In this document: positions 1 through 64,000 of the stretch, piece after piece | How positions within the stretch are numbered: the stretch's first letter is position 1 | Layout of the letters: each line of letters begins with the position of its first letter | DNA from: Bdellovibrio reynosensis | GTDB lineage: Bacteria; Bdellovibrionota; Bdellovibrionia; Bdellovibrionales; Bdellovibrionaceae | DNA length: 64,000 bases | Reading direction: 5' to 3' | Assembly: GCF_022814725.1 (NCBI RefSeq) | Contig: NZ_CP093442.1 | Location: forward strand, 124,001 to 188,000 | Translations under genes and position numbers: made by a program | Notes under the pieces: generated by a model | What the model saw: the letters and a program-made list of their open reading frames with translations, nothing else | What the model was told of the DNA's origin: nothing | The model's database searches: none

Positions 1-3000
1 GTGTTGTCTTTATAAAGATTTCCCCAGCACTTAACTGCGCCGGCTGTGGTGATGCCGCAGGCTTTTTGCGACACAGCGTAAACTCGAGAGTAACTTTCGC
101 CTGAATCGGCAATAGTAGGGATTTTTCGATTCGTAGTGGTGCCGTCGGCTAATTGTTTCCCTGCATTATTTCCCCAGCAGTGCAGTACGCCGCCATCAGT
201 AATTCCGCAGCTAAAGCCACGATTGGTATCCGTGGTCGTGTCATCATTTACAGTAACCCAGGAGTATTTAACGGCAGAATTTATGACAGTCGGGGAAGTT
301 TTTGTGACAAGTGTGTTATCGCCAAGTTGTCCCTGACTATTATTTCCCCAGCATTTTAGGGTTCCGTCAGAAATAATTCCGCACGAGTGCCCCGATCCTA
401 CAGCCACCATTAAATATGTGTTTGAAGAATCGATGGCCGTTGGTACTTGTTTCACTATTAGAGTGCCATCTCCTACAGTACCCGTCGCATTTCTACCCCA
501 ACAAAAAAGTTTATCATTTGTATCTATGGCACAGGTTGTTTTTGAATTTGCAGAAACAAATTTAAAATCCGCCGAGGTAACTTGAGTCGGAGTTTGCGCA
601 CTGGAAGTAGTATTTAAGCCGGTTTGGTAAGAATCTGCACTTCCCCAGCATTTTAACTTTTGTTCAGTAGTAATGCCACAAGTGTGAGCCTGGCCGGAGC
701 TAATAGAAGTATAGGTCGTGCTACTATCTATCAAAACTGGAGTGGTTCTTCTTGCTGTAGTTCCATCGCCTATCTGATTGCTCAAGTTTTCACCCCAGCA
801 ATAAACATATCCAGATGTAGTAAGTGCACAAGTGTGGTCGCGTCCCGCAGTAACACTTTTAAATGAAATCCCAGGCGCCACTGTTTTGGCGGTGTCAGCA
901 AACCCGACGGTATTACCTAAACCTAAACGGCTTAGGTTAACGCCACTATGGCCCCAACATCTCAATGAATTATCATCGAGAACGGCGCAGGCATGGTAAA
1001 AGTTAATAGCTAAGGATATAGTGGTCAGATCCTTTTGTGAGTCCCTAATAAAATACTGCGCCTGATATTTCGGATCTAATAGAACTGCAGGTGAATCTGT
1101 GTGAGTTAGGTGAACATTCATTAACGTCTCACCAGTTGTAGCGGCATTAACTAGGAAATTGACTGGAAGATTTGCAGTCGTGCTGCCTGCAGGGATGGTG
1201 ATTGAACCGCTTGTCAGATTATGTTCAGTGGAAGTCGCATCGCCGGTTATTTTAAAATAAGCTGTCACGTCAAAAGTTTTTGATCCAGACATCGAAAAGG
1301 TAATTGTTTTTGTATCGCCTTCACTGACTCTATTAACAGCAGCAGAAGAGATGTTCAGCGTGACTATTGAATCTTTGATCCATGAAGTTTCAGTGGCTAC
1401 CGAAACTTCCTGCCAATTATTTGAGGCATCGCCGCCTATAACACACACTTTTACTGGACCATTTGGTAAGGCAGAAATGTTGTCAGTAATATTAGAGCCG
1501 ACAGCCACGGGCCCGACGAAGCTCGCTGTCGCACAACCGCCGGTTGAAATGATTGCATATTTATATTGGGTAACATTGGTTCCAGCTACTGAAATATTCA
1601 AAGCTGTAGTTGTAACCACGCCTGTTGGTGCGCCTGATAGTGTCGATTTAATGGCATCGCGGGTCCATGAAGCGGTAGTAGCTGCTGTCGACCAGTTGTC
1701 ATGATCATCAATACCGACGACACACAAAGTATAATTTCCCGTCTCAGTTAAAAGATCTGTAATTGGTGTCGACACTGGATATTTCGTTCCGATGTAAGCT
1801 GAAGATATCGCACAAGATCCGGTGCCTCCAGGTGGAATTAAGAAGTATTTGTAAAATGAAGCTGTTGCGCTTGAGACCGTAACATTTAAACCTGTAGAAT
1901 TGTTAGTTCCGGAGGGCGCACCGCTGATTGATACAGCAGATGGAAGTGTCGCATCCATATAATAATATGAAGTGGTATTGACCGAATTTCCGTTTGCAGC
2001 TGTCAATGACAACTCGAAATCATATGGCGTCGTTGATGTGTCACTCAAACTACTGACATTGAAATGAAGGGTGAAGTAACCACCTGTACAGTAAGCGGCA
2101 GATGTTCCAACTGAAGGCTCCCCGGTAACAACACCATAAATAATCTGGCCGTGCGCAGAACAAGTTCCTTTAACATCGAAACTAGCTGCGCTGTACTGAT
2201 TGATAAATGTGCCAGCTGGTGGTTCCGTTATGGAAAGAGTGGGAACAGTATTGTCATGAATTATAAAATCAGAAACGCATGATGATTCGTTACCTGCAGC
2301 ATCTCTAAGTTTTATGTAAACTGTGTTTGTGGAATTTAAGGTAGGCAAAGTCCACGCCTTAGGAAAGGAAACAGGTTCCCATGTTCCTCCTGTCAAACAA
2401 AGCGCGTTGTTGGTGACATACGTCTCAGTCCCAGTATGGGAAGTCACATTCAGGGTTGCATTTTGCGAAGAGGTAACAGCAGTTCCATTATTTATCGAAA
2501 AACCTGTTATTGTCGGAGCTGTAGTATCCTTTATATAGCTAGCGGTGACTGGTGTCGCGTTAACCCCAGTGCTTCGTGAATGTGTAATATTAACTGAATA
2601 TGTCTGGTCCGCTTTTGCACTAAAGTTAAAGGTTTTAGACCATGAACCCGCAGTGCAAACCGCAGTTAAAGCGCTGAAAGTTGATATACTAATTGTAACG
2701 TTTTTTCCTTCTTCAGAGCAACCGCCTGACAATGTGACGCTAGTACCAGTTGCAATATTAATATAAGAGCCTGATACCGGCGAAGAGAGACTTACCGTCG
2801 GCACAACAGAAGAGTGAGAGATTGAGTCGGAATAGCATGGAGTTTCATTCCCAGCAGCATCTTTGTACTTTACAAAAACGGTATTTACAGCGTCCGGAGT
2901 ATTTAAAGTCCAACTTTTACTTAAAAAGTTCGCTGTAACCCATGTACCGTCTGCCGCACATCCAGGTGTATTAGTAATATAAATTTGCGAGCCAACGATT

Positions 3001-4610
3001 GAGTTGACACTTAAGGTTACGGTTAAACTGATGGTGTCTGTCTGATTGGCGTTGATGATAACTGTTCCCGTAGGTGCCACGGTGTCTTTTGTGTAAACGG
3101 GTGAGGTTACAGAGGTGCTTGTTCCAAATGAATTGCTGATTGTGGCTGTCAGCTGAAAATTTCCTTGAGGTACAGGCGTTAAGTTAAGAATCGCCGTGAA
3201 GGAGCTTCCAAGACAAGTGGCTGTGCCGGTGAATCCACCGGGCCCAGTAAATGTAATAGATTGGTTGTTCTCAGAGCAGGTTCCACCAACTGTGAAACTA
3301 GCGACATTACTTAAGTTCACATATGCGCCCGCAGCAGGCGTAGTGAAGGCAATCGTGGGTGGTGTGCTAATCGAAATATCATCACTTATACATAAGGACT
3401 CATTTCCATTCACATCCTTAAATTTCGCATAGACAGTATTTACACCATTTGCACTAGGTAAGGTCCACGCCAAACTATTAACGTAAGATTGCCAAGTCCC
3501 CCCAGCTGTACATCCCGGCGTATTTGTTAAATACATCTCTGTAGCTTCAGCAACATTCATTGACAAAATTGAATTGACGGAAGCTGTAGCAACATCTCCA
3601 TTATTAATTAAGAATGATGTTACAGTGGGTGGAGATATATCGAGCGTAACCGAGGCCGTGTCTGTTTCGACGTTCTCAACTGCATCTTTGTGAGTCGCCA
3701 TTATGTTCACAGGACTTACAGTAGTACCTGAAATATCGAGCACTTTTGTGAAAGCCCCGCCAGAACAAGTCGCTGTTTCAGAAACAGCGCCAACACTTAT
3801 TATCACCGACTTCCCATCTTCAGAACAGGTGCCGCTAACAGCATAGGATGAATGATTAAGTAAGTTTATAGGTGTGGAAGAGGTGATAGCTACTAAGGGT
3901 ATCACGATATCTTTATAAATGGTAAGACTGTATTCTTTCGCTTGCGCTGAGGGCGGTGTTACTTTGAAAATAAGATTGCCGCTATAAATAGGGGCTAACG
4001 AAGATAAATCAATAGACTGTGACCAATTTTCAGTTCCACAATTAAATGATGTAAAGCTTGCTGAATTTGGTAGTGCAACTTCTATCTGGGAACCAACCAC
4101 GCACTTGCCACTAAATCCTGCAGCAGAATAGTTGCTTGAATTAATGAAGCCATTTGCAGGACCATGAACAGTGAATCCTGCTTTATAAGTGATAGGATTT
4201 GAACAATTCGAAGCGGACGAGATTCCATTTTTATCTAAAGAAAAAACTTTAAATGAATATTGGGTGCCATCGGTTTTGGTAAAGCTTGCAACATTTGTTT
4301 TTTGGTCTGGGCTTAACTTTACACTTGGTAGAATGGGTTCATCACAAGTGGGTCCCTTATAATACAGTAGTTCCTGTTCAACAACTTTTTCTGAATCTGC
4401 AGGAGTCCATTCAGCTTTAAGTTCGCCATTATCAAAAGCATCTTGATTCCAAATTAATGAAGCAGCGCCTTGTTCGGAACTTATTAGCGCAATGTCTAAA
4501 GAACAGCCACTCAAAATGCAAAACGATATGCCAGTCAAAAAATGAATGCCTTTAGTTAGCAAGCTAACAAACTTTATAGATGAGTGTTTATAATAGGCAG
4601 CTTTGTTCAT
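1..4610 (-). CDS. giant RCC1/Ig-repeat lipoprotein, 3' end off the window
   Basis: The reading frame from ATG 4610 stays open to the left edge, where it still reads a C-W-G-N RCC1 core, so at least 1536 codons are visible and the C-terminus lies outside. The N-terminus has a hydrophobic stretch ending in lipobox LSGC, followed by many Ig-like modules recurring in the form 'T-C-S-E-x-G' and 'AxEMYLTNTPGC'. The last visible ~450 codons contain at least seven RCC1-type blades marked by K/Y/F-CWG cores (near 25, 173, 349, 500, 645, 793 and 951). Expected to be an outer-membrane or surface-anchored lipoprotein with a beta-propeller head; the ligand is unknown. It is a paralogue of the next gene (4820-9622). 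An in-frame ATG at 4646 lies 5 nt past a FliA-like -10, so translation could begin there; 4610 gives a more ordinary signal peptide and has AGGA just upstream. Confidence 0.85.
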   Translation of the reverse strand, partial: MNKAAYYKHSSIKFVSLLTKGIHFLTGISFCILSGCSLDIALISSEQGAASLIWNQDAFDNGELKAEWTPADSEKVVEQELLYYKGPTCDEPILPSVKLSPDQKTNVASFTKTDGTQYSFKVFSLDKNGISSASNCSNPITYKAGFTVHGPANGFINSSNYSAAGFSGKCVVGSQIEVALPNSASFTSFNCGTENWSQSIDLSSLAPIYSGNLIFKVTPPSAQAKEYSLTIYKDIVIPLVAITSSTPINLLNHSSYAVSGTCSEDGKSVIISVGAVSETATCSGGAFTKVLDISGTTVSPVNIMATHKDAVENVETDTASVTLDISPPTVTSFLINNGDVATASVNSILSMNVAEATEMYLTNTPGCTAGGTWQSYVNSLAWTLPSANGVNTVYAKFKDVNGNESLCISDDISISTPPTIAFTTPAAGAYVNLSNVASFTVGGTCSENNQSITFTGPGGFTGTATCLGSSFTAILNLTPVPQGNFQLTATISNSFGTSTSVTSPVYTKDTVAPTGTVIINANQTDTISLTVTLSVNSIVGSQIYITNTPGCAADGTWVTANFLSKSWTLNTPDAVNTVFVKYKDAAGNETPCYSDSISHSSVVPTVSLSSPVSGSYINIATGTSVTLSGGCSEEGKNVTISISTFSALTAVCTAGSWSKTFNFSAKADQTYSVNITHSRSTGVNATPVTASYIKDTTAPTITGFSINNGTAVTSSQNATLNVTSHTGTETYVTNNALCLTGGTWEPVSFPKAWTLPTLNSTNTVYIKLRDAAGNESSCVSDFIIHDNTVPTLSITEPPAGTFINQYSAASFDVKGTCSAHGQIIYGVVTGEPSVGTSAAYCTGGYFTLHFNVSSLSDTSTTPYDFELSLTAANGNSVNTTSYYYMDATLPSAVSISGAPSGTNNSTGLNVTVSSATASFYKYFLIPPGGTGSCAISSAYIGTKYPVSTPITDLLTETGNYTLCVVGIDDHDNWSTAATTASWTRDAIKSTLSGAPTGVVTTTALNISVAGTNVTQYKYAIISTGGCATASFVGPVAVGSNITDNISALPNGPVKVCVIGGDASNNWQEVSVATETSWIKDSIVTLNISSAAVNRVSEGDTKTITFSMSGSKTFDVTAYFKITGDATSTEHNLTSGSITIPAGSTTANLPVNFLVNAATTGETLMNVHLTHTDSPAVLLDPKYQAQYFIRDSQKDLTTISLAINFYHACAVLDDNSLRCWGHSGVNLSRLGLGNTVGFADTAKTVAPGISFKSVTAGRDHTCALTTSGYVYCWGENLSNQIGDGTTARRTTPVLIDSSTTYTSISSGQAHTCGITTEQKLKCWGSADSYQTGLNTTSSAQTPTQVTSADFKFVSANSKTTCAIDTNDKLFCWGRNATGTVGDGTLIVKQVPTAIDSSNTYLMVAVGSGHSCGIISDGTLKCWGNNSQGQLGDNTLVTKTSPTVINSAVKYSWVTVNDDTTTDTNRGFSCGITDGGVLHCWGNNAGKQLADGTTTNRKIPTIADSGESYSRVYAVSQKACGITTAGAVKCWGNLYKDN

Positions 4611-4651
4611 AGTTCCTAGAACATCATTTACATTCAGTTGTTCCATAAAAC

Positions 4652-4679
4652 TTATCGGTGTAACACTTTCCTCGCTTTA
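4652..4679 (-). promoter_or_regulatory. FliA-like promoter of the first RCC1 lipoprotein
   Basis: On the minus strand TAAA (4679-4676), 17 nt, then CCGATAA (4658-4652). This resembles the sigma-28 consensus TAAA-N15-GCCGATAA. The -10 ends 5 nt before an in-frame ATG at 4646, so a transcript could start at or next to the start codon. Confidence 0.5.
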
Positions 4680-4773
4680 TCTATGCGGGCCAAAATGTTG
4701 CTAGGCCAAATAAAATTTTGTCGGGCTTTGTATCAATACGAAACATCAGAATCATTTCTGTTTAGTATTTTTA

Positions 4774-4790
4774 TTAGTTCGCAAAACTAA
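4774..4790 (-). terminator. weak AT-rich hairpin downstream of the second RCC1 gene
   Basis: The arms TTAGTT and AACTAA surround a 5-nt loop and, on the minus strand, are followed by TAAAAA. The stem is short and AT-rich, so this is only a possible terminator. The rest of 4611-4819 holds the FliA-like promoter and nothing else recognisable. Confidence 0.25.
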
Positions 4791-4819
4791 AAAACGGATT
4801 TTTATTTAAGAATTAGCTT

Positions 4820-7800
4820 CTAGAATCCAAGGTCCTTGTGGATGAATGTAGGATTGTGAAATCCAAACTGACCCGCAGTTATACTGACAGTGTTGTTGCG
4901 ACCACTATCCACAGTCCCTAAATTATCGCCAAGGAAGCGTCCCGCGCAACGCCATTGACCACCCAAAGTTTTTGCACAAGTCGATTCACTGCGAAGGTTA
5001 AGAGTGCCATAAGTTATACCTGTATCAACCCTGACTGCAGGAGCCACTGCAGCCGTCGGCAATGCTTCTAAATTCCCAGTGAAATAACCAAATGCTCTTG
5101 CTTGGCCCCAGCAGTAAAGCTCATCATCACTGCGAATAGCGCAAGCATGGGTCTCTGTCACTTGAACGTCTTTATAATCATAACTGTCAACTAAAGTTGG
5201 AATCAGACGATCCACGGAATCGTTAAATCCAAGAATCTTGTTTGTGCCAGCAAAGCCCCAACATTTTAATTTATTTCCTAACGTGATTCCGCACGTAGAA
5301 TAAGGTCCTGCAGAAACTTTTTTATATTGAACACCAAAGTCGATCACAGTTGGAGTATTCACTTGCGTAGCAGAGTTGTTGCCGACAATACCGCTTCCAG
5401 TGTTTTGCCCCCAGCATTTCAAAATATTACCGCTAGTGATTCCACACGCATGGGCTTGGCCTATTACAACTGATAGGTAAGACACACCAGGATCCACAGT
5501 AGTCATCGTTGCAACATCGGAAGGTGCACTGCCATCACCGACTTGGCCATACTCGTTTTCACCCATGCATTTTAAAATTCCAGTTTGGGTAATACCGCAG
5601 ACGTTAGTAGATCCAACAGCAACAGAAGAATATTTCGCCGTTGGATCAGCAATCTTAGGCCGATAAACTAAGCCATCAGCAGTCTTAGTCACTAATCCTA
5701 ATTCACCAGCATCATTTTTTCCCCAGCACTTCAAAGTACCATCAAGGGCAAGGGCACACATATCTGACACATGGGACGGGGACACAGACGAATACTGAGT
5801 TTCTGGATCGATCCAAATAGGCGCAGGTCTACGATAGGAAACGCTTCCAGTTCCATCACCCGTTGTCGTTAACGCATCTGTCGTTCCCCAACAGTAAAGC
5901 TTATTACTTTCTACTGCACAGCTAAAGCTTGCCGCATCGCTGCTGCTATGTGGGTAGCCTGAAAAACTTGGGAAATTAAATCCAAGACTTATATTCTTAA
6001 AGCGATTAATAAAGTATTTCCCACCATTGCCAGAACCCAGTGGGTGAAGAGTTCTTGTTTTTTCACCATCCAAAGATCCCCAGCATTTTAATCCACCCGC
6101 AGTACTAACGCCGCAAGCGCGAGAACCGCTAGCAATCACGGATGAATATAAAGTGCCAGAATCAGAAGCGACAGGAAGCAGTCTATTCGTGGTCGAATTA
6201 TCAGCAAGCTGCATAAGCGCATTGTGTCCCCAACATTTTAAAGTATTTGCTAAGGTCACTCCGCAGGTAAAGCCTTGATTGGTATCCAACGTTGAATCGT
6301 CATTCACTGTCACTGCATTATAGGTAACTAGATTATCAATCTCTACAGGTGTGGTTTCTGAAAAAATGGAGTTATTCCCAAGCTGACCGACTGTATTAGC
6401 ACCCCAGCATTTCATAATACCCGCTAAGGTGACTCCGCAGGCATGACCTGATCCCATAGCGACATTTTTATATTTAACCGAAGCATCAACAGCGGTCGGG
6501 GAGGTCACTGTTGTGGAACCGCCATTTCCTAGTTGGGAACTGGCGTTTCGCCCCCAACATTTTAAATATCCGTCAACAGTGATGGCGCAAGTTGATTCAG
6601 AGCCTGCGGCAACATAAGAATAATTTTCTGCAGCATCGATATTTATAGGTAATGAACTATTTAAGTTAGACCCATCACCAAGATTGCTAAAGAAATTATA
6701 TCCCCAGCAGCGAAGCTTATTTGTCGTCGTAATAGCACAAGTATGATTAGCACCTGCTGAAACAGACAAATAACTATTAGCTATATCAATGGCGACAGGA
6801 ACGTTGCTAGGAGAGGACGTGGTGTCACCAAGCTGATTCTTAGAGTTATCTCCCCAACAATAAAGTGCACCTAAGGTAGTCACTGCACAGGTATGACTAT
6901 GGCCAACCGCTACTTGCGCAAATGAAGTGCCCGGCTTAATAATCACGCCTGTTTCTTTAAACAGGTTTGTACCATCGCCCACTTGGCCATAGGAATTATG
7001 CCCATAACATCTTAAAGCATTGTCGCTTGTGATAGCGCAAGCATGGGATCTACCCATAGCGAATTTAGAAACACTAAAAGCAGAATCATTATCCCTGATA
7101 TAAAACTGAGCTTGATAGTTTTTATCTAACGTAACTCCAGCAGAAGGAATCGCCCCCGTAATATGAAAGTTAAGAAGCTTTTCACCATCGGCAACGGCAT
7201 TCTCAGGCAAACTTAAAGTCACTGTCTGAGAGGTAGAACCCGCCGAAATAACAACACTGCCGTTGGCTAAATTATGATGGGTTGGATTAACGGCATCCCC
7301 ACCGATTCGATAATAAACCGTCACATCAGTTGCTTTGGCAGCACTTAAAGAGATTGTGATAATTTGATTTGCCCCACCTTCGACCACGCGATTTTGCGCT
7401 GGCGAAGTGATGGAAGCAAAGACTCGAGCGTCTTTAACCCAAGAAACCACAGTCGCTGAATTGTTATTTTGAAAAGTGTTAGAGGCATTACCACCAACCA
7501 CACACAGTTTCATATTACTTCCATCAGCATAGCCCGTCAGCGAAGCTGTGATTCGGGTGGTTTTGGGTGTGGCAGCTGAAAAGGTCGCCGAAGCGCAAGA
7601 ACCAGAGGTGATGATTGCGTATTTATATTGAGTGATGGTCCCACCACTGACGCCAACATAGAGGCTTGTATCTGAAGAATTCCCGGTGGGATAATCAGAC
7701 AAAGTCGGCACTAGGTTGCCAGCATCGACGATCGCAATATTTTTCTGCCCCGCTAAGGAATTCACATTCCCAGGAGCAGGCAAAGTCAAAATCGCATTAA

Positions 7801-9622
7801 AATTATTAGCATCTTTAATCGTTCCACCAGCAAGGCTTAATGACGTGGTCGCCACATAATCTAAATCTGCAGCAGCATCACCGGTGGCAACGGTATATGT
7901 GAATGACAATGTTTTGGAATTTGAACCCGCCGAATACGTAGCCGTGCGATCCACAGTCCCAGTTTCAAGGGTCAAGGTCGGGTTACCAGTGACGATCACG
8001 GCCTCATCGAAAGTAATTTTAACGGTAATAACCGATGCCACATCGTAAGTGCCATCAGCATTGCTAGCGGACACCGCTAAAACGCTTGGTGCCTGAGTAT
8101 CACGAGTCCACGCCCCTGCAGTGACCGCTAAAGACACGTTACCAGCGGCATCTATTGAGCGCGCGCAAACTTTATAACCACCTTGATTGGTCAGTGCATA
8201 AACAAGCGAGGCTGAAAGCAGGCTGTCGCTGCTAAATGCCGCCGTCGTATCAGTGCAAGTAGAAATATCGCCAGGCTCAATAATCAAATATCGATAGTGG
8301 GTCGCATCCGCACTGCTGACTGTGATATTCGTCGTATTGGCTGATAGGGCTGGTAAATTACTAAAGGTGGGAGCCGTCGGTAATACGACATCTTTATAAT
8401 AAGATTTTGAGCCTGTTCCTTGATTGCCACTAGGGCGGGAAAGGGTCGCGATAATCTGATAAGGTGTAGCAGCGTTATCAGCAAGCGTAGATAAATTCCA
8501 AGAAACAGACCAAGTATTTAAAGCAGAGCAGGTTGCACTGTTGGTTAAACTTTGGCCGGTGATACTTAAATTAACCGTGGCGCCAACTTCAGAACAAGTT
8601 CCGCTGAGCGCGAATGCGGCATTATTGATATTATTAATCCACGTTCCCGCAACCGGCGCACCAATGGTCACAGTCGGTACCACGGAATCATGTAAGATTG
8701 AATCATTAAGACAGTTTGATTCATTCCCACCAAGATCGCGCACTTTAAAATAAACAGTGTTAGTTGTATCTGCAGTAGCCAACGTCCAATTTTTCGATGT
8801 CGCAAAAGTTTCCCAAGTACCATCAGCACTGCAAGAGGTGTTAGAAATATACATCTCAGCAGCATTTGTCGCAGTCATAGCTAAAGTCGTATTTAAACTT
8901 GAAACTGCAGGTGCGCCCCCGGCAATCGCAAAAGTACTTGCGGTGGGTGCTGACGTGTCTTTTCTAAAGGGTCGGTAAAGGGGAGCTAAATCAGAATGTG
9001 TAAGAGTGAAGGTGACACTTCCATCGGCGTGGGAAGTTAAATTCATAGTCTTAGTCCAAGCGCCATTTGTGCAAACAGCTGTTTGATCAGTAAAACCGGT
9101 GACTTTGATCGTGACGTTTTGTCCTTCGTTCACGCATCCACCGATGAGAGTGAAGTTAGCAACGTTGCTTGAATTGATGTAAGTCGTCGATGCAGGGGAG
9201 GCTAAAGAAAAACTTCCACTCACCACGTGAGTAATTGAAGCTGAATAACAATTTGATTCAATCCCGGCAGCGTCTTTAAATTTTGCATAGATCGTATTGC
9301 TGACACCAGTTTTTGTAAGTGTCCAAGATTTGCTTGAAGTTAAAGTTTCCCAAGCGCCGCCGCCGGTACACTTGGCGGTATTAGTGACATACATTTCAGT
9401 TGCTACAGAAGATGAAAGTTTGACGGTAACGCCAAGGCTTGTTGTTGAAGCAGCTCCATCGTTGATGTTAATACTTCCAGTTGGCTTTTCAATTTTCTCT
9501 TTAGCTTGATAGTCTTCAGCTTTCGGAGCACTACAGGCAGCTAAAACAAAACACACAAATAGCAAAGCATAGGTTCGCATGGAACCCCAAAGCCGTTCTA
9601 TAAGTGCTTGTAATCTGCCCAT
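4820..9622 (-). CDS. giant lipoprotein: Ig-like repeats, Calx-beta-like domain, RCC1 propeller
   Basis: 1600 aa. The signal peptide ends in lipobox LAAC (about residue 29). Residues ~45-740 are Ig-like modules of the 'GTCSEVGA' and 'AAEMYISNTSC' type. Residues ~750-865 resemble Calx-beta, ending in 'FYIRDND'. From ~870 to the end there are about 14 RCC1-like blades with cores such as LRCYGHNSYGQVGDG and LKCWGRNASSQLG, enough for two seven-bladed propellers. Probably anchored in the outer membrane, with the propeller used for binding or adhesion; the partner is unknown. The start at 9622 has AGGA 5 nt upstream; the alternative ATG 9580 would also give a lipoprotein signal but has a weaker site. 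A paralogue follows immediately downstream. Confidence 0.88.
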   Translation of the reverse strand: MGRLQALIERLWGSMRTYALLFVCFVLAACSAPKAEDYQAKEKIEKPTGSININDGAASTTSLGVTVKLSSSVATEMYVTNTAKCTGGGAWETLTSSKSWTLTKTGVSNTIYAKFKDAAGIESNCYSASITHVVSGSFSLASPASTTYINSSNVANFTLIGGCVNEGQNVTIKVTGFTDQTAVCTNGAWTKTMNLTSHADGSVTFTLTHSDLAPLYRPFRKDTSAPTASTFAIAGGAPAVSSLNTTLAMTATNAAEMYISNTSCSADGTWETFATSKNWTLATADTTNTVYFKVRDLGGNESNCLNDSILHDSVVPTVTIGAPVAGTWINNINNAAFALSGTCSEVGATVNLSITGQSLTNSATCSALNTWSVSWNLSTLADNAATPYQIIATLSRPSGNQGTGSKSYYKDVVLPTAPTFSNLPALSANTTNITVSSADATHYRYLIIEPGDISTCTDTTAAFSSDSLLSASLVYALTNQGGYKVCARSIDAAGNVSLAVTAGAWTRDTQAPSVLAVSASNADGTYDVASVITVKITFDEAVIVTGNPTLTLETGTVDRTATYSAGSNSKTLSFTYTVATGDAAADLDYVATTSLSLAGGTIKDANNFNAILTLPAPGNVNSLAGQKNIAIVDAGNLVPTLSDYPTGNSSDTSLYVGVSGGTITQYKYAIITSGSCASATFSAATPKTTRITASLTGYADGSNMKLCVVGGNASNTFQNNNSATVVSWVKDARVFASITSPAQNRVVEGGANQIITISLSAAKATDVTVYYRIGGDAVNPTHHNLANGSVVISAGSTSQTVTLSLPENAVADGEKLLNFHITGAIPSAGVTLDKNYQAQFYIRDNDSAFSVSKFAMGRSHACAITSDNALRCYGHNSYGQVGDGTNLFKETGVIIKPGTSFAQVAVGHSHTCAVTTLGALYCWGDNSKNQLGDTTSSPSNVPVAIDIANSYLSVSAGANHTCAITTTNKLRCWGYNFFSNLGDGSNLNSSLPINIDAAENYSYVAAGSESTCAITVDGYLKCWGRNASSQLGNGGSTTVTSPTAVDASVKYKNVAMGSGHACGVTLAGIMKCWGANTVGQLGNNSIFSETTPVEIDNLVTYNAVTVNDDSTLDTNQGFTCGVTLANTLKCWGHNALMQLADNSTTNRLLPVASDSGTLYSSVIASGSRACGVSTAGGLKCWGSLDGEKTRTLHPLGSGNGGKYFINRFKNISLGFNFPSFSGYPHSSSDAASFSCAVESNKLYCWGTTDALTTTGDGTGSVSYRRPAPIWIDPETQYSSVSPSHVSDMCALALDGTLKCWGKNDAGELGLVTKTADGLVYRPKIADPTAKYSSVAVGSTNVCGITQTGILKCMGENEYGQVGDGSAPSDVATMTTVDPGVSYLSVVIGQAHACGITSGNILKCWGQNTGSGIVGNNSATQVNTPTVIDFGVQYKKVSAGPYSTCGITLGNKLKCWGFAGTNKILGFNDSVDRLIPTLVDSYDYKDVQVTETHACAIRSDDELYCWGQARAFGYFTGNLEALPTAAVAPAVRVDTGITYGTLNLRSESTCAKTLGGQWRCAGRFLGDNLGTVDSGRNNTVSITAGQFGFHNPTFIHKDLGF

Positions 9623-9646
9623 AATTCCTCAAAATCTCTCCTTTAC

Positions 9647-9674
9647 TTATCGGTTGAATGAAGAGGGAAATTGA
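9647..9674 (-). promoter_or_regulatory. FliA-like promoter of the second RCC1 lipoprotein
   Basis: Minus strand TCAA (9674-9671), 17 nt, CCGATAA (9653-9647). The -10 is a perfect match to the core used at the other giant lipoprotein genes; the -35 has one mismatch to TAAA. The 5' leader would be about 20-25 nt and contain the ribosome-binding site. Confidence 0.45.
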
Positions 9675-9730
9675 TAAAATCATGATCAAAATCAGGGTGT
9701 TTTTAGAGGGAAACGTATCAACTTAAGGCA

Positions 9731-9760
9731 GTGAAACAGACTGACACGAGTCTGTCTCAC
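9731..9760. other. 12-bp inverted repeat between amidase and RCC1 gene
   Basis: The arms GTGAAACAGACT and AGTCTGTCTCAC pair with one mismatch around a 6-nt loop. On the minus strand the hairpin follows the amidase gene but is not followed by a clear T tract, so it may be a 3'-end stabiliser or a factor-dependent terminator. Confidence 0.4.
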
Positions 9761-9794
9761 AACCTGTCGTTTCTGCTAAGTGCAGCTTAATTAT

Positions 9795-11258
9795 TTAGGG
9801 CTTTGCCGTGGTCCATCCACCAAAGGTTTGTTCGATAAGTTCAGCACAAGAAATCGTTAAGTGATCCTTCATGTGTTTTGCAACGATCTGAATTCCCAAA
9901 GGCATGCCTTCAGCATTCAACCCCGTAGGTGCCACTGTCGCGGGATTCCCGAGGGTCGTAAAGATTCCAGTATAAATAAAATCAAACGGCGACCACAAAG
10001 GTTGGCGATGTTTTGGTGCGACTCGCGGGTGAGGAGGAATTAATAAAATTCCATTATCACCCAGTTTCGCATCAAGATCAGCTTTCATTTTGTATAAATC
10101 AGCCATCTCGGCACTAAAATCTTTTTTGCTTTTATCAAAGATTTCAGTCAAAGAGACAATTAGATTTGGCAAAGTGTAATCCCCTTTACCCACAGCTAAT
10201 TTTAAAATTTCTTTTCCGACAGAAAGATGCTGATTTGGCCCCATTAAAAGTTCATATAAGTTTGTGCGTTTTGAATGCTTAAGCGCTGCAAACCAAAGTT
10301 CAGCTGAACGCACGAAGAATCTTGGATCTAGTTCTTCAACTTCAGCGCCCAATTCAGAAAATAACTTCCCGCAATTACGCACGACTTGTGCTAGTTCCTG
10401 ATCAGTTCCACGCGCACGATGAAAAGCAGGCTCAGGGCAGATTAAAATCTTTCTGCCAGCCCATTCGCTAGTAAGTTCATCAAGGCTTGGATTTTTCATA
10501 GTGTAAATATCTGACTGATCAGCACCCATTAAAATCTTAGTCAGCGGATAAAGATCTGAAGCTTTACGAGTTAAATGCCCCGTTGATGTCCAAGGGTATT
10601 TATCTTCTGATAGCTCTAAGAAATCTTCCTGACCAAACGGGAAGTGACCAGTTAACGGGAATAAATAACGAGAAGGCTTATGACCAAAGACTCCACAGAA
10701 AAACGCAGGCATTCTAATACTGCCACCGATATCACTTCCTAAACCGATCGGCGAGGCACCAGCGCCCAATAAGGCACCTTCACCACCACTGCTGCCCCCT
10801 GGCGTTCTGCCAAGATCATATGGATTGTTCGTACGTCCATACACAGGATTAAAGGTTTCAAACCAAAAACCAAGTTCAGGCACGTTGGTCGTGCCAAGCG
10901 GAATAGCCCCCGCAACCTTCATGCGCGTGACTAAAGTTGAATCCCAGTTCATCACATCATTCTTATGATGAATGCTGCCGCCGGTGCGCTTCATGCCCTC
11001 GTAAGCAAACATTTCTTTAACCGTGAAAGGCACACCAAATAACGGCGGCAGATCCGAATTATCTTTCGCCACAAGATCAGTTTGTTCATGCGCTTTTTTA
11101 CGAGCACGCACGAAATCATCTTCAACCATGGCGTTGAGTTTAGGATTTACTTCTTCAATACGCGCGATGTGCGCTTCAATAACTTCAGTCGGGGAAACTT
11201 CTTTTTTCGCTACTTTGCTAGCAATTTCTAACGCGGACAATTTCAATAGTTCATTCAT
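9795..11258 (-). CDS. amidase-signature family hydrolase, FAAH-type
   Basis: 487 aa amidase-signature enzyme that hydrolyses an amide bond. The Ser-cisSer-Lys triad is visible: Lys81 (FTVKEM), Ser156 (PGGSSGG) and Ser180 (DIGGSIRMP). The 75- and 24-residue spacings match those of fatty acid amide hydrolase, and 'GGEGALLGAGASPIGLGSDIGGS' resembles FAAH more than GatA. No GatB or GatC gene is adjacent, so a role in tRNA-Gln amidation is unlikely; the substrate is unknown. No signal peptide, so cytoplasmic or peripheral. No clear Shine-Dalgarno lies before ATG 11258, and the ychF terminator ends a few bases upstream, so the gene probably has its own weak promoter or depends on readthrough. Confidence 0.88.
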   Translation of the reverse strand: MNELLKLSALEIASKVAKKEVSPTEVIEAHIARIEEVNPKLNAMVEDDFVRARKKAHEQTDLVAKDNSDLPPLFGVPFTVKEMFAYEGMKRTGGSIHHKNDVMNWDSTLVTRMKVAGAIPLGTTNVPELGFWFETFNPVYGRTNNPYDLGRTPGGSSGGEGALLGAGASPIGLGSDIGGSIRMPAFFCGVFGHKPSRYLFPLTGHFPFGQEDFLELSEDKYPWTSTGHLTRKASDLYPLTKILMGADQSDIYTMKNPSLDELTSEWAGRKILICPEPAFHRARGTDQELAQVVRNCGKLFSELGAEVEELDPRFFVRSAELWFAALKHSKRTNLYELLMGPNQHLSVGKEILKLAVGKGDYTLPNLIVSLTEIFDKSKKDFSAEMADLYKMKADLDAKLGDNGILLIPPHPRVAPKHRQPLWSPFDFIYTGIFTTLGNPATVAPTGLNAEGMPLGIQIVAKHMKDHLTISCAELIEQTFGGWTTAKP

Positions 11259-11263
11259 AAACT

Positions 11264-11288
11264 AAAAAGGGAGCTTAGTGCTCCCTTT
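11264..11288 (-). terminator. intrinsic terminator of ychF
   Basis: The perfect 9-bp stem AAAGGGAGC / GCTCCCTTT with loop TTAGT sits just past the ychF stop codon. On the minus strand it runs into a short T tract. It separates ychF from the amidase gene. Confidence 0.75.
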
Positions 11289-11291
11289 CTC

Positions 11292-12392
11292 CTATACGTT
11301 AAATCTAAAGAACAAAATATCTCCGTCTTTCACTACGTACTCTTTACCTTCAAGGCGGTATTTACCTGCTTCTTTTACCGCTTGTTCTGATTTGTACGAG
11401 AACAAATCTTCACAGTGATAAGTTTCAGCTCTGATGAAACCTTTTTCAAAATCCGTGTGGATCACACCTGCAGCTTGCGGTGCTTTAGTTCCAGCACGAA
11501 TTGTCCAAGCACGAACTTCTTTTTCACCTGCTGTGAAGTAAGTTTGTAAACCCAATAAAGCGTAAGCTTCACGGATCAAACGATTCAAACCTGGCTCTTC
11601 AGCGTTCATTGCTTCTAAGAACTCTTTACGTTCTTCAGGCGGAAGAAGAGAGATCTCAGCTTCCATCGCAGAACAAATCAAAATAGTTTTGTTGTTTTCT
11701 TCAGCCGCACGTTTTTCAACAGCCTTCGTCCAATCGTTACCACCATTAGCGAAATCTGTATCAGACACGTTCATAGCGTAAAGTACTGGTTTTGCAGTTA
11801 ATAGATGCATGTCGCGCAAGAAGGGCGCTTCGTTGTCATCTAAAGTAACCGCGCGGGCAGGAAGACCTTGTCCCAAAGCTTCTTTTACTTTTTTAGTAAC
11901 TTCCGCTTCCATTTTAAGTTTTTTATCTGTGGTGTTTTTCGCCATTTTTTCGATGCGCGCAAATTTCTTATCCACAGAATCAAGGTCTGCTAGCAAAAGC
12001 TCTGTATTGATGATTTCAATGTCACGGATGGGATCTACTGATCCAGATACGTGCACGATATTTGGATCGTCAAAACAACGAACCACGTGAACGATGGCAT
12101 CAGTTTGACGGATGTGAGAAAGGAATTGGTTACCTAAACCTTCACCTTGGGAAGCACCTTTTACGATACCCGCGATGTCCACGAACTCCATCGTTGTTGG
12201 GATGACTTTTTGAGGTTTGATGAATCCAGTGATTTTATCCATGCGTGGATCGGGAACTGTCACGACACCCACGTTAGGATCAATTGTACAGAAAGGGTAG
12301 TTCGCTGCTTCCGCTTTTGCAGAAGTTAATGCGTTGAAAAGCGTTGATTTACCCACATTTGGTAAGCCGACAATACCGACTTGTAAAGCCAT
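11292..12392 (-). CDS. ychF: YchF/OLA1 family redox-regulated ATPase
   Basis: 366 aa, the usual length for this ribosome-associated P-loop NTPase of the Obg group. G1 is GLPNVGKST (residues 8-16) and G3 is DIAG (about residue 73). The G4 position reads NVSD instead of NKxD, the change that lets YchF prefer ATP. A central coiled-coil arm (residues ~130-200) and a C-terminal TGS domain (last ~85 residues, ending 'VKDGDILFFRFNV') complete the family plan. Start ATG 12392 is preceded by GAGG. It lies 32 nt downstream of pth, a common pairing in bacteria, and probably shares its transcript. Confidence 0.96.
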   Translation of the reverse strand: MALQVGIVGLPNVGKSTLFNALTSAKAEAANYPFCTIDPNVGVVTVPDPRMDKITGFIKPQKVIPTTMEFVDIAGIVKGASQGEGLGNQFLSHIRQTDAIVHVVRCFDDPNIVHVSGSVDPIRDIEIINTELLLADLDSVDKKFARIEKMAKNTTDKKLKMEAEVTKKVKEALGQGLPARAVTLDDNEAPFLRDMHLLTAKPVLYAMNVSDTDFANGGNDWTKAVEKRAAEENNKTILICSAMEAEISLLPPEERKEFLEAMNAEEPGLNRLIREAYALLGLQTYFTAGEKEVRAWTIRAGTKAPQAAGVIHTDFEKGFIRAETYHCEDLFSYKSEQAVKEAGKYRLEGKEYVVKDGDILFFRFNV

Positions 12393-12424
12393 GAAAAACC
12401 TCGATTCAGAGGTTGCAATCTAGC

Positions 12425-12988
12425 CTAACCATTGAATTTTGTCGAAGCTTTTTGAATTCCGTCGAGGATAATACTTTCGATGGCATCATTGGCTTTATTC
12501 AAGAAATCCGGCATTTTTGCGAATTCATCTTTTGTGAATTTACCTAGGACATAGTCAGGAACGGGGATATTCGGGTTTTCAGGGCGTCCTACGCCCAATC
12601 TAAGGCGAATATAGTCAGCAGAGCCTAATAGGCCCGAGACACTCTTAATGCCGTTATGGCCGCCGTGCCCCCGGTTTTTTTGAATCTTCATTTGGCCAAA
12701 GGGCTGATCAATCTCATCATGAATAACAATCAGATGATCCATCGGGATTTTGTAGAAACCCATTAGAGGCTGCACCGATTCCCCAGAAAGATTCATGTAG
12801 GTTTGCGGTTTGCAGAATAGCAAGTTGTGCTCTTTCCACTTCACTTGCGCGATCTCTGCTTTGAATTGGTTCTTTACAGTGGGATTGCCCAGGCCCTGCA
12901 TGAAAAAATCAACGGCCATAAACCCAATGTTATGTCGAGTGAGTTTATATTCACCACCAGGATTACCCAAACCAACAACCATCCACAT
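12425..12988 (-). CDS. pth: peptidyl-tRNA hydrolase
   Basis: 187 aa; cleaves the ester bond of peptidyl-tRNA released from stalled ribosomes. The start was set at ATG 12988, preceded by GGAG and giving the family N-terminus MWMVVGLGNPG; a longer open frame upstream runs through a palindromic repeat and is not credible as protein. Visible motifs: catalytic His19 in TRHNIGF, YMNLSGE, IHDEID and GRGHGGHNG-type 'RGHGGHNGIKS'. It lies between rplY and ychF on the same strand, as translation-associated neighbours. Confidence 0.96.
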   Translation of the reverse strand: MWMVVGLGNPGGEYKLTRHNIGFMAVDFFMQGLGNPTVKNQFKAEIAQVKWKEHNLLFCKPQTYMNLSGESVQPLMGFYKIPMDHLIVIHDEIDQPFGQMKIQKNRGHGGHNGIKSVSGLLGSADYIRLRLGVGRPENPNIPVPDYVLGKFTKDEFAKMPDFLNKANDAIESIILDGIQKASTKFNG

Positions 12989-13031
12989 AAAATCTCCGAT
13001 CGAAGCGGCTGATGAAAAAGGCCCAACTGAC

Positions 13032-13107
13032 TGCGTTGGAAGAATATCTTCTCGCTCCGACGTACTAGAAGTACGCCTGCGCTGCGAGGATATCCTTCCG
13101 CCTTGCA
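13032..13107. repeat. large imperfect palindrome between rplY and pth
   Basis: The inner perfect hairpin CGTACT-AGA-AGTACG (13061-13075) is enclosed by imperfect outer arms 13032-13055 and 13084-13107 sharing GGAA..ATATC..CTCGC. The element lies directly before pth and after the rplY terminator. Its form is that of a dispersed extragenic palindrome or an RNA processing site. No second copy was noticed in this window. Confidence 0.55.
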
Positions 13108-13144
13108 TTTGGACCATTTTGATCAGCCTCTACAGTGCTGAAAC

Positions 13145-13178
13145 GAAAAAAGGCAGTCCTATTGGAACTGCCTTTTTC
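13145..13178 (-). terminator. intrinsic terminator of rplY
   Basis: The stem AAAAAGGCAGT / ACTGCCTTTTT with an 8-nt loop lies 30 nt past the rplY stop. On the minus strand the stem ends in a T run. Confidence 0.8.
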
Positions 13179-13206
13179 GTCTTTTTCAAGTTTTCGCTGT
13201 AAAGAA

Positions 13207-13845
13207 TTACTTCTTCGCAGGAGCTTTTGCAGCAGCAGCTGGAGCCGCGGCAGCAGCAGGAGCTGCAGCTGGAGTAGCAACAACTTCTTCTTCTTGAGCA
13301 GAAACAACCGCGATTGTTTGCTCTGCGCCAGTGATAACTTTCACTGAACCAGAAACTTTGATGTCTGATACGTGAAGAGCATCGCCTACGCCCAAGTTAG
13401 AAACGTCAGCTGTGAAGAATTCAGGGATTTCAGTTGGTAAGCACTCAACCTCAACAGTACGAGTAACTACGTTCAACAAACCGCCTTCAGAAAGACCGAT
13501 TGCTTTACCTTCAAGACGGATTTCAACGTTAACGCGAACCGCTTTTTTAAGGTCTAGAGCGTACATGTCTACGTGTTGTGGACGACGAGTAAGTGGGTGT
13601 ACGTCTACAGATTTGATTAGAACTACGATGCCATCAGCACCTTTTACGTTCCCTTTAAGATTGAAAAGAGCATTCTCGTAAGCGCGAGTGTTGTACTTAA
13701 CGATTTCTTTTTCACTAACAGATACGTTGATTGGCTCAACTGCACCGTAGATTACTGCAGGAACATTGCGAGAGTTACGAAGAGCGCGGCTGTTGTGTTT
13801 ACCAGTTTCGCGAGCTTCAACATTCAAGTCGATTCTTGATTTCAT
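13207..13845 (-). CDS. rplY: 50S ribosomal protein bL25, CTC/TL5 long form
   Basis: 212 aa two-domain form of bL25, which binds 5S rRNA on the large subunit. The N-terminal 5S-binding domain begins 'MKSRIDLNVEARETGKHNSRALR' in family fashion and contains 'VPAVIYG'; the CTC beta domain follows from ~95 to ~180. The tail is a low-complexity Ala/Pro/Lys run. Start ATG 13845 has AAGGA upstream; the longer frame to 13896 lacks support. It follows prs on the same strand, a widely seen prs-ctc-pth order. Confidence 0.95.
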   Translation of the reverse strand: MKSRIDLNVEARETGKHNSRALRNSRNVPAVIYGAVEPINVSVSEKEIVKYNTRAYENALFNLKGNVKGADGIVVLIKSVDVHPLTRRPQHVDMYALDLKKAVRVNVEIRLEGKAIGLSEGGLLNVVTRTVEVECLPTEIPEFFTADVSNLGVGDALHVSDIKVSGSVKVITGAEQTIAVVSAQEEEVVATPAAAPAAAAAPAAAAKAPAKK

Positions 13846-13881
13846 GATATTTTTCCTTCTAGTCCGATAGAGGATGTTAAT

Positions 13882-13906
13882 AAAAAATGCCCCCAACTAA
13901 GGGAGC
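13882..13906 (-). terminator. intrinsic terminator of prs
   Basis: Minus-strand stem TGCTCCC / GGGGGCA, 7 bp with one G-T pair, then TTTTTTATT. It lies between prs and rplY, so bL25 may also be transcribed from its own promoter or by readthrough. Confidence 0.65.
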
Positions 13907-13937
13907 ACGTAAATTAAAGTTAAAAGTGCAATTTCAG

Positions 13938-14882
13938 TTAGTCGAAAAGGGAGCTTACTGAATCATTGCCGTGGATTCTCTTGATCGCTTCAGCTAGCAC
14001 CGGGGCTACTGAAACAACTTCGATCTTGCCACAATTCTTCGCTGCTTCCGTCAGCGGGATCGAATCGGTCACCCATACTTTTTCAATAGGGCTTTCCTTC
14101 AAGCGACTGATCGCTGGACCCGATAAAACCGGGTGGGTTGCAACGGCGAACACACGTTTTGCACCATTCTTAATTAGACTGTCAACAGCTTGTGTAAGAG
14201 TTCCAGCCGTATCGATCATATCATCAACGATGATCGCGGTTTTCCCAGTCACATCCCCGATAAGGTGCAAAGCTTTTGCCTCATTAGGGCCAGAACGGCG
14301 TTTATCGATAATAGCCATAGAGGATTCAATGCGTTTAGCAAAAGCGCGGGTTCTTTCCACCCCTCCGGCGTCTGGACTCACTGCGACAAATTCGCTGCCG
14401 TGGCCATGGGAATCACGCCAAGCGCGAGATAAAGTCGGAATCGCAAATAAGTGATCCACTGGAACGTTAAAGAAACCTTGGATTTGGGCGGCATGCAGGT
14501 CGACTGAAACCACGCGGTCAGCCCCAGCCGTCGTAATTAGATCGGCCATAAGCTTAGCAGAGATCGGCGCGCGCGGAGCCACTTTACGGTCCTGGCGGGC
14601 ATACCCGTAATACGGGATCACAGCAGTGATGGAGGCAGCAGAAGCTCGGCGTAAAGCATCGAGCATCACAAAAAGCTCCATATAGTTTTGGTTCACAGGG
14701 GGGCAGGTGCTTTGTACTACAAAGACATGCTGTCCTCGAACGCTTTCATGTATTTCTACTTGGATTTCCCCGTCGGCAAAAGTGCTTACTTCGCAGTAAC
14801 CGAGCTCTACTCCAGCTGCTTCGGCTACCTTTTTTGCCAGGGTCGGATTGGCATTGGCGGTAAAGATTTTTAGGCCCTTCAT
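13938..14882 (-). CDS. prs: ribose-phosphate pyrophosphokinase
   Basis: 314 aa; makes PRPP from ribose 5-phosphate and ATP for nucleotide, His and Trp synthesis. The divalent-metal/flexible-loop region 'VDLHAAQIQGFF' and the PRPP-binding loop 'VIVDDMIDTAGTL' are intact, as is 'VSPDAGGVERTRAFA'. ATG 14882 gives the usual N-terminus MKGLKIFTANANP; a GTG one codon earlier (14885) is possible since AGGAG lies 7 nt before it. Length and motifs are fully typical of class I PRPP synthetases. Confidence 0.96.
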   Translation of the reverse strand: MKGLKIFTANANPTLAKKVAEAAGVELGYCEVSTFADGEIQVEIHESVRGQHVFVVQSTCPPVNQNYMELFVMLDALRRASAASITAVIPYYGYARQDRKVAPRAPISAKLMADLITTAGADRVVSVDLHAAQIQGFFNVPVDHLFAIPTLSRAWRDSHGHGSEFVAVSPDAGGVERTRAFAKRIESSMAIIDKRRSGPNEAKALHLIGDVTGKTAIIVDDMIDTAGTLTQAVDSLIKNGAKRVFAVATHPVLSGPAISRLKESPIEKVWVTDSIPLTEAAKNCGKIEVVSVAPVLAEAIKRIHGNDSVSSLFD

Positions 14883-14885
14883 CAC

Positions 14886-15208
14886 TCGTAGTCTCCTGAG
14901 TTAAAAGTGCAGTTTCGAAACCCTAACAAGGCAAAAACCCTTTGTCCACATTTCGAAAAAAATTATTTATGGCGACGTTCCAAGCAGCGTTTTTGACTCT
15001 AAAATCTGAGCCAAAAAAGGGCACTTTTCACTCTGTCTGAAAGTTCTACGGGGTTTTGTTTCTGGCTTCATGTTTATTTCGTTTTCACCTCGATGCAGAG
15101 ACAAATTACGGCGCTGGTTTTTCCTATTTTTCAAGGTTCCAAGAAAGCACCACCTAATTTTATTTGTTCCTTTAAGATCACTCCAAGTCGAAGCATAGGA
15201 GGCTTCTT
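14886..15208. other. divergent intergenic region prs / 3D-domain lipoprotein
   Basis: 323 nt with no credible gene. It must contain promoters for both diverging genes. I could not assign convincing -35/-10 pairs. Ribosome-binding sites for both genes lie at its ends (AGGAG near 14892 on the minus strand, AGGAGG at 15198-15203 on the plus strand). Confidence 0.6.
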
Positions 15209-16456
15209 ATGAAACACCAAATTTTTCAAATCACATTGACGATCACGATGATGACCATCCTTATGGGCTGCGCTGAAGGTAAAATTACTCAGCTAGCAGG
15301 CAAACAAAAAAGTACCATTGCCACTGCTGACGAACTGCCGGAACTAGAAGTAGATAGAAATTCAAACTACCGTCGTGGTGACCGTAACGTCGAAGAAACC
15401 GAAGATTCAGGTGATACTGTTACTAGAGGTGAAAATTCTGCTAGTGATAACGAAAGAAATGAAGAAGTTGTTATTGATGACGAGAAAATCGGCGAAGAAT
15501 CTAAAGAGAATTCTGAAACTAATGACGACACTGTGAAAGAAGATGATTCTACTGTTGATGAGTCAACGGAAGATAGAAATCAAGACGATCAGCAAAAAGC
15601 CGACGACAAACAAGGCAGCCAAGAAGACGAGCAAAAAAAGTTAGAAGAACAAAAACGTCGTCAAGAAGAAGCGCGCAAACAAGCTGAGCTAAAAAGACAA
15701 CAAGAGGAAGCTAGAAGACAAGAAGAACTACGTCGCCAAGAAGAAGAAAAACGCAGAAAAGCAGAACAAGATAGACAGAACGAACAAAAACAAAATCCTC
15801 CAGTGGATGTTCCTGCACCAGGTTCATCTCAATCGCCAGGCACGATTGCCGAAAAAGGTTTTGTGACTCCGACGATTTACTACTTTGCGGTTCTTAACGA
15901 AGATAAAAGTGCATGTCCTCGTGTAGCACCACTTTTTGATAAATCTGGGCGTGTGATGACAATGGTTTGTACTAGTACTTATAAAACGTGCCGCCTTGAA
16001 GGTTCTTGTGGTGTTGTTCAGAACAATACGATGCGTAAGTTCAATGTCGTCAAAAAAGGTGCATTTACAGAAATCACGAATCAAAAATGCAGCTTTGGGT
16101 TTGGCGTGAAAAGCTATTGCTTAGATCCATTTTACACATTGGCTGCAGACCTTGATATCTATAAACCGGGTGATGTGATTTATGTTAACTCTGTTCGCGG
16201 CGTGCAGCTGCCAGACGGTTCTAAACATACAGGTTACTTTGTAATTCGCGATATGGGCCACGGAATTAAAGGCAGAGGTCGCTTTGATTTCTACTCTGGA
16301 ACTTATTCGCATAAATCAGACTCAAACCCATTTAAGAAATTGGGTTTAGCTGATAAACGAACTCAAGTTCCGTTTGTAAGATTGACGGGCTTGCGCGCAG
16401 AACAGGTTCTTAAATCAAGAGCCTTCCCAGGCTTGCCTCAAGAACCTATTGAATAA
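15209..16456 (+). CDS. lipoprotein with long charged linker and C-terminal 3D (Asp-Asp-Asp) domain
   Basis: 415 aa. Signal peptide with lipobox LMGC at Cys21, AGGAGG ribosome site. Residues ~45-190 are a low-complexity acidic then Gln/Glu/Arg/Lys-rich segment, likely a stalk or coiled coil. The C-terminal ~110 residues carry a double-psi beta-barrel '3D' signature: 'YKPGDVIYVNSVRG', 'GYFVIRDMGHGIKGRGRFDFY'. This fold is found in MltA-type lytic transglycosylases and RlpA-like proteins, so a peptidoglycan role at the outer membrane is reasonable. Four cysteines lie in the middle, near 'CPRV' and 'CTSTYKTCRLEGSCG'. It converges on rdgB with no gap between stop codons. Confidence 0.8.
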   Translation: MKHQIFQITLTITMMTILMGCAEGKITQLAGKQKSTIATADELPELEVDRNSNYRRGDRNVEETEDSGDTVTRGENSASDNERNEEVVIDDEKIGEESKENSETNDDTVKEDDSTVDESTEDRNQDDQQKADDKQGSQEDEQKKLEEQKRRQEEARKQAELKRQQEEARRQEELRRQEEEKRRKAEQDRQNEQKQNPPVDVPAPGSSQSPGTIAEKGFVTPTIYYFAVLNEDKSACPRVAPLFDKSGRVMTMVCTSTYKTCRLEGSCGVVQNNTMRKFNVVKKGAFTEITNQKCSFGFGVKSYCLDPFYTLAADLDIYKPGDVIYVNSVRGVQLPDGSKHTGYFVIRDMGHGIKGRGRFDFYSGTYSHKSDSNPFKKLGLADKRTQVPFVRLTGLRAEQVLKSRAFPGLPQEPIE

Positions 16457-17065
16457 TTAATTAGGCATCTGTCCAGTTTCCTTAAGGCGCTCTAAAAACG
16501 CCTTAAGGGCTTGGGCACGGTGAGAATGTTGAGTTTTAAACCCATCACCAAGTTCTGCCAAAGTTTTTGTCTGTCCTTCAGGAACAAACACAGGATCATA
16601 ACCAAAACCATGAAGGCCCGCTGGCTTAGAAGCAATCGTCCCTTTCATTTCCCCGGTAAATACCCATTCTTCACCAGTGGGTGAATAGATCACAGTTGTT
16701 GCTACAAACTTCGCGTTTTTATTTGGCATTGGTTTAAGCGTGATCATTTTTAAAAGCTTAGAAACGTTTTCGCTATCAGAAGCCTTCGGACCTGCGTAAC
16801 GAGCAGAATGGATACCTGGTAAACCATTAAGGCCTTCTACAACTAGGCCCGCATCTTCACCTAAAACCCAGACGTTGTTTTTCACAGCACGCAAAGTTTT
16901 AGCTTTGATGCGCGCGTTGTCTTCAAAAGTTTTGCCGTCTTCAGGACGGGGAGTGAAGGATGGAATATCGCCTTGAGAAAATACTTTTAAGTCAGCAATC
17001 TCTCTTAACAGAAGTTTGTATTCAGCTAGTTTGCCTTTATTGCCAGTGGCGATCCATAACTCCAT
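16457..17065 (-). CDS. rdgB: dITP/XTP pyrophosphatase (RdgB/HAM1)
   Basis: 202 aa house-cleaning enzyme hydrolysing non-canonical purine NTPs (dITP, XTP) to monophosphates. N-terminal 'IATGNKGKLAEY' binds nucleotide, 'LGEDAGLVVEGLNGLPGIHSARYAG' holds metal ligands, and 'FGYDPVF' plus 'HSHRAQAL' near the C-terminus are diagnostic. Start ATG 17065 has AGGA upstream. It follows rph by 11 nt, the frequent rph-rdgB operon. Confidence 0.96.
   Translation of the reverse strand: MELWIATGNKGKLAEYKLLLREIADLKVFSQGDIPSFTPRPEDGKTFEDNARIKAKTLRAVKNNVWVLGEDAGLVVEGLNGLPGIHSARYAGPKASDSENVSKLLKMITLKPMPNKNAKFVATTVIYSPTGEEWVFTGEMKGTIASKPAGLHGFGYDPVFVPEGQTKTLAELGDGFKTQHSHRAQALKAFLERLKETGQMPN
16480..16508. other. 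perfect 10-bp palindrome inside the 3' end of rdgB
   Basis: CCTTAAGGCG (16480-16489) and CGCCTTAAGG (16499-16508) are perfectly complementary around a 9-nt loop. It overlaps the last codons of rdgB and lies just past the stop of the convergent lipoprotein gene, so it may serve as a shared 3'-end hairpin. There is no T tract on either strand. Confidence 0.55.
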
Positions 17066-17076
17066 CTTCGCGGTTC

Positions 17077-17808
17077 CTATCTGTTTGCTAATTTAAAAAT
17101 GTCGCCAACCACAGCGGCTTGATGAATGAATAGTTCCGTACAACCTTTTTGTGCGACACTCATCATTTCAAATAATTGTTCGCGTGTGAATGGAACGTGT
17201 TCTGCTGTACCTTGAACTTCTACGAAATGACCTTTGTCAGTCATTACAAAATTCATGTCAGTGCCGATTGCAGAATCTTCGTCATAGTTTAGATCTAAAA
17301 GAATATTTCCTTGATGAAGACCTACGCTGATCGCAGAAACGTAATTGATCAAAGGGAAAGCTTTGATTTCGCTGACGTCATGAAGCTTTTTAGCAGCTAA
17401 AGCTAAAGCCACAAAACCGCCAGTTACTGAGGCTGTTCTTGTTCCGCCATCAGCATTAAGAACATCGCAGTCGACGATGATTTGTCTTTCACCCAAAGCC
17501 TTCAAATCAACAGCCGCTCTTAAAGATCTGCCAATCAATCTTGAAATTTCTTGGGTGCGACCACCAGTCATAGATTTATCACGTTTAATACGAGTGTGTG
17601 TAGAGCGTGGTAGCATGCCGTATTCAGCCGTCACCCAGCCAGCACCTGTGCCAACAAGCCATTGCGGGGCTTTAGGTTCATAAGTGGCTGTGCAAAGAAC
17701 TCTGGTTTTTCCGAACTCAACAATGCAAGAGCCTTCAGCGTACTCAGATACATTTGGAGTGATTTTAATTTGACGAAGTTGATCAAAAAGACGGCCGTCA
17801 ACACGCAT
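17077..17808 (-). CDS. rph: ribonuclease PH
   Basis: 243 aa phosphorolytic 3'-5' exoribonuclease that trims tRNA 3' ends. Family blocks are visible in order: 'RVDGRLFDQLR', 'EYGMLPRSTHTR', 'GGRTQEISRLIGRSLRAA' and 'DCDVLNADGGTRTASVTGG'. The length is typical. Start ATG 17808 has a strong AGGAGG site. It is the first gene of a likely rph-rdgB operon, with the cell-wall amidase gene 25 nt upstream on the same strand. Confidence 0.97.
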   Translation of the reverse strand: MRVDGRLFDQLRQIKITPNVSEYAEGSCIVEFGKTRVLCTATYEPKAPQWLVGTGAGWVTAEYGMLPRSTHTRIKRDKSMTGGRTQEISRLIGRSLRAAVDLKALGERQIIVDCDVLNADGGTRTASVTGGFVALALAAKKLHDVSEIKAFPLINYVSAISVGLHQGNILLDLNYDEDSAIGTDMNFVMTDKGHFVEVQGTAEHVPFTREQLFEMMSVAQKGCTELFIHQAAVVGDIFKLANR

Positions 17809-17833
17809 GAAAGACCTCCTAAATAGGGAAGGC

Positions 17834-18619
17834 CTAATCTAATGTCTTCGCCGTGTGATTGTCCATCTTTTCTTTGTAAGAGATTAAAGCGGTGTAGATT
17901 TTTTGAGCAAGATCAGATTGATATTCTGTGTTTAAAAGTCGTTTCGCTTCGCGCGGGTTGGTTAAAAAACCAATTTCAATAAGGACTGAGGGCATTGAGG
18001 TCTTTGAGATCACGTAAAACGGAGCTTGCTTGATTGTCGCTTGTGGTGCGGTTGCATCTGTGCTCCACACGGATGTTAAAGTCTTACTTAGTCGCAAGCT
18101 GCTTTGCAGACGGTTTTGACGATGCAGATCTTCAATGATCGCAGCGACGTCACCTTTTTTGGATAAGTTATCGCCACCAGAAATCTTATGCAGTTCTTTT
18201 GAATTTAATAAAGCCTGATTTTCTTGGCTTGCTAAGTACAGTGCATCTTCATCGGGGGGCAGATTATTTTGGAAGAAAAATTCAACGCCCTTTGCGCGAC
18301 TGTCTAAAGCGGCATTGGCATGAAGACTGACGAAGATATCCGCTTTTGCGTCTTCTGCCATTTTCACTCTGTGTGGCAGACTGATATTTTTATCAAGTTG
18401 GCGCGTCAGTGTGACTTTAAAATTGGCATCTTTTTCTAAAAGAGTTTTTAGTTTTTGCGCAACTTTCAACACCAGCTCTGCTTCACGGGCTTGGCCATGC
18501 ACGGCACCTGTATCAATTCCACCGTGGCCAGGATCAAGCATGATATGAAGTGCAAATGCAGGACGACTCAAAACGATGAGAGCCGCTAGCATCAAGTGTT
18601 TTATAGTGAGAAAGTTCAT
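17834..18619 (-). CDS. N-acetylmuramoyl-L-alanine amidase, Amidase_3 family
   Basis: 261 aa exported zinc hydrolase cutting the lactyl-amide bond between MurNAc and the stem peptide. ATG 18619 was chosen since it gives a signal peptide ending 'SRPAFA'; the longer frame to GTG 18664 puts charged residues ahead of it. Zinc ligands: His32 (DPGHGG), Glu46 (REAEL) and the His of 'VSLHANA'. The catalytic Glu lies in 'VLIEIGFLTN'. It lacks the N-terminal AMIN domain of AmiC, so targeting must differ. The ribosome site is poor. A role in wall remodelling during division or growth is expected. Confidence 0.92.
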   Translation of the reverse strand: MNFLTIKHLMLAALIVLSRPAFALHIMLDPGHGGIDTGAVHGQAREAELVLKVAQKLKTLLEKDANFKVTLTRQLDKNISLPHRVKMAEDAKADIFVSLHANAALDSRAKGVEFFFQNNLPPDEDALYLASQENQALLNSKELHKISGGDNLSKKGDVAAIIEDLHRQNRLQSSLRLSKTLTSVWSTDATAPQATIKQAPFYVISKTSMPSVLIEIGFLTNPREAKRLLNTEYQSDLAQKIYTALISYKEKMDNHTAKTLD

Positions 18620-18822
18620 TTTTTTAGGATAAAAATTCGGCGAAAATCTGTCGAGTCCAAACACCCGGCTAGTCTAGAATTTAAAGGGGTTTGAGCGCCG
18701 ACAATTGTCGTTTTCTGTTCATTTCCTCGACATAGGTTTTGCGCTCACGGTGCATTTAATTAATCTTGGCGAACCTTTGGTCATGGCACCGTCGTTGCTC
18801 TATGGATAAATAACCCCCCATG

Positions 18823-18864
18823 GCGGCCAGGACCCCTCCCCCCAATCCTGGTCGCTTTTTTTTT
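18823..18864 (+). terminator. terminator hairpin with C-rich loop; end of a leader or small RNA
   Basis: The stem GCGGCCAGGA / TCCTGGTCGC (10 bp, one G-T pair) closes a 13-nt loop made almost only of C with one T, and is followed by nine T. It ends 54 nt before the ATG of the coiled-coil gene. No gene on the plus strand precedes it, so the transcript it ends must begin in 18665-18820. It may be a free small RNA, its C-rich loop able to pair with G-rich Shine-Dalgarno sequences, or an attenuator for the gene downstream. Confidence 0.7.
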
Positions 18865-18917
18865 GCCTAAAATCGTATATCCTTAGACCTGTTGTTTATC
18901 CATTGAAGGAGAATTAC

Positions 18918-20123
18918 ATGTATCTAAAACCTCTTAGTGCTCTGTTATTAGCAGCATTATTAACACAAGGTTACCAACAGAAAGCTTACGCAGTTGAGAG
19001 TTCTCAAATCGAAGCTGAAGAAGCTACAGCAGACGCAGAAGCAGCAAAGGCAGAAGCTAATGAGGCAAGACGTCGTGAAGCGGAAGATCGCAAGAAGCGC
19101 GATAAAATCCGTTCGGAAGCACAAGCTGCAACTAATAAAGCTCGCTCTTTAGAAGCTGAAGCAAAAAAAGAACAGCTTGAATCAGAAAGAGAATCAGCAA
19201 AATTAAGAGCAGAAGCCGCTGAAAACGAACGCATGCAAAAAAATGCAGAGCGTGAACAGCAAGCAGCTCAAAGCCGTATCAAATCAGCTCAAGAAAAGAC
19301 TCAAGCCGCGGTGAAAGTTAAAGAAGAAGCCGTTGCGAAAAGAAAACAAGCTGAAGATAAAGCTGATCAAATGAAAGACGAAGCTAAAGACCAAGAAAAA
19401 CAGGCAGCAGCCGCGTTTGAAGCGGGTCAACAAGCGACGAAAGAAGCTGAAGTAGCTAAGATGGAAGCAGCAAGGGCTGAACAAGCCCTAGCGAAAGCTC
19501 GTCTATTAACTCAAAAAGCCGTAGCGGAATCAAAAGCCCGCGATGCTAAAGGTCGCCAAGAAATCGCTCGTGCCGAAGCTGATAAAGCTCGCGCTGAAGC
19601 GGAATTAGCGAAACTAAAAGCTCAAGAAGAGCAAGCTAAAGCGACTATTGATAAAGTAGAAGCAGAACTTAAAACAGCGCAAAGCGAAGCAAAGGATGCT
19701 ACGAAAGAAGCTGAGTCACAACGTAAAGAAGTGGCAGAAGTTCGTTCTCAGGAAGAAAAATCACGTCAAGCTGCTGCGAAAGCCCGCCAAGAACTTGAAG
19801 GCAACCGCAACAACTTGAAAAAAGAACAAGCCACTGCGACTTTAGAAATCGCAAGAGCTAAAAAAGTAATTGCTGAAAGTGAAGCCGCAGTTTCTAGAGA
19901 CGAAGCTGAGTTAAAACGCCTTAAAGACGAGGCCGCTAGAGCCATCGCTGAACGCGAAACTTTAGAAGAGCGTATGGAAGCTGCGCAAAACCAAGCTGAA
20001 GAATCTAAAATCAAAATGGAAACTGCAAAAGCAGAAGCTGAAGCTGAAAAAATGAAGCTAGAAGCACAGAAGATCCGTGCTGATGCCGGTCTTCCAACTA
20101 AGAAGACAACTAAGAAAAAGTAA
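18918..20123 (+). CDS. exported Ala/Glu/Lys-rich coiled-coil protein
   Basis: 401 aa. Start ATG 18918 follows AAGGAGA; an upstream in-frame TTG at 18903 is less likely. A signal peptide ends 'QKAYA' near residue 25. Nearly all the rest is a continuous heptad-like repeat rich in Ala, Glu, Lys and Gln, ending in a basic tail 'KKTTKKK'. No enzymatic motif is present. It is expected to be a long alpha-helical periplasmic or surface filament. I do not recognise an orthologue. It sits alone between two terminators. The antisense strand is also open over long stretches because of biased codons, which is not evidence of a second gene. Confidence 0.82.
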   Translation: MYLKPLSALLLAALLTQGYQQKAYAVESSQIEAEEATADAEAAKAEANEARRREAEDRKKRDKIRSEAQAATNKARSLEAEAKKEQLESERESAKLRAEAAENERMQKNAEREQQAAQSRIKSAQEKTQAAVKVKEEAVAKRKQAEDKADQMKDEAKDQEKQAAAAFEAGQQATKEAEVAKMEAARAEQALAKARLLTQKAVAESKARDAKGRQEIARAEADKARAEAELAKLKAQEEQAKATIDKVEAELKTAQSEAKDATKEAESQRKEVAEVRSQEEKSRQAAAKARQELEGNRNNLKKEQATATLEIARAKKVIAESEAAVSRDEAELKRLKDEAARAIAERETLEERMEAAQNQAEESKIKMETAKAEAEAEKMKLEAQKIRADAGLPTKKTTKKK

Positions 20124-20150
20124 TTACGAGTACCGAAAAGTGAAAACTTT

Positions 20151-20184
20151 AAAGCCCGTGGCAGAAACGCCCGGGCTTTTTTTA
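20151..20184 (+). terminator. intrinsic terminator of the coiled-coil gene
   Basis: AAAGCCCG...CGGGCTTT stem with a run of seven T, 28 nt past the stop codon. Confidence 0.85.
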
Positions 20185-20186
20185 TA

Positions 20187-20218
20187 GGTGCCTGCTTCTT
20201 TTCACGGTTGCGCCGCGC
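20187..20218 (+). repeat. dispersed 32-bp element, copy 1
   Basis: Begins GGTGCCTGCTTCTTTT and ends GTTGCGCCGCGC. Copy 2, 75 nt on, differs at two positions. It directly follows a terminator. Confidence 0.65.
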
Positions 20219-20261
20219 AAAAAAAGCGGCGTTGAGCAATATAGAATATCTGAGTTCTAAA

Positions 20262-20293
20262 GGTACCTGCTTCTTTTTACGGTTGCGCCGCGC
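20262..20293 (+). repeat. dispersed 32-bp element, copy 2
   Basis: Begins GGTACCTGCTTCTTTT and ends GTTGCGCCGCGC; nearly identical to copy 1. The 353-nt gap 20124-20475 contains the terminator, both element copies, a hairpin and a promoter, and no gene. Confidence 0.65.
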
Positions 20294-20382
20294 TACCGAT
20301 GCGGTAGTGAATATTACTGAACATCAACTTGCATTTTTGCTTGGTGATGGGTTCCTTCTGCTACCTTCTCATAGAATGATAG

Positions 20383-20411
20383 TGTCTCAATTTGAAATAC
20401 AGGTTGAGACA
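20383..20411. other. perfect 8-bp inverted repeat upstream of giant lipoprotein
   Basis: TGTCTCAA (20383-20390) and TTGAGACA (20404-20411) around a 13-nt loop, about 30 nt before the FliA-like -35. A related stretch with TGAGACA and TCCGAAAT is found upstream of the paralogous gene at 28629, so it may be part of a shared regulatory region. Confidence 0.45.
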
Positions 20412-20441
20412 TTTAACTTCCGAAATAGACCTTCGGTATTA

Positions 20442-20469
20442 TACAGGAACTTGTTTCTTTAACCGATAC
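20442..20469 (+). promoter_or_regulatory. FliA-like promoter directly before the start codon
   Basis: TACA (20442-20445), 17 nt, CCGATAC (20463-20469), then 6 nt to ATG 20476. The start codon is at the expected +1 position, and no Shine-Dalgarno is visible. Confidence 0.45.
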
Positions 20470-20475
20470 TTGTTT

Positions 20476-23400
20476 ATGCGGTTTTTGGACTTCCACTTTC
20501 TTATTCGAACTCAATGCTTAGCTTTGCTATTAATCTGCTTTTTAATTGGATGTACCCAGGTTGAATCGCGCGTTGAACAATTAATAGTGCCATCCGACGG
20601 CGTGCAGCTATGGGCACCGCAAATCAGTGGATCGGTGGCGACAGCATTTTATGTGGATGGAAGTTGTCATCGCCAAACTCAAGATGTGCAATTTTCTTTA
20701 GATCAAGGGGCTTCTTGGCTATCAGCAAATGATTCGTCCCTTGTATCTCAGTTTTTTCTGGATTGTAAGACTGATAAGAAATTTAGTTTTGTCTTAGACT
20801 TATCGTCAAAAAGCTCTGTCAGTGCTCTTCAAATTCGTTCACTGGTAGGCGCAAGTGTCAGTGCCGTGATAGAAAAGAATATTGCCCTAGATACGGTTTT
20901 ACCCACAGCAACTTTAGCACTTGACGGTGGAGTTACAACTCTTCATAGCCGTGATGCCATACTTTCCGCCACGGGAGATTTAGATTTATTTAAAGTTTAT
21001 CTAACGGATCAGGCAGGGTGCTCGGGCGGGGGCGCTTGGCATCAACTGCAAAACATGAAGCTTGATTGGACATTTCAAGGTAATGGGGCGCAGACTATTT
21101 ATTATAAATTTATTGATTTCGCTCGCAATGAATCTGTCTGTCAAAGTTTGAATGTAACTATTGATTCTAGTCTTTTGGCTCCAACAGCGCTTTCTATTGC
21201 TTTTCCGTTGCAGTTAGAAAGTAATGAGGTGACACCTTCAGTTAAAATTGAAGGTTTGGATCCAGGGGATCTGGTCTTTGTCTATACTTCCAGTGACTGC
21301 AGTGATTCAACCTTAGCATCTTCAGGATTTTCTGCTGGTACTTCATTGATATTAAACGCGACTATTTTAGGTGCGGACGGTGATTATCAGTTTTTTGCAA
21401 AAAGAAGAAATTCTTTTGGCGCTGATTCTGCTTGCTCGACAGCAAGCGCTAGCTATCGCCTTGATAGAATTGCACCAGCGGCAGTTAATCCTTCGATTAA
21501 TGCAGGGGCCTTGATTACAAATAATCAGTTGGTATCAGTGCAACTAGCTACCTCTGAACCCCCCCATGAGTATTATATGACTGCCAATGCGGATTGTACT
21601 ACTGGAGGCACCTGGGCGGCCTTCCAAGCGGAAATCACAGACTGGAACCTGGGTGTTGGCGATGGAAATAAAACAGTCAGGGTGAAGGTTCGTGATATTG
21701 CCGGCAATAATTCTTCCTGCCAAAGTGTCTCGATAAATTTAGATACGACACCACCTGATATTCTTGGTCTTACTAACTCGGTGACACCAGTGCCAAGTAA
21801 AACATGGAACTGGTCTTGTTCAGAGGAACCTTGCACTTACGAGTTCCTCGTCGATACAGTGCCAACGACGGATCTTTCCAATGGTTTCTTTAATAGTAAT
21901 AAAACTTATACCATTGCTGAAAGTGAAGTAGATGCGATCTACTACTTGCATATTCGCGCTAAAGATTCTGCAGGAAACATTTCTGGCGTTTATCATTATA
22001 AAGCGGTGGTGGGAAACTTTCCGGATGCGCCAACGTCAATTAGCCTTGTAACGCCGGCTTCGAATGTTTCCAATGTCACAACTCCGTCAGTTTTAGTGGG
22101 GGGAGTATCTGCTACTAATACTATTACTTTGCACGGCCTAGAAGACTGTTCTGATGCAGCTATCGTTACAGGAACAGTTCCTGGTGGGCAAAGCCAACTT
22201 ATTCTTAATCCAACTCTTACAGTAGACCAAGTTTATCGCTTCTATGCGAAAGCTTACAATGGAAGTAATTATTCTGGATGTTCTCTGGTGAGTTTAAATT
22301 ATACTCTTGATCGGGTGGCGCCGACGGCGGTGACATCATTAGTAGATGGCGCCTTTTCTTTACGCAACTATTCACCCATAATCACGTGGTCTGCAAGTAC
22401 AGATTCATTAAGTGGTGTTAGTAATTACGAAATTCAGTTAGAGAGTATATCTCCTCTCACTGTGGTCACAAGCTGGCTTAGTATAGGAAACGTTGATGAA
22501 TACGCCTTTACTGGCCTTTCACTAACTGCCGGTAACTCCTATCGAGTTCGCGTTCGTACGAAAGATCTGGCTGGAAATATTTCAACTGAAACCGTGTCGG
22601 ATGGGTGGTCGATAAATGCAGATAACACGCTAGCTGGCCCTCTATGTTTCACAAGTGGCAATACATTAGGGAAAGTCAATTCAGCCATAGTTGAGGGGAA
22701 CACCATTTATGTTGGGGGCCAGTTTTCTAAAGTTGGGAAATGTCATGGCGGTTTGATTCGGACCACTGACACCGGAACCTTTGAAGAGGGTTACAATCTT
22801 GCCGGTACGGTCTCTGGAATTATACCTGATGGCCAAGGCGGATATTTTGTATACGGTTTATTTTCGTTGGTGCAAGGCGCATATTCGACAGATAATATTC
22901 TTCGTCTTAAAAGCGATCTTACCGTGGATGTAAGTTTTAACTTAAGTGTAAATGGTGCTATCAATGCGGCTGCAGTGTCGTCAGGAGTTCTATTTATAGG
23001 TGGTGGATTTAGTTCTGTAGGTGGTGTTTCACGCGCTAATTTTGCTAGTGTCGATATTTCATCTGTCAGTAGCCCCTCAATACTTGCAGCAGTCTCAGTT
23101 AATTCCTCGGTGAGTGGGCTTGGAATTGATAATGGATATTTGTACATATGGGGATCTTTTGGTTCGATTCAAGGAATTGCAAAAAGCCAACTGGCAAGGA
23201 TAGATATAACGAATCCTGTCAGTCCCACAGTCGACTCTGCCTTTGGTGTTTCGATCGATGGTTCAATTTCCGCTCTAGCATTTGATGCAAATTCTGTATT
23301 TGTTGGGGGCAGTTTTTCTAAAGTCGACAATGTGGAAAGCAGATCTCTAACAGTGTATAATAAAGCCGCTAATACTTGGCAAAAAATTGGTACCAATTTT

Positions 23401-24663
23401 TATTATAATGGAAATGCATACTATTACTCTGTAACTTCCCTTCTTGTAAAAGACGCAAAACTTTATGCAACCGACGGTTATAGTTTTCTAAGGTTAAACT
23501 CCACAACTTATTCAGTGGAAGCTGTATTGAGCGGTGTGCCCAGTATCGCAGGCACAGGAAATACGGGAGTTATTGTTGCACAAGCAAACCAGTTTTCAGA
23601 AGTTAACCCTATCACGATGTCACTGACTGGAACTTTCACTTCGCTAATTTCCGGTGGGTCCGGAAAGGTTGCTTTGAAAGCAGGTAACAAATTCTTAATT
23701 GGTGGCAGCTTTGTGACTGCAGATACGGTTTCTCGTAATAACTTGGCAGCAATTAATTTTAGCGATGGTTCCTTGCTACCTTGGCAGCCTAGTGCCAGCT
23801 CTTATGTACATTCAATGGCGAAAAATGGAAACACAATTGCAGTAGGAGGAGAGTTTACCTCTGTTTCAAATATTAATAGAGGTAGGTTTGCCCTTTTAGA
23901 TAAAAATTCGGGCAATGTTTTGCCTGAATCATTTTCATTTGATTCATATATTAACGGGTTGCTCTGGGATGGCGATCGAATCTTTGCTGGCGGGGCTTTC
24001 AACGGAATTAATGGTACTAGTCGTGTGCGGTTGGGCGCAATTGATATAAGTTCAGGAAGTCTTCTAAATTGGGATCCGTTTCCATCTTCAACGGTGCGAC
24101 AAATTCACAAGCTTGGAACAAAATATATCGTGGCAGGCGATTTCACCACCATGCAAAGTCAATCCCGTCCCGGTATCGCCATGTTCGATGTCAATGACTT
24201 GTCGCTTTTAACCACAAATATAACAACATCACTTTCATCTAGAATCTCTACTGATAATGGGAAAGTGGTGATTACCGGTGCTGCTGTAGCTGGATCCTCT
24301 CGATTGCTGTCTTTATTTGATGCTGATATGAACCTGATCTGGAATACGACAACATCATTTACATCATCATATTATTCTAAGCCAGTTATAGGGGAAGGTG
24401 TTGTTGCCGTAAGTATGAACGCCAGCACTAGCCGATCCATTGAAAGCACTGTCATCAAAGCGTATTCAGTATTTCTTGCGAATGCGAACACTAGTACGTT
24501 CAACCTCCTTCCCTGGAATCCAGTCCTAGGTTATGACTCTGAGCCTTTAGTTGTCACCACCGACGCAGTTTTAGTCGGAGGATCCTTTAGAAAAGCCAAC
24601 CGAGTGCCTCGCTCTGGCTTCGCAATCCTTCCTCGCACGGGCGACGGCACGCCGACAAAATAA
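20476..24663 (+). CDS. giant lipoprotein: Ig-like and FnIII-like repeats, delta-60-type propeller
   Basis: 1395 aa from ATG 20476, chosen since it gives a short signal peptide ending in lipobox LIGC; the longer frame from TTG 20392 has an implausible N-terminus. Residues ~50-640 are Ig-like modules ('TADADCTTGGTW'-type, 'VRDIAGNNSSCQS'). Residues ~650-735 look like fibronectin type III ('YRVRVRTKDLAGNIS'). The C-terminal ~650 residues repeat 'VYVGGQFSKVG', 'IGGGFSSVGGV' and 'VGGEFTSVS', the pattern of DUF5122/delta-60 beta-propellers. Likely outer-membrane anchored and exposed; the ligand is unknown. No ribosome-binding site is seen, in keeping with a possible leaderless message from the adjacent promoter. 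It converges with mscS. Confidence 0.85.
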   Translation: MRFLDFHFLIRTQCLALLLICFLIGCTQVESRVEQLIVPSDGVQLWAPQISGSVATAFYVDGSCHRQTQDVQFSLDQGASWLSANDSSLVSQFFLDCKTDKKFSFVLDLSSKSSVSALQIRSLVGASVSAVIEKNIALDTVLPTATLALDGGVTTLHSRDAILSATGDLDLFKVYLTDQAGCSGGGAWHQLQNMKLDWTFQGNGAQTIYYKFIDFARNESVCQSLNVTIDSSLLAPTALSIAFPLQLESNEVTPSVKIEGLDPGDLVFVYTSSDCSDSTLASSGFSAGTSLILNATILGADGDYQFFAKRRNSFGADSACSTASASYRLDRIAPAAVNPSINAGALITNNQLVSVQLATSEPPHEYYMTANADCTTGGTWAAFQAEITDWNLGVGDGNKTVRVKVRDIAGNNSSCQSVSINLDTTPPDILGLTNSVTPVPSKTWNWSCSEEPCTYEFLVDTVPTTDLSNGFFNSNKTYTIAESEVDAIYYLHIRAKDSAGNISGVYHYKAVVGNFPDAPTSISLVTPASNVSNVTTPSVLVGGVSATNTITLHGLEDCSDAAIVTGTVPGGQSQLILNPTLTVDQVYRFYAKAYNGSNYSGCSLVSLNYTLDRVAPTAVTSLVDGAFSLRNYSPIITWSASTDSLSGVSNYEIQLESISPLTVVTSWLSIGNVDEYAFTGLSLTAGNSYRVRVRTKDLAGNISTETVSDGWSINADNTLAGPLCFTSGNTLGKVNSAIVEGNTIYVGGQFSKVGKCHGGLIRTTDTGTFEEGYNLAGTVSGIIPDGQGGYFVYGLFSLVQGAYSTDNILRLKSDLTVDVSFNLSVNGAINAAAVSSGVLFIGGGFSSVGGVSRANFASVDISSVSSPSILAAVSVNSSVSGLGIDNGYLYIWGSFGSIQGIAKSQLARIDITNPVSPTVDSAFGVSIDGSISALAFDANSVFVGGSFSKVDNVESRSLTVYNKAANTWQKIGTNFYYNGNAYYYSVTSLLVKDAKLYATDGYSFLRLNSTTYSVEAVLSGVPSIAGTGNTGVIVAQANQFSEVNPITMSLTGTFTSLISGGSGKVALKAGNKFLIGGSFVTADTVSRNNLAAINFSDGSLLPWQPSASSYVHSMAKNGNTIAVGGEFTSVSNINRGRFALLDKNSGNVLPESFSFDSYINGLLWDGDRIFAGGAFNGINGTSRVRLGAIDISSGSLLNWDPFPSSTVRQIHKLGTKYIVAGDFTTMQSQSRPGIAMFDVNDLSLLTTNITTSLSSRISTDNGKVVITGAAVAGSSRLLSLFDADMNLIWNTTTSFTSSYYSKPVIGEGVVAVSMNASTSRSIESTVIKAYSVFLANANTSTFNLLPWNPVLGYDSEPLVVTTDAVLVGGSFRKANRVPRSGFAILPRTGDGTPTK

Positions 24664-24688
24664 AAAAGGCCCTGATTTCTCAGAGCCT
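24662..24688 (-). terminator. terminator between convergent giant lipoprotein and mscS
   Basis: AGGCCCTGA / TCAGAGCCT stem with one mismatch and loop TTTC. On the minus strand it runs directly into TTTTTT, so it best serves the mscS gene; on the plus strand T-rich sequence lies further away. Confidence 0.7.
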
Positions 24689-24714
24689 GTCGTCAAAAAC
24701 AATTTTTTTAATTT

Positions 24715-25905
24715 TTAGCTTAGTGTCGGTGAGCTAGGAGTGATTCCCGCATTCGCTGATACAGCAGCTAAGCTTGAAGAACCTTTGTGATAAATAGTTC
24801 TTGTTGGGTACGCTAGCTCCACATTCATCGTTGCAGCGACCGTAAGGATTTCTAAGAAGATCGCTTGTTGGATATCTAGCTCTTCTTTACCGGTTGCTAC
24901 CGTTAAATGGAACTGCACCAAAACATCTAACGATGAAGCATTAAAGTTATTAAAGTTCACAGTCACTGTTTCAGGATTCACTTTTGGATGCTGGCTGATC
25001 ATGTATCTGATGTGATCAATGAATTGTTCCATCAACTGTGGTGGAGTTTCATAGGTCACACCCAAAACCTGGCGAATACGGCGGGCAGGGCGCAGTCCCA
25101 TGTTGTCGATGGTTTCTTTTGCCATCATCGCATTTGGAATTGTGATAACAGAATTATAGAAAGTACGAACGCGAGTAGATCTAAAACCGATCTCTTCAAC
25201 GGTTCCTTCCATATCTTTGATCTTTACCCAGTCGCCGACTTTAAATGGATTATCAGATAAGATCGTGATTGAACCAAAAAGATTGGCAGCCGTGTCTTGC
25301 GCGGCTAAGGCCAAAGCTAAACCGCCCAGTCCAAGACCGGCAAGTAACGACATCACGTTTAAGCCGAAGCTTTGTAAAACAAGTAAGATACCTAAAACAA
25401 CAATCAGAACTTTTAAGCTCTTAGAAGCAAATGGGACCAGCTGATCATCATAGGTACTTGCAGTTTTCGCAGCGATTTGTTTAAAGACTTGGGTAATACC
25501 ATCCACTGCGAAATATAATAAGATGATGACGTTAACAGCTAAAAAGCCTTGCAGCGCGCGTGAAGTATAAACCTCAAACTTCCCCTTAAGTTCAATCGCA
25601 TCGCCAACCACAAACAGCAATAAGATAACGATGATCCACGCCAAAGGACGCTCGATTGGTTGCTGCATGAAATGCGCAGTAAAGCTTGTTGGGTATTTTC
25701 TTGTGAACGGATTGTGCTCTTTAAATTTTCTAATAACGAACTGAATAATAGGACGAAGAATTAACGCCGCGATGATAGCGATGAATAAAGCTCCCCATTT
25801 CCAGTTGGGCATTACTAACACTTGAGCTTTTAAAACATCGGCCACTTCTTTCGTGAACCAGTTTGAATGCTCAAATAAAAACTTTTCCATTGATTCAGAC
25901 TCCAC
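24715..25905 (-). CDS. MscS-family small-conductance mechanosensitive channel
   Basis: 396 aa. N-terminal ~170 residues hold several hydrophobic segments. The pore-lining helix region 'LLAGLGLGGLALALAAQDTAANLFGS' and the beta domain 'VGDWVKIKDMEGTVEEIGFRSTRVRTFYNSVITIPNA' are hallmark MscS sequences. It releases solutes on hypo-osmotic shock from the inner membrane. GTG 25905 has AAGGA 6 nt upstream; ATG 25890 is an alternative. It lies 12 nt downstream of uppP, so the two are likely co-transcribed. Confidence 0.94.
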   Translation of the reverse strand: MESESMEKFLFEHSNWFTKEVADVLKAQVLVMPNWKWGALFIAIIAALILRPIIQFVIRKFKEHNPFTRKYPTSFTAHFMQQPIERPLAWIIVILLLFVVGDAIELKGKFEVYTSRALQGFLAVNVIILLYFAVDGITQVFKQIAAKTASTYDDQLVPFASKSLKVLIVVLGILLVLQSFGLNVMSLLAGLGLGGLALALAAQDTAANLFGSITILSDNPFKVGDWVKIKDMEGTVEEIGFRSTRVRTFYNSVITIPNAMMAKETIDNMGLRPARRIRQVLGVTYETPPQLMEQFIDHIRYMISQHPKVNPETVTVNFNNFNASSLDVLVQFHLTVATGKEELDIQQAIFLEILTVAATMNVELAYPTRTIYHKGSSSLAAVSANAGITPSSPTLS

Positions 25906-25917
25906 AAAAAATCCTTC

Positions 25918-26709
25918 TTACATCAGTTGCAGATTTTGTCCGCTATAAAGCATGATCAAAATCACCAGGCCCACAGCGATTCGGTAAAATCCAAAACCGC
26001 GAAATCCGTAGCGAGTCACTATACCGATAAAAAATTTGATCGCAAGCATCGCTACCAAGAACGAAACAACGATGCCGACAAGTAGGACTCCTAATTGTTC
26101 AGTATCAATTGTCTTATAGATCTTTAGCACTTTGTATCCAGAGGCTGCGGCCATGGTTGGAACGGCTAAGAAAAAGCTAAACTCTGCTGCCTCTTTTTTA
26201 TTCATGCCAAGCGTCAGTCCGCCCATGATTGTGGCCCCTGATCTGGACACACCGGGGATCATCGCTAAGCACTGAAAGAAACCTAATTTTAGCGAGTCTA
26301 TATAAGACAGGTCCGAAGTTTTTCTGCCTGATGAAGTTAGATGTGCAAAAACTTTGTCGGACCAAACTAAAACGATGCCGCCAAGAATTAATGACCAGGC
26401 AACGATGGCAACACTTCCTAAAAGTTGGTCGACGATGTCTTTTACCATAAAGCCAATCACAGCAGTTGGCAGAAAGGCGACGAATAGTTTTTTATAGAAA
26501 CCCCATTCGGGCAGAAACCGTTTCCAGTACAAAACCAAAACAGAAAGGATGGCGCCGAATTGAATAATCACCTCAAATGCTTTAGTGAAGGCGCTGTCTT
26601 CAATCCCCATCATGGAGCTTGCAATCACCATGTGACCTGTGGAGGAGATCGGTAGAAACTCAGTAATGCCTTCGACAATTCCCAGGATGATCGCGTGCAG
26701 ATAACTCAT
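25918..26709 (-). CDS. uppP: undecaprenyl-diphosphatase
   Basis: 263 aa polytopic membrane enzyme (BacA/UppP) recycling undecaprenyl pyrophosphate to the phosphate carrier used in peptidoglycan synthesis. The two signature motifs are present: 'EGITEFLPISSTGHM' near the N-terminus and 'PGVSRSGATI' in the middle. Start ATG 26709 has AAGGA upstream. First gene of a probable uppP-mscS operon, diverging from the subtilase gene. Confidence 0.96.
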   Translation of the reverse strand: MSYLHAIILGIVEGITEFLPISSTGHMVIASSMMGIEDSAFTKAFEVIIQFGAILSVLVLYWKRFLPEWGFYKKLFVAFLPTAVIGFMVKDIVDQLLGSVAIVAWSLILGGIVLVWSDKVFAHLTSSGRKTSDLSYIDSLKLGFFQCLAMIPGVSRSGATIMGGLTLGMNKKEAAEFSFFLAVPTMAAASGYKVLKIYKTIDTEQLGVLLVGIVVSFLVAMLAIKFFIGIVTRYGFRGFGFYRIAVGLVILIMLYSGQNLQLM

Positions 26710-26888
26710 GTTGAATCCTTCTTCGGTGTTGAATATCAGAGAAAATGTTGGCGCTTCATTCTTGAAAGAATAAGGCGTGGGTTCAATATTCGATGGAATG
26801 TGTCAAAAAATTTAAGATTTATTTAAGATTTTCCTACTCTTTGTGGTCCAAACCTGATTTGATTTTTTTCACCACGGAGGGGGTTAAT

Positions 26889-28430
26889 ATGAAACGTGCA
26901 TTATTATTAGGTGCATTGTTGTTCGGTTCGCAGGCATTCGCTGGCGAATTTTTGGTGAAATACCAGGACACACGCGCACTCAACATGCTGACATCTACGA
27001 AAACTTCTAGCGTTGCAATGTTCCAAGCAATGGACCACAACGAAACTGCAAGTTTAGTAAAAGTGAACATCAATAAAGAACACGAAGCACACGCTTTGGC
27101 TTCTTTACTTTCTCAACCAGGCGTTGAGTACGTTGTTCCAAACTTTAAAATCAGAGCATTCACTGCTCCAGTAGACGCTGCTGCATTAAAAGAGCAATGG
27201 GCTATTTCAAAAGTTCAAGCTGAGAAAGCTTGGCAACGTGCTGGTAACAAAGGGAACCGCAACGTTATCGTAGCTGTTATCGACACGGGCGTTGACTATC
27301 GCCATCCAGCTTTGGCTCCAAACATGATCGCTGGTTATGACTTTAAAGAAAACGATGCTGATCCAATGGATAAAACTGGTTTCCAAAACCCAGGTCACGG
27401 TACTCACTGTGCTGGTGCGGTGGGTGCGACTGGTTTGATCGACGGTGGTATTGTGGGTCTTGCTCCTGAAGTTTCTATGATGCCTCTTCGCTTCTTGGGT
27501 GAAGATGGTTCTGGTGACCTTAACAACGCGATTAAAGCAATCGACTTCGCAGTTGAAAAAGGTGCACAAATCATTTCTGCTTCTTGGGGTGCTGCGGTTC
27601 CTCGTTCACAAGCAGCTCCATTGTTAGAGGCAATCAAACGTGCTGATGACAAAGGTGTTATCTTCATCGCAGCTGCTGCGAATGATGGTAAAAACAACGA
27701 TAAAACTGAAATGTATCCAGCAAACAACGGATTCCCGAACTCAATCACGGTTGCAGCTTCTGGTTCTTCTGATGCAAAACCATCTTGGTCTAACTACGGT
27801 ACTGCAACAGTTCACGTAGCGGCTCCGGGTGAAAACATCATGTCGACTTTGCCAAACAATAAGTACGGAAATCTTTCTGGTACTTCTATGGCGACCCCGC
27901 TTGTGTCTGGTCTAGTAGCTTTGATGAAAGCTCAAGATCCTTCACTAACTGGTGCGCAAGTTCGTGCGATCCTACAAACGACAGGTGCTAAAGTTTCTAT
28001 CGAAACAGCATGTAACTGCCGCGTAGACGCTTTCGGTGCAGTTGATACAGTTATGTCTAAGAAAATGGTTGTAGTTCCTGCAGCTGCGACTGTTAAACCT
28101 AACGACACGATCGCGTTCTCAGTACTTAACGGTAAAGCTCCATTCAAATATGCTAGCAGCAACGCTTCTGTTGGTTCAGTTTCTGACAACGGAACTTTCA
28201 CTGCAGCTTCAAATGGTGCTACTACAATCACAGTCACAGACGCTGCTGGAAACACAGCTTCTACATTGAACATCAACGTAGGCGCAGTTTCTTCTAACCC
28301 AGGAAACCCACCAGACGACGGTGGCGGTTTGCCAACTCCAGGTGAGCCTGGCGAATGTCCACTTGGCGATCCGTCAATCTGCCAAATCATCTGCCAAATC
28401 AAACCTGACCTTCCATTCTGCCAACAGTAA
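26889..28430 (+). CDS. secreted subtilisin-like serine protease (S8) with C-terminal Ig-like domain
   Basis: 513 aa from ATG 26889, preceded by GGAGGGGG. Signal peptide ends 'GSQAFA' at residue 18. Residues ~19-90 look like an inhibitor-type propeptide. Catalytic triad: Asp132 (VIDTGVDY), His170 (GHGTHCAG) and Ser333 (SGTSMATP); oxyanion Asn265. After the catalytic domain, residues ~395-470 form a BIG2-like domain ('ASNASVGSVSDNGTF'), then a Pro/Gly-rich linker and a short tail with four cysteines (CPLG, SICQIICQ, FCQQ). The tail may be a disulfide knot or cell-surface anchor. Secreted proteases of this kind fit a prey-degrading or surface-maturation role; that role is inference. Confidence 0.94.
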   Translation: MKRALLLGALLFGSQAFAGEFLVKYQDTRALNMLTSTKTSSVAMFQAMDHNETASLVKVNINKEHEAHALASLLSQPGVEYVVPNFKIRAFTAPVDAAALKEQWAISKVQAEKAWQRAGNKGNRNVIVAVIDTGVDYRHPALAPNMIAGYDFKENDADPMDKTGFQNPGHGTHCAGAVGATGLIDGGIVGLAPEVSMMPLRFLGEDGSGDLNNAIKAIDFAVEKGAQIISASWGAAVPRSQAAPLLEAIKRADDKGVIFIAAAANDGKNNDKTEMYPANNGFPNSITVAASGSSDAKPSWSNYGTATVHVAAPGENIMSTLPNNKYGNLSGTSMATPLVSGLVALMKAQDPSLTGAQVRAILQTTGAKVSIETACNCRVDAFGAVDTVMSKKMVVVPAAATVKPNDTIAFSVLNGKAPFKYASSNASVGSVSDNGTFTAASNGATTITVTDAAGNTASTLNINVGAVSSNPGNPPDDGGGLPTPGEPGECPLGDPSICQIICQIKPDLPFCQQ

Positions 28431-28442
28431 GATGGAACTAAG

Positions 28443-28468
28443 AAAAGGCTCCGCAAGGAGCCTTTTTT
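28443..28468 (+). terminator. intrinsic terminator of the subtilase gene
   Basis: AAAAGGCTCC-GCAA-GGAGCCTTTT, a perfect 10-bp stem with a T run, 12 nt past the stop codon. Confidence 0.9.
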
Positions 28469-28473
28469 ATTTT

Positions 28474-28505
28474 GGATACCTTGTTCTTTTCAGCGTTTCC
28501 CGCGC
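28474..28505 (+). repeat. dispersed 32-bp element, diverged copy 3
   Basis: Starts GGATACCTTGTTCTTTT and ends TTCCCGCGC. It aligns to the copies at 20187 and 20262 with small indels and, like them, follows a terminator. Confidence 0.45.
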
Positions 28506-28595
28506 AGCACTTTTAGAAATAACCAGAAGCCGTCGGAAAGCACATATTTCTGTTTCACTCTGAGACACTCGAACATTACGAAGTCCGAAATTTTG

Positions 28596-28622
28596 TAAAC
28601 TAAACCTACAGTATTCCGATAA
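28596..28622 (+). promoter_or_regulatory. FliA-like promoter directly before the GTG start
   Basis: TAAA (28596-28599), 16 nt, CCGATAA (28616-28622), then 6 nt to GTG 28629. This is the best match in the window to TAAA-N15-GCCGATAA, with only the leading G missing. The start codon falls at the expected transcription start. Confidence 0.55.
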
Positions 28623-28628
28623 GAAAGT

Positions 28629-31600
28629 GTGCGGAACATCTCAGCTATTTTCATTTATGTTCTGGTGTTAGCTGGCTGTACCTTTCAAGGTAGCGTTCTT
28701 GATATGAACGCCTTAACACCACCAGTGCTTACCAACGATCAGGGTGAGCGGTTGGATTCGTTTATCATCAATACCTCTTCAGACTTAGATAAAGTTTCTG
28801 TACGCGGGGAGTGTTATCAGGACGATCGTGATGTTGCGGTTTCCTTTGTGCCTGAAAATTCAACTGCTGCACAAGCTGAGACTAAAACTTTTAATGCTAA
28901 GTGCGTCGATCAAAAGTTCAGCTTAGAACTTGATACGCAAACTTGGAGTGATACCACTTACAAAATCGTTTTATCAGTGACTTCGGAAGCGGGTATTTCT
29001 TCAAGTACCGAAGCTTCGGTTTTAAAAGACATTGTGCCGCCTGTTCTAACTTTCACCGGAAGTATTCCTGCAGAAGTTGGTAACGATGCGGTTTCAAGTA
29101 TCGCTCTTATGGGTACCTGTGAAATTGCCGATGGTGATGTTGAGATTTTGGCTGGCACAGCCGTGCTAGCAACCTGGCCTTGTCAAACTAATGGCACTTT
29201 CACTGGGAATGTTTCCGGCACAGGTTTAATTGATGGCGCAAATAGTTTTACTGCAAGACAAACGGATCTTGCTTTAAACGTCGGAACGACGGCGAGTGCT
29301 TCGTTTAATAAAGACGTTATTGCTCCGCTTTTACTTTCAAGCCTTGGATCTTTAGGAAGTGCTTTAAGCAATGATGATTCTGCTAGATCTGTGACGATCA
29401 CTTTACCTACGGATGGTGGAACTCAGTATCGTTATGTCGTAGTGAAAGATACGGACTGTTCTGCTCAGTATGCAGCATTAATGGCTTCGACTCCGGTTAC
29501 GGGTACGGCGAACATTCCTTTAACTTTTAGTGGTGATGGGACTTATCGTATTTGCGTACTTGCGGGGGATCAGGCGGGTAACTGGCCTTCAGCTGCTGGA
29601 ATCTTTGAAAGTACTGCGGTCGTCATTGATAAAACAAATCCTGCGCTGACTATTACTTCACCGATTGCCAGTGCCAAGGTTCACTCAACTTTTAATTTAA
29701 CTGGAACTTGTGAGGCGGGATTAACCGTTACGGCAAGTGGTGATTTCACACCGACTCCTTCTTCGCAAAGTTGTACCGTGGGTGGGACCTATTCCCTGGC
29801 GCTTACTTTATCTAACGGTGATGGCGCTAAGAATATTTCAGTTACCTCAACAGATAATGCTAACAATACGTCATCGATTGCTTCGCACTCAGTTTTCAAA
29901 GACACAGCGATTGTTCCACCAAGTGTAACCATGACGACTTCAGCTACCATGAATACGCCGCTTGCTAAATTCACTATGGGAAGTTGCACGGATCACACGA
30001 TGATTTTAATGAAAGAAGTGAACTCAGCTCCAGCATTAGGTGATAGTGGTTGGGTTCCTTGCAGTACGGTGGCTGAAAATTATGTTTATGATCTTTCTGT
30101 GACCGATCAACAGGGTCTTCGTAACATTCGTTTTTACGCGCGCGATGAAGCGGGAAACGTTTCAACGGCGACAGTGCATACAATTACTTATGATAGTCAA
30201 GCTCCGATCATTACGATTGATCCAGTTCCAACACTTGCTAAAGATGGCTCTTATCCTTTTGTGGTCAGAGTAACTGAAACAACCGTAGCTTCAACCGCAA
30301 CCTTAACGTTGCAGTATTCAACGGATGGTACGACTTGGAATTTTGCTGCTAGCAGAACTTTGGGTGTTTCAGGTCCAATGAATAATAAATCTTTCTCGGT
30401 ATCTTGGACTCCGACAAATCTTTACACTGGGCTTCGCGTTCGTGGGATGTTGACGGATGCTTTGGGTATGACGGGTTACGGTCAATCGAATGCCTTTAAC
30501 GTCGTGGCAGATACGACAGCACCCACGATCACAGCTAATGAATTTAAAATCAATGGCGCGCTAGATCCGGATGATACGGTTCGTTCTTATGTGACCGTAA
30601 GTTTACAAGCTAATGATGCGCATACGGCGGTGACGGAGTTCTGTTTAAAAACTTCAAACTCTGCACCCGCTGGAAATGATGCATGTTGGGTGTCCGTGAA
30701 AGCACCAAAACCAGGACTTGATGAGCTTGCGACATTAAACTTAGTTGATTTTGACTATTACCTCGGAACTGATTTTGGCGTTTATAATGTTTATGCATGG
30801 GTGAAAGACGTTGCCGGAAATATCAGTGTTAACTCTGCCACTTTGAAAAAAGATTTTAATACGGTTGAATATATTAATGACCCGGCTCCAGTGGTTTCAA
30901 ATTTTTTAACTGTGAATTCGACGACACCTAATAGTCCGCCGATCAATGCGGATATGAACTTTGTCAATAACGCCGCTGTTTACATTAAATGGAAGGCCTC
31001 TGATAACGGGTCGATTTCAAAAGTGGCTCTTTATACTTCGGTTGATGGTAGTAATTATACTTTGATCACGGATGCTCTTTCTAATGGTTCTTCTAACGGT
31101 GCTAGTTGCAGCTACGCAGCCCCTTACACGGGTTGTTTTGTTTGGAATTCAACTTATCCAAATGACAGCTTCTTTAAACTGCAATTACGTGTGACTGATG
31201 ACGTGGGGCAGACTTCACAATTAACAAGTCCGCCGCTAAATAGTGGTAGCTTAAATCTTTTAGCGGGTAATCAAGATCCTGGGCATAACGGAAATGCTAA
31301 GCAGACTGTGTTTAATACGCTTGTTGGTACTGATACAGCGCCGGGAACTTTGCTTGTGACCACAGACGGGAAGGTTTTCTTTAATGATACTTCTTATGGA
31401 ATCATCTATATCGATCCAAGAACTAATAACTCGAAAGTTCTTTTGCGTTTAGCAAAAGAAGGCGAAGAATCTTACGGTGATGGCATTCCGGTAGAGCAAG
31501 CTCGCGCGAAAGAAATCTTGCGCACGACCTTAGATTATCAAAATCGAATCCTTGTCTACGATCGCTATATGATTCGTAGGATTGACACCTCTGTTGAACC

Positions 31601-33446
31601 AATGACTATTGAAACAATCATTGGCGCGGACCCAAGTGGAAACTTAGGAACGAACACCGCTGATACGGTGGCCGATCCGCGGGACGTAAAAATAAACCTT
31701 TATGATACTTCTACTCCGGTTGATGAATGGTGGTACGTTAAAAAGCGTGCGATTTTCCAAGCGCATCCTAATGGTGATATCTACTTTGTTTCTGATAATC
31801 CAAATAAAGGTAAAGATAATGGCGGACGGATTAGAGTTTATAAAGGATCGCTAGCAGTCCCACGGGTAGAAGCTTTTAGATTTTCAGGTGTCGGAGTGAA
31901 AAATCAGCCAGCTTGGGATCTAAATACCAATGATTATACGTTCTTTAGTTTGCGCTATGACCCAGAAACCAGTGTGATTTCTAAGGCGTATGTGCAAGCG
32001 TGGCATTTTTTTCCAGGCAACTCTTATGGCCCTATGACCGAGCTTGATCCCACAACTTGGGTTGCAAACGGTGTCCATCCAGATCACCCTTTCGCAAATG
32101 GTTCGATGGTTTATTATGATGTGCAATCAATGGACGGCCGGGTTTATCGCGCTAATCGCTATACTGAAAATAGACTTTCTAGGTTAAATGATGATGGTAC
32201 TTGGACTTCGGTTTTAGGAACGGGTGCTGCTGGGGAATGCGCTGATGGTACGGCGGCGACGTCTTGCGCGGTTTCCTTAGATGATGCCTTTATTGATCGT
32301 TATGGGCGCATATACTTTTCTACTCGCGGGATTATTAAGACTGTTGTTAATGGAAATGTTTATACTTTATTTGGTCAGCGCAAAGATGCGGGTGATGGAG
32401 GCGCTGCCTCTGATATGCGCTTATCGCTGGTCTTCTTCCTTGATCACGGAGCTGGCGACAATATCGTCTTACTTGACCATCAAGAAAATAAAATGCGCGA
32501 GATCGTACCGGGTGCGGCCTCTGAAGTCCGCTTAGTTGCTGGTACTGGCAGAAATGAAAGTGTGAATACGGGGATCGCGGCTAATGCTCAGTCTATTCCG
32601 TTTGGCTCATGGAATGGCGCCAATGCCTTTGCGACTAATCCTGCAAACGGGGACGTTTACATGAGTTGTGATTTGGCCGGCACAACTAACATTCGTATTT
32701 GTAAATTAAATCGCGCCACTGGGTTGTGGGAAGTAATAGTACCTGGAACAGGAACTACTTTAACTTCGTCGCAAACTGCAATTCCTATCGCTGATTTACT
32801 TTTAAATGGTTATGCTCCAGCGATCTTTGGTTACCAAGGTGGAAATCTATTGATGAATCACCATCACTGGAACGGCACTGCTCACCATAGTGCGAACTTA
32901 CGGGTTATTACTCCGACAACGGCCGAATATATTGCCGGCGCAGCTGCGCTTGATGATAACAGTGATTCATGTCCTGATGGAGTCGCAACAAGCTGTAACA
33001 TCGGTTTGCATGGTGTTTATTATAATGCTTCACCTACGTACTTTGGCTCGTTATCAGGATGGTTATTTAATCCATACCGTGATCTAGCTTCAGGTCATGC
33101 CGGGGACTTGCACGTTGCCTTTGGTGGTAACGTTAAAAAAATGCTTTCATTACCTTCTAAGCCAGTTTCCTATGCTTATGACAACGGACACATCTATGTT
33201 TGTACGAGCGGTAAACTTTATGATGTGGCGATCACGAATCCTTCTGATTTAACTTCAACAACGAACTGGCCACTTGTTCAAAACACTCATTATACAATCA
33301 CCCAAATGCCGATGCCGGCTTCCAACATCGTGTGCGAAGGCCGTCGCATCTTAGTGAAACCTGCCTCCGGTCCAAAACCAAAACGTTTAGTCATGGTCGC
33401 AAGACAAAACGGCTTGCCAGCCATCATCGAATACTTCCTTCCTTAA
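28629..33446 (+). CDS. giant lipoprotein: Ig-like repeats and NHL-type propeller
   Basis: 1605 aa beginning at GTG 28629; the signal peptide ends in lipobox LAGC (Cys17). Residues ~25-880 are repeated Ig-like modules ('LTGTCEAGLTV', 'VKDVAGNISVNS'). Residues ~890-1605 resemble NHL/teneurin-like propeller repeats: 'VTTDGKVFFND', 'IYFSTRGIIKTV', 'VAGTGRNESVNTG', 'EYIAGAAALDDN'. No ribosome-binding site of normal strength precedes GTG. Overall plan matches the gene at 20476, with a different propeller type. Likely surface-anchored recognition or adhesion protein; the target is unknown. Confidence 0.86.
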   Translation: MRNISAIFIYVLVLAGCTFQGSVLDMNALTPPVLTNDQGERLDSFIINTSSDLDKVSVRGECYQDDRDVAVSFVPENSTAAQAETKTFNAKCVDQKFSLELDTQTWSDTTYKIVLSVTSEAGISSSTEASVLKDIVPPVLTFTGSIPAEVGNDAVSSIALMGTCEIADGDVEILAGTAVLATWPCQTNGTFTGNVSGTGLIDGANSFTARQTDLALNVGTTASASFNKDVIAPLLLSSLGSLGSALSNDDSARSVTITLPTDGGTQYRYVVVKDTDCSAQYAALMASTPVTGTANIPLTFSGDGTYRICVLAGDQAGNWPSAAGIFESTAVVIDKTNPALTITSPIASAKVHSTFNLTGTCEAGLTVTASGDFTPTPSSQSCTVGGTYSLALTLSNGDGAKNISVTSTDNANNTSSIASHSVFKDTAIVPPSVTMTTSATMNTPLAKFTMGSCTDHTMILMKEVNSAPALGDSGWVPCSTVAENYVYDLSVTDQQGLRNIRFYARDEAGNVSTATVHTITYDSQAPIITIDPVPTLAKDGSYPFVVRVTETTVASTATLTLQYSTDGTTWNFAASRTLGVSGPMNNKSFSVSWTPTNLYTGLRVRGMLTDALGMTGYGQSNAFNVVADTTAPTITANEFKINGALDPDDTVRSYVTVSLQANDAHTAVTEFCLKTSNSAPAGNDACWVSVKAPKPGLDELATLNLVDFDYYLGTDFGVYNVYAWVKDVAGNISVNSATLKKDFNTVEYINDPAPVVSNFLTVNSTTPNSPPINADMNFVNNAAVYIKWKASDNGSISKVALYTSVDGSNYTLITDALSNGSSNGASCSYAAPYTGCFVWNSTYPNDSFFKLQLRVTDDVGQTSQLTSPPLNSGSLNLLAGNQDPGHNGNAKQTVFNTLVGTDTAPGTLLVTTDGKVFFNDTSYGIIYIDPRTNNSKVLLRLAKEGEESYGDGIPVEQARAKEILRTTLDYQNRILVYDRYMIRRIDTSVEPMTIETIIGADPSGNLGTNTADTVADPRDVKINLYDTSTPVDEWWYVKKRAIFQAHPNGDIYFVSDNPNKGKDNGGRIRVYKGSLAVPRVEAFRFSGVGVKNQPAWDLNTNDYTFFSLRYDPETSVISKAYVQAWHFFPGNSYGPMTELDPTTWVANGVHPDHPFANGSMVYYDVQSMDGRVYRANRYTENRLSRLNDDGTWTSVLGTGAAGECADGTAATSCAVSLDDAFIDRYGRIYFSTRGIIKTVVNGNVYTLFGQRKDAGDGGAASDMRLSLVFFLDHGAGDNIVLLDHQENKMREIVPGAASEVRLVAGTGRNESVNTGIAANAQSIPFGSWNGANAFATNPANGDVYMSCDLAGTTNIRICKLNRATGLWEVIVPGTGTTLTSSQTAIPIADLLLNGYAPAIFGYQGGNLLMNHHHWNGTAHHSANLRVITPTTAEYIAGAAALDDNSDSCPDGVATSCNIGLHGVYYNASPTYFGSLSGWLFNPYRDLASGHAGDLHVAFGGNVKKMLSLPSKPVSYAYDNGHIYVCTSGKLYDVAITNPSDLTSTTNWPLVQNTHYTITQMPMPASNIVCEGRRILVKPASGPKPKRLVMVARQNGLPAIIEYFLP

Positions 33447-33447
33447 A

Positions 33448-33479
33448 GGTGCCTGCTTAAAATTTTGGTCCCCACCGCG
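33448..33479 (+). repeat. dispersed element, diverged copy 4
   Basis: Starts GGTGCCTGCTT like copy 1 and ends CACCGCG; the middle has diverged. It directly follows the stop codon of the giant lipoprotein at 33446. Confidence 0.35.
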
Positions 33480-33519
33480 TCAAACTAAGTTTGCAAAATT
33501 ATGTTTATTTTTCTTCCGT

Positions 33520-33549
33520 TTGAGTAATTTTAGGAAGACTGAGTATAAT
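33520..33549 (+). promoter_or_regulatory. sigma-70-type promoter of the enoyl-CoA hydratase gene
   Basis: TTGAGT (33520-33525), 18-nt spacer, perfect TATAAT (33544-33549), 17 nt before ATG 33567. Confidence 0.6.
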
Positions 33550-33566
33550 GATGTGCGAGGTGACCC

Positions 33567-34382
33567 ATGTCTTATTATTCTCAGATGTTCACGCACGTTA
33601 AAACAGATCGAAGCGATGGCATCTTGTGGCTGACTCTTGCAAACCAAGAACAAAGTAATGCGATTTCAACAGAAATGATTGATTCGCTGACGAACTTACT
33701 AAGACACGCTGATTTTGATCCCGACGTGAAAGTCATCGTCATCACTGGCGAGGGAGCTACGTTCTGCGCAGGTGGCGATATTAAAGCCATGGAAAATAAA
33801 ACAGGCATGTTCGCGGGACAAAGCAACGAACTGCGTATGCGCTACATGCATGGTATTCAACAGATTCCTAAAGCGATTGAAGACCTTTCTAAACCCATCA
33901 TCGCCATGGTGAATGGGGCTGCGATTGGTGCTGGTTGTGATCTAGCAATGATGTGCGATATTCGAATCGGTTGCTCTAAAGCGAAGTTTGGCGAAACGTT
34001 TGTGAAGTTAGGACTTGTTCCTGGCGATGGCGGCACATTCTTCTTACAAAGAGTCGTTGGCTATTCAAAAGCCATGCAGATGTCGTTAACTGGCGACATT
34101 ATCGCAGGGGAAGAGGCTTACAAGTGGGGTCTACTAAACTACTACGTAGCTGAAGACCAGTTATTAAATGAAACTAAAAAGCTGGCAGAGAAAATCTCTC
34201 ACAACGCTCCAGTGGCAGTGCAAATGACAAAGAAAGCGATGAAGATCGCGTATCTTAGTGATCTCAACACAGTTTTAGATTTGTCAGCGGCCTATCAGGG
34301 TATAACGCAAAGAACAGAAGATCACTTCAAAGCTCTAGAAGGAATGAAGAACAAAACTACCCCAGAATTCACTGGTAAGTAA
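33567..34382 (+). CDS. enoyl-CoA hydratase/isomerase family protein
   Basis: 271 aa crotonase-fold enzyme. The oxyanion segments 'GEGATFCAGGDIKAM' and 'VNGAAIGAGCDLAMMCDIRIG' are intact. In the catalytic region 'FGETFVKLGLVPGDGGT' a Glu is kept in the first position, while the second acid is Asp in 'PGDGG' instead of Glu in many hydratases; the substrate and reaction (hydratase or isomerase) therefore cannot be fixed. Start ATG 33567 has GAGG upstream. It stands alone with its own promoter; no other beta-oxidation gene is near. Confidence 0.9.
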   Translation: MSYYSQMFTHVKTDRSDGILWLTLANQEQSNAISTEMIDSLTNLLRHADFDPDVKVIVITGEGATFCAGGDIKAMENKTGMFAGQSNELRMRYMHGIQQIPKAIEDLSKPIIAMVNGAAIGAGCDLAMMCDIRIGCSKAKFGETFVKLGLVPGDGGTFFLQRVVGYSKAMQMSLTGDIIAGEEAYKWGLLNYYVAEDQLLNETKKLAEKISHNAPVAVQMTKKAMKIAYLSDLNTVLDLSAAYQGITQRTEDHFKALEGMKNKTTPEFTGK

Positions 34383-34430
34383 AAAGGCGCCTGCTTGTTC
34401 TAACGGTGACGCCGTTTAAAAAAGCAGGCT
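34381..34430 (-). terminator. bidirectional nested hairpin; also dispersed element copy 5
   Basis: Outer stem GCCTGCTT (34389-34396) / AAGCAGGC (34422-34429), inner stem AACGG / CCGTT. On the minus strand it runs into GCGCCTTTTT, ending the GlcG-like gene; on the plus strand it ends the hydratase gene. The stretch 34386-34413 resembles the 32-bp dispersed element, which suggests that element descends from such hairpins. Confidence 0.7.
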
Positions 34431-34438
34431 TCATAATA

Positions 34439-34915
34439 CTACTTCGCTAGCAATTTATCGATTCCGGCTTGCGCGCATTGATCATCTAAAGGTCCACCTG
34501 GTGCGCCACCAACGCCGATCGCTCCTACGACAACATTGTTAATTCTAATTGGAATACCCCCACCCAAAAGTAAGAAGCCATCGATCTGTCCAAGGTTTTG
34601 CGCGGTTGGATTAGTTTGCGAAGTCGCTAACATCGCGCTTGTTGGTTGTCTTGCTGAAGCAGAAGTGTAGGCTTTACGGCGAGAAGCATCCAGTGTGTGG
34701 GGGCCAGCACCGTCTGCGCGCAGAGTGACTTTTGTATCACCCGAAGCATCAACGACTGTCGCGGCTACTGAATAACCTTTCGATGCGCAGTTTTCTACTG
34801 CGGCTTGAGCAGCGATCAAGGCACCTGCCATAGTGATGTTGGTTTCAGTGGTGGTAATGGCTTGGGCGGAACAGGCGAATAAAGAAGAGACTAGTAACGT
34901 GATTGATTTTTTCAA
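34439..34915 (-). CDS. exported GlcG/HbpS family (DUF336) heme-binding-like protein
   Basis: 158 aa. TTG start at 34915 with a strong GGAGGA site; the signal peptide ends 'SAQA' near residue 19. The mature part has the family run: 'MAGALIAAQAAVENCASKGY', 'AATVVDASGDTKVTLRADGAGPHTLDASRRKAYTSAS' and 'GGGIPIRINNVVVGAIGVGGAPG'. Some members bind heme outside the cell; others have no known role. Two cysteines are present in the mature protein. Monocistronic. Confidence 0.88.
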   Translation of the reverse strand: MKKSITLLVSSLFACSAQAITTTETNITMAGALIAAQAAVENCASKGYSVAATVVDASGDTKVTLRADGAGPHTLDASRRKAYTSASARQPTSAMLATSQTNPTAQNLGQIDGFLLLGGGIPIRINNVVVGAIGVGGAPGGPLDDQCAQAGIDKLLAK

Positions 34916-35010
34916 ATGGGTCCTCCGGGTTTAAGAGAACTCCATCGTATTTTTATATTCCAAGGGAACAAGAGGTATTTCGCTGTATTAAATCACAAGC
35001 TTGGCGGGGG

Positions 35011-35376
35011 TTATTCACAGTAAAGGGCGAACTCTAGTGATAACTTTTCATCTTGATAAACAAAAACGTCGTTTTTGTCCTTACTGTTAAGCATCTGGTG
35101 TCGACGAGTTATTCCTTGTCTGCATTCGGAAATTTTAGAAAAAATCATTTTTTCTTTTTTGCAGCTATAAGAACGGCGCTCAACTTCATGTTCATCTGTC
35201 TCAGCATCAAGGCGGCAGTGAAGCTCTGCAAATGAAAATAGCTTAGGAGTTTCTAAAATTTCAATGACTTCAATGGTGTTCTTTTTGTTGTCTTTAATTT
35301 GCAGTTTCCACGTTAAAGGGAATGCTTGAGCATTTGTGGTCAACGCGAGCAAAAAAGCTATAATAGATAATTTCAT
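35011..35376 (-). CDS. small exported protein of unknown function
   Basis: 121 aa from ATG 35376, which has GAGG 6 nt upstream (GTG 35382 is less likely). Signal peptide ends 'TNAQA'. The mature part is charged and has four cysteines (LHCRLD, YSCKKEK, SECRQG, and a C-terminal CE), suggesting one or two disulfides. No family recognised. Confidence 0.65.
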   Translation of the reverse strand: MKLSIIAFLLALTTNAQAFPLTWKLQIKDNKKNTIEVIEILETPKLFSFAELHCRLDAETDEHEVERRSYSCKKEKMIFSKISECRQGITRRHQMLNSKDKNDVFVYQDEKLSLEFALYCE

Positions 35377-35483
35377 AAACACCTCAGAAGACTGAAGTTA
35401 AATACTTTAGAACTCGCTTTGTAAACTAATTTGTATTTTATTCTACTGGAAGATTTGCACCGGCCGACTTTGTTAAGAAATCT

Positions 35484-36299
35484 TTAGCGCTGCGCTAGTT
35501 TTTCTAATTCTTCGGCTCTGGAAATAAGGTTGGCTTTAAGGTTTTCTAATTGGTTTTTACTTATTGTTGGCCATAGGGATTCACTCAGGAAATTTTGGAA
35601 AGCTTTTTTATGGAGCTGTAAAGATTCAGTGAAGGATGGAAGTCTTGGGGCTTCATAGTCCAGATAAAGAGTTCTGACGTAGACCTTTAGTTTTTCTTTA
35701 TCTGTTTTTACTTCTAGAAACTGCTTAACAATGTGCTCTTTATTTTCGGTTTCTAGTTTTACCGGATACGGGTTTTGTTTTAAGAACGCTTGTATTCGGT
35801 CTTTTTGATCTTGGGATAAGCCACCGATCCAGAACTCAAGGGATCTTCGGTAGCGTTTAAAAGCTTTTTCATTTTGTTCTTCAACGTCACTGCGGTCTTT
35901 GATTTCTTCTTTCATGGTTTTTTCGAAGTAATCAAATTGTTCTGGCTTGAAGGTTGCCACAGTTTTAACAGCCGTGTTAGCAAAGTAGCTTGTTAACTTT
36001 TTAAAGTGCACGTGGAATTCCGTAAAGTGAGTCGCGATAAGTTCTGACTCGATTTTGCCTTTGCTTACTTCTGATTCGATTCTTCTTAAGGTCTTTGCGA
36101 CTTCTGGTAGGAATTCTTTTTTTAAAGCGTCAATGTCCTGGCGCAGATCTTTTTTTAAATCTTCTTTTTGCTGGCTTGTAAGATCAAAATACTCATCAGT
36201 CTTTGAAACGGCCAGGGTGTCAGCAAATGACATCATCACAGAAGATCTGCTGCAGGCTGTGGTCGCTAGTAATAAAAAACTAAGGACGAGGATTTTCAT
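35484..36299 (-). CDS. DUF6279-like lipoprotein
   Basis: 271 aa; lipobox TTAC at Cys16. The early 'DEYFDLTSQQKEDLKKDL' followed by a long helical, Arg/Lys/Glu-rich body is the pattern of DUF6279 lipoproteins. The fit is by pattern only. Its start overlaps the preceding gene by 20 nt and lacks a good ribosome site, so it is probably translated by coupling as the last gene of the dihydroorotase operon. Confidence 0.75.
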   Translation of the reverse strand: MKILVLSFLLLATTACSRSSVMMSFADTLAVSKTDEYFDLTSQQKEDLKKDLRQDIDALKKEFLPEVAKTLRRIESEVSKGKIESELIATHFTEFHVHFKKLTSYFANTAVKTVATFKPEQFDYFEKTMKEEIKDRSDVEEQNEKAFKRYRRSLEFWIGGLSQDQKDRIQAFLKQNPYPVKLETENKEHIVKQFLEVKTDKEKLKVYVRTLYLDYEAPRLPSFTESLQLHKKAFQNFLSESLWPTISKNQLENLKANLISRAEELEKLAQR

Positions 36300-36882
36300 C
36301 TTGTTTAAGTTTTAAAACGGCTCGGCGGATGAGGATACCCTCAATGACAAGATACAGAATAAAACTGACGGTTAAGCCCACGCCTTTAAGCAAAGCCCAA
36401 TCCCGTGAACTCCATTTGAAAGCAGCCCAGATCGCAAGTCCTGTGTGAATGGCAAAAAAGAAGCCTGAACGGATGGTCATGCCTTTCATGCGCGCCTTAA
36501 TAAAGTCAGGCAGTTGGGCGCCTTGCATTTCTGCGAGTGTGCTTAATAACGGCTTACCGATGACAACTGACCCCCACAGGATAACAGCGAAAATTCCTTC
36601 CATGATGGCAGGCTGCAATTTAAACCAAATGCCTTCTGAAGAAATGAGTGAAACGGCTCCTAAACCTAAAAGCATTCCATTACCAAACCACGTTAGCTTT
36701 TGAACTTTTCTGTATTTGATAAGTTCGTAAATGATTTCACCAGCACCAAAGATCATCCCGGCGATTAAACCCGCCATGATCCCGTAATATTCTTCAATCA
36801 CCGTGAAGGCGATGACTGGTAAAAGGCCCGCAAAGAATAAACTTGCGGCCTGGGCTTTAGGATTTGCTTCTTTAATTTTCAT
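36280..36882 (-). CDS. septation protein A (YciB/IspZ)-like inner-membrane protein
   Basis: 200 aa with about five to six transmembrane segments. 'ASLFFAGLLPVIAFTVIEEYYG' at the N-terminus, a following 'YRKVQKLTWFGNGMLL', and 'FKLQPAIMEGIFAVILWGSVVIGKPLL' in the middle match the YciB layout, in which 'KPT..' and 'K..W' loops recur. Role in E. coli relates to envelope integrity and septation. The stop of the dihydroorotase gene overlaps its start by one base (TAATG), so translation is coupled. Confidence 0.75.
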   Translation of the reverse strand: MKIKEANPKAQAASLFFAGLLPVIAFTVIEEYYGIMAGLIAGMIFGAGEIIYELIKYRKVQKLTWFGNGMLLGLGAVSLISSEGIWFKLQPAIMEGIFAVILWGSVVIGKPLLSTLAEMQGAQLPDFIKARMKGMTIRSGFFFAIHTGLAIWAAFKWSSRDWALLKGVGLTVSFILYLVIEGILIRRAVLKLKQDENPRP

Positions 36883-38234
36883 TAGTTCGTATCCATGAAA
36901 TCAACGGGCTTTCCTTGGCTAGGCATAACCACTTGATCATTTTCCATCACAACTTTTCCACCAACGATCGTGTGTGTTGGCCAGCCTGTCACTTGCATAC
37001 CATCAAACGGAGTCCATCCGCAGCGGCTAGCGATCCAATCATTCGTGATAGTTTTTTGTTTTTTCATATCAACGATCGTGACATCGGCGTCAAAACCTTG
37101 GCGAAGGGCACCTTTATTCTTGATACCAAAAACTCGCGCCGTGTTCATCGTCACCATTTCAACAAAACGCTCTAGTGGCAATTTCCCGTTATTGACGTGA
37201 TTTAGCATGATCGGCACTAGTGTTTGCACGCCCGGTACGCCGGAAGGACTTGAAGGATAAGGTTTGTTTTTTTCTTCTTTAGTATGCGGAGCATGATCTG
37301 AACCAATCACATCCACCGTGCCATCAAGCACTGCTTGCCATATGCGATCCATATGATGCTTTTCACGGATTGGCGGATTTTGCTGAGCATAGGTGCCAAG
37401 TTTGTCATAACAATCTGGCGCAAACAAAGTTAAGTGCTGCGGAAGCACCTCGACGGTCGCGATGTCTTTAGCGTCTTTAAGCATGTCCATTTCATCACCA
37501 GTTGAAACATGCAAGACATGGATCTTTCTTCCAGTCTTACGCGCTAATCGCAACAAACGACGGGTAGAGTTCACAGCTGTTTCTGTATCACGCCAAACAT
37601 GGTGAAAATGTGGATCGGCTTTTTCTGTCGCGATATGTTTGCGCTCGCGCAAGCGCATTTCATCTTCAGAGTGAAAAATCACGCGACGATGACCTTGCAT
37701 TAAGATTTTTTCTAAAGTGTCGTCATCTTCAACTAACAAAGTGCCGGTTGAAGAGCCCATAAAAATTTTTACCCCAGAACAGTGGGGGAGGAGTTCAAGC
37801 TCCGCAATCTTATCGACATTGTCATGGGCGCCACCCATAAAAAAAGCATAGTTACTGTGGCAACGGTTTTTAGCGCGATTTAATTTATCTTCAAAAGCTT
37901 CTTTGGTCGTCGTTGAAGGGTTGGTGTTCGGCATTTCAAAGACCGTGGTGACGCCACCAAGTACGGCGGCTCTGGTGCCAGTTTCAAGGTCCTCTTTATG
38001 TTCTAGCCCTGGTTCGCGAAAGTGAACTTGGCTATCGATGACCCCGGGAAAGACATGAAGGCCTTTAGCATCGATGGTTTTTAAAGCTTTCTCTGAAATT
38101 GAATCCGCGATCATCTCAATGCGGCCACCAGAAATTGCTATATCGGCCTTTGCTTGAATAAGGCGCGCTTCTGTCGGATGGGGAAGCAAACAAGTTCCAT
38201 TTTTGATGATTAAGTCATACGTTCGTTCGGACAT
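36882..38234 (-). CDS. pyrC: dihydroorotase
   Basis: 450 aa amidohydrolase of the type I dihydroorotase/allantoinase group; interconverts carbamoyl-aspartate and dihydroorotate in pyrimidine synthesis. ATG 38234 follows AGAGG. Landmarks: 'GVIDSQVHFREPGLEHKEDL' (residues 64-83), 'GGVTTVFEMPNTNPST', the carbamylated-Lys candidate Lys156 in 'SGVKIFMG', His in 'VIFHSEDE' and 'VLHVSTGDE', and catalytic Asp in 'GSDHAPHT'. The first His of the classic H-x-H metal pair is Gln69 here (QVH); I recall this variant from other dihydroorotases, so it need not mean loss of activity. A related hydantoinase or allantoinase role cannot be fully excluded. Confidence 0.9.
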   Translation of the reverse strand: MSERTYDLIIKNGTCLLPHPTEARLIQAKADIAISGGRIEMIADSISEKALKTIDAKGLHVFPGVIDSQVHFREPGLEHKEDLETGTRAAVLGGVTTVFEMPNTNPSTTTKEAFEDKLNRAKNRCHSNYAFFMGGAHDNVDKIAELELLPHCSGVKIFMGSSTGTLLVEDDDTLEKILMQGHRRVIFHSEDEMRLRERKHIATEKADPHFHHVWRDTETAVNSTRRLLRLARKTGRKIHVLHVSTGDEMDMLKDAKDIATVEVLPQHLTLFAPDCYDKLGTYAQQNPPIREKHHMDRIWQAVLDGTVDVIGSDHAPHTKEEKNKPYPSSPSGVPGVQTLVPIMLNHVNNGKLPLERFVEMVTMNTARVFGIKNKGALRQGFDADVTIVDMKKQKTITNDWIASRCGWTPFDGMQVTGWPTHTIVGGKVVMENDQVVMPSQGKPVDFMDTN

Positions 38235-38336
38235 CACAGCACCTCTTAAAGAAACTTCTTGGCAGCGACTTTATCACTGGGACCAACCAAAGGTCCAGCG
38301 TTGACGGAGCCTTTGGGATAGAGGACAATTTGAATT

Positions 38337-39341
38337 GTGACAATTGAAAAATTCCTCTCCTTCTGGAGTCAGCACAATACCGTGATCATCGAAAGCCTTG
38401 TGGGTTTGGTGATTTTTCTTTCCTTGGTTTTAGCCTACCGCAGCTTCTTTGGTAAAAAAGGCGACGCCAGTCACTCTTCTGAAGCGGGAAGTAATTTAGA
38501 TACCGCGCAATTAGAAAAAACTTTGCAGAAAATCTTAGATAACCAATCTTCAGGCACGGCTGTTAAATCACGCCCAGCAGATGATTTGGGAATGGACGTG
38601 GATTTAGGCCTTGATACTCCGACGGAAAGTGCTTCGTCACTTTCCGGTGAGGCTGGGGTTGAAGTAGAGCAAATGAAGATCTCTTTAGCGGATAGCCAAA
38701 AAAGAATCGAAGCTTTACAAGCTCAACTTAAAGACGCTCAAGGTAGAGCGCAAGAAGCGATGCTTGCAGCACAATCGACGACGGCGGCAGCAGCTGCCGC
38801 GGGAAGTGCTGATGCGGGTCAAAGTGCCGAGCTTGCGGCAAAAGTGAAAGACCTTGAAGCGCGTTTATCTGAATACGAAATCATTTCTGAAGATATCGCC
38901 GACCTTTCAAGATTCCGCGAAGAAAATGAAGAACTGCGTAAGCAGCTTGAAGGTTTGCAAAAAGGTTTGGGCGCAAGTTACGTGGCTCCAGTTGAAGAAG
39001 CAGCGCCGGCGGCAGCACCTGCTGCGGTTGAACCAGCTCCAGAACCTGTGGCAGCCGAACCTGCTCCGGAAGCTCCGGCTGCGATCACTGAAGCTGAAGT
39101 GGCAATGGAACCCGTTATTGAATCAGCAAGTGAACCAGCACCAGCTACTGATGCTGGCAGCGAATTGATTGATGATGAACTGATGAAAGAATTCGCAGCT
39201 GCGGTTGAGGGGCAGAAAAAAGATGCCTTAGACAGTGCTGCCGCAAAAGCCGGTGAGGGTTCTGAAAAACCTAAAGAGTCGGCTGATGAATCTGAAAAAC
39301 TAATGAATGAGTTTGAAAACTTCGTAGCTAAAAAGAGTTAA
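38337..39341 (+). CDS. membrane-anchored coiled-coil protein with Ala/Pro/Glu-rich region
   Basis: 334 aa from GTG 38337 (GAGGA lies 11 nt upstream). One transmembrane helix at residues ~17-35, a coiled-coil at ~110-210 ('KISLADSQKRIEALQAQLKDAQ'), then a low-complexity Ala/Pro/Glu segment (~215-270) and an acidic C-terminus. No catalytic motif seen and no family recognised. It starts a tight three-gene run: 3 nt to the HEAT-repeat gene and 9 nt from that to the YCII-like gene. Confidence 0.78.
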   Translation: MTIEKFLSFWSQHNTVIIESLVGLVIFLSLVLAYRSFFGKKGDASHSSEAGSNLDTAQLEKTLQKILDNQSSGTAVKSRPADDLGMDVDLGLDTPTESASSLSGEAGVEVEQMKISLADSQKRIEALQAQLKDAQGRAQEAMLAAQSTTAAAAAAGSADAGQSAELAAKVKDLEARLSEYEIISEDIADLSRFREENEELRKQLEGLQKGLGASYVAPVEEAAPAAAPAAVEPAPEPVAAEPAPEAPAAITEAEVAMEPVIESASEPAPATDAGSELIDDELMKEFAAAVEGQKKDALDSAAAKAGEGSEKPKESADESEKLMNEFENFVAKKS

Positions 39342-39344
39342 TCC

Positions 39345-40094
39345 ATGAAGAATTCGTTGTTCGTTTCAGCAGTCGTAGTTATGGGTCTTACTTCAAGTGT
39401 TAGTGTGAACGTGTTAGCTGCCCCAGCTAAACCTTCATCTAGTACTTTAAGTTCCGCGCTTGAGGTGTTGAAATTACCAACGGAAAACCGTCGCATGGTT
39501 CTTTCTAATGGTGGTGAGAAGTTTTATCAGAACTTTATCTCTGTTGCCTTTAATGAATCGCAACCGATGAGTGTAAGATGGCGCGCTTTAATGGCGGCAG
39601 CTGAAGTTCATGGGGATCGTTCGACTCCGGATCTATTAAAAGCTGGGAAACATAATCAGTGGTACATGCGTAACGCAGCTCTTGTTGCCTTAACTGAAGT
39701 AAACCCAAGCCAGGGTGAAAAGCTGGCGCAAAGCTTATTAAAAGATAAAGCCTTGGTGGTTCGTTCAGCAGCGGTGGAGGCTTTAGCTAAAAGCACAACG
39801 CCAGCTGTTCGTGATCTTTTATGGGATGAGTTAAATCAAAAGTACAATTTTAAAGGTGATCACAGTCTTTGGATCCGTCATCAGATCGTAGAGACTTTGG
39901 CGAAAAAACCTTTAAACCATGAGGCTAAGATCTTCGCCGGTCTTCTATCTGATAAAGACCAACGCCTTCATATGCCAGCAGTTGCGGGTTTAGAAAAACT
40001 AACTGGGGTGAAGCTTGGTGGGGATTCTACTAAGTCAGCAGCCTTAGTTGGTATGTGGAAAGACTACGTTAAAAAAGAAAAGATTGAGCTTTAA
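39345..40094 (+). CDS. exported HEAT-repeat protein
   Basis: 249 aa; signal peptide ends 'VNVLAAP'. From ~65 on there are consecutive two-helix repeats ('MSVRWRALMAAAEVHGDRSTPDLL', 'WYMRNAALVALTEVNPSQ', 'LVVRSAAVEALAKSTTPAVRDLLWDEL') as in HEAT or PBS-lyase-type repeats, a protein-interaction scaffold, here in the periplasm. Second gene of the 38337-40460 operon. Confidence 0.8.
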   Translation: MKNSLFVSAVVVMGLTSSVSVNVLAAPAKPSSSTLSSALEVLKLPTENRRMVLSNGGEKFYQNFISVAFNESQPMSVRWRALMAAAEVHGDRSTPDLLKAGKHNQWYMRNAALVALTEVNPSQGEKLAQSLLKDKALVVRSAAVEALAKSTTPAVRDLLWDELNQKYNFKGDHSLWIRHQIVETLAKKPLNHEAKIFAGLLSDKDQRLHMPAVAGLEKLTGVKLGGDSTKSAALVGMWKDYVKKEKIEL

Positions 40095-40103
40095 GAGCCA
40101 ATC

Positions 40104-40460
40104 ATGAAGACCTTCCTAGCCATCTTCACTTGCGCTGAAAATAGCAAAAATCATCAAGCTTGGATGAAGTTAGATTCCCAGGCTCAAAAAGATTCCATGC
40201 AAACGGGGGCTGCCGCCCTTGAAGCATGGGCTTTAAAGTATCAAAGCCAGATCGTTTATGAAGGCAGCGCCCTTGGTGAGTTAACTAAAAGAACCGACAT
40301 TAATGGCGTTCACGATATCCCAAGTCAGATGGGAAAGTTCCTGGTGGTGAAGGCGGCTTCCCATGAGGAAGCCGCTAAGATGTTCATGGATCATCCGCAT
40401 TTTAAGTATTTCCCGGGCGATGCGGTTGAAGTCATAGAGTGTACCAACCGAACTACTTAA
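40104..40460 (+). CDS. YCII/DGPF-like small protein
   Basis: 118 aa, no signal. The fold suggested by 'FLAIFTCAEN', 'MQTGAAALEAWALKY', 'FLVVKAASHEEAAKMFMDHPHF' and a closing 'AVEVIEC' matches the ferredoxin-like YCII-related (DGPF) family. Function unknown. The 3' end overlaps the convergent thioesterase gene by 8 nt. Confidence 0.65.
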   Translation: MKTFLAIFTCAENSKNHQAWMKLDSQAQKDSMQTGAAALEAWALKYQSQIVYEGSALGELTKRTDINGVHDIPSQMGKFLVVKAASHEEAAKMFMDHPHFKYFPGDAVEVIECTNRTT

Positions 40461-40848
40461 TCAGCTTTTGCAGTTCTTCTTTGATGGATTCAGGAATCGG
40501 CACTGACTTATTTGTTTTATAGTCAAAGTGCACCATAAAAGCCTTGCCTCTACCGATAACAACTTTATCTTGAATAGCCTCTTGAACGATCACAAAAGAT
40601 GAATTGCCAACTTTTTCAATGTTCGTCGTAACCGTGACTTCCTTTTGGTAATAACCTTGCGCTAAAAAATCAAACTCAGTGCGCGCGATAATTAAGTTCC
40701 ACTTTTTGGGATCTAAATCAGGAACAAAGAATCTAAAGATAAACCTTCTCGCTTCTTCAAACCAAGTTGCGTAGGCGGCATTATTGATATGCCCTAAAGC
40801 ATCGGTATCGTGAAATCTTGGCAGTAAAGTATAAATATTAGAACTCAT
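40453..40848 (-). CDS. YbgC/4HBT-type acyl-CoA thioesterase
   Basis: 131 aa hot-dog-fold protein. 'RFHDTDALGHINNAAYATWFEEAR' carries the catalytic Asp and the conserved H-x-N-N of the 4-hydroxybenzoyl-CoA/YbgC thioesterase group. Length is typical. It would hydrolyse short acyl-CoA or acyl-ACP thioesters in the cytoplasm. It converges with the YCII-like gene. Confidence 0.88.
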   Translation of the reverse strand: MSSNIYTLLPRFHDTDALGHINNAAYATWFEEARRFIFRFFVPDLDPKKWNLIIARTEFDFLAQGYYQKEVTVTTNIEKVGNSSFVIVQEAIQDKVVIGRGKAFMVHFDYKTNKSVPIPESIKEELQKLIK

Positions 40849-40875
40849 AGGTAGAACCCTTCTAAACTTTGCGCG

Positions 40876-40906
40876 AAAAAAAAGCCGCTGATTTAAGCGG
40901 CTTTTT
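40876..40906 (-). terminator. intrinsic terminator of the 40912-41370 gene
   Basis: AAAGCCGCT / AGCGGCTTT, a 9-bp stem with a 6-nt loop and T runs on both sides. On the minus strand it ends in eight T. Confidence 0.85.
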
Positions 40907-40911
40907 CTAAA

Positions 40912-41370
40912 TTATAGTTGTTGTTCAGTTTGTCCGTTTTCAGTCTCACCATTTTCAGGTGTTGTAGACTCTTCTTCATCATCTGAACCATCTTCATCCG
41001 GCGGAAGTTCTGGCTTCGTCGCAGTTTTTGCTGGATCTTGAATCGCTGAAGGGGTTTTTGCTAAAGCAGCATTGCAAGAAGGCTTGGCTCTAAAGAAGTG
41101 CTTCCACATCTCATCGCCTGGTTTTCCTTTGATCTCTGGATCTTGCAGTTCGGAACCCATGTAAGATGGGGCTTTAGAAAATTCAGAAAGTTTTTTTAGA
41201 CGCGGGATTTTACGTTCCCCATCGCATTCACCTTGGGAAGCTTTGCCGCCTTCAGCGATAAAGCTATAGGCTTTCGGTGGAGTTTTTCTTTTAGCAGTTG
41301 CCTGTGATGTGAAAAGGTGGACCATCATGACACTTGCAACGATCAATAAAACTTTAAAATTTTTGTTCAT
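40912..41370 (-). CDS. exported protein with acidic C-terminal tail, unknown function
   Basis: 152 aa; signal peptide ends near 'SQATA' (residue ~26). The middle has 'GECDGERKIPRLKKLSEFSKAPSYMG' and one more Cys in 'PSCNAAL'. The last 40 residues are Asp/Glu/Thr-rich and disordered. No family recognised. It lies 20 nt downstream of the nucleotidyltransferase-like gene, so it may be transcribed with that pair. Confidence 0.65.
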   Translation of the reverse strand: MNKNFKVLLIVASVMMVHLFTSQATAKRKTPPKAYSFIAEGGKASQGECDGERKIPRLKKLSEFSKAPSYMGSELQDPEIKGKPGDEMWKHFFRAKPSCNAALAKTPSAIQDPAKTATKPELPPDEDGSDDEEESTTPENGETENGQTEQQL

Positions 41371-41390
41371 AAGAAAATGCTATCCTGAAA

Positions 41391-41993
41391 CTAGTTATTT
41401 GTCTTTTGTGATTTATTATATTTCGCAATCGCTTCTTTGCAAGTTTTCATAATGCGTTCATGTTGTTCGGGGCTTGCCATTGCTTCTTTGATAGACCATT
41501 TTTCGATGGCTGACAGGTTCACCATTTGTCGTTCGCAAATTTCACGGGCCTGATCAAGTCCTTGAGCATCCTTCGTGGAAATATAGTGCAGCAGTCGATC
41601 CATAACTGACTGAGTTGGACTTAATATACGAATTTTTCCGCCGTCAATTTCATGTTCGTCGAAGTGTTCGTAGCGAATCGGAGCGCCGCCTAAATTGACG
41701 GGGCCAGTTGGAAACTCCACGACTATTTTTGTATTTGGATGGGTAAGATGTTTATGAGTTGATTTTGCCTTCACGAAACCAATCTGTGCCATGACTTCAA
41801 GAATTTTTTGGTGATTTGCTGGACTGATAAAATCCAAATCATTTGATTCATAAAAATTTTTGTCAGTATAAATAGTTACTACTGAGCCACCAGATAGGAC
41901 CGAAATAATTCCATTAGCTTTAAGATGTTGAGATACGATAACAGCTAATTTTGAGATAGATGTATTTTCATTAATCTCTTCTTGAACGCTCAT
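41391..41993 (-). CDS. nucleotidyltransferase-like protein (AbiEii/DUF6036-like)
   Basis: 200 aa. 'VLSGGSVVTIYTDKNFYESNDLDFI' gives the G-G-S helix and D-x-D metal pair of the polymerase-beta nucleotidyltransferase superfamily, and 'VMDRLLHYISTKDAQGLDQAREI' fits the following helical region. Such proteins with an adjacent winged-helix partner form AbiE-like toxin-antitoxin or abortive-infection pairs, where the transferase is the toxin. ATG 41993 has AGGAGG and overlaps the upstream winged-helix gene by 23 nt. Toxin activity is inference; orphan housekeeping relatives exist. Confidence 0.75.
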   Translation of the reverse strand: MSVQEEINENTSISKLAVIVSQHLKANGIISVLSGGSVVTIYTDKNFYESNDLDFISPANHQKILEVMAQIGFVKAKSTHKHLTHPNTKIVVEFPTGPVNLGGAPIRYEHFDEHEIDGGKIRILSPTQSVMDRLLHYISTKDAQGLDQAREICERQMVNLSAIEKWSIKEAMASPEQHERIMKTCKEAIAKYNKSQKTNN

Positions 41994-42336
41994 AGGCTCC
42001 TCCTAGTTTTTTCCCGCGACTGCGCGGTCTTTTGCGAACAAGATAGAAATCTGGATTTTGTTCTTTGGACATGTTTGTTTCGATGTATTTTTCAAGAAGG
42101 GCGCGGAGTTCATTTTTTATTGAGCATCGGGGATTGAAAAAATAAATGCGCAGGTTTCCCATTTCTCTACTTGCAAGAATTCCCGCATCCTCAAGTTTCA
42201 CGAGTTGTTGATATAGTTGAGTTTTTGATACACCAAAAGTTTTCGCCATATCACTGACAGCAGCTTCCTCGTAGCGAGTTAAAAAGAGCAGTGCAGAGGT
42301 AGCGGTTTGATTTCCAAATAACTTATCTAACATCAT
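41971..42336 (-). CDS. winged-helix regulator paired with nucleotidyltransferase
   Basis: 121 aa. Residues ~10-75 form a winged helix ('FLTRYEEAAVSDMAKTFGVSKTQLYQQLVKLEDAGILASREMGNLRIYFFN'), in the style of ArsR/MarR or AbiEi-type regulators. The basic tail 'RKRPRSRGKKLGGAYERSRRD' overlaps the next gene. ATG 42336 follows AGGAG. Upstream is a 54-bp palindrome that is a natural operator, suggesting autoregulation. Confidence 0.78.
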   Translation of the reverse strand: MMLDKLFGNQTATSALLFLTRYEEAAVSDMAKTFGVSKTQLYQQLVKLEDAGILASREMGNLRIYFFNPRCSIKNELRALLEKYIETNMSKEQNPDFYLVRKRPRSRGKKLGGAYERSRRD

Positions 42337-42381
42337 ATGAAACTCCTCTATTCCATAGTATCAGTATCGGTATTAAAACGA

Positions 42382-42435
42382 TATCGATTAATATTAAATT
42401 ACTGTTGATTGATATTAATTTAATATTAATCGATA
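42382..42435. promoter_or_regulatory. 54-bp AT-rich palindrome, candidate operator
   Basis: Left arm 42382-42401 and right arm 42416-42435 are perfect 20-bp reverse complements around a 14-nt spacer. The arms contain ATCGATTAATATTAA, and the half-site TTAATATTAA is itself palindromic. It starts 46 nt upstream of the winged-helix gene. The rest of 42337-42599 is AT-rich and holds no gene. Confidence 0.75.
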
Positions 42436-42599
42436 GTAAATTAATGTCGATCAAGTGGTAAATACTTGAAATAACTTAAATAAACAAATTAATTAAAGGC
42501 ACAAGAAGGTCCAGTTTTAAGGTCTATAAAGCTATATATTGGAATTGGGAAAAAGTACGGAAGATCGCCACCTGAAACCAATACGTAATGGGGAATTCT

Positions 42600-43112
42600 T
42601 TAGTTGGCGCGTTTTAAAGCTTCGTTAATGATAAGCTCACGCTCAATACGATAAAAGATAATCTTTTCTTCTAAACCATCAGACTCAATGGGTTCTGGTT
42701 CCGAGAAAAAATCTCTTAAGATTTCCATTTTCTTATCAATGGTGACACGCACGGATTCTCTGCCTTCAGCTTTACCTTGGGCAAAAGTCAGCATCAAACG
42801 GTATCTGATGCCACTAGAAGGTGGGCGCTGTTCATTAGGTGGCAGCCACCCATCAATACCTTTAATGTATTCTGTTTCAATCACACCGGTGTCTTGGTTT
42901 TCTTGAGCGATAGGATATTTAAGAACAGCGTGGGCAGCCCTCCACACAGCATCGTAGTTTGCGAAGAAGACTTTTTGCTTATTGATTTGCGCCATGCGCG
43001 CGTGGGCAGAAGGCTTTTTATCAAACAGGCTGCAGCCAAAAAGGGTGCAGCCTGTGAGAATCACAAGTACTAAGAAAACTTTTTTAGAAAGAAATTGAGC
43101 TGTGTGTGACAT
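42600..43112 (-). CDS. BamC-like lipoprotein
   Basis: 170 aa from ATG 43112; a longer frame to 43172 is less plausible. The hydrophobic segment ends in two possible lipoboxes, LTGC and LFGC. The mature part has 'ANYDAVWRAAHAVLKYPIAQENQDTGVIETEYIKG' and 'YRLMLTFAQG..SVRVTIDKK', the helix-strand plan of BamC-type and related DUF3576-like lipoproteins. Role in outer-membrane protein assembly is a guess from fold. It overlaps the stop of the upstream gene by 29 nt, so the two are co-expressed. Confidence 0.65.
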   Translation of the reverse strand: MSHTAQFLSKKVFLVLVILTGCTLFGCSLFDKKPSAHARMAQINKQKVFFANYDAVWRAAHAVLKYPIAQENQDTGVIETEYIKGIDGWLPPNEQRPPSSGIRYRLMLTFAQGKAEGRESVRVTIDKKMEILRDFFSEPEPIESDGLEEKIIFYRIERELIINEALKRAN

Positions 43113-44514
43113 GTGTTGCAGCGTCGATGATAGCCGGACCTGCAGGCACTTGGGAAGCAGTTTGTGAGCCAATAAAGTTCACATTCCAACGCTTCGTTCC
43201 TGGAATCGCTAGAGCCGTCGGGAATTCTGGAAGTTTCACGCGCTCTACCCAAGTCGTCGCATAGATTTCCCATTGCGGCGTTTGGATTTTCACGGTTGCT
43301 GAACCCTGTTTTACGTCTTCTTCTTTAGTTAAAAGAGTATAAGTCGCAATCGGATTTACACCTTCAACTGAGTTAAATTTAGGCAAAAGCAATTCGTCGC
43401 CTTGGATCACTGGGTCAGCTACAAGCGGAAGCATTTTTGGTGCGACTGTTCCAGTGAACGGAATTAACGTTGCACTCATACGATCGCCTTTTTCTTTTGG
43501 TCTTTGCACGATACCCAAAGCGAAGTTTTCAGCACCCGGTAAAGTGTTGATCGCCATTTTTTGACCAGGCTCAACTCTTTTTACGTCTGTTGGGATTAAG
43601 AAACCTTGTTGGTTTGCGACACCCAAAGCCATAAACGCTTCATCACCACGCACTTGTGGTGCTTGCACGTATTTTGGATCTTTAAATGATAACTCGCCAG
43701 TAGGCATAGTTAGGTTAGTTGAAGCTGATTTAACGTCTACGTCACGGATGGCTCCGCCAGTCAGTTTGAAATCATTGATTAGATCAAAGAAGTCAGCGCC
43801 ATTACGAAGAGCATCCACCGTTGATTTAAACGGGAAACGGCCTTTAGCAGCAAACACGCGGTTGACACCGTCTTGTCCAAAGTAAATGCGGTAGTTTGGT
43901 TTATCTAAAGTGATCGTAAATAAAGCGTATTTTTCACGTTGCGAAGGAAGCGAGATGTTGGCTGGAACATCGATTTTTTGTCCCATCGCTTCGATTTGAT
44001 CGTTTTGTGCGCTGATTACGTTATCTAAGTTGAATGATAAGATGTCGGCCTTAGAAAACGCTGGCATCACTAAGCCAAAATCAACCCAACCGTCTTTATC
44101 TTGGATCGGTAGACCGGTAGTAGGGCCTTTTACTTCATACTGCGTTTTATTAACACTCTTACGAAGTTTGATCGTTACTGCGCCTGGTTCCTGCGCAAGG
44201 TAAGTCGCGCGCACATAGCCTTTTGCATCGATAGTTAAAGCTTCAGCGGAGGTCCACTCTGTCGGGACATTAGCATTTCCATTGGCGTCAGTAGTAATAA
44301 AATTGCCTGAAAAAGGAGCATTTAAAGCGTCGCCGATTAAAATTTCAGCGTTAGCTATCGGCTGGTCATCGGCATTTAAAACCGTGATTTGATGCGCACT
44401 TTGACCAAGAAACATCCCGAAAAACGAGTTTTTGCTAGGATTAGCGGGTTTATCGTCCTTAGAACAACCGATTAAGAGCCCTGGGATGGCTAACGCCATC
44501 AGCATTTTTTTCAT
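43084..44514 (-). CDS. lipoprotein with carboxypeptidase-regulatory-like domain
   Basis: 476 aa; lipobox LIGC at Cys17, ribosome site GGAGGGGG. Residues ~42-120 look like a carboxypeptidase regulatory-like (Ig-type) domain: 'ITVLNADDQPIANAEILIGD', 'TDANGNANVP', 'GYVRATY'. The remaining ~350 residues are beta-rich with no recognised family. Probably an outer-membrane lipoprotein on either face. Upstream partner of the BamC-like gene. Confidence 0.75.
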   Translation of the reverse strand: MKKMLMALAIPGLLIGCSKDDKPANPSKNSFFGMFLGQSAHQITVLNADDQPIANAEILIGDALNAPFSGNFITTDANGNANVPTEWTSAEALTIDAKGYVRATYLAQEPGAVTIKLRKSVNKTQYEVKGPTTGLPIQDKDGWVDFGLVMPAFSKADILSFNLDNVISAQNDQIEAMGQKIDVPANISLPSQREKYALFTITLDKPNYRIYFGQDGVNRVFAAKGRFPFKSTVDALRNGADFFDLINDFKLTGGAIRDVDVKSASTNLTMPTGELSFKDPKYVQAPQVRGDEAFMALGVANQQGFLIPTDVKRVEPGQKMAINTLPGAENFALGIVQRPKEKGDRMSATLIPFTGTVAPKMLPLVADPVIQGDELLLPKFNSVEGVNPIATYTLLTKEEDVKQGSATVKIQTPQWEIYATTWVERVKLPEFPTALAIPGTKRWNVNFIGSQTASQVPAGPAIIDAATHVTHSSISF

Positions 44515-44641
44515 AAGATCCCCCTCCGTGGTTTTTCTTAACTTATCTGTTATTGCATTAGGGAAGTGGGGGGTGGGTCAAGACCAAAGGCGAGTGACAC
44601 AGGGAAAAATTAAAAAAAGCGCGTTAAATTGTTCCCCAGTA

Positions 44642-44670
44642 TTGACTTCATGCGCGTCCGCAAATAAAAC
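44642..44670 (+). promoter_or_regulatory. sigma-70-type promoter of tRNA-Met
   Basis: TTGACT (44642-44647), 17-nt spacer, TAAAAC (44665-44670). It lies about 50 nt before the mature tRNA 5' end, leaving a leader for RNase P to remove. Confidence 0.6.
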
Positions 44671-44722
44671 CTTCACCTACGCAAGCTTTGTTAAATTTCT
44701 ATGCAATGTTTGCGTTACGTGT

Positions 44723-44799
<77 letters not shown>

Positions 44800-44836
44800 A
44801 ATTTTTTAAGCCCGCGTAGCGGGATTAAAAAATTCT
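44800..44836 (+). terminator. terminator hairpin after tRNA-Met
   Basis: AATTTTTTAA-GCCCGC / GCGGG-ATTAAAAAATT around GTA. A second perfect 8-bp hairpin ACTTCGGC-TCC-GCCGAAGT follows at 44844-44862. Neither hairpin is present at the second cassette copy near 56153. Confidence 0.65.
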
Positions 44837-44868
44837 TGTCTACACTTCGGCTCCGCCGAAGTAGATAA

Positions 44869-44988
44869 TGTCTTTCAAGATGCGTTCTGAAAGAAGTTTC
44901 TCCAGAAATGAGCCTCTGAGAGAAATACCAAACCTGCAGCGATGCGGGTTTTTTTTTGCCTAAAACCCGTCACTAGAGGTTTCTACTT
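44869..44988 (+). ncRNA. structured leader RNA of the 95-codon gene, copy 1
   Basis: Three consecutive hairpins: TCTTTCA / TGAAAGA (44871-44894), TTTCTC / GAGAAA (44897-44925), and CCTGC / GCGGG (44933-44948) followed by nine T, an intrinsic terminator 31 nt before the start codon. A competing stem CGGGTTTT (44945-44952) / AAAACCCG (44962-44969) would break the terminator. Terminator and alternative stem form a switch-like arrangement. Copy 2 differs at only three of about 120 positions, fewer per base than the coding part. Confidence 0.5.
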
Positions 44989-45276
44989 ATGCAAGCGATT
45001 AAATCTGAAGCAAAAAAGCTAATCAAAGATCATCTTGAAGAATTAAATGCAACAGCTGACGAACTTGGTGGAGTTTTCATCACTGGTGTTGACGGTGCCG
45101 TTGCTGTGATTGGTGCTGAGAATTCTAAGAAGAAGATTATTTTTAAAACTAGCTTTGTTAGCGACAGTGTAAATCAGCTTCTTGATGCGCAAGTGTTGGT
45201 TCAGGATCTTCTTGAGGAAGAGGGGATTGAGGCTATCTCGGAGCATGATTTTAATATTGCTATTGGGGTTGTGTAG
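44989..45276 (+). CDS. 95-aa protein of unknown function, cassette copy 1
   Basis: A small soluble protein, acidic overall, with no signal peptide: an N-terminal Lys/Glu helix, a beta-like centre 'GGVFITGVDGAVAVIG', and an acidic helix 'LLEEEGIEAISEHDF'. No family recognised. It starts at ATG 44989 with AGAGG 13 nt upstream. The second copy at 56272 is about 94% identical in DNA and differs at seven residues, including GVDG to GVVC. A tRNA-like sequence begins directly after its stop codon. Confidence 0.75.
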   Translation: MQAIKSEAKKLIKDHLEELNATADELGGVFITGVDGAVAVIGAENSKKKIIFKTSFVSDSVNQLLDAQVLVQDLLEEEGIEAISEHDFNIAIGVV

Positions 45277-45342
45277 GCATGCTGGCTAGGGTAACGCAAT
45301 TATTAGCCGAACGTCGGCAATTCAAGTCAGTCTACCAAGTTA
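45277..45342 (+). pseudogene. decayed tRNA-Met copy
   Basis: From GCTGG to TTCAAGTC the sequence aligns without gaps to the intact tRNA at 44739-44786 region: 38 of 48 positions match by eye. The anticodon reads TAT instead of CAT and about five acceptor bases are missing before ACCA. It therefore cannot be a working tRNA-Met. It probably marks the left attachment site of the island. Confidence 0.6.
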
Positions 45343-45558
45343 AAAAAAGTAGCCATTGCACTGGCTTCGTCATTTTCGTGCTTTGAAATGGCAAAGGAAC
45401 TAGGCCCGATAACTAGGCCTGGTTGCTGCTACGGGATCTTGCGGACGTGAAGTAGGAGATATTTTTTGAAAACCTTAAATACTTTTTTGGAAATGAACTA
45501 ACGGACATCTACTTTGAAAGTAATATTCCAAATACTCAAACTCTTACTGGGCGCGTGC
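45343..45558. other. 216-nt gap with no gene
   Basis: It contains a 35-codon stretch (about 45351-45449) that reads like a small exported peptide (KKVAIALASSFSC..) but has no start codon, with a stop just upstream; perhaps a remnant. Nothing else recognised. Confidence 0.4.
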
Positions 45559-47208
45559 TCAGTTTAATATAAAATCTTTTTTTCCTTTTCGAGAACAAGA
45601 AAGAACAATTAGATGTTCTTTAGCTCTCGTAGCGGCCACATAATAAAGTCTGCGGATCATGGCTTCTGTGTTGCTTTGTGAAAGTGCAAAAGGGTCAACA
45701 ACCATTACGGCGATGTCAAATTCTCTACCTTTTGATCTCCACATACTGACAACTTCAATTTTTGCTTTTCCTGCACTTGATCCATAAAGTCCTACGGGCT
45801 TTCTTAGCTCAAGATAATTGTTGTACGGAGTAGTGGCTTTATAAGAAATTCTCATTTCAGCATTTAAAAAATTAAGTGACGACGCGCTAATACCATCTTT
45901 AATACCTTTAAGAAATTCAGAGGCAACTATCTTTTCTATGAAGATTCTATAGTCATCCTCAATTGACTCAAGCCTTAAGCTATCAGCGATAGATTGAAGG
46001 GAGTCTGCTTTTTTGACTTTTTTCTCTTGTATGTTTATTTTTTTTAACGCTTCTTGTACTTTCGTTTCCGAAATTTTAGATCTTCCCCATGTGGCCAATA
46101 AAATTACCAAACTCCTTGCGGTCTGAATGGCATTGTTCTCATTCTTATCCAGCTTGAGTTGGATAAAAGACATAAAGAGAGAACGTATTGACTCTTTGTT
46201 TTCTTCTCTAAGATTAAAGTGCGGATAAATTTTTACAGGAAAAGCACTTCCATCCGGTGGATTCTTTAAAGCATTGCAAATGTCCTGAGCGAGACCTTGG
46301 CTTGGAGTTAGTATCCCAATACTTTTACCTGTAAGCTCGGGAGCTTTTTGGACCTGAAGATATATACTAGCTATGTTTGATCTAAGCTGATTATAGTAAT
46401 ATGGAAATACTTGTAGTCCATTTTTTTCTGATTCGTTTTTTATGCCATTCAAAACGTTATTCGCAAACTGAATGATTTCAAAGTTAGGACATCGGTGATT
46501 CACACCGAAACTGTTTTCTTTCTGAACATTTTTCCAGCGAAGAAAATCAACCTTTCTGCTCACTACAGTAGAATATTCAGTGTCATAAATAACTTGGTTT
46601 TGGTCTCCAAAAAGAAGAATTCTCGATTTGCCCCCTAATGATTTAAGAAAATCATATTGTTCGGAACTTGTATCTTGGAACTCATCAACAATGATTAGAG
46701 GAAATTTTAACTCATAAAATCCTCGGATTGTTTCAGATGATTTTAAAATCCTAGAGGCTAACTCTAGCATAATATCAAAATGAATTTTGCCAGTAGATCG
46801 CGCAACTCGATGGTAATATTCTTTGTCTGACTCATTTTCATTTCTTGCGACTAGAAAGCCAGTTAGGGATGAGTCTATATTATCTAAAACAGAAATTTTT
46901 TTAGGAAGGCCAATATAGCGTCCGTAGGTAAAAATAATTTTCCACGACAATGAATGAAAAGTATTAAAATCAATTTTTGTCTTAGTTGAAGAGTTTAGCT
47001 GAAGGCCCGCACTTTCAGCCATCCTTTGAACAGCAGCATTTGAGTATGAAAGGAAAAGAATTTTTTGCCCTGGCTTAAGTTTTAGTACCTCTTGCCCCGC
47101 AAGATACAACGCGGTAGTCGTTTTTCCTGTCCCTGGGCCGGCAGAAATATAACGACTGTCTGTCGAATTTATTATTTCCAATTGTTCAGGTGTTGGACTA
47201 TAGCTCAT
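45559..47208 (-). CDS. gajB: UvrD-like helicase, GajB component of a Gabija-type system
   Basis: 549 aa superfamily 1 helicase. Walker A 'SAGPGTGKTTT' (residues ~22-32), Walker B 'IVDEFQDTS', motif III region 'LLFGDQNQVIYD', 'VNHRCPN', and C-terminal motif VI 'YVAATRAKEHLIVLS'. Its start overlaps the stop of the OLD-type nuclease gene by 11 nt, the gajA-gajB order of Gabija, in which GajB senses DNA ends or nucleotides and works with the GajA nuclease against phage. The assignment rests on the pair; a lone UvrD helper is the alternative. Confidence 0.85.
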   Translation of the reverse strand: MSYSPTPEQLEIINSTDSRYISAGPGTGKTTTALYLAGQEVLKLKPGQKILFLSYSNAAVQRMAESAGLQLNSSTKTKIDFNTFHSLSWKIIFTYGRYIGLPKKISVLDNIDSSLTGFLVARNENESDKEYYHRVARSTGKIHFDIMLELASRILKSSETIRGFYELKFPLIIVDEFQDTSSEQYDFLKSLGGKSRILLFGDQNQVIYDTEYSTVVSRKVDFLRWKNVQKENSFGVNHRCPNFEIIQFANNVLNGIKNESEKNGLQVFPYYYNQLRSNIASIYLQVQKAPELTGKSIGILTPSQGLAQDICNALKNPPDGSAFPVKIYPHFNLREENKESIRSLFMSFIQLKLDKNENNAIQTARSLVILLATWGRSKISETKVQEALKKINIQEKKVKKADSLQSIADSLRLESIEDDYRIFIEKIVASEFLKGIKDGISASSLNFLNAEMRISYKATTPYNNYLELRKPVGLYGSSAGKAKIEVVSMWRSKGREFDIAVMVVDPFALSQSNTEAMIRRLYYVAATRAKEHLIVLSCSRKGKKDFILN

Positions 47209-49027
47209 CTTCTGGCATCACAGCTTCTAATTCAGATTCTTCTTCTGAAGGCATGAGTCCTAGTATTTGATAGCAGCTCTTAAATACCTCTTTAAAAGTC
47301 TTAGGAACATCATTGGCTGATAGTTTCCCGACCATCCATTCATGAAATGGAATGCTTCCCTTGTTAGAGGTTAAAAAATCGATCACTTTCTTCTTTAAAG
47401 CAATTTCATCAAGATTAAAGTCAGCATCTGTTAATCTATTATTCTTTACAAACTCGGCCTGTGTGCAAATTGTCTTGAGAGTTTCTCGTGGGACTTCTGC
47501 GTACAATAGTTCTTCTAATGTAGTGTATTCGGCAATAATTGCTGACTTTCCTTTATCAATCCAATCAGTCTGAACAGGATTAGACTCTGTCGTTTTATCG
47601 ACATAAATAAATACAGGAATTGTTGCTGATGCAATAATTTCGGCTAGGGGAGTAACGCTGTTTATTCCCTCAGCACTAACAACTGTTACTCCAAGATAAT
47701 CAAGAGATGTAATTTCTAGACCGTCGATACTTTTTCCCGAAAAAGCATCAGATATATTTCTAATCCATCGAACGACAGATTCTTCTTCCGCAACAATAAC
47801 CAGATTACTCAAAAACGCTTCTGATAATTGTTTACGAAGATTTCGTTCATAAGATTTTATTGAAATTTTACTATCATCAATGAAGGTCGATTTAAGTACG
47901 CCGTTGCCAGAGTCATTAATTCGACATATTTCGGATGGCTCAAACTGTTCTAGAACATAGGGTGAATGTGTTGTCACAAATAATTGTGTAGCTAGTTCCT
48001 TCGCATCTTTAACAATTCTTCTTTGTGCATGAGGAAATAAGTAGGATTCAGGTTCTTCTAAACACAAAATTCCTCTGCCTCGCTTCCTCATAATATAAGT
48101 AAGCAGGCCGAGATAGCTTAGGCATCGCGTTCCTGCTCCAAATTTATGAATCGGTAGTGGATTCTCACCACTTACATAAAGGAAGGCATTATTTTTTATG
48201 AGTTGCCTTGTTCGGTCAGTAAGTTCAAACGTTAATTGTTTTTTAAAGGATTTTGGATAAGGCAAAAAACGTTCAAATTCATTCGCAATTTCGTTAATGA
48301 CCCTTGAAAAATTATCATTGCTTTGAAATGGCTGGCATAGGTCTTTTGAATTTTCAAAAACTTCTTCGAAATTTGTTGGTAGGGCATCTTGGCTCTGAAG
48401 AACTCTAGAAAGAAGGCTTGATGTTTTCAAAGTAAGCGGAAATTGAGCACCCCGGACATCTCTATAGATTAAAAATCCTATTCTTAATTTCTGCTCTTTT
48501 GTTACTCTTGAGTTTGGTTCCTCAGGAAAATTCCAAAGGGTATCTTCTTTATCCTTGAAAAAGGTTTTCCAGACAAACTCATCGTCTTCATATGAATATA
48601 AGGCCTCAAACTTTACTCTGATTGATTTGATTACATCGGCTGTGTATGGATCATCATCTGAACTTTCGATCAATTGATTGCTTTTTGTATTCCATGGTAG
48701 AATATGACCATCAAACTTTAAAATATCTTCTTCTTCAGTTATTGGGCCAAGAACTGCCTCAATTTCTATTCGATTCCCTGGAATTTCAATCTCTTGACCT
48801 TCTGGGGTAGTGATTTTTCTTTTAAAGTAGGAGCGATTGTGAAAGTCGTTTTCGTCAATTACATTTGATCCGTAAGAAAACTCTGGGTTGAGTAGAAGGT
48901 TGATTGCTTCGACAATTGTTGTTTTGCCAATGTTGTTTGTTCCGAGGAATACATTATATTTCTTAGGAAGTATTGAACAATCTTTGATGGCTCTGAAATG
49001 TTTAATATCAATCTTTAAAATTCTCAT
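47198..49027 (-). CDS. gajA: OLD-family ATPase/TOPRIM nuclease, GajA component of a Gabija-type system
   Basis: 609 aa from ATG 49027 (AGAGGA upstream; the frame extends to 49063). N-terminal ABC-type ATPase: Walker A 'GTNNIGKTT' (residues 29-37), signature region 'FGAGTRCLSYLGLL', Walker B 'ILCLEEPESYLFPH', then 'FVTTHSPYVLEQF'. The C-terminal third has a TOPRIM-like domain: 'NLVIVAEEESVVRWI', 'VVSAEGINSVTPLAEI', 'PVFIYVDKTTE'. This is the OLD/GajA layout. It is followed by gajB with overlap. Expected to nick or degrade invading phage DNA when nucleotide levels fall. Confidence 0.87.
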   Translation of the reverse strand: MRILKIDIKHFRAIKDCSILPKKYNVFLGTNNIGKTTIVEAINLLLNPEFSYGSNVIDENDFHNRSYFKRKITTPEGQEIEIPGNRIEIEAVLGPITEEEDILKFDGHILPWNTKSNQLIESSDDDPYTADVIKSIRVKFEALYSYEDDEFVWKTFFKDKEDTLWNFPEEPNSRVTKEQKLRIGFLIYRDVRGAQFPLTLKTSSLLSRVLQSQDALPTNFEEVFENSKDLCQPFQSNDNFSRVINEIANEFERFLPYPKSFKKQLTFELTDRTRQLIKNNAFLYVSGENPLPIHKFGAGTRCLSYLGLLTYIMRKRGRGILCLEEPESYLFPHAQRRIVKDAKELATQLFVTTHSPYVLEQFEPSEICRINDSGNGVLKSTFIDDSKISIKSYERNLRKQLSEAFLSNLVIVAEEESVVRWIRNISDAFSGKSIDGLEITSLDYLGVTVVSAEGINSVTPLAEIIASATIPVFIYVDKTTESNPVQTDWIDKGKSAIIAEYTTLEELLYAEVPRETLKTICTQAEFVKNNRLTDADFNLDEIALKKKVIDFLTSNKGSIPFHEWMVGKLSANDVPKTFKEVFKSCYQILGLMPSEEESELEAVMPEDEL

Positions 49028-49095
49028 ATTTCCTCTTAAAAATTCTTCAGAAAACCAGAACAATTGAGTCGATACACACAGCCTTAAGCATACTG

Positions 49096-49575
49096 TTAGC
49101 TCCGGTTTATATTTTTAAAACATACTGTGTGCTGAATACTTTTCCCTTTTATTTGTTTAACTTCGAAGATACCTTGCAAAGAAGCTAATTCTATTTTGCT
49201 TTCACAGTAATACATACAGTTGAAAGAATATGTATTTGCATATCCAGGATCTAGAGCTACGGATGGCTTGCCGTATGATAACGGGTCGTCTCCTGGAAAT
49301 CGTAGGAAAAACTCAGTCTCTATTTCCTCGAGCGCTAACTTTGGTTTTATTAGTGAAGTAAGTTTAGTCCCGATGTTGCCGATATCTACTTCGAGATAGA
49401 AGTCATAGCGATATCGTTGATCTGACTCTGAAGGCGCTATTTCGTACACTTTAGCAGAGGTTACATCAGAGACGATTTTTGGGCCATTTGTGATTTTCTC
49501 GTAAACCACATAAATGAATGACAGAAGACCCGAAAAACCACCCACAATAGTAGCCCAGCTAATAAACTCGCTCAC
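49096..49575 (-). CDS. small membrane protein translationally coupled to hsdS
   Basis: 159 aa. Starts at GTG 49575, overlapping the hsdS stop as GTGA. One N-terminal transmembrane helix (residues ~7-26, 'WATIVGGFSGLLSFIYVVYE'), then a ~125-residue beta-rich domain with three cysteines ('NCMYYCES', 'HTVCFKN'). No family recognised. Sitting between hsdS and gajA in one transcriptional direction, it may belong to either system or be an independent membrane effector. Confidence 0.72.
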   Translation of the reverse strand: MSEFISWATIVGGFSGLLSFIYVVYEKITNGPKIVSDVTSAKVYEIAPSESDQRYRYDFYLEVDIGNIGTKLTSLIKPKLALEEIETEFFLRFPGDDPLSYGKPSVALDPGYANTYSFNCMYYCESKIELASLQGIFEVKQIKGKSIQHTVCFKNINRS

Positions 49576-50795
49576 AGATTACCCTCAAATGCTTTTTTGA
49601 GAATGGCTTGTTTGAGTTGGACTATTTTTTGTTCGGATCTTGCAATTTCATTTTCAACTTTTGTGGTGGCTGAAAGAGATTCCTTGATCACACGAATTAT
49701 CTCCCCCTGTTTTTTCAGGTCTGGCAGATATAATGGCATTTTTCGCAGTATCTTCGTATTCACTCTTGGACGAGTGACCCCTTTAACTTCTGATATTAAA
49801 TTTTGATAAAAAGAAGGAGAGCAAATTTGATATAATAGAAATTCAGGATTTATCAAATTTTGATTTGGTCTTAAGCAAAAGCAGTCAGCTTTATTAACTG
49901 CAAATTGGATAGCCTCTGGAATGAAGCATGCTCTTACTTTCTCTGCAACAAAAGATGAAAACACGATGTCGCCTGAAAAAACCGTATGCTTCTTTAGAGA
50001 TTCATACTTTTTATCTGAAATATATGTAGCTTCATCTTTAAAATATAAAGTTCCAATATTCTCGAGTCTAATAACTCGAACGCCAGAAGGGGTATAGTCG
50101 GAAGATTTTAAATTTGATCCAAATGGACCATCGAATATTCCGCGATCATCATCTAATATCTCTTCTAAAGTGGTCACCTCTCCAAAAGCGGAGGCATTTA
50201 AAATCGACTGGCGGTATAAATCTAACTTTTGTTTTGCCGATTCGATTTCTTGAGTTCCTTTATCGATTTCAGAAAAAAGAGTATTGATTTTGTTAACAGC
50301 ATTTCTTTGTTCGTCAAGTTGCGGCAACGGGATAGATAACTCGCCTAAATTTCCGCGAGATATTCTCTTTCTTGTAGTTCCTGATTGGAGCATCGAAATT
50401 TGCTGTCTTATCTGTGGAGAATTGACAATGCTCATTAGAAAATTTGAATCTATTTCCGTATTGTTAGGGCGAAATATTGCGATATCAACAACCGTAACAT
50501 ATTTATTTTCTTCAGAGAGCGGAAAAATACAGGCTCTTCCTAAGGGGTCAGGCATTCGGGCGATGAGTACATCTCCTTTTTTTAGAAAAGTGCATCGCAG
50601 CTCTTTGGCCTTCTTCCTTGTCATATATCTATTCGATTTATTAATGAAGTAACCGTCCCCAATATCAGCCAATTGTATTAGGCGTACATCTCCATCTGGA
50701 TCTTGATCCTTAGATTCAATCCAATCACCATCGCAAAAAAGCGCGCCGAAATCTGATAGATTAGATAAAGTTGTCGTATTTACTGATTCCAACAT
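49572..50795 (-). CDS. hsdS: type I restriction enzyme specificity subunit
   Basis: 407 aa. Two target-recognition domains (residues ~5-185 and ~210-390), each followed by a conserved helix: 'ISIPLPQLDEQRNAVNKINTLFSEI' and 'MPLYLPDLKKQGEIIRVIKESL'. The phrases 'GDVLIARM' and 'FSGDIVFSS' are usual in TRDs. The two half-site recognition set cannot be predicted. It follows hsdM by 3 nt and is coupled to the next gene. Confidence 0.93.
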   Translation of the reverse strand: MLESVNTTTLSNLSDFGALFCDGDWIESKDQDPDGDVRLIQLADIGDGYFINKSNRYMTRKKAKELRCTFLKKGDVLIARMPDPLGRACIFPLSEENKYVTVVDIAIFRPNNTEIDSNFLMSIVNSPQIRQQISMLQSGTTRKRISRGNLGELSIPLPQLDEQRNAVNKINTLFSEIDKGTQEIESAKQKLDLYRQSILNASAFGEVTTLEEILDDDRGIFDGPFGSNLKSSDYTPSGVRVIRLENIGTLYFKDEATYISDKKYESLKKHTVFSGDIVFSSFVAEKVRACFIPEAIQFAVNKADCFCLRPNQNLINPEFLLYQICSPSFYQNLISEVKGVTRPRVNTKILRKMPLYLPDLKKQGEIIRVIKESLSATTKVENEIARSEQKIVQLKQAILKKAFEGNL

Positions 50796-50798
50796 CTG

Positions 50799-52235
50799 CT
50801 ATCTCTCCATGTTAGATATTATTTTCGCAAATGACTCTGACGCATTTTTCAATGAAGCTAAAATTTCTCCAGCAATTACATCAGGCTCTGGCAGCTCGTC
50901 AGCATGAGTGACTGACTCATCTCTTAGCCATGAAATATCTAAATTGTATTCGCGCTTTTTGATTTCAGCTATGTTAAAGCATCTAAATCTACCTTCTTCA
51001 CCTTGATCTTTTCTTTTTGAAGTGCCATCGGGATTTTTACCGTATGCTTTTTCAAATTCAGAAAAGTGTTCACGCCTTAATGGGCTTGTTTTTCCAAACG
51101 AAGGCATATTGGCACGAAGATCGTAAACCCACGTTTCCTTCGTATTGCCAGTTTCTTTTTTGCCTTTATTGAAAAATAAAACATTGGTCTTTACACCTTG
51201 CGCATAAAAGATGCCTGTCGGAAGTCTTAAGATCGTGTGTAAATTGCACTTTTCCATTAAATCTTGACGAATTTTTGCGCCAACACCAGCTTCAAAAAGC
51301 ACGTTATCGGGTAGAACAATACCTGCGCGACCTCCAGGTTTCAGGCTTCGATAAATATGTTGTAGAAAACTTAACTGCTTATTTGAGGTTTCAAACGTTA
51401 AGTCAGATCTTGTTGAGCCTCCATCGCCTTTAGCCGTTCCAAACGGAGGATTTGCGATGATTAAATCTGCTGGTTTAAGATTAGCACCAGCATCACTCAA
51501 TGCGCTACCTTGAATAAGGTTCGACTCCATATCGTGTAACATCAAATTCATTAGCGCCAGCCTATGCGTAACTTCAACTAATTCAATTCCATAAAATGCT
51601 TCTTTAATTTGAAATTCGGCTTTCGCTTCTGAAAGTTTGCCTAAATTGTCCGTATGTTTTTTAATGTATTTATCAGCGTAGATTAGAAAGCCGCAAGTGC
51701 CAGCCGCAGGATCTTGAATTTCTTCACCTGCTTGAGGTTGAAGAATATCAACGATAGATTCGATGAGGACGCGCGGAGTGAAGTACTGGCCAGCGCCGCT
51801 TTTCTTTTCAGAGCCTACTTTTTCAAGTAATCCCTCGTACATATCCCCAAGATCGTCTTTGTCATGCGAGTACCAGTCGATTTTGTTAATTTCGGAAATA
51901 ATCAACGACAAATGTTTTGGTTGTTTAAGTGAAGTATTGGCATTTGTGTAAATTTCTAAAACTCGTGGGTGTTTTTTCAGTTTGTTATCGCTTGTGCCAA
52001 GTTCAAGTAACATCTTTCTGTAAAAATTGAATTGATCAACTCCGTTTTTTTCAGTTAAATCTTTCCATCTGTAGCCATCAGGAAGCCACTTTTTATCAAG
52101 ACCTTTTTCCTCAAGCATTTTGGGAAACAAAATGAAAGTCAGTTCATTCACATACCCCATGTAATCGACACCGCCATCACGAAGGATGTCGCATAGGTTC
52201 CAAAGTTTTTGTACAATATGATTCGTATTAGCCAT
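50799..52235 (-). CDS. hsdM: type I restriction enzyme adenine methyltransferase subunit
   Basis: 478 aa N6-adenine methyltransferase. AdoMet motif 'DPAAGTCGFL' at residues 175-184 and catalytic 'NPPF' at 262-265; 'GAGQYFTPRVLIESIVDIL' before them is a hallmark of HsdM. The N-terminal helical domain 'LWNLCDILRDGGVDYMGYVNELTFILFPKM' is also typical. With HsdS it methylates host sites. Second gene of hsdR-hsdM-hsdS; 8 nt from hsdR. Confidence 0.96.
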   Translation of the reverse strand: MANTNHIVQKLWNLCDILRDGGVDYMGYVNELTFILFPKMLEEKGLDKKWLPDGYRWKDLTEKNGVDQFNFYRKMLLELGTSDNKLKKHPRVLEIYTNANTSLKQPKHLSLIISEINKIDWYSHDKDDLGDMYEGLLEKVGSEKKSGAGQYFTPRVLIESIVDILQPQAGEEIQDPAAGTCGFLIYADKYIKKHTDNLGKLSEAKAEFQIKEAFYGIELVEVTHRLALMNLMLHDMESNLIQGSALSDAGANLKPADLIIANPPFGTAKGDGGSTRSDLTFETSNKQLSFLQHIYRSLKPGGRAGIVLPDNVLFEAGVGAKIRQDLMEKCNLHTILRLPTGIFYAQGVKTNVLFFNKGKKETGNTKETWVYDLRANMPSFGKTSPLRREHFSEFEKAYGKNPDGTSKRKDQGEEGRFRCFNIAEIKKREYNLDISWLRDESVTHADELPEPDVIAGEILASLKNASESFAKIISNMER

Positions 52236-52243
52236 AATTTTCC

Positions 52244-55200
52244 TTAAACTGTCTGCTGCCAGATGAGCTCATTAATTTCATGTAGTATATCTTCGATTTT
52301 TCCATCAAAAATTTTGTTTGCTCTAGCAAGGCCACCATCAATTTTGAAGGCACCTTTATCTAGGGATTCCAAGTCAACCACATATTCTTTTTCTAATTGT
52401 TGTTTGATTCGATCAATCCATTTAATTTGCACAGGTGTAAAGTTGTGCGTGGATTTAATTACCACAATAGCTTTATCAAGTCGCTCTTGAAATGGGATTA
52501 ATGCGTCGCCAATTGCTTCGCGACGAACAAATCCGATAAGACTTGCCGCAATTTCACGAGTAGATTTTAGCTTTTCTTTGTAGGCTTTTTCCAAAGTTGC
52601 TTCTTTATATCCTTGATTATCCAAGATTAGCTTTAATTCTCGCAGCTCAGCTTTTGTTAAATCTCGTGGACGAGTAGCAATAATAATCAAAGCTTGAACT
52701 TTGTTGACGTTATCTTTGATGAATTTGCTAAAACCTTCAATGTAATCTTCTGGTCTTCCGGTTTCACCAAATCCTTGCTCAACACCGATAAGTTGATCAT
52801 CGTGTTCTGAAATAATCATTTTCTTTTTGTCTTGCTGAAGTTTATCAAGCCACTTTGCCAGCTGTTCAAAACGCAAGTCCCAATCCTGTTGGGTGAGGCT
52901 TCGAGTTTTCATTTTTTCGACATATTCTTCGGGATCAAGGCCACCAGTAAGTTGTCTAAACTCAGCTTCCGCTTCGCCCTTGATTCGACGTTTGCGAGCA
53001 TTAAGTTTTGCTACGATCTGCTCGATGATGTGATCTTTAACCTCGGACTTTTTATTATTTTTAAGTTCCTTAGCTAGTTCTTCTAACGTGATGCTTGGAT
53101 TTGGAGTTACGGGCTTCATAGCCGAATATGGTTGTAAGGCATCATATAAGCCAACTGCATCATAAATTTTAAAGAAGTCTTTTTGGATTTTTTCACAAAG
53201 CCTTGTCGCGCGGCCTATCATTTGATCATACAAGATACGGCTTTTCACTTGGCGTAAGAAAACGATATTACAAATTTCAGGGACGTCAATACCGGTAGTC
53301 AGAAGATCTACAGTTGTCACAATGGAAGGAAAATTTTCATTTTTAAACAATCTTATTTTTTCAAGAGGCTTATCTACGCTTGCAGTTATTTTTGTAATTG
53401 CATTGCGATCAATGTCACCATATTTGGCTTTAAAGGCATCGTTTAAAAGTCTTACAACCATATCCGCATGGTCATCTCTAGCGCAAAAAATCAAAGTCTT
53501 TTCATTAGAATCCCACTCGATATGGTTCACGAGTTCTTCGCAGACTGTTTTATTAAAATTTTCAGTTATGACATTCGTATTAAAGTCTTCAACTTCTAAA
53601 GCCAGCTCGTCTGGGGTTTGCTCAAGTTGAATTTTAGAGGTGGTGGGATCATAGACTTTAATGTCTTCGTTCTTTTTCCACTTCATACCTTCTTCGCTGA
53701 GTTTCGTTTTGATTTTGTATGGCTCTTGGTGATCAACCAAGTAGCCATCAATTACAGCTTCACGATAGCTATAGGTAAAGACAGGCTTACCAAAAATTTC
53801 TGTTGTATGAAGTGCGGGGGTAGCAGTTAAACCGATTTTTACTGCATCAAAATACTCAACCACTCGACGATACTTCGAAATATAGTCTTCCTCATTGCGG
53901 TATTGAAATTCTTCGCCGCTAAGTTGTTTGTCTAAAGTGTAACCTCTGTGACATTCGTCGATGACGATGCAGTCGTATTGATCAATAGGGATCATTGGCT
54001 CTTCGACAGATGGGTACAAAATACGTTTAATCAATGCTTGTACAGTGGCGAAGTGAACTTTAGTTGCTGTGTCCGGCTTAATTTCATCAAGACCTTTTAT
54101 GTCGTAGATGTCACTGAAGGTTTTGTTATTTTCAATCTTCATTTCCTTAAAGCTGTCTTCTGCTTGTCCACCAAGTGAGGTACGATCCACTAGAAATAAA
54201 ATTCTATTAAAACGTTCGGATTTTATTAGACGATAGGTAAGTCCAATACAAGTTCTCGTCTTTCCAGTGCCCGTTGCCATGGCGACCAGGATTTCACGTT
54301 TGCCTTTTGCTATCGTATCTTCAACTTTAGTGATCGCGTTTTTTTGATAGTCACGAAGAGGCAGATAATCAGTTGATTCATCCTTTAGTTTTTGAATGGC
54401 CTTACTTTCATCTTTTTGACTAAGTGACAACAAACCTTCCGGGGAAGGCCATGCTACTAATGGACGAGGAAGATTTGCGTTGAGTCTTGCATCTAAAAAC
54501 CAAATACCGCTTTTTTCTTTTAATTGTTCGATATAAGGTCTGCCATTTGTAGAATATAAAAACGGAACTGAATACTTTTCCCATTGGCCCAACAGCTCAA
54601 ACTCGTCAGAAGTTTTAATTCCTTTCGAGTATCGTTCAGACTGAGAAAGGTCGCTCTTAACGTCTTTGGCTTTCTTCTTTGCTTCGACAACGCCTACGAA
54701 TTTCAATCCACAGAATAGGGCATAGTCGGCATTCCCGTTTTCGGTCGGCCATTCCGCAATGGCTATGTTTTTATTTTTCTGAGGACGTGTTCCTTTACTG
54801 TATCGCAGGGAGGCTGTATCAACTTCCCAGCCTGCATCACGGAGTTGTTCATCGATTAGTAGTCGAGTTTCTTTTTCATCAAGCTGAAGGTCGTCACTGG
54901 CCTTCTTCAAAGACAAAATGGCTGCTTTTTGAGTGGCAGATTGAGCTTCGTTATTGGCTTCAATAATTCTGAGTTTTTCGTGTAGAGCTTTAATCTCTTT
55001 TTCTAAATCGGTAGCACGATCTTTTTCAGCTTTTAAAATATCTACTGCAACTTTGGCGGTAGGCTGTGGTGTTTTATATTCAGCTGTAAATGTTTTATCG
55101 GTTGAAAAAGTGCGATGAAAAATTATGGCAAGATGGTGTGCCATTTTTAAGTGTGACAAAGCATCGGAACTGGAACCATGTACTGTGTGGGCAGCTTTGT

Positions 55201-55468
55201 TGCCAGTTTTTCTGATGCTGTGAAATAAATCAAGAGCTTGCTGGCCATAGATGCCGCGATTTCTAAATAGATTCAGCAAATCAACTTGTTTGTCTTGTTG
55301 CCATTCGGGCACGCCAACTTGGGCGGCGGTGTATTTTGCCAGAATCTCTGCGAACTGACGAATTTTAAAAAGGGCAGTATTTGGATCGGAGTGAACATAT
55401 TCTTCCGCACGACTGAATAGCTCAACGAGAATCGAGTCATAAATTTTTAAGAATTGAACATTAGACAT
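52244..55468 (-). CDS. hsdR: type I restriction enzyme endonuclease/translocase subunit
   Basis: 1074 aa from ATG 55468, which has AAGG 9 nt upstream; ATG 55477 would put that site against the start codon. N-terminal DUF4145-like helical domain ('FKIRQFAEILAKYTAAQ'), then the nuclease core 'ADYALFCGLKFVGVVEAKKK' (PD-ExK type, about residue 250-265), Walker A 'MATGTGKTRT' (~400), Walker B 'IDECHRGY' (~503), helicase motif VI 'DQMIGRATR' (~748), and a long C-terminal helical domain. This is the type I R-subunit plan in which translocation precedes cleavage. Confidence 0.95.
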   Translation of the reverse strand: MSNVQFLKIYDSILVELFSRAEEYVHSDPNTALFKIRQFAEILAKYTAAQVGVPEWQQDKQVDLLNLFRNRGIYGQQALDLFHSIRKTGNKAAHTVHGSSSDALSHLKMAHHLAIIFHRTFSTDKTFTAEYKTPQPTAKVAVDILKAEKDRATDLEKEIKALHEKLRIIEANNEAQSATQKAAILSLKKASDDLQLDEKETRLLIDEQLRDAGWEVDTASLRYSKGTRPQKNKNIAIAEWPTENGNADYALFCGLKFVGVVEAKKKAKDVKSDLSQSERYSKGIKTSDEFELLGQWEKYSVPFLYSTNGRPYIEQLKEKSGIWFLDARLNANLPRPLVAWPSPEGLLSLSQKDESKAIQKLKDESTDYLPLRDYQKNAITKVEDTIAKGKREILVAMATGTGKTRTCIGLTYRLIKSERFNRILFLVDRTSLGGQAEDSFKEMKIENNKTFSDIYDIKGLDEIKPDTATKVHFATVQALIKRILYPSVEEPMIPIDQYDCIVIDECHRGYTLDKQLSGEEFQYRNEEDYISKYRRVVEYFDAVKIGLTATPALHTTEIFGKPVFTYSYREAVIDGYLVDHQEPYKIKTKLSEEGMKWKKNEDIKVYDPTTSKIQLEQTPDELALEVEDFNTNVITENFNKTVCEELVNHIEWDSNEKTLIFCARDDHADMVVRLLNDAFKAKYGDIDRNAITKITASVDKPLEKIRLFKNENFPSIVTTVDLLTTGIDVPEICNIVFLRQVKSRILYDQMIGRATRLCEKIQKDFFKIYDAVGLYDALQPYSAMKPVTPNPSITLEELAKELKNNKKSEVKDHIIEQIVAKLNARKRRIKGEAEAEFRQLTGGLDPEEYVEKMKTRSLTQQDWDLRFEQLAKWLDKLQQDKKKMIISEHDDQLIGVEQGFGETGRPEDYIEGFSKFIKDNVNKVQALIIIATRPRDLTKAELRELKLILDNQGYKEATLEKAYKEKLKSTREIAASLIGFVRREAIGDALIPFQERLDKAIVVIKSTHNFTPVQIKWIDRIKQQLEKEYVVDLESLDKGAFKIDGGLARANKIFDGKIEDILHEINELIWQQTV

Positions 55469-55644
55469 ACGAGCCATCCTTAGATCGTTTTTAACACTGT
55501 GAATTCAGTATTTTATGATAAAAAACGGCCTGCCAATCAGCAAGCCTCTTAATACAAACTTTTATTTATACGCGGCGAGACATTTTTATCTGCGGCGTCA
55601 GCTGCATGCTTAAATCAATGATATTTTCATTTTGAAAAAATCAA

Positions 55645-56161
55645 CTATCTATTCGGGCATTTTCCAGTCATTAGCTCCTCCAAAAATCTTTTTAAAGGGC
55701 TCTGGAGATCTTCCATCACTGAGTTGAATTCAGATGCCATTTTGAAGGATTCTGGTGCATCACTCGACTTTGTCATAGATTGAATTTGATGGGCCAAAAT
55801 ACTGAATCTTCTGCGTATGTATTGGGAATTTTCTAATTGCTTCAACAAATTTTAAAGAAGTGTCTTCATATTTTCCAAAAACTTCGATGTTGGCGAAAAG
55901 TTCAATGTAGATTTTAGAGCAAAGCAAAATCTTAACTAAATTTGCGGCATCATCTGATTCTTTTTCCGATTTTGTAATTGCACGGAACACAGCGCTATCT
56001 TCTGCTAAACTAAAGGCATCGCGAAGCGCAGTTACAAAGTCCTGGTTGATTTTTTTAAAGTCCAACTGTTTTGGTGGATCATGCGCTAATTTATTCCAAT
56101 AAGTAATAAGTTCCGAGTCGGTGGTACAGGTACGCCTCTCACTACCAAATTTGTCTTTCAA
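55645..56161 (-). pseudogene. frameshifted gene at the right edge of the island
   Basis: Two overlapping frames read as one protein of about 165 residues if one A is added to a run of A near 55849-55853: upstream part '...KYEDTSLK', then '(N)LLKQLENSQYIRRRFSILAHQ...KCPNR'. The upstream frame has no internal ATG and runs through the tRNA-like att sequence to a TTG at 56161, so the true start was probably lost at the island boundary. Helical, charged; no family recognised. A sequencing error could mimic the frameshift. Confidence 0.5.
56117..56152 (+). repeat. tRNA-Met 3' remnant, candidate right attachment site
   Basis: Matches the T arm, acceptor and CCA of the intact tRNA (GTCGGCGG... to ...CTACCAAATTT) at all but about five of 36 positions; the last 20, CGCCTCTCACTACCAAATTT, are identical. 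This is the usual trace of integration at a tRNA 3' end. Confidence 0.75.
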
Positions 56162-56271
56162 GATGCGTTCTGAAAGAAGTTTCTCCAGAAATGAGTCTCT
56201 GAGAGAAATACCAAACCGGCAGCGATGCGGGTTTTTTTTTGCCCAAAACCCGTCACTAGAGGTTTCTACTT
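56153..56271 (+). ncRNA. structured leader RNA of the 95-codon gene, copy 2
   Basis: Same hairpins as copy 1 (TCTTTCA / TGAAAGA at 56154-56177, then TTTCTC / GAGAAA). The terminator stem is weakened by a T-to-G change (CCGGC / GCGGG), while the competing CGGGTTTT / AAAACCCG stem is kept. Confidence 0.45.
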
Positions 56272-56559
56272 ATGCAAGCGATTAAATCTGAAGCAAAAAA
56301 GCTAATTAAAGATCATCTTGAAGAATTAAATGCAGCAGCCGACGAACTAGGTGGAGTATTCATCACTGGTGTAGTCTGTGCTGTTGCTGTGATTGGTGCT
56401 GAAAATTCTAAGAAGAGGATTATTTTTAAAAGTAGTTTTGTTAGCGACAGTGTAAATCAACTTCTTGATGCGAAAGTGTTGGTTCAGGATCTTCTTGAGG
56501 AAGAGGGGATTGAGGCTATCTCGGAGCATGATTTTAATATTGCTATTGGGGCCGTGTAG
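56272..56559 (+). CDS. 95-aa protein of unknown function, cassette copy 2
   Basis: Intact copy of the gene at 44989; seven residue differences (T22A, D35V, G36C, K49R, T54S, Q68K, V94A). About 17 of 288 bases differ, with roughly half silent, which suggests it is still under some constraint. Same upstream leader and start context. Confidence 0.75.
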   Translation: MQAIKSEAKKLIKDHLEELNAAADELGGVFITGVVCAVAVIGAENSKKRIIFKSSFVSDSVNQLLDAKVLVQDLLEEEGIEAISEHDFNIAIGAV

Positions 56560-56632
56560 TCTCAGCGGAGTAAAGTAAAGAAACCATGTTTTGTAGGCGA
56601 TAGTTCAAATCGAGCCTTCCCTAAATTTTTAA
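56556..56632 (+). pseudogene. possible second decayed tRNA-Met
   Basis: GTAG-CTCAGC, CCAT at the anticodon place, GTAGG, AGTTCAA and a closing CCCTAAATTTTT occur in tRNA order right after the stop codon of copy 2. By-eye identity is only about 60-65% with gaps. The position matches the decayed tRNA after copy 1. Confidence 0.35.
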
Positions 56633-56861
56633 AAAATAAAACAGGCACCCTTAGGCGTCTAAATTGCATCAATCCTTCAAATGTTCGAGGCGTTTGGATC
56701 GAAGTCGAGTTATTAATCGCTATTTCGTCTTTTATTTAAAGCACGCAAATTCCTATCCTATTACAAAGAGGCAGATGCAAAGGACGTTAAAGTTAAAATT
56801 GTCTATAAAGAAATATTGTTTATTAACCGAACTGTTTAAAAAATTAAAAAGGCAGCGGTGA
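56633..56861. other. 229-nt AT-rich gap
   Basis: No gene, terminator or clear promoter seen. It joins the cassette to the two-gene HEPN-like/DUF4238 module. Confidence 0.5.
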
Positions 56862-58223
56862 ATGAGCTCAAAAAAAATAGATCCGGCGATCAAGACTATT
56901 CTGCACCCTAAAAAGTATGGAGTCTGGTGTTTAAGTGTAGAGTTCGAGGGTGATGATCTTAAAAAACTCAATGACGTGTTGGGCAGTGGCGATCGATACT
57001 ACCTCTACTATTCAGGAAAAGTAGCGCACTCTATTCGAAATAGATATGGATCGCCGAATGATATGGGTACTGATGGGCCACCGACTCGATTTATCGGTCT
57101 TTTGTCGCTGTTCAATACACTATTGAAGACCGGAAAAAAGGATTTTTCAGAACTGTTTGTTTTTGAATCGTCGAGAGAAGAGCGTGCACGTTTCGGAAGG
57201 TATAGTTATTTTCATCATTTAATGCAGAGCGGTCCTAAGTCGACAGCTAAGAGAAAAAATGAATTTTTAAAAGCTGCTGGCGAGTTTAGAAAATCATTTA
57301 CACAGGTGCGGCTTTCGTTAGTTCCCGATAATAGCTCAAAATTGGATTTTTTTGATATGGGCAATGGTGCTTATATGCAAATCTCAGAAGAGCAAAACGG
57401 AACATTTAAGTTCTGCGCCTTTGACATTGATGTATTGCAAAAAGTTGAGCGGATATTTAACTCGTTCAATAGTTTGCGACCCAAAAGAGTCGATAAATAC
57501 AAAATATTTAGCCCTGACGATAGTTTGATGGAAATGTTTTTTCCTGTTCTAGATTCAATGCCGGGATCACTATCTACTGATAAAAAAACTTTAAGAAATT
57601 TCAATCAGATCACTTCAGAAATAAGAGAGAATCGATTTGTTCATTCAATAAGAGTAACTGGGATTGCTGTTGAAGAATTAATGGTAGAAATCTTTGAATC
57701 ATTTTTTAGGGAAAAGGCGCCAGAAATTCCGCTAGGGAGCTTAATGGGCGAGTTTAGTAAACGGTTGGGAAAAGATGGCGAAAGGAAAAACAGCCGCATA
57801 AAATCTTATATCAATGAGCTTGATAACATTTTGGAAATCGAGAAAGGAAAAAAAGATGTGAATAACAGTGTTGTCCATATCGGTTTTACCTTAAAAAGTT
57901 TAGCGAATGAAATCGAAAAATCATTTGAAAATATTAAAACACAGGTTGGCGATAACAAATCAAATAGGATCATACTTTTTCCGAGCAATATAAATCATGC
58001 TCTAAATGAGTTTTTACCACTCAGAAATCGGGTTTCTCATCGTGTCGATAGAGCAGTAGCGGTTTCCACGATTGGGTATGTCGACGCAATTATTGCTCTA
58101 AGATGTCTCTTCATGCTTTCCCACTGGTGGGAAAACGAGAGAAAATTGCTTAATTATTCTTCAGACGCGCAGACCTTACTGAATGAGACATGCAAAAGAT
58201 CTTCTGTTGAAGTTGATACGTAA
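56862..58223 (+). CDS. unknown protein with HEPN-like C-terminal domain
   Basis: 453 aa, no signal peptide. The N-terminal ~230 residues match nothing I know ('KYGVWCLSVEFEGDD', 'DMGTDGPPTRFIGLLSL'). The C-terminal ~200 residues are helical and contain 'LPLRNRVSH' (about residues 385-393), an R-X4-H motif of the HEPN ribonuclease superfamily, in a helix followed by a second amphipathic helix ending 'FMLSHWW'. HEPN proteins often act as RNA-cutting effectors in defence or toxin systems. Placed next to a defence island; 44 nt before the DUF4238 gene on the same strand. Function is inference. Confidence 0.7.
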   Translation: MSSKKIDPAIKTILHPKKYGVWCLSVEFEGDDLKKLNDVLGSGDRYYLYYSGKVAHSIRNRYGSPNDMGTDGPPTRFIGLLSLFNTLLKTGKKDFSELFVFESSREERARFGRYSYFHHLMQSGPKSTAKRKNEFLKAAGEFRKSFTQVRLSLVPDNSSKLDFFDMGNGAYMQISEEQNGTFKFCAFDIDVLQKVERIFNSFNSLRPKRVDKYKIFSPDDSLMEMFFPVLDSMPGSLSTDKKTLRNFNQITSEIRENRFVHSIRVTGIAVEELMVEIFESFFREKAPEIPLGSLMGEFSKRLGKDGERKNSRIKSYINELDNILEIEKGKKDVNNSVVHIGFTLKSLANEIEKSFENIKTQVGDNKSNRIILFPSNINHALNEFLPLRNRVSHRVDRAVAVSTIGYVDAIIALRCLFMLSHWWENERKLLNYSSDAQTLLNETCKRSSVEVDT

Positions 58224-58267
58224 CTAAGTGGTTCTACTGCAGACAATTTGCGCTGAAGGGGGCTCAA

Positions 58268-59323
58268 TTGACAGGTAAGAAAAAGCAGCATTACGTGCCG
58301 CAGTTTTATCTAAAGAATTTCGGTAAAGGTAACGGAATTTTTGTTTTCGATAAACAATCCAAAATAGTCTATGGATCTAACGTATCAGATGTCGCGCAGG
58401 AGCGATACTTCTATGCGATTCCGAACGAAAGAGGTGAGTCTGGTGGGAAACACAGCAATCTAGAACTAATTAACTCCGTAGAAGATTATTTGTCGGAAAT
58501 AGATCATCGAAGCAACCGTGCAATTGCCAGTCTTCTGCGGAATATTGAATCTTCTCGTGTTATCTCGAGGTCGGGCTTTCCCACTTATTCACTATCTGAA
58601 AATGACCGTATCAACTTGTCCGTCTTCATTGTGTTTCAAGATTTACGAACTAGAGAGTTTCGCGAAAAAATTGCCCAAATGGAATATTTTTTCACAAAGA
58701 CAATTATGAAGAGAGTCATTGAATTTAAGCATCCCGACAAGAAGAAATATTTGGAAAAGATGGATATTTACATACATGAATATCGAGAAATACTCCGTCA
58801 TTTAAGTTTGATAACCGACCATGGTTTTATAAATAAGCTAGTTAATTTTGCTCTCAGCAAGCACTGGGTTATTGGTTATAATCAAACTGAAATTCCATTG
58901 ATTACTTCTGATCATCCAGTCGTGATGCGAAGCCATAATGACCATCCTTGGTTAAGGTCAGCAGCTTGGGGTGTTCCGAAAACCGAAATTTTAATTCCAT
59001 TAAGTCCGAAAGTAAGTTTGATGTTGATGTGTAAAAGTTTTTTTAATGATTCACACGGGAGCGTTTTAGCTGAACAACATACAGAAAATAGAGTAGTTCC
59101 GTTAAACAAGGATAATATCATCTACAATAATCACCTGCAGATTACGGGTTCCTATCAAAGACTATTTTCAAATACTGACGAGTTTTATTTAGCTGAAGAT
59201 ATTTTAGCGGAAGAGCCTAAATATTCTAATCCCAACAGAAAAAGGGTGGTCGCATCAGAAAAATCTAATCTTCCATCCAATTGGGCAGTACGCCATAAGA
59301 TTAACGGCAACGAAATTCCGTAG
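58268..59323 (+). CDS. DUF4238 protein
   Basis: 351 aa from TTG 58268, preceded by AAGGGGG. The N-terminus 'KKQHYVPQFYLKNFG' (residues 4-18) is the DUF4238 hallmark, and 'PLITSDHPVVMRS' and 'ILIPLSPKVSLMLMC' in the C-terminal half are also family-like. Biochemical function unknown; the conserved His/Asp pattern could be a nuclease-type site. Likely co-transcribed with the HEPN-like gene, so the pair may work together. Confidence 0.82.
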   Translation: MTGKKKQHYVPQFYLKNFGKGNGIFVFDKQSKIVYGSNVSDVAQERYFYAIPNERGESGGKHSNLELINSVEDYLSEIDHRSNRAIASLLRNIESSRVISRSGFPTYSLSENDRINLSVFIVFQDLRTREFREKIAQMEYFFTKTIMKRVIEFKHPDKKKYLEKMDIYIHEYREILRHLSLITDHGFINKLVNFALSKHWVIGYNQTEIPLITSDHPVVMRSHNDHPWLRSAAWGVPKTEILIPLSPKVSLMLMCKSFFNDSHGSVLAEQHTENRVVPLNKDNIIYNNHLQITGSYQRLFSNTDEFYLAEDILAEEPKYSNPNRKRVVASEKSNLPSNWAVRHKINGNEIP

Positions 59324-59337
59324 ATTGGTGATTATAG

Positions 59338-59458
59338 CACTTCGAGTTGTCGGTCAATTTGATGGAGGTCTTGGCATAAGCTTCCTATTTTATGGGAACC
59401 TCGTGCACAACAGCCCATCGGCATGCTGGGAGCTAGGGTAACTACAGTCTGTCATCAA
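59338..59458 (+). pseudogene. decayed C-terminal fragment of a TonB-dependent receptor
   Basis: Aligns to the end of the receptor gene at 63033-63160. Shared blocks include TGTCGGTCAATT, GGTCTTGG, GTGCACAACAGCCCA and AACTACAGTCTGTCAT, in the same order and at nearly the same spacing. Translation would give 'VGQFDGGLGIS..VHNSPS..' but frames are broken. No 5' part of the gene remains. Confidence 0.75.
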
Positions 59459-59507
59459 TCGGCGTTCCTCATAAAATTTATACCCCACTGTTCCGCGCCT
59501 TGCCGCA

Positions 59508-59553
59508 ATGCATCCCCCTCGATTTGTGCTCTAGTTACCAAGCGGGGGATGTA
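59508..59553 (+). promoter_or_regulatory. upstream ORF overlapping an RBS-hiding hairpin
   Basis: Arms TGCATCCCCC (59509-59518) and GGGGGATGTA (59544-59553) pair over 10 bp with one G-T; the 3' arm holds the GGGGGA ribosome-binding site and touches the ATG at 59554. An eight-codon ORF (ATG 59508 to TAG 59534, peptide MHPPRFVL) overlaps the 5' arm, so a ribosome on it would open the stem. Confidence 0.5.
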
Positions 59554-60828
59554 ATGACTAAAAAAAGCAACTCAAAAGCAAAATGTCCAAGCACCAAAGC
59601 CATTCACGGAAAGACTCAATCCGGTTCTTGGGAATTTTCTCATCACCTCATCCCACCGATGACTGCTTCCACTACTTTTCGCTTAGGTTCATTAGAGCGG
59701 GGAGCGCAAGGATTTAGTACTTTTGGCTCTTCCACAGAAGCTCCGATCTATATTTACGACCGTCTTGAAGAACCTAATACCAAAATGCTTGAAGACCAAA
59801 TAGCCATGATGGAAGGCGGTGAAGCCGCAGTCGCCTTCGGAAGTGGTATGGGCGCTATTGCTTCAACACTTATGACTTTGCTTAAAGCCGGTGATCAGGT
59901 AGTTGCGCATAAAACTTTGTATGGTTGCACCTATAGCTTAATCACAAATTGGTTACCGCGCTTAAGCGTGCAAAACCAGTTGATCGATATTCAAGATCTT
60001 AAGGCACTGCAAACTCATTTAGAAAATCCCACAACGCGCGTTCTTTATTTTGAAACAGTTTCTAATCCCATTTTAGAAGTGGCTGACTTAGAAAAAATCG
60101 TGAAGCTTGTTCAAACAGCCAATAAAAAAAGAGCGAAGGATCGTAAGATCTATACAGTCGTTGATAACACATTCCCAACCCCGTGGGCTTTACGTCCGAT
60201 GGAGTGGGGGATTGATTTTGTCATTCAAAGCTTAACCAAAAATATTTCTGGCTTCGGAACAGAAATGGGTGGCGCAGTAGTGACACCATTAGAGTTTGAA
60301 CCCTCTTTACGTGTAGCAAGAAAAGATTTCGGCGCGATCATGCATCCGTATTCAGCTTGGCATATTTTGGTTTACGGTATTACGACACAAGCGGTGCGCT
60401 TTGAACAACAACAAGAAAATGCTTTAAAGATCGCAAACTTCTTAGAAAAGCATCCTAAAGTTGAAAAGGTGCTTTACCCAGGGCTTAAATCCCATCCGCA
60501 ATATAAGCTTGCAAGAAAATATCTGCGTTCACCCAACGGAGATTTTGCCCCAGGCACGATGATTTCATTTCAGCTTAAAGGCAGCATGAAAACCTGTCAG
60601 AAATTTGTCGATGACGTTGCTAAAAATTCTTACGCTATCACTCTCGCTGTGAGTTTAGGTTTAACTAAGACACTTATTGAAGTGCCAGGCTTTATGACCC
60701 ACTCTGCAATCCCTGATAGCAAAAAAGGGGAGAGCGGCATTGATCCTAAAGCCATTCGCTTAAGTATTGGCTTAGAGGCCGCAGACGATATCATTGAAGA
60801 TCTTAAAGCCTCTTTAGCCCGAGTATAA
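59554..60828 (+). CDS. Cys/Met-metabolism PLP-dependent enzyme, methionine gamma-lyase-like
   Basis: 424 aa from ATG 59554; the frame extends to TTG 59500 but that part overlaps the regulatory hairpin. Fold type I PLP enzyme of the cystathionine gamma-lyase/methionine gamma-lyase family: 'YDRLEEPNTKMLEDQIAMMEGGEAAVAFGSGMGAI', 'TLYGCTY', 'VVDNTFPTPWALRP', and the PLP-binding Lys at about residue 228 in 'QSLTKNISGFG'. The end reads 'IRLSIGLEAADDIIEDL'. The Cys seen in 'TLYGCTY' is the position that favours methionine gamma-lyase; cystathionine synthase or O-acylhomoserine sulfhydrylase remain possible. Confidence 0.9.
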   Translation: MTKKSNSKAKCPSTKAIHGKTQSGSWEFSHHLIPPMTASTTFRLGSLERGAQGFSTFGSSTEAPIYIYDRLEEPNTKMLEDQIAMMEGGEAAVAFGSGMGAIASTLMTLLKAGDQVVAHKTLYGCTYSLITNWLPRLSVQNQLIDIQDLKALQTHLENPTTRVLYFETVSNPILEVADLEKIVKLVQTANKKRAKDRKIYTVVDNTFPTPWALRPMEWGIDFVIQSLTKNISGFGTEMGGAVVTPLEFEPSLRVARKDFGAIMHPYSAWHILVYGITTQAVRFEQQQENALKIANFLEKHPKVEKVLYPGLKSHPQYKLARKYLRSPNGDFAPGTMISFQLKGSMKTCQKFVDDVAKNSYAITLAVSLGLTKTLIEVPGFMTHSAIPDSKKGESGIDPKAIRLSIGLEAADDIIEDLKASLARV

Positions 60829-60969
60829 ATTCAAAGGTAAGAGGCCTAGCTCTTATGGTTTAGGTGCAGAATTTAAAACCACAATAGTGTTCCGCAAATC
60901 CGCGCCATAGATACTGGCGCAGCTCGTCTAAGCATTTAATTTTCATCTCCGTTTCTCAAAAGCTATTCA
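60829..60969. other. intergenic region before the receptor operon
   Basis: 141 nt with no gene. It should hold the promoter of the receptor operon; no clear -35/-10 pair or 19-bp Fur box could be recognised. Confidence 0.4.
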
Positions 60970-61026
60970 ATGGACAAAAAGCCCCACTGGCGCTGATATC
61001 CCATGGTTGAAATGGGGGCTCCGTGA
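60970..61026 (+). promoter_or_regulatory. two tiny ORFs and an RBS-hiding hairpin before the receptor gene
   Basis: AGCCCC (60980-60985) pairs with GGGGCT (61015-61020), hiding the G-rich ribosome site of GTG 61023. An eight-codon ORF (ATG 60970 to TGA 60996, MDKKPHWR) covers the 5' arm, and a second (ATG 61003, MVEMGAP) ends in TGA overlapping the GTG start as GTGA, a stop-start coupling. Confidence 0.45.
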
Positions 61027-63176
61027 GTCTTAAGTCTTTATCTCTAATTTTATTATTGTCCTTTAGCCAATCCACCTTTGCCCAAGAAACCACCGGCGAA
61101 AGCCGCATCAGCGAAAGATCTTATCTTTTAGATACGATCCAAGTCTCAGAAGAAAAAGAAGACGATAAAGAAAAAGCTTATAACTCGATTAACTCTGAAA
61201 CAGTCATCCCAAAGGCCGCTTTGACTAAAGGAAATCCAAGAGATGTAAGTGAACTTCTGCAAAAAGCCCCAGGCGTAAGTGTCAGTGGTGGCGCAGAACT
61301 ACAAAACAAAAAAATCTCCATCCGGGGTTTAGATGGCTTCAGAGTTATCCAACAAGTCGACGGAGCCCAGCGCTTAGAGGCGACCCAACAAGGTATGTCT
61401 TCTGGGGTTGCAGTAGAAACAGAAATGCTTTCTGAAATCGCCGTACAAAATGGCGCAGACTCAGTAAGCTCTATCAATGGTGCAATCGGCGGAACCATTC
61501 AATATAAAACCATCACGCCTGAAGATATCTTAATCGGTAAAGAAGAGATCTCAACAAAAGTAAAAGTAGCGGGTGATTCGGCAACTGAAGGCCAAGCGAC
61601 TTCGCTTCACACCGCAGCTAAGCTTGATAAATCATCATCAGCGCTTTTTGGTGTGACTGTTAGAAATAGCAACAAAGTTGAATCAGGATCACCAAATGAA
61701 ACCGGTGACTCTAGACAAAGTGAAGAAATTAAAGCCAATAGAAATACGTTCCTTGGTAAATACGTCCGTAAAACGGGAACGGTGAAAACAGATGTGAAAG
61801 CAGAGTTTTCTGATTCCCAGACAAAGAACGCGGCTTATTCAGCGGGCTTTGGTGAATCAAACTCTGATTACCGCAGTACTACTTTTGAAACAGTTCTTAA
61901 CCACGAACACAGTCTTAATTCGAACTTTAAATACGAATTCCTTTCTTACTACAATAAAACGGAATCCATTAAAGACACGCACACTGCCTTTCGAGGCATG
62001 AAATCAACTTTGGGTAAAACCGATGACCGCCTAGAAAACACCGGAGCAAAACTTGCGGGCGTATCGCTATTACCGATTAACTCAGATCTTTTATTCCAAA
62101 CAAAATACGGAATCGAAGGTATCGGTAGCAGAATTTCAGAAGACGATGGCACCAACAGCCCTTACTTTGGTAAATCCCAAGGTTATGACGCTGGAGTATT
62201 CACCGAAAATAGCCTAAGCATCAACGAAGACAAAGTCGTGGTTATGGCAGGAGCCCGCTATAGCAAATATCACCGTGAATCAGATAAACTTGCTTTAGAA
62301 GCACCAAGTAAAGATGACGACACATTATCAACCATGGTGGGTGTCTCTTACGCGCCTGCTGAGTGGGTAAAAATCTCTGGCAAGTACGGCGTTTCTAATC
62401 GCGCACCAAACGTGCGTGAAATGTACATGGGAACAGGTGTGGCGTGGAAATGTCATCGCCCCGCTAAAGACTGCACAAGTGTACCCAATGCCAAATTAAA
62501 CGAAGAACAAGCATTCTCTAAAGAAGCTTCGATTCTATTTAAAACACCAGAAACCGTTGAACCAAAACGTCTTAAAGTGACCTACTTTGATGAAACGATC
62601 AGCGACTACATCGAATACATGCCAGAGATGTACCGCTTAGAAAACGGCGCACGAGTTAAAGCCGGCCCTAAAAACGCCACCCACCGTGAATACCAATACC
62701 GCAACCTTTCAAAAGTCTTACGCCATGGTGCCGAAGCCCAAGCCCAAATGGATTACGGCAACTGGGAATTTGAAACAATGTATTCCATGATCCGCATGGA
62801 TTGCATTGATTGCCCGGATATGTACACGGCAACCACGATCTCTGAGCCATTAGTTTCAGCTCCCGCTGATAAGTTCGGCGTTGCAGCAGGCTATGAGTTT
62901 AAATCCATCAACCTGGAAGTAGGTGCTGACGCACAGTTTGTAAGTGCTCAAAGAAACCTTTCTGAAAGATATCTGTTGGCTGGTTACGGCACACCATCAT
63001 ACGATGTGTACGGTTTAAATATGCGTTGGTCACCTCGAGTTCGAGATGTCGGTCAATTCGACGTGGGTCTTGGAATCAGCAACCTATTTGATAGAAAGTA
63101 CGTCGTGCACAACAGCCCAAGCGGTACGTTTGAGTTAGGACGCAACTACAGTCTGTCATTAGCGACCATCTTCTAA
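61023..63176 (+). CDS. TonB-dependent outer-membrane receptor
   Basis: 717 aa; signal peptide ends 'QSTFA' (residue ~20). Plug domain residues ~60-165 ('DVSELLQKAPGVSVSGGAELQNKKISIRGLDG', 'VQNGADSVSSINGAIGGTIQY') then a 22-strand-type barrel ending with the expected aromatic 'YSLSLATIF'. The segment 'CHRPAKDCTS' near residue 480 and 'CIDCPD' near 600 give cysteine pairs in loops. Imports a metal-chelate such as heme or siderophore using TonB energy; the ligand is not predictable. Begins with GTG. First gene of a three-gene operon. Confidence 0.94.
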   Translation: MSLKSLSLILLLSFSQSTFAQETTGESRISERSYLLDTIQVSEEKEDDKEKAYNSINSETVIPKAALTKGNPRDVSELLQKAPGVSVSGGAELQNKKISIRGLDGFRVIQQVDGAQRLEATQQGMSSGVAVETEMLSEIAVQNGADSVSSINGAIGGTIQYKTITPEDILIGKEEISTKVKVAGDSATEGQATSLHTAAKLDKSSSALFGVTVRNSNKVESGSPNETGDSRQSEEIKANRNTFLGKYVRKTGTVKTDVKAEFSDSQTKNAAYSAGFGESNSDYRSTTFETVLNHEHSLNSNFKYEFLSYYNKTESIKDTHTAFRGMKSTLGKTDDRLENTGAKLAGVSLLPINSDLLFQTKYGIEGIGSRISEDDGTNSPYFGKSQGYDAGVFTENSLSINEDKVVVMAGARYSKYHRESDKLALEAPSKDDDTLSTMVGVSYAPAEWVKISGKYGVSNRAPNVREMYMGTGVAWKCHRPAKDCTSVPNAKLNEEQAFSKEASILFKTPETVEPKRLKVTYFDETISDYIEYMPEMYRLENGARVKAGPKNATHREYQYRNLSKVLRHGAEAQAQMDYGNWEFETMYSMIRMDCIDCPDMYTATTISEPLVSAPADKFGVAAGYEFKSINLEVGADAQFVSAQRNLSERYLLAGYGTPSYDVYGLNMRWSPRVRDVGQFDVGLGISNLFDRKYVVHNSPSGTFELGRNYSLSLATIF

Positions 63177-63194
63177 ATTTAAAAGGAGTATTAA

Positions 63195-63653
63195 ATGAAA
63201 AGCTTAGTTTTTATCCTATTTACTGTTATTGGCCTAACTTCATTTGCTGCAGAAAAAAATCTTGGCAAAGGTGCTAAGTTCACTGACGCGGTTCCAATGT
63301 CTAAGATTATGAAGACACCTGAATCTTACGTAGGTAAAGAAGTAACAGTATCAGGCACAATCGTAGACGTGTGCGCTAAACGCGGCTGCTGGATGCAATT
63401 AACAACTGACGTTGGTAACGAAAAAGTAAGAGTCAAAGTAAACGACGGTGAAATCGTATTCCCACTTGAAGCACGCGGTAAAAAAGCAGCAGCAAAAGGT
63501 GAATTCAAAAAAATGGTTCTAACTTTAGAACAAACGAAAAACCACTTAGCCCACATCGCTGAAGAAAATAAAAAGAAATTCGACCCTGCCTCAGTGAAAG
63601 AGCCAATGGTTGTGTACCAAGTACAAGCATCTGGCGCAGTGATCGAGGAATAG
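63195..63653 (+). CDS. exported DUF4920 protein
   Basis: 152 aa; signal peptide ends 'TSFAA'. The mature protein has an OB-fold-like core: 'YVGKEVTVSGTIVDVCAKRGCWMQL' with the C-x4-C-W-M motif, and 'RVKVNDGEIVFPLEARGKKAAAKGEF', as in DUF4920. The paired cysteines could bind copper or iron, or be redox active. AAAAGGAG precedes ATG 63195. Between a TonB receptor and a PepSY-type membrane protein, it is likely part of periplasmic metal handling. Confidence 0.85.
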   Translation: MKSLVFILFTVIGLTSFAAEKNLGKGAKFTDAVPMSKIMKTPESYVGKEVTVSGTIVDVCAKRGCWMQLTTDVGNEKVRVKVNDGEIVFPLEARGKKAAAKGEFKKMVLTLEQTKNHLAHIAEENKKKFDPASVKEPMVVYQVQASGAVIEE

Positions 63654-63659
63654 CCCCCA

Positions 63660-64000
63660 ATGGTTGAAAAGAGCGGCAGTGACTGGCGAAAGAAGCTGTT
63701 TTTACTAAACAGATCCTTTCACCGCGATATTGGCTATTTCTGCGTTGGTCTAATTTTAATTTACGCCATCTCAGGAATAGCTGTAAATCACGTCGACTCT
63801 TGGAACCCAAGTTACGTTATCACCAGATCAGAGCACACGCTTAAACATCTTCCCAAAGACGCAGAGTCTGATGAATTCGAAAAGGCTCTAACTAAGAGCC
63901 TAGGCATCAAAACAGACTTCCGCAGTCGCGTAAGAGATTCTGCTGATGAAGTTTTGTTCTTTTATGAAGGAACGAGAGTTTCTTGGAATGAAACTAAGCA
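63660..64000 (+). CDS. PepSY-associated membrane protein, 3' end off the window
   Basis: 113 codons visible from ATG 63660, frame open to the right edge. 'LFLLNRSFHRDIGYFCVGLILIYAISGIAVNHVDSWNP' is the first transmembrane helix of PepSY-associated TM proteins, where the 'HRDIGY' and 'SG.A.NH' pattern recurs. Such proteins reduce or handle imported ferric chelates at the inner membrane. It lies 6 nt downstream of the DUF4920 gene. Confidence 0.8.
   Translation, partial: MVEKSGSDWRKKLFLLNRSFHRDIGYFCVGLILIYAISGIAVNHVDSWNPSYVITRSEHTLKHLPKDAESDEFEKALTKSLGIKTDFRSRVRDSADEVLFFYEGTRVSWNETK

Follow-up and report, generated by a model that had tools for sequence, protein, structure and literature searches.

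The extended −10 promoters read by σ70 have the consensus TRTGnTATAAT. For the genus Bdellovibrio, a published start-site map covers attack-phase promoters only, and it gives TTAAG-N16-CCGATA for the FliA promoters of B. bacteriovorus (PMC3627812). A Ptac-based inducible system is described as functional in B. bacteriovorus in a second report (PMC12448681), which we count in favor of the promoter reading developed below. The locus studied here lies in a 64,000-nucleotide stretch of DNA (the window), which comes from a Bdellovibrio genome of 3.58 Mb in a single contig and which carries, at 59554–60828 on the + strand, the gene for a PLP enzyme of 424 amino acids. The product belongs to the Cys/Met metabolism family (PF01053, 363.7 bits) and is methionine γ-lyase-like: its best solved relatives are methionine γ-lyases, and its top NCBIfam match is the methionine γ-lyase family TIGR01328, with 338.8 bits against a curated cutoff of 549.7, which is not reached. 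The gene was found in 23 of 24 genomes of the genus (E ≤ 1e-100), and 22 genus orthologs with upstream sequence (L003–L024, the window being L003) were compared. In 15 of these 22 there is a start at the window gene's distance (−48) from a conserved IHG, and the window protein lies on a comparatively long branch (0.38) of the protein tree. Two genes at 56862–59323 precede it in the window, one encoding a DUF4238 protein and the other a protein that matches neither Pfam nor NCBIfam. The stretch between them and the PLP gene includes 59335–59460, which resembles 63050–63175 and appears to be a degenerate copy of the 3′-terminal part of a TonB-dependent haem receptor gene that is located downstream of the PLP gene (81% likeness over about 55 nt; the wider span was judged by eye). 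It is as if the PLP gene had formerly been placed between two copies of this receptor gene.

Direct reading of the sequence confirmed the layout given in the first-pass annotation, namely a 10-bp stem over the ribosome-binding site region of the PLP gene and a tiny upstream ORF (uORF) overlapping that stem. The 5′ arm TGCATCCCCC (59509–59518, + strand) pairs with the 3′ arm GGGGGATGTA (59544–59553, + strand), which contains the Shine-Dalgarno (SD)-like GGGGGA and directly precedes the ATG at 59554; nine of the pairs are Watson-Crick and one is G-U, and the loop measures 25 nt. The uORF (59508–59534, + strand) reads ATG CAT CCC CCT CGA TTT GTG CTC TAG, encodes MHPPRFVL, overlaps the 5′ arm and stops in the loop. 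A 61-nt fold containing the stem has an energy of −19.2 kcal/mol (z −2.0, with 7 of 200 shuffles equally good), and for two longer stretches that include it the z-values were only −0.6 and −0.2. With the criteria of 10 bp or more, no more than one G-U pair and a loop of 3–40 nt, the + strand of the window contains 32 distinct helices, whereas 8 Markov-1 random sequences averaged 17.75. The single 10-bp stem of the window is thus real, yet by itself it is ordinary and no evidence when taken alone. The exact stem was absent from the other 19 orthologs that carry the conserved element described next.

What the orthologs do share is a bipartite element around the position of the stem's loop, CTTYCC-N5-YTAGAAYN-TRTGCTCTA[GT]T, which is present in 20 of the 22. 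Its core is found as exact TGTGCTCTA in 18 orthologs and with a one-base difference in two (L009, L021), and it is absent from two (L017, L023). When the 20 element-bearing sequences were aligned on the first base of the motif, CTTYCC occupied columns −19 to −14, YTAGAAY columns −8 to −2 and TRTGCTCTA[GT]T columns 0 to +10, the columns beyond −19 to +11 being weakly conserved. The spacing is fixed: the bases C, T and T at −19, −18 and −17 are kept in 18, 19 and 16 of the 20 sequences, respectively, and the start codon always lies 29–49 nt downstream of the first base of the motif. In the window the motif is TGTGCTCTAGT (59525–59535, + strand), which sits within the loop of the stem and across the stop codon of the uORF, and which could serve either as an extended −10 (TGC TCTAGT, hexamer at 59530–59535) or as a loop motif in RNA. 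The other parts of the element have decayed in this copy (59506–59523, + strand), with CAATGC at the site of CTTYCC (59506–59511) and CTCGAT at that of TAGAAY (59518–59523). Exact TAGAANNTGTGCTCTAGT had 8 matches in 24 genus genomes, all 8 ahead of the PLP gene. A sequence-only model of the element (R1), used on 66 genomes of the family with strict filters and with up to 100 candidates per genome scored, gave 20 matches at E ≤ 0.0122, every one ahead of the PLP gene, the next having an E-value of 0.039; since R1 was built from the 20 element sequences, these matches arise by construction, and what is informative is that no others were found. Among the genomes in which R1 had no match are G005, with no PLP gene at the threshold, G016, where the gene runs into a contig end, and G022, the genome of L017. 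Outside the genus, 11 family genomes contained the PLP gene at E ≤ 1e-90, and in the 9 of these loci that were examined (L149–L157) exact TGTGCTCTA was absent from the 220 nt before the anchor. By eye, one of these loci (L152) shows a loosely similar CTCTAGT upstream of the PLP gene. The genes upstream of the PLP gene in three relatives, presumably SfsA-, HutD- and GDPD-like, differ from one another and from those in the window, and because of this the element and the PLP gene look like a unit that travels together. Judged by these comparisons, the conserved feature of the locus is a cis element of one gene that is kept at the nucleotide level, and not the uORF. About eleven bases retained by 20 of 22 Bdellovibrio orthologs while most of their surroundings change make a sharper target than the uORF model. 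No account of this element was found among the titles and abstracts listed by literature searches.

The conserved element may well be the PLP gene's own promoter core, the likeliest of the readings considered, which we regard as evenly poised between true and false. The core would consist of the extended −10 TRTGC TCTA[GT]T together with the −35-like TTYCCA located 17 nt upstream, and a dedicated regulator may also read the element, which we propose because the element is unusually invariant. Transcription would then start about 7 nt past the −10, near 59542 in the window, and give a leader of about 12 nt. With such a start, the 5′ arm and the uORF would belong to the promoter and lie outside the mRNA; the predicted start would be downstream of 59518, which the annotation itself had named as the finding that speaks against its model. 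In 15 of the 20 orthologs, a scan with σ70 weights placed the best match within the element in a single register, with a TT-initial hexamer, a 17-nt spacer and TG-C-TCTA[GT]T; these orthologs are related sequences and not 15 independent results. The window, L016, L019, L021 and L022 fell outside this register. The score of the element was reached by a fraction of 0.05 or less of the shuffles in only 2 of the 20 (L006, L015), the same proportion as for the stretch upstream of the element (L003, L006). That longer stretch held the higher score in 7 of the 20, at scattered places, and the C at the second base of the candidate −10 is a poor fit to σ70. Within the genus we nevertheless favor a promoter because the spacing is fixed and because the element travels with the gene. 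The locus L028 leaves no room for another intergenic promoter: its upstream gene ends at 2943, CTTYCC begins about 2 nt after that stop, and the ATG of the PLP gene is at 3001. For L017 and L023, which have the PLP gene and lack the motif, a replacement promoter was sought and the best scores were no better than those of shuffles. The best σ70-like site of the window, CTGTCA-17-TAAAAT (59449–59477, + strand), has 9 of 12 consensus matches, with 0.01 of the shuffles as good, and transcription in the window itself could use either of the two promoters. A housekeeping promoter with many copies was considered and rejected; in the window's own genome TGTGCTCTA occurs 13 times and the reversed control pattern 5 times. 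By eye, three of the other 12 occurrences look like tRNA, and a further one (L114) falls within a region that resembles a leader. In the latter case, around position 1500 on the − strand, TGTGCTCTA overlaps a CTCTAGCAT/ATGCTAGAG hairpin shortly ahead of the ATG of a gene that, from its first residues, we take to resemble rpoN. If the element of the PLP gene is indeed a promoter, it would be a precise, testable site at which a predatory bacterium controls a sulfur amino acid gene.

The model of the first-pass annotation, in which the position of a ribosome on the uORF exposes or hides the ribosome-binding site, was not supported by the comparison and appears highly improbable to us. The uORF and the stem do overlap as described, and one comparative result favors translation: the frame of GTG CTC, the last sense codons of the uORF, which lie within the conserved motif, runs without a stop through 10 or more codons ahead of CTTYCC in all 20 orthologs; its open length averages 27 codons, compared to 14 and 20 for the other two frames, whose shortest value is 1. 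Start, stop and peptide are, however, not conserved. An in-frame ATG is absent from 8 of the 20 element-bearing orthologs and the other ATGs are found at scattered positions, while the end codons are GTG CTC TAG in 13, GTG CTC TAT in 5 and ATG CTC TAG in 2. Nucleotides are conserved rather than codons: no synonymous change at GTG or CTC was seen in the 20 orthologs, and, averaged across the ten codons that span −20 to +9, column information was about 1.17, 1.22 and 1.36 bits for codon positions 1, 2 and 3, averages in which columns 2–8 are fixed by the sequence selection. Third positions are therefore the most conserved, which is the reverse of a coding pattern. For the same reason a conserved leader peptide was rejected, the frame reading like S-S-Q-x-L-E-x-V-L in several species but with fixed third and variable first positions. 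By eye, the uORF has no run of regulatory codons and no SD-like sequence ahead of it. A different use of the same bases, as an operator of the form TAGA-N8-TCTA bound by a repressor or activator with the true promoter elsewhere, seems improbable, if less so. The complete dyad is present in 16 of the 20 copies of the element as counted by eye, but its right half is invariant and its left half variable, unlike in a plain dyad; in addition, the R1 search found a single strong site per genome, and no regulator gene common to the three listed neighbourhoods was seen by eye. A hairpin formed by the motif itself (CUAGA/UCUAG) was also rejected, since by eye the changes in the left half break the pairing without compensation.

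A further alternative keeps the stem in the mRNA: transcription would start upstream, a stem between the pyrimidine-rich stretch and the SD region would hide the ribosome-binding site, and a ligand, a protein or a small RNA would read the invariant loop motif TGTGCTCTAGTT and open or lock the stem. We consider this somewhat unlikely, although the pairing data offer it some encouragement. Transcription from the site at 59449–59477 would give a long transcript in the window and would place the stem inside the mRNA. Lineage-specific helices across the SD region recur among the orthologs, the best of them measuring 10 bp (window), 9 bp (L010 and L005/L006), 8 bp (L004/L024 and L015) and 7 bp (L007). 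When the 27 nt to the left of the motif were paired with the motif-to-ATG stretch of the same ortholog and compared with stretches swapped between species, own pairing was stronger (−12.25 versus −10.05 kcal/mol; p = 0.0016 and 0.001 in two runs on one set of 11 lineages). The median p-value was 0.0095 (0.0005–0.035) over 40 random representative sets and p was 0.003 for all 20 orthologs; among the controls, 21 other left windows and 15 coding windows, the most extreme z-value was −1.83 compared to −3.1 for the tested left window. Because the window had been chosen for its stem, the swaps were also made without it, and this reduced the effect to p = 0.010 for one set and to a median of 0.051 (range 0.013–0.155) over 40 sets. 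For the CTTYCC core alone, p was 0.015 with the window, 0.051 without it and 0.23 for all 20 orthologs. Moreover, the best arm covering the SD has no constant position: counted from the motif, its 5′ end moves between −13 and −27, so that pairing fails to explain the fixed CTTYCC, and in L013, L014, L018 and L020 between 13 and 19 SD regions of other orthologs pair better than their own. In three of these orthologs (L014, L018, L020) an alternative hairpin folds between the motif and the ATG, with 9 bp over the SD region (GATCCCCAT/GTGGGGATC in L018), and by eye its pairs are kept although the three species differ at several positions. Matches of Rfam families to the element did not rise above chance level. 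At the gathering score, a scan of the whole window returned only a tRNA at 44723; at E ≤ 10, the region 59300–59700 gave four matches that scored far under gathering, and two of these, SIB_RNA (E 7.1) and one on the minus strand (E 5.6), overlap the stem; seven relatives gave eight matches, none near the mid-locus element and one above gathering. The latter is a TPP riboswitch (L175, 43–144, − strand) near the PLP locus of G020. A SAM-II-like riboswitch, suggested by the likeness of loop and tail, was dropped, there being no Rfam match in its support. The earlier interpretation is partly supported: recurrent SD helices and own-arm pairing weakly support the claim that the ribosome-binding site is hidden, the pairing effect being smaller once the window is left out. 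The most specific form of this alternative, a single-gene RNA switch particular to the genus Bdellovibrio, in which drifting yet pairing arms hide the SD sequence and the invariant loop responds to a small RNA or to a metabolite of sulfur amino acids and thereby tunes the methionine γ-lyase-like enzyme, is a doubtful proposal; it would represent a leader class absent from Rfam 15.

Compared with described systems, the locus resembles leader-peptide attenuators in having a short uORF that overlaps a stem, but differs from them in that the peptide, the start and the stop of its uORF are not conserved. It resembles SD-sequestering leaders and translational riboswitches such as SAM-II or SAM-V in its conserved loop and in that many of the species have a stem over the SD sequence of this sulfur amino acid gene; unlike these, its arms vary in sequence and register, Rfam returned no match above chance, and no second gene with the motif was found in the R1 search. 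The FliA promoters of B. bacteriovorus come from the same genus but differ from the element in sequence. Extended −10 σ70 promoters differ from it in the −10 hexamer, which here is TCTAGT or TCTATT with C as the second base and is almost invariant compared to that of ordinary promoters; in likeness to them, the element has TRTG before the −10, a TT-initial −35-like hexamer with a 17-nt spacer in 15 of 20 orthologs, and a distance of 18–38 nt from the −10 to the start codon.
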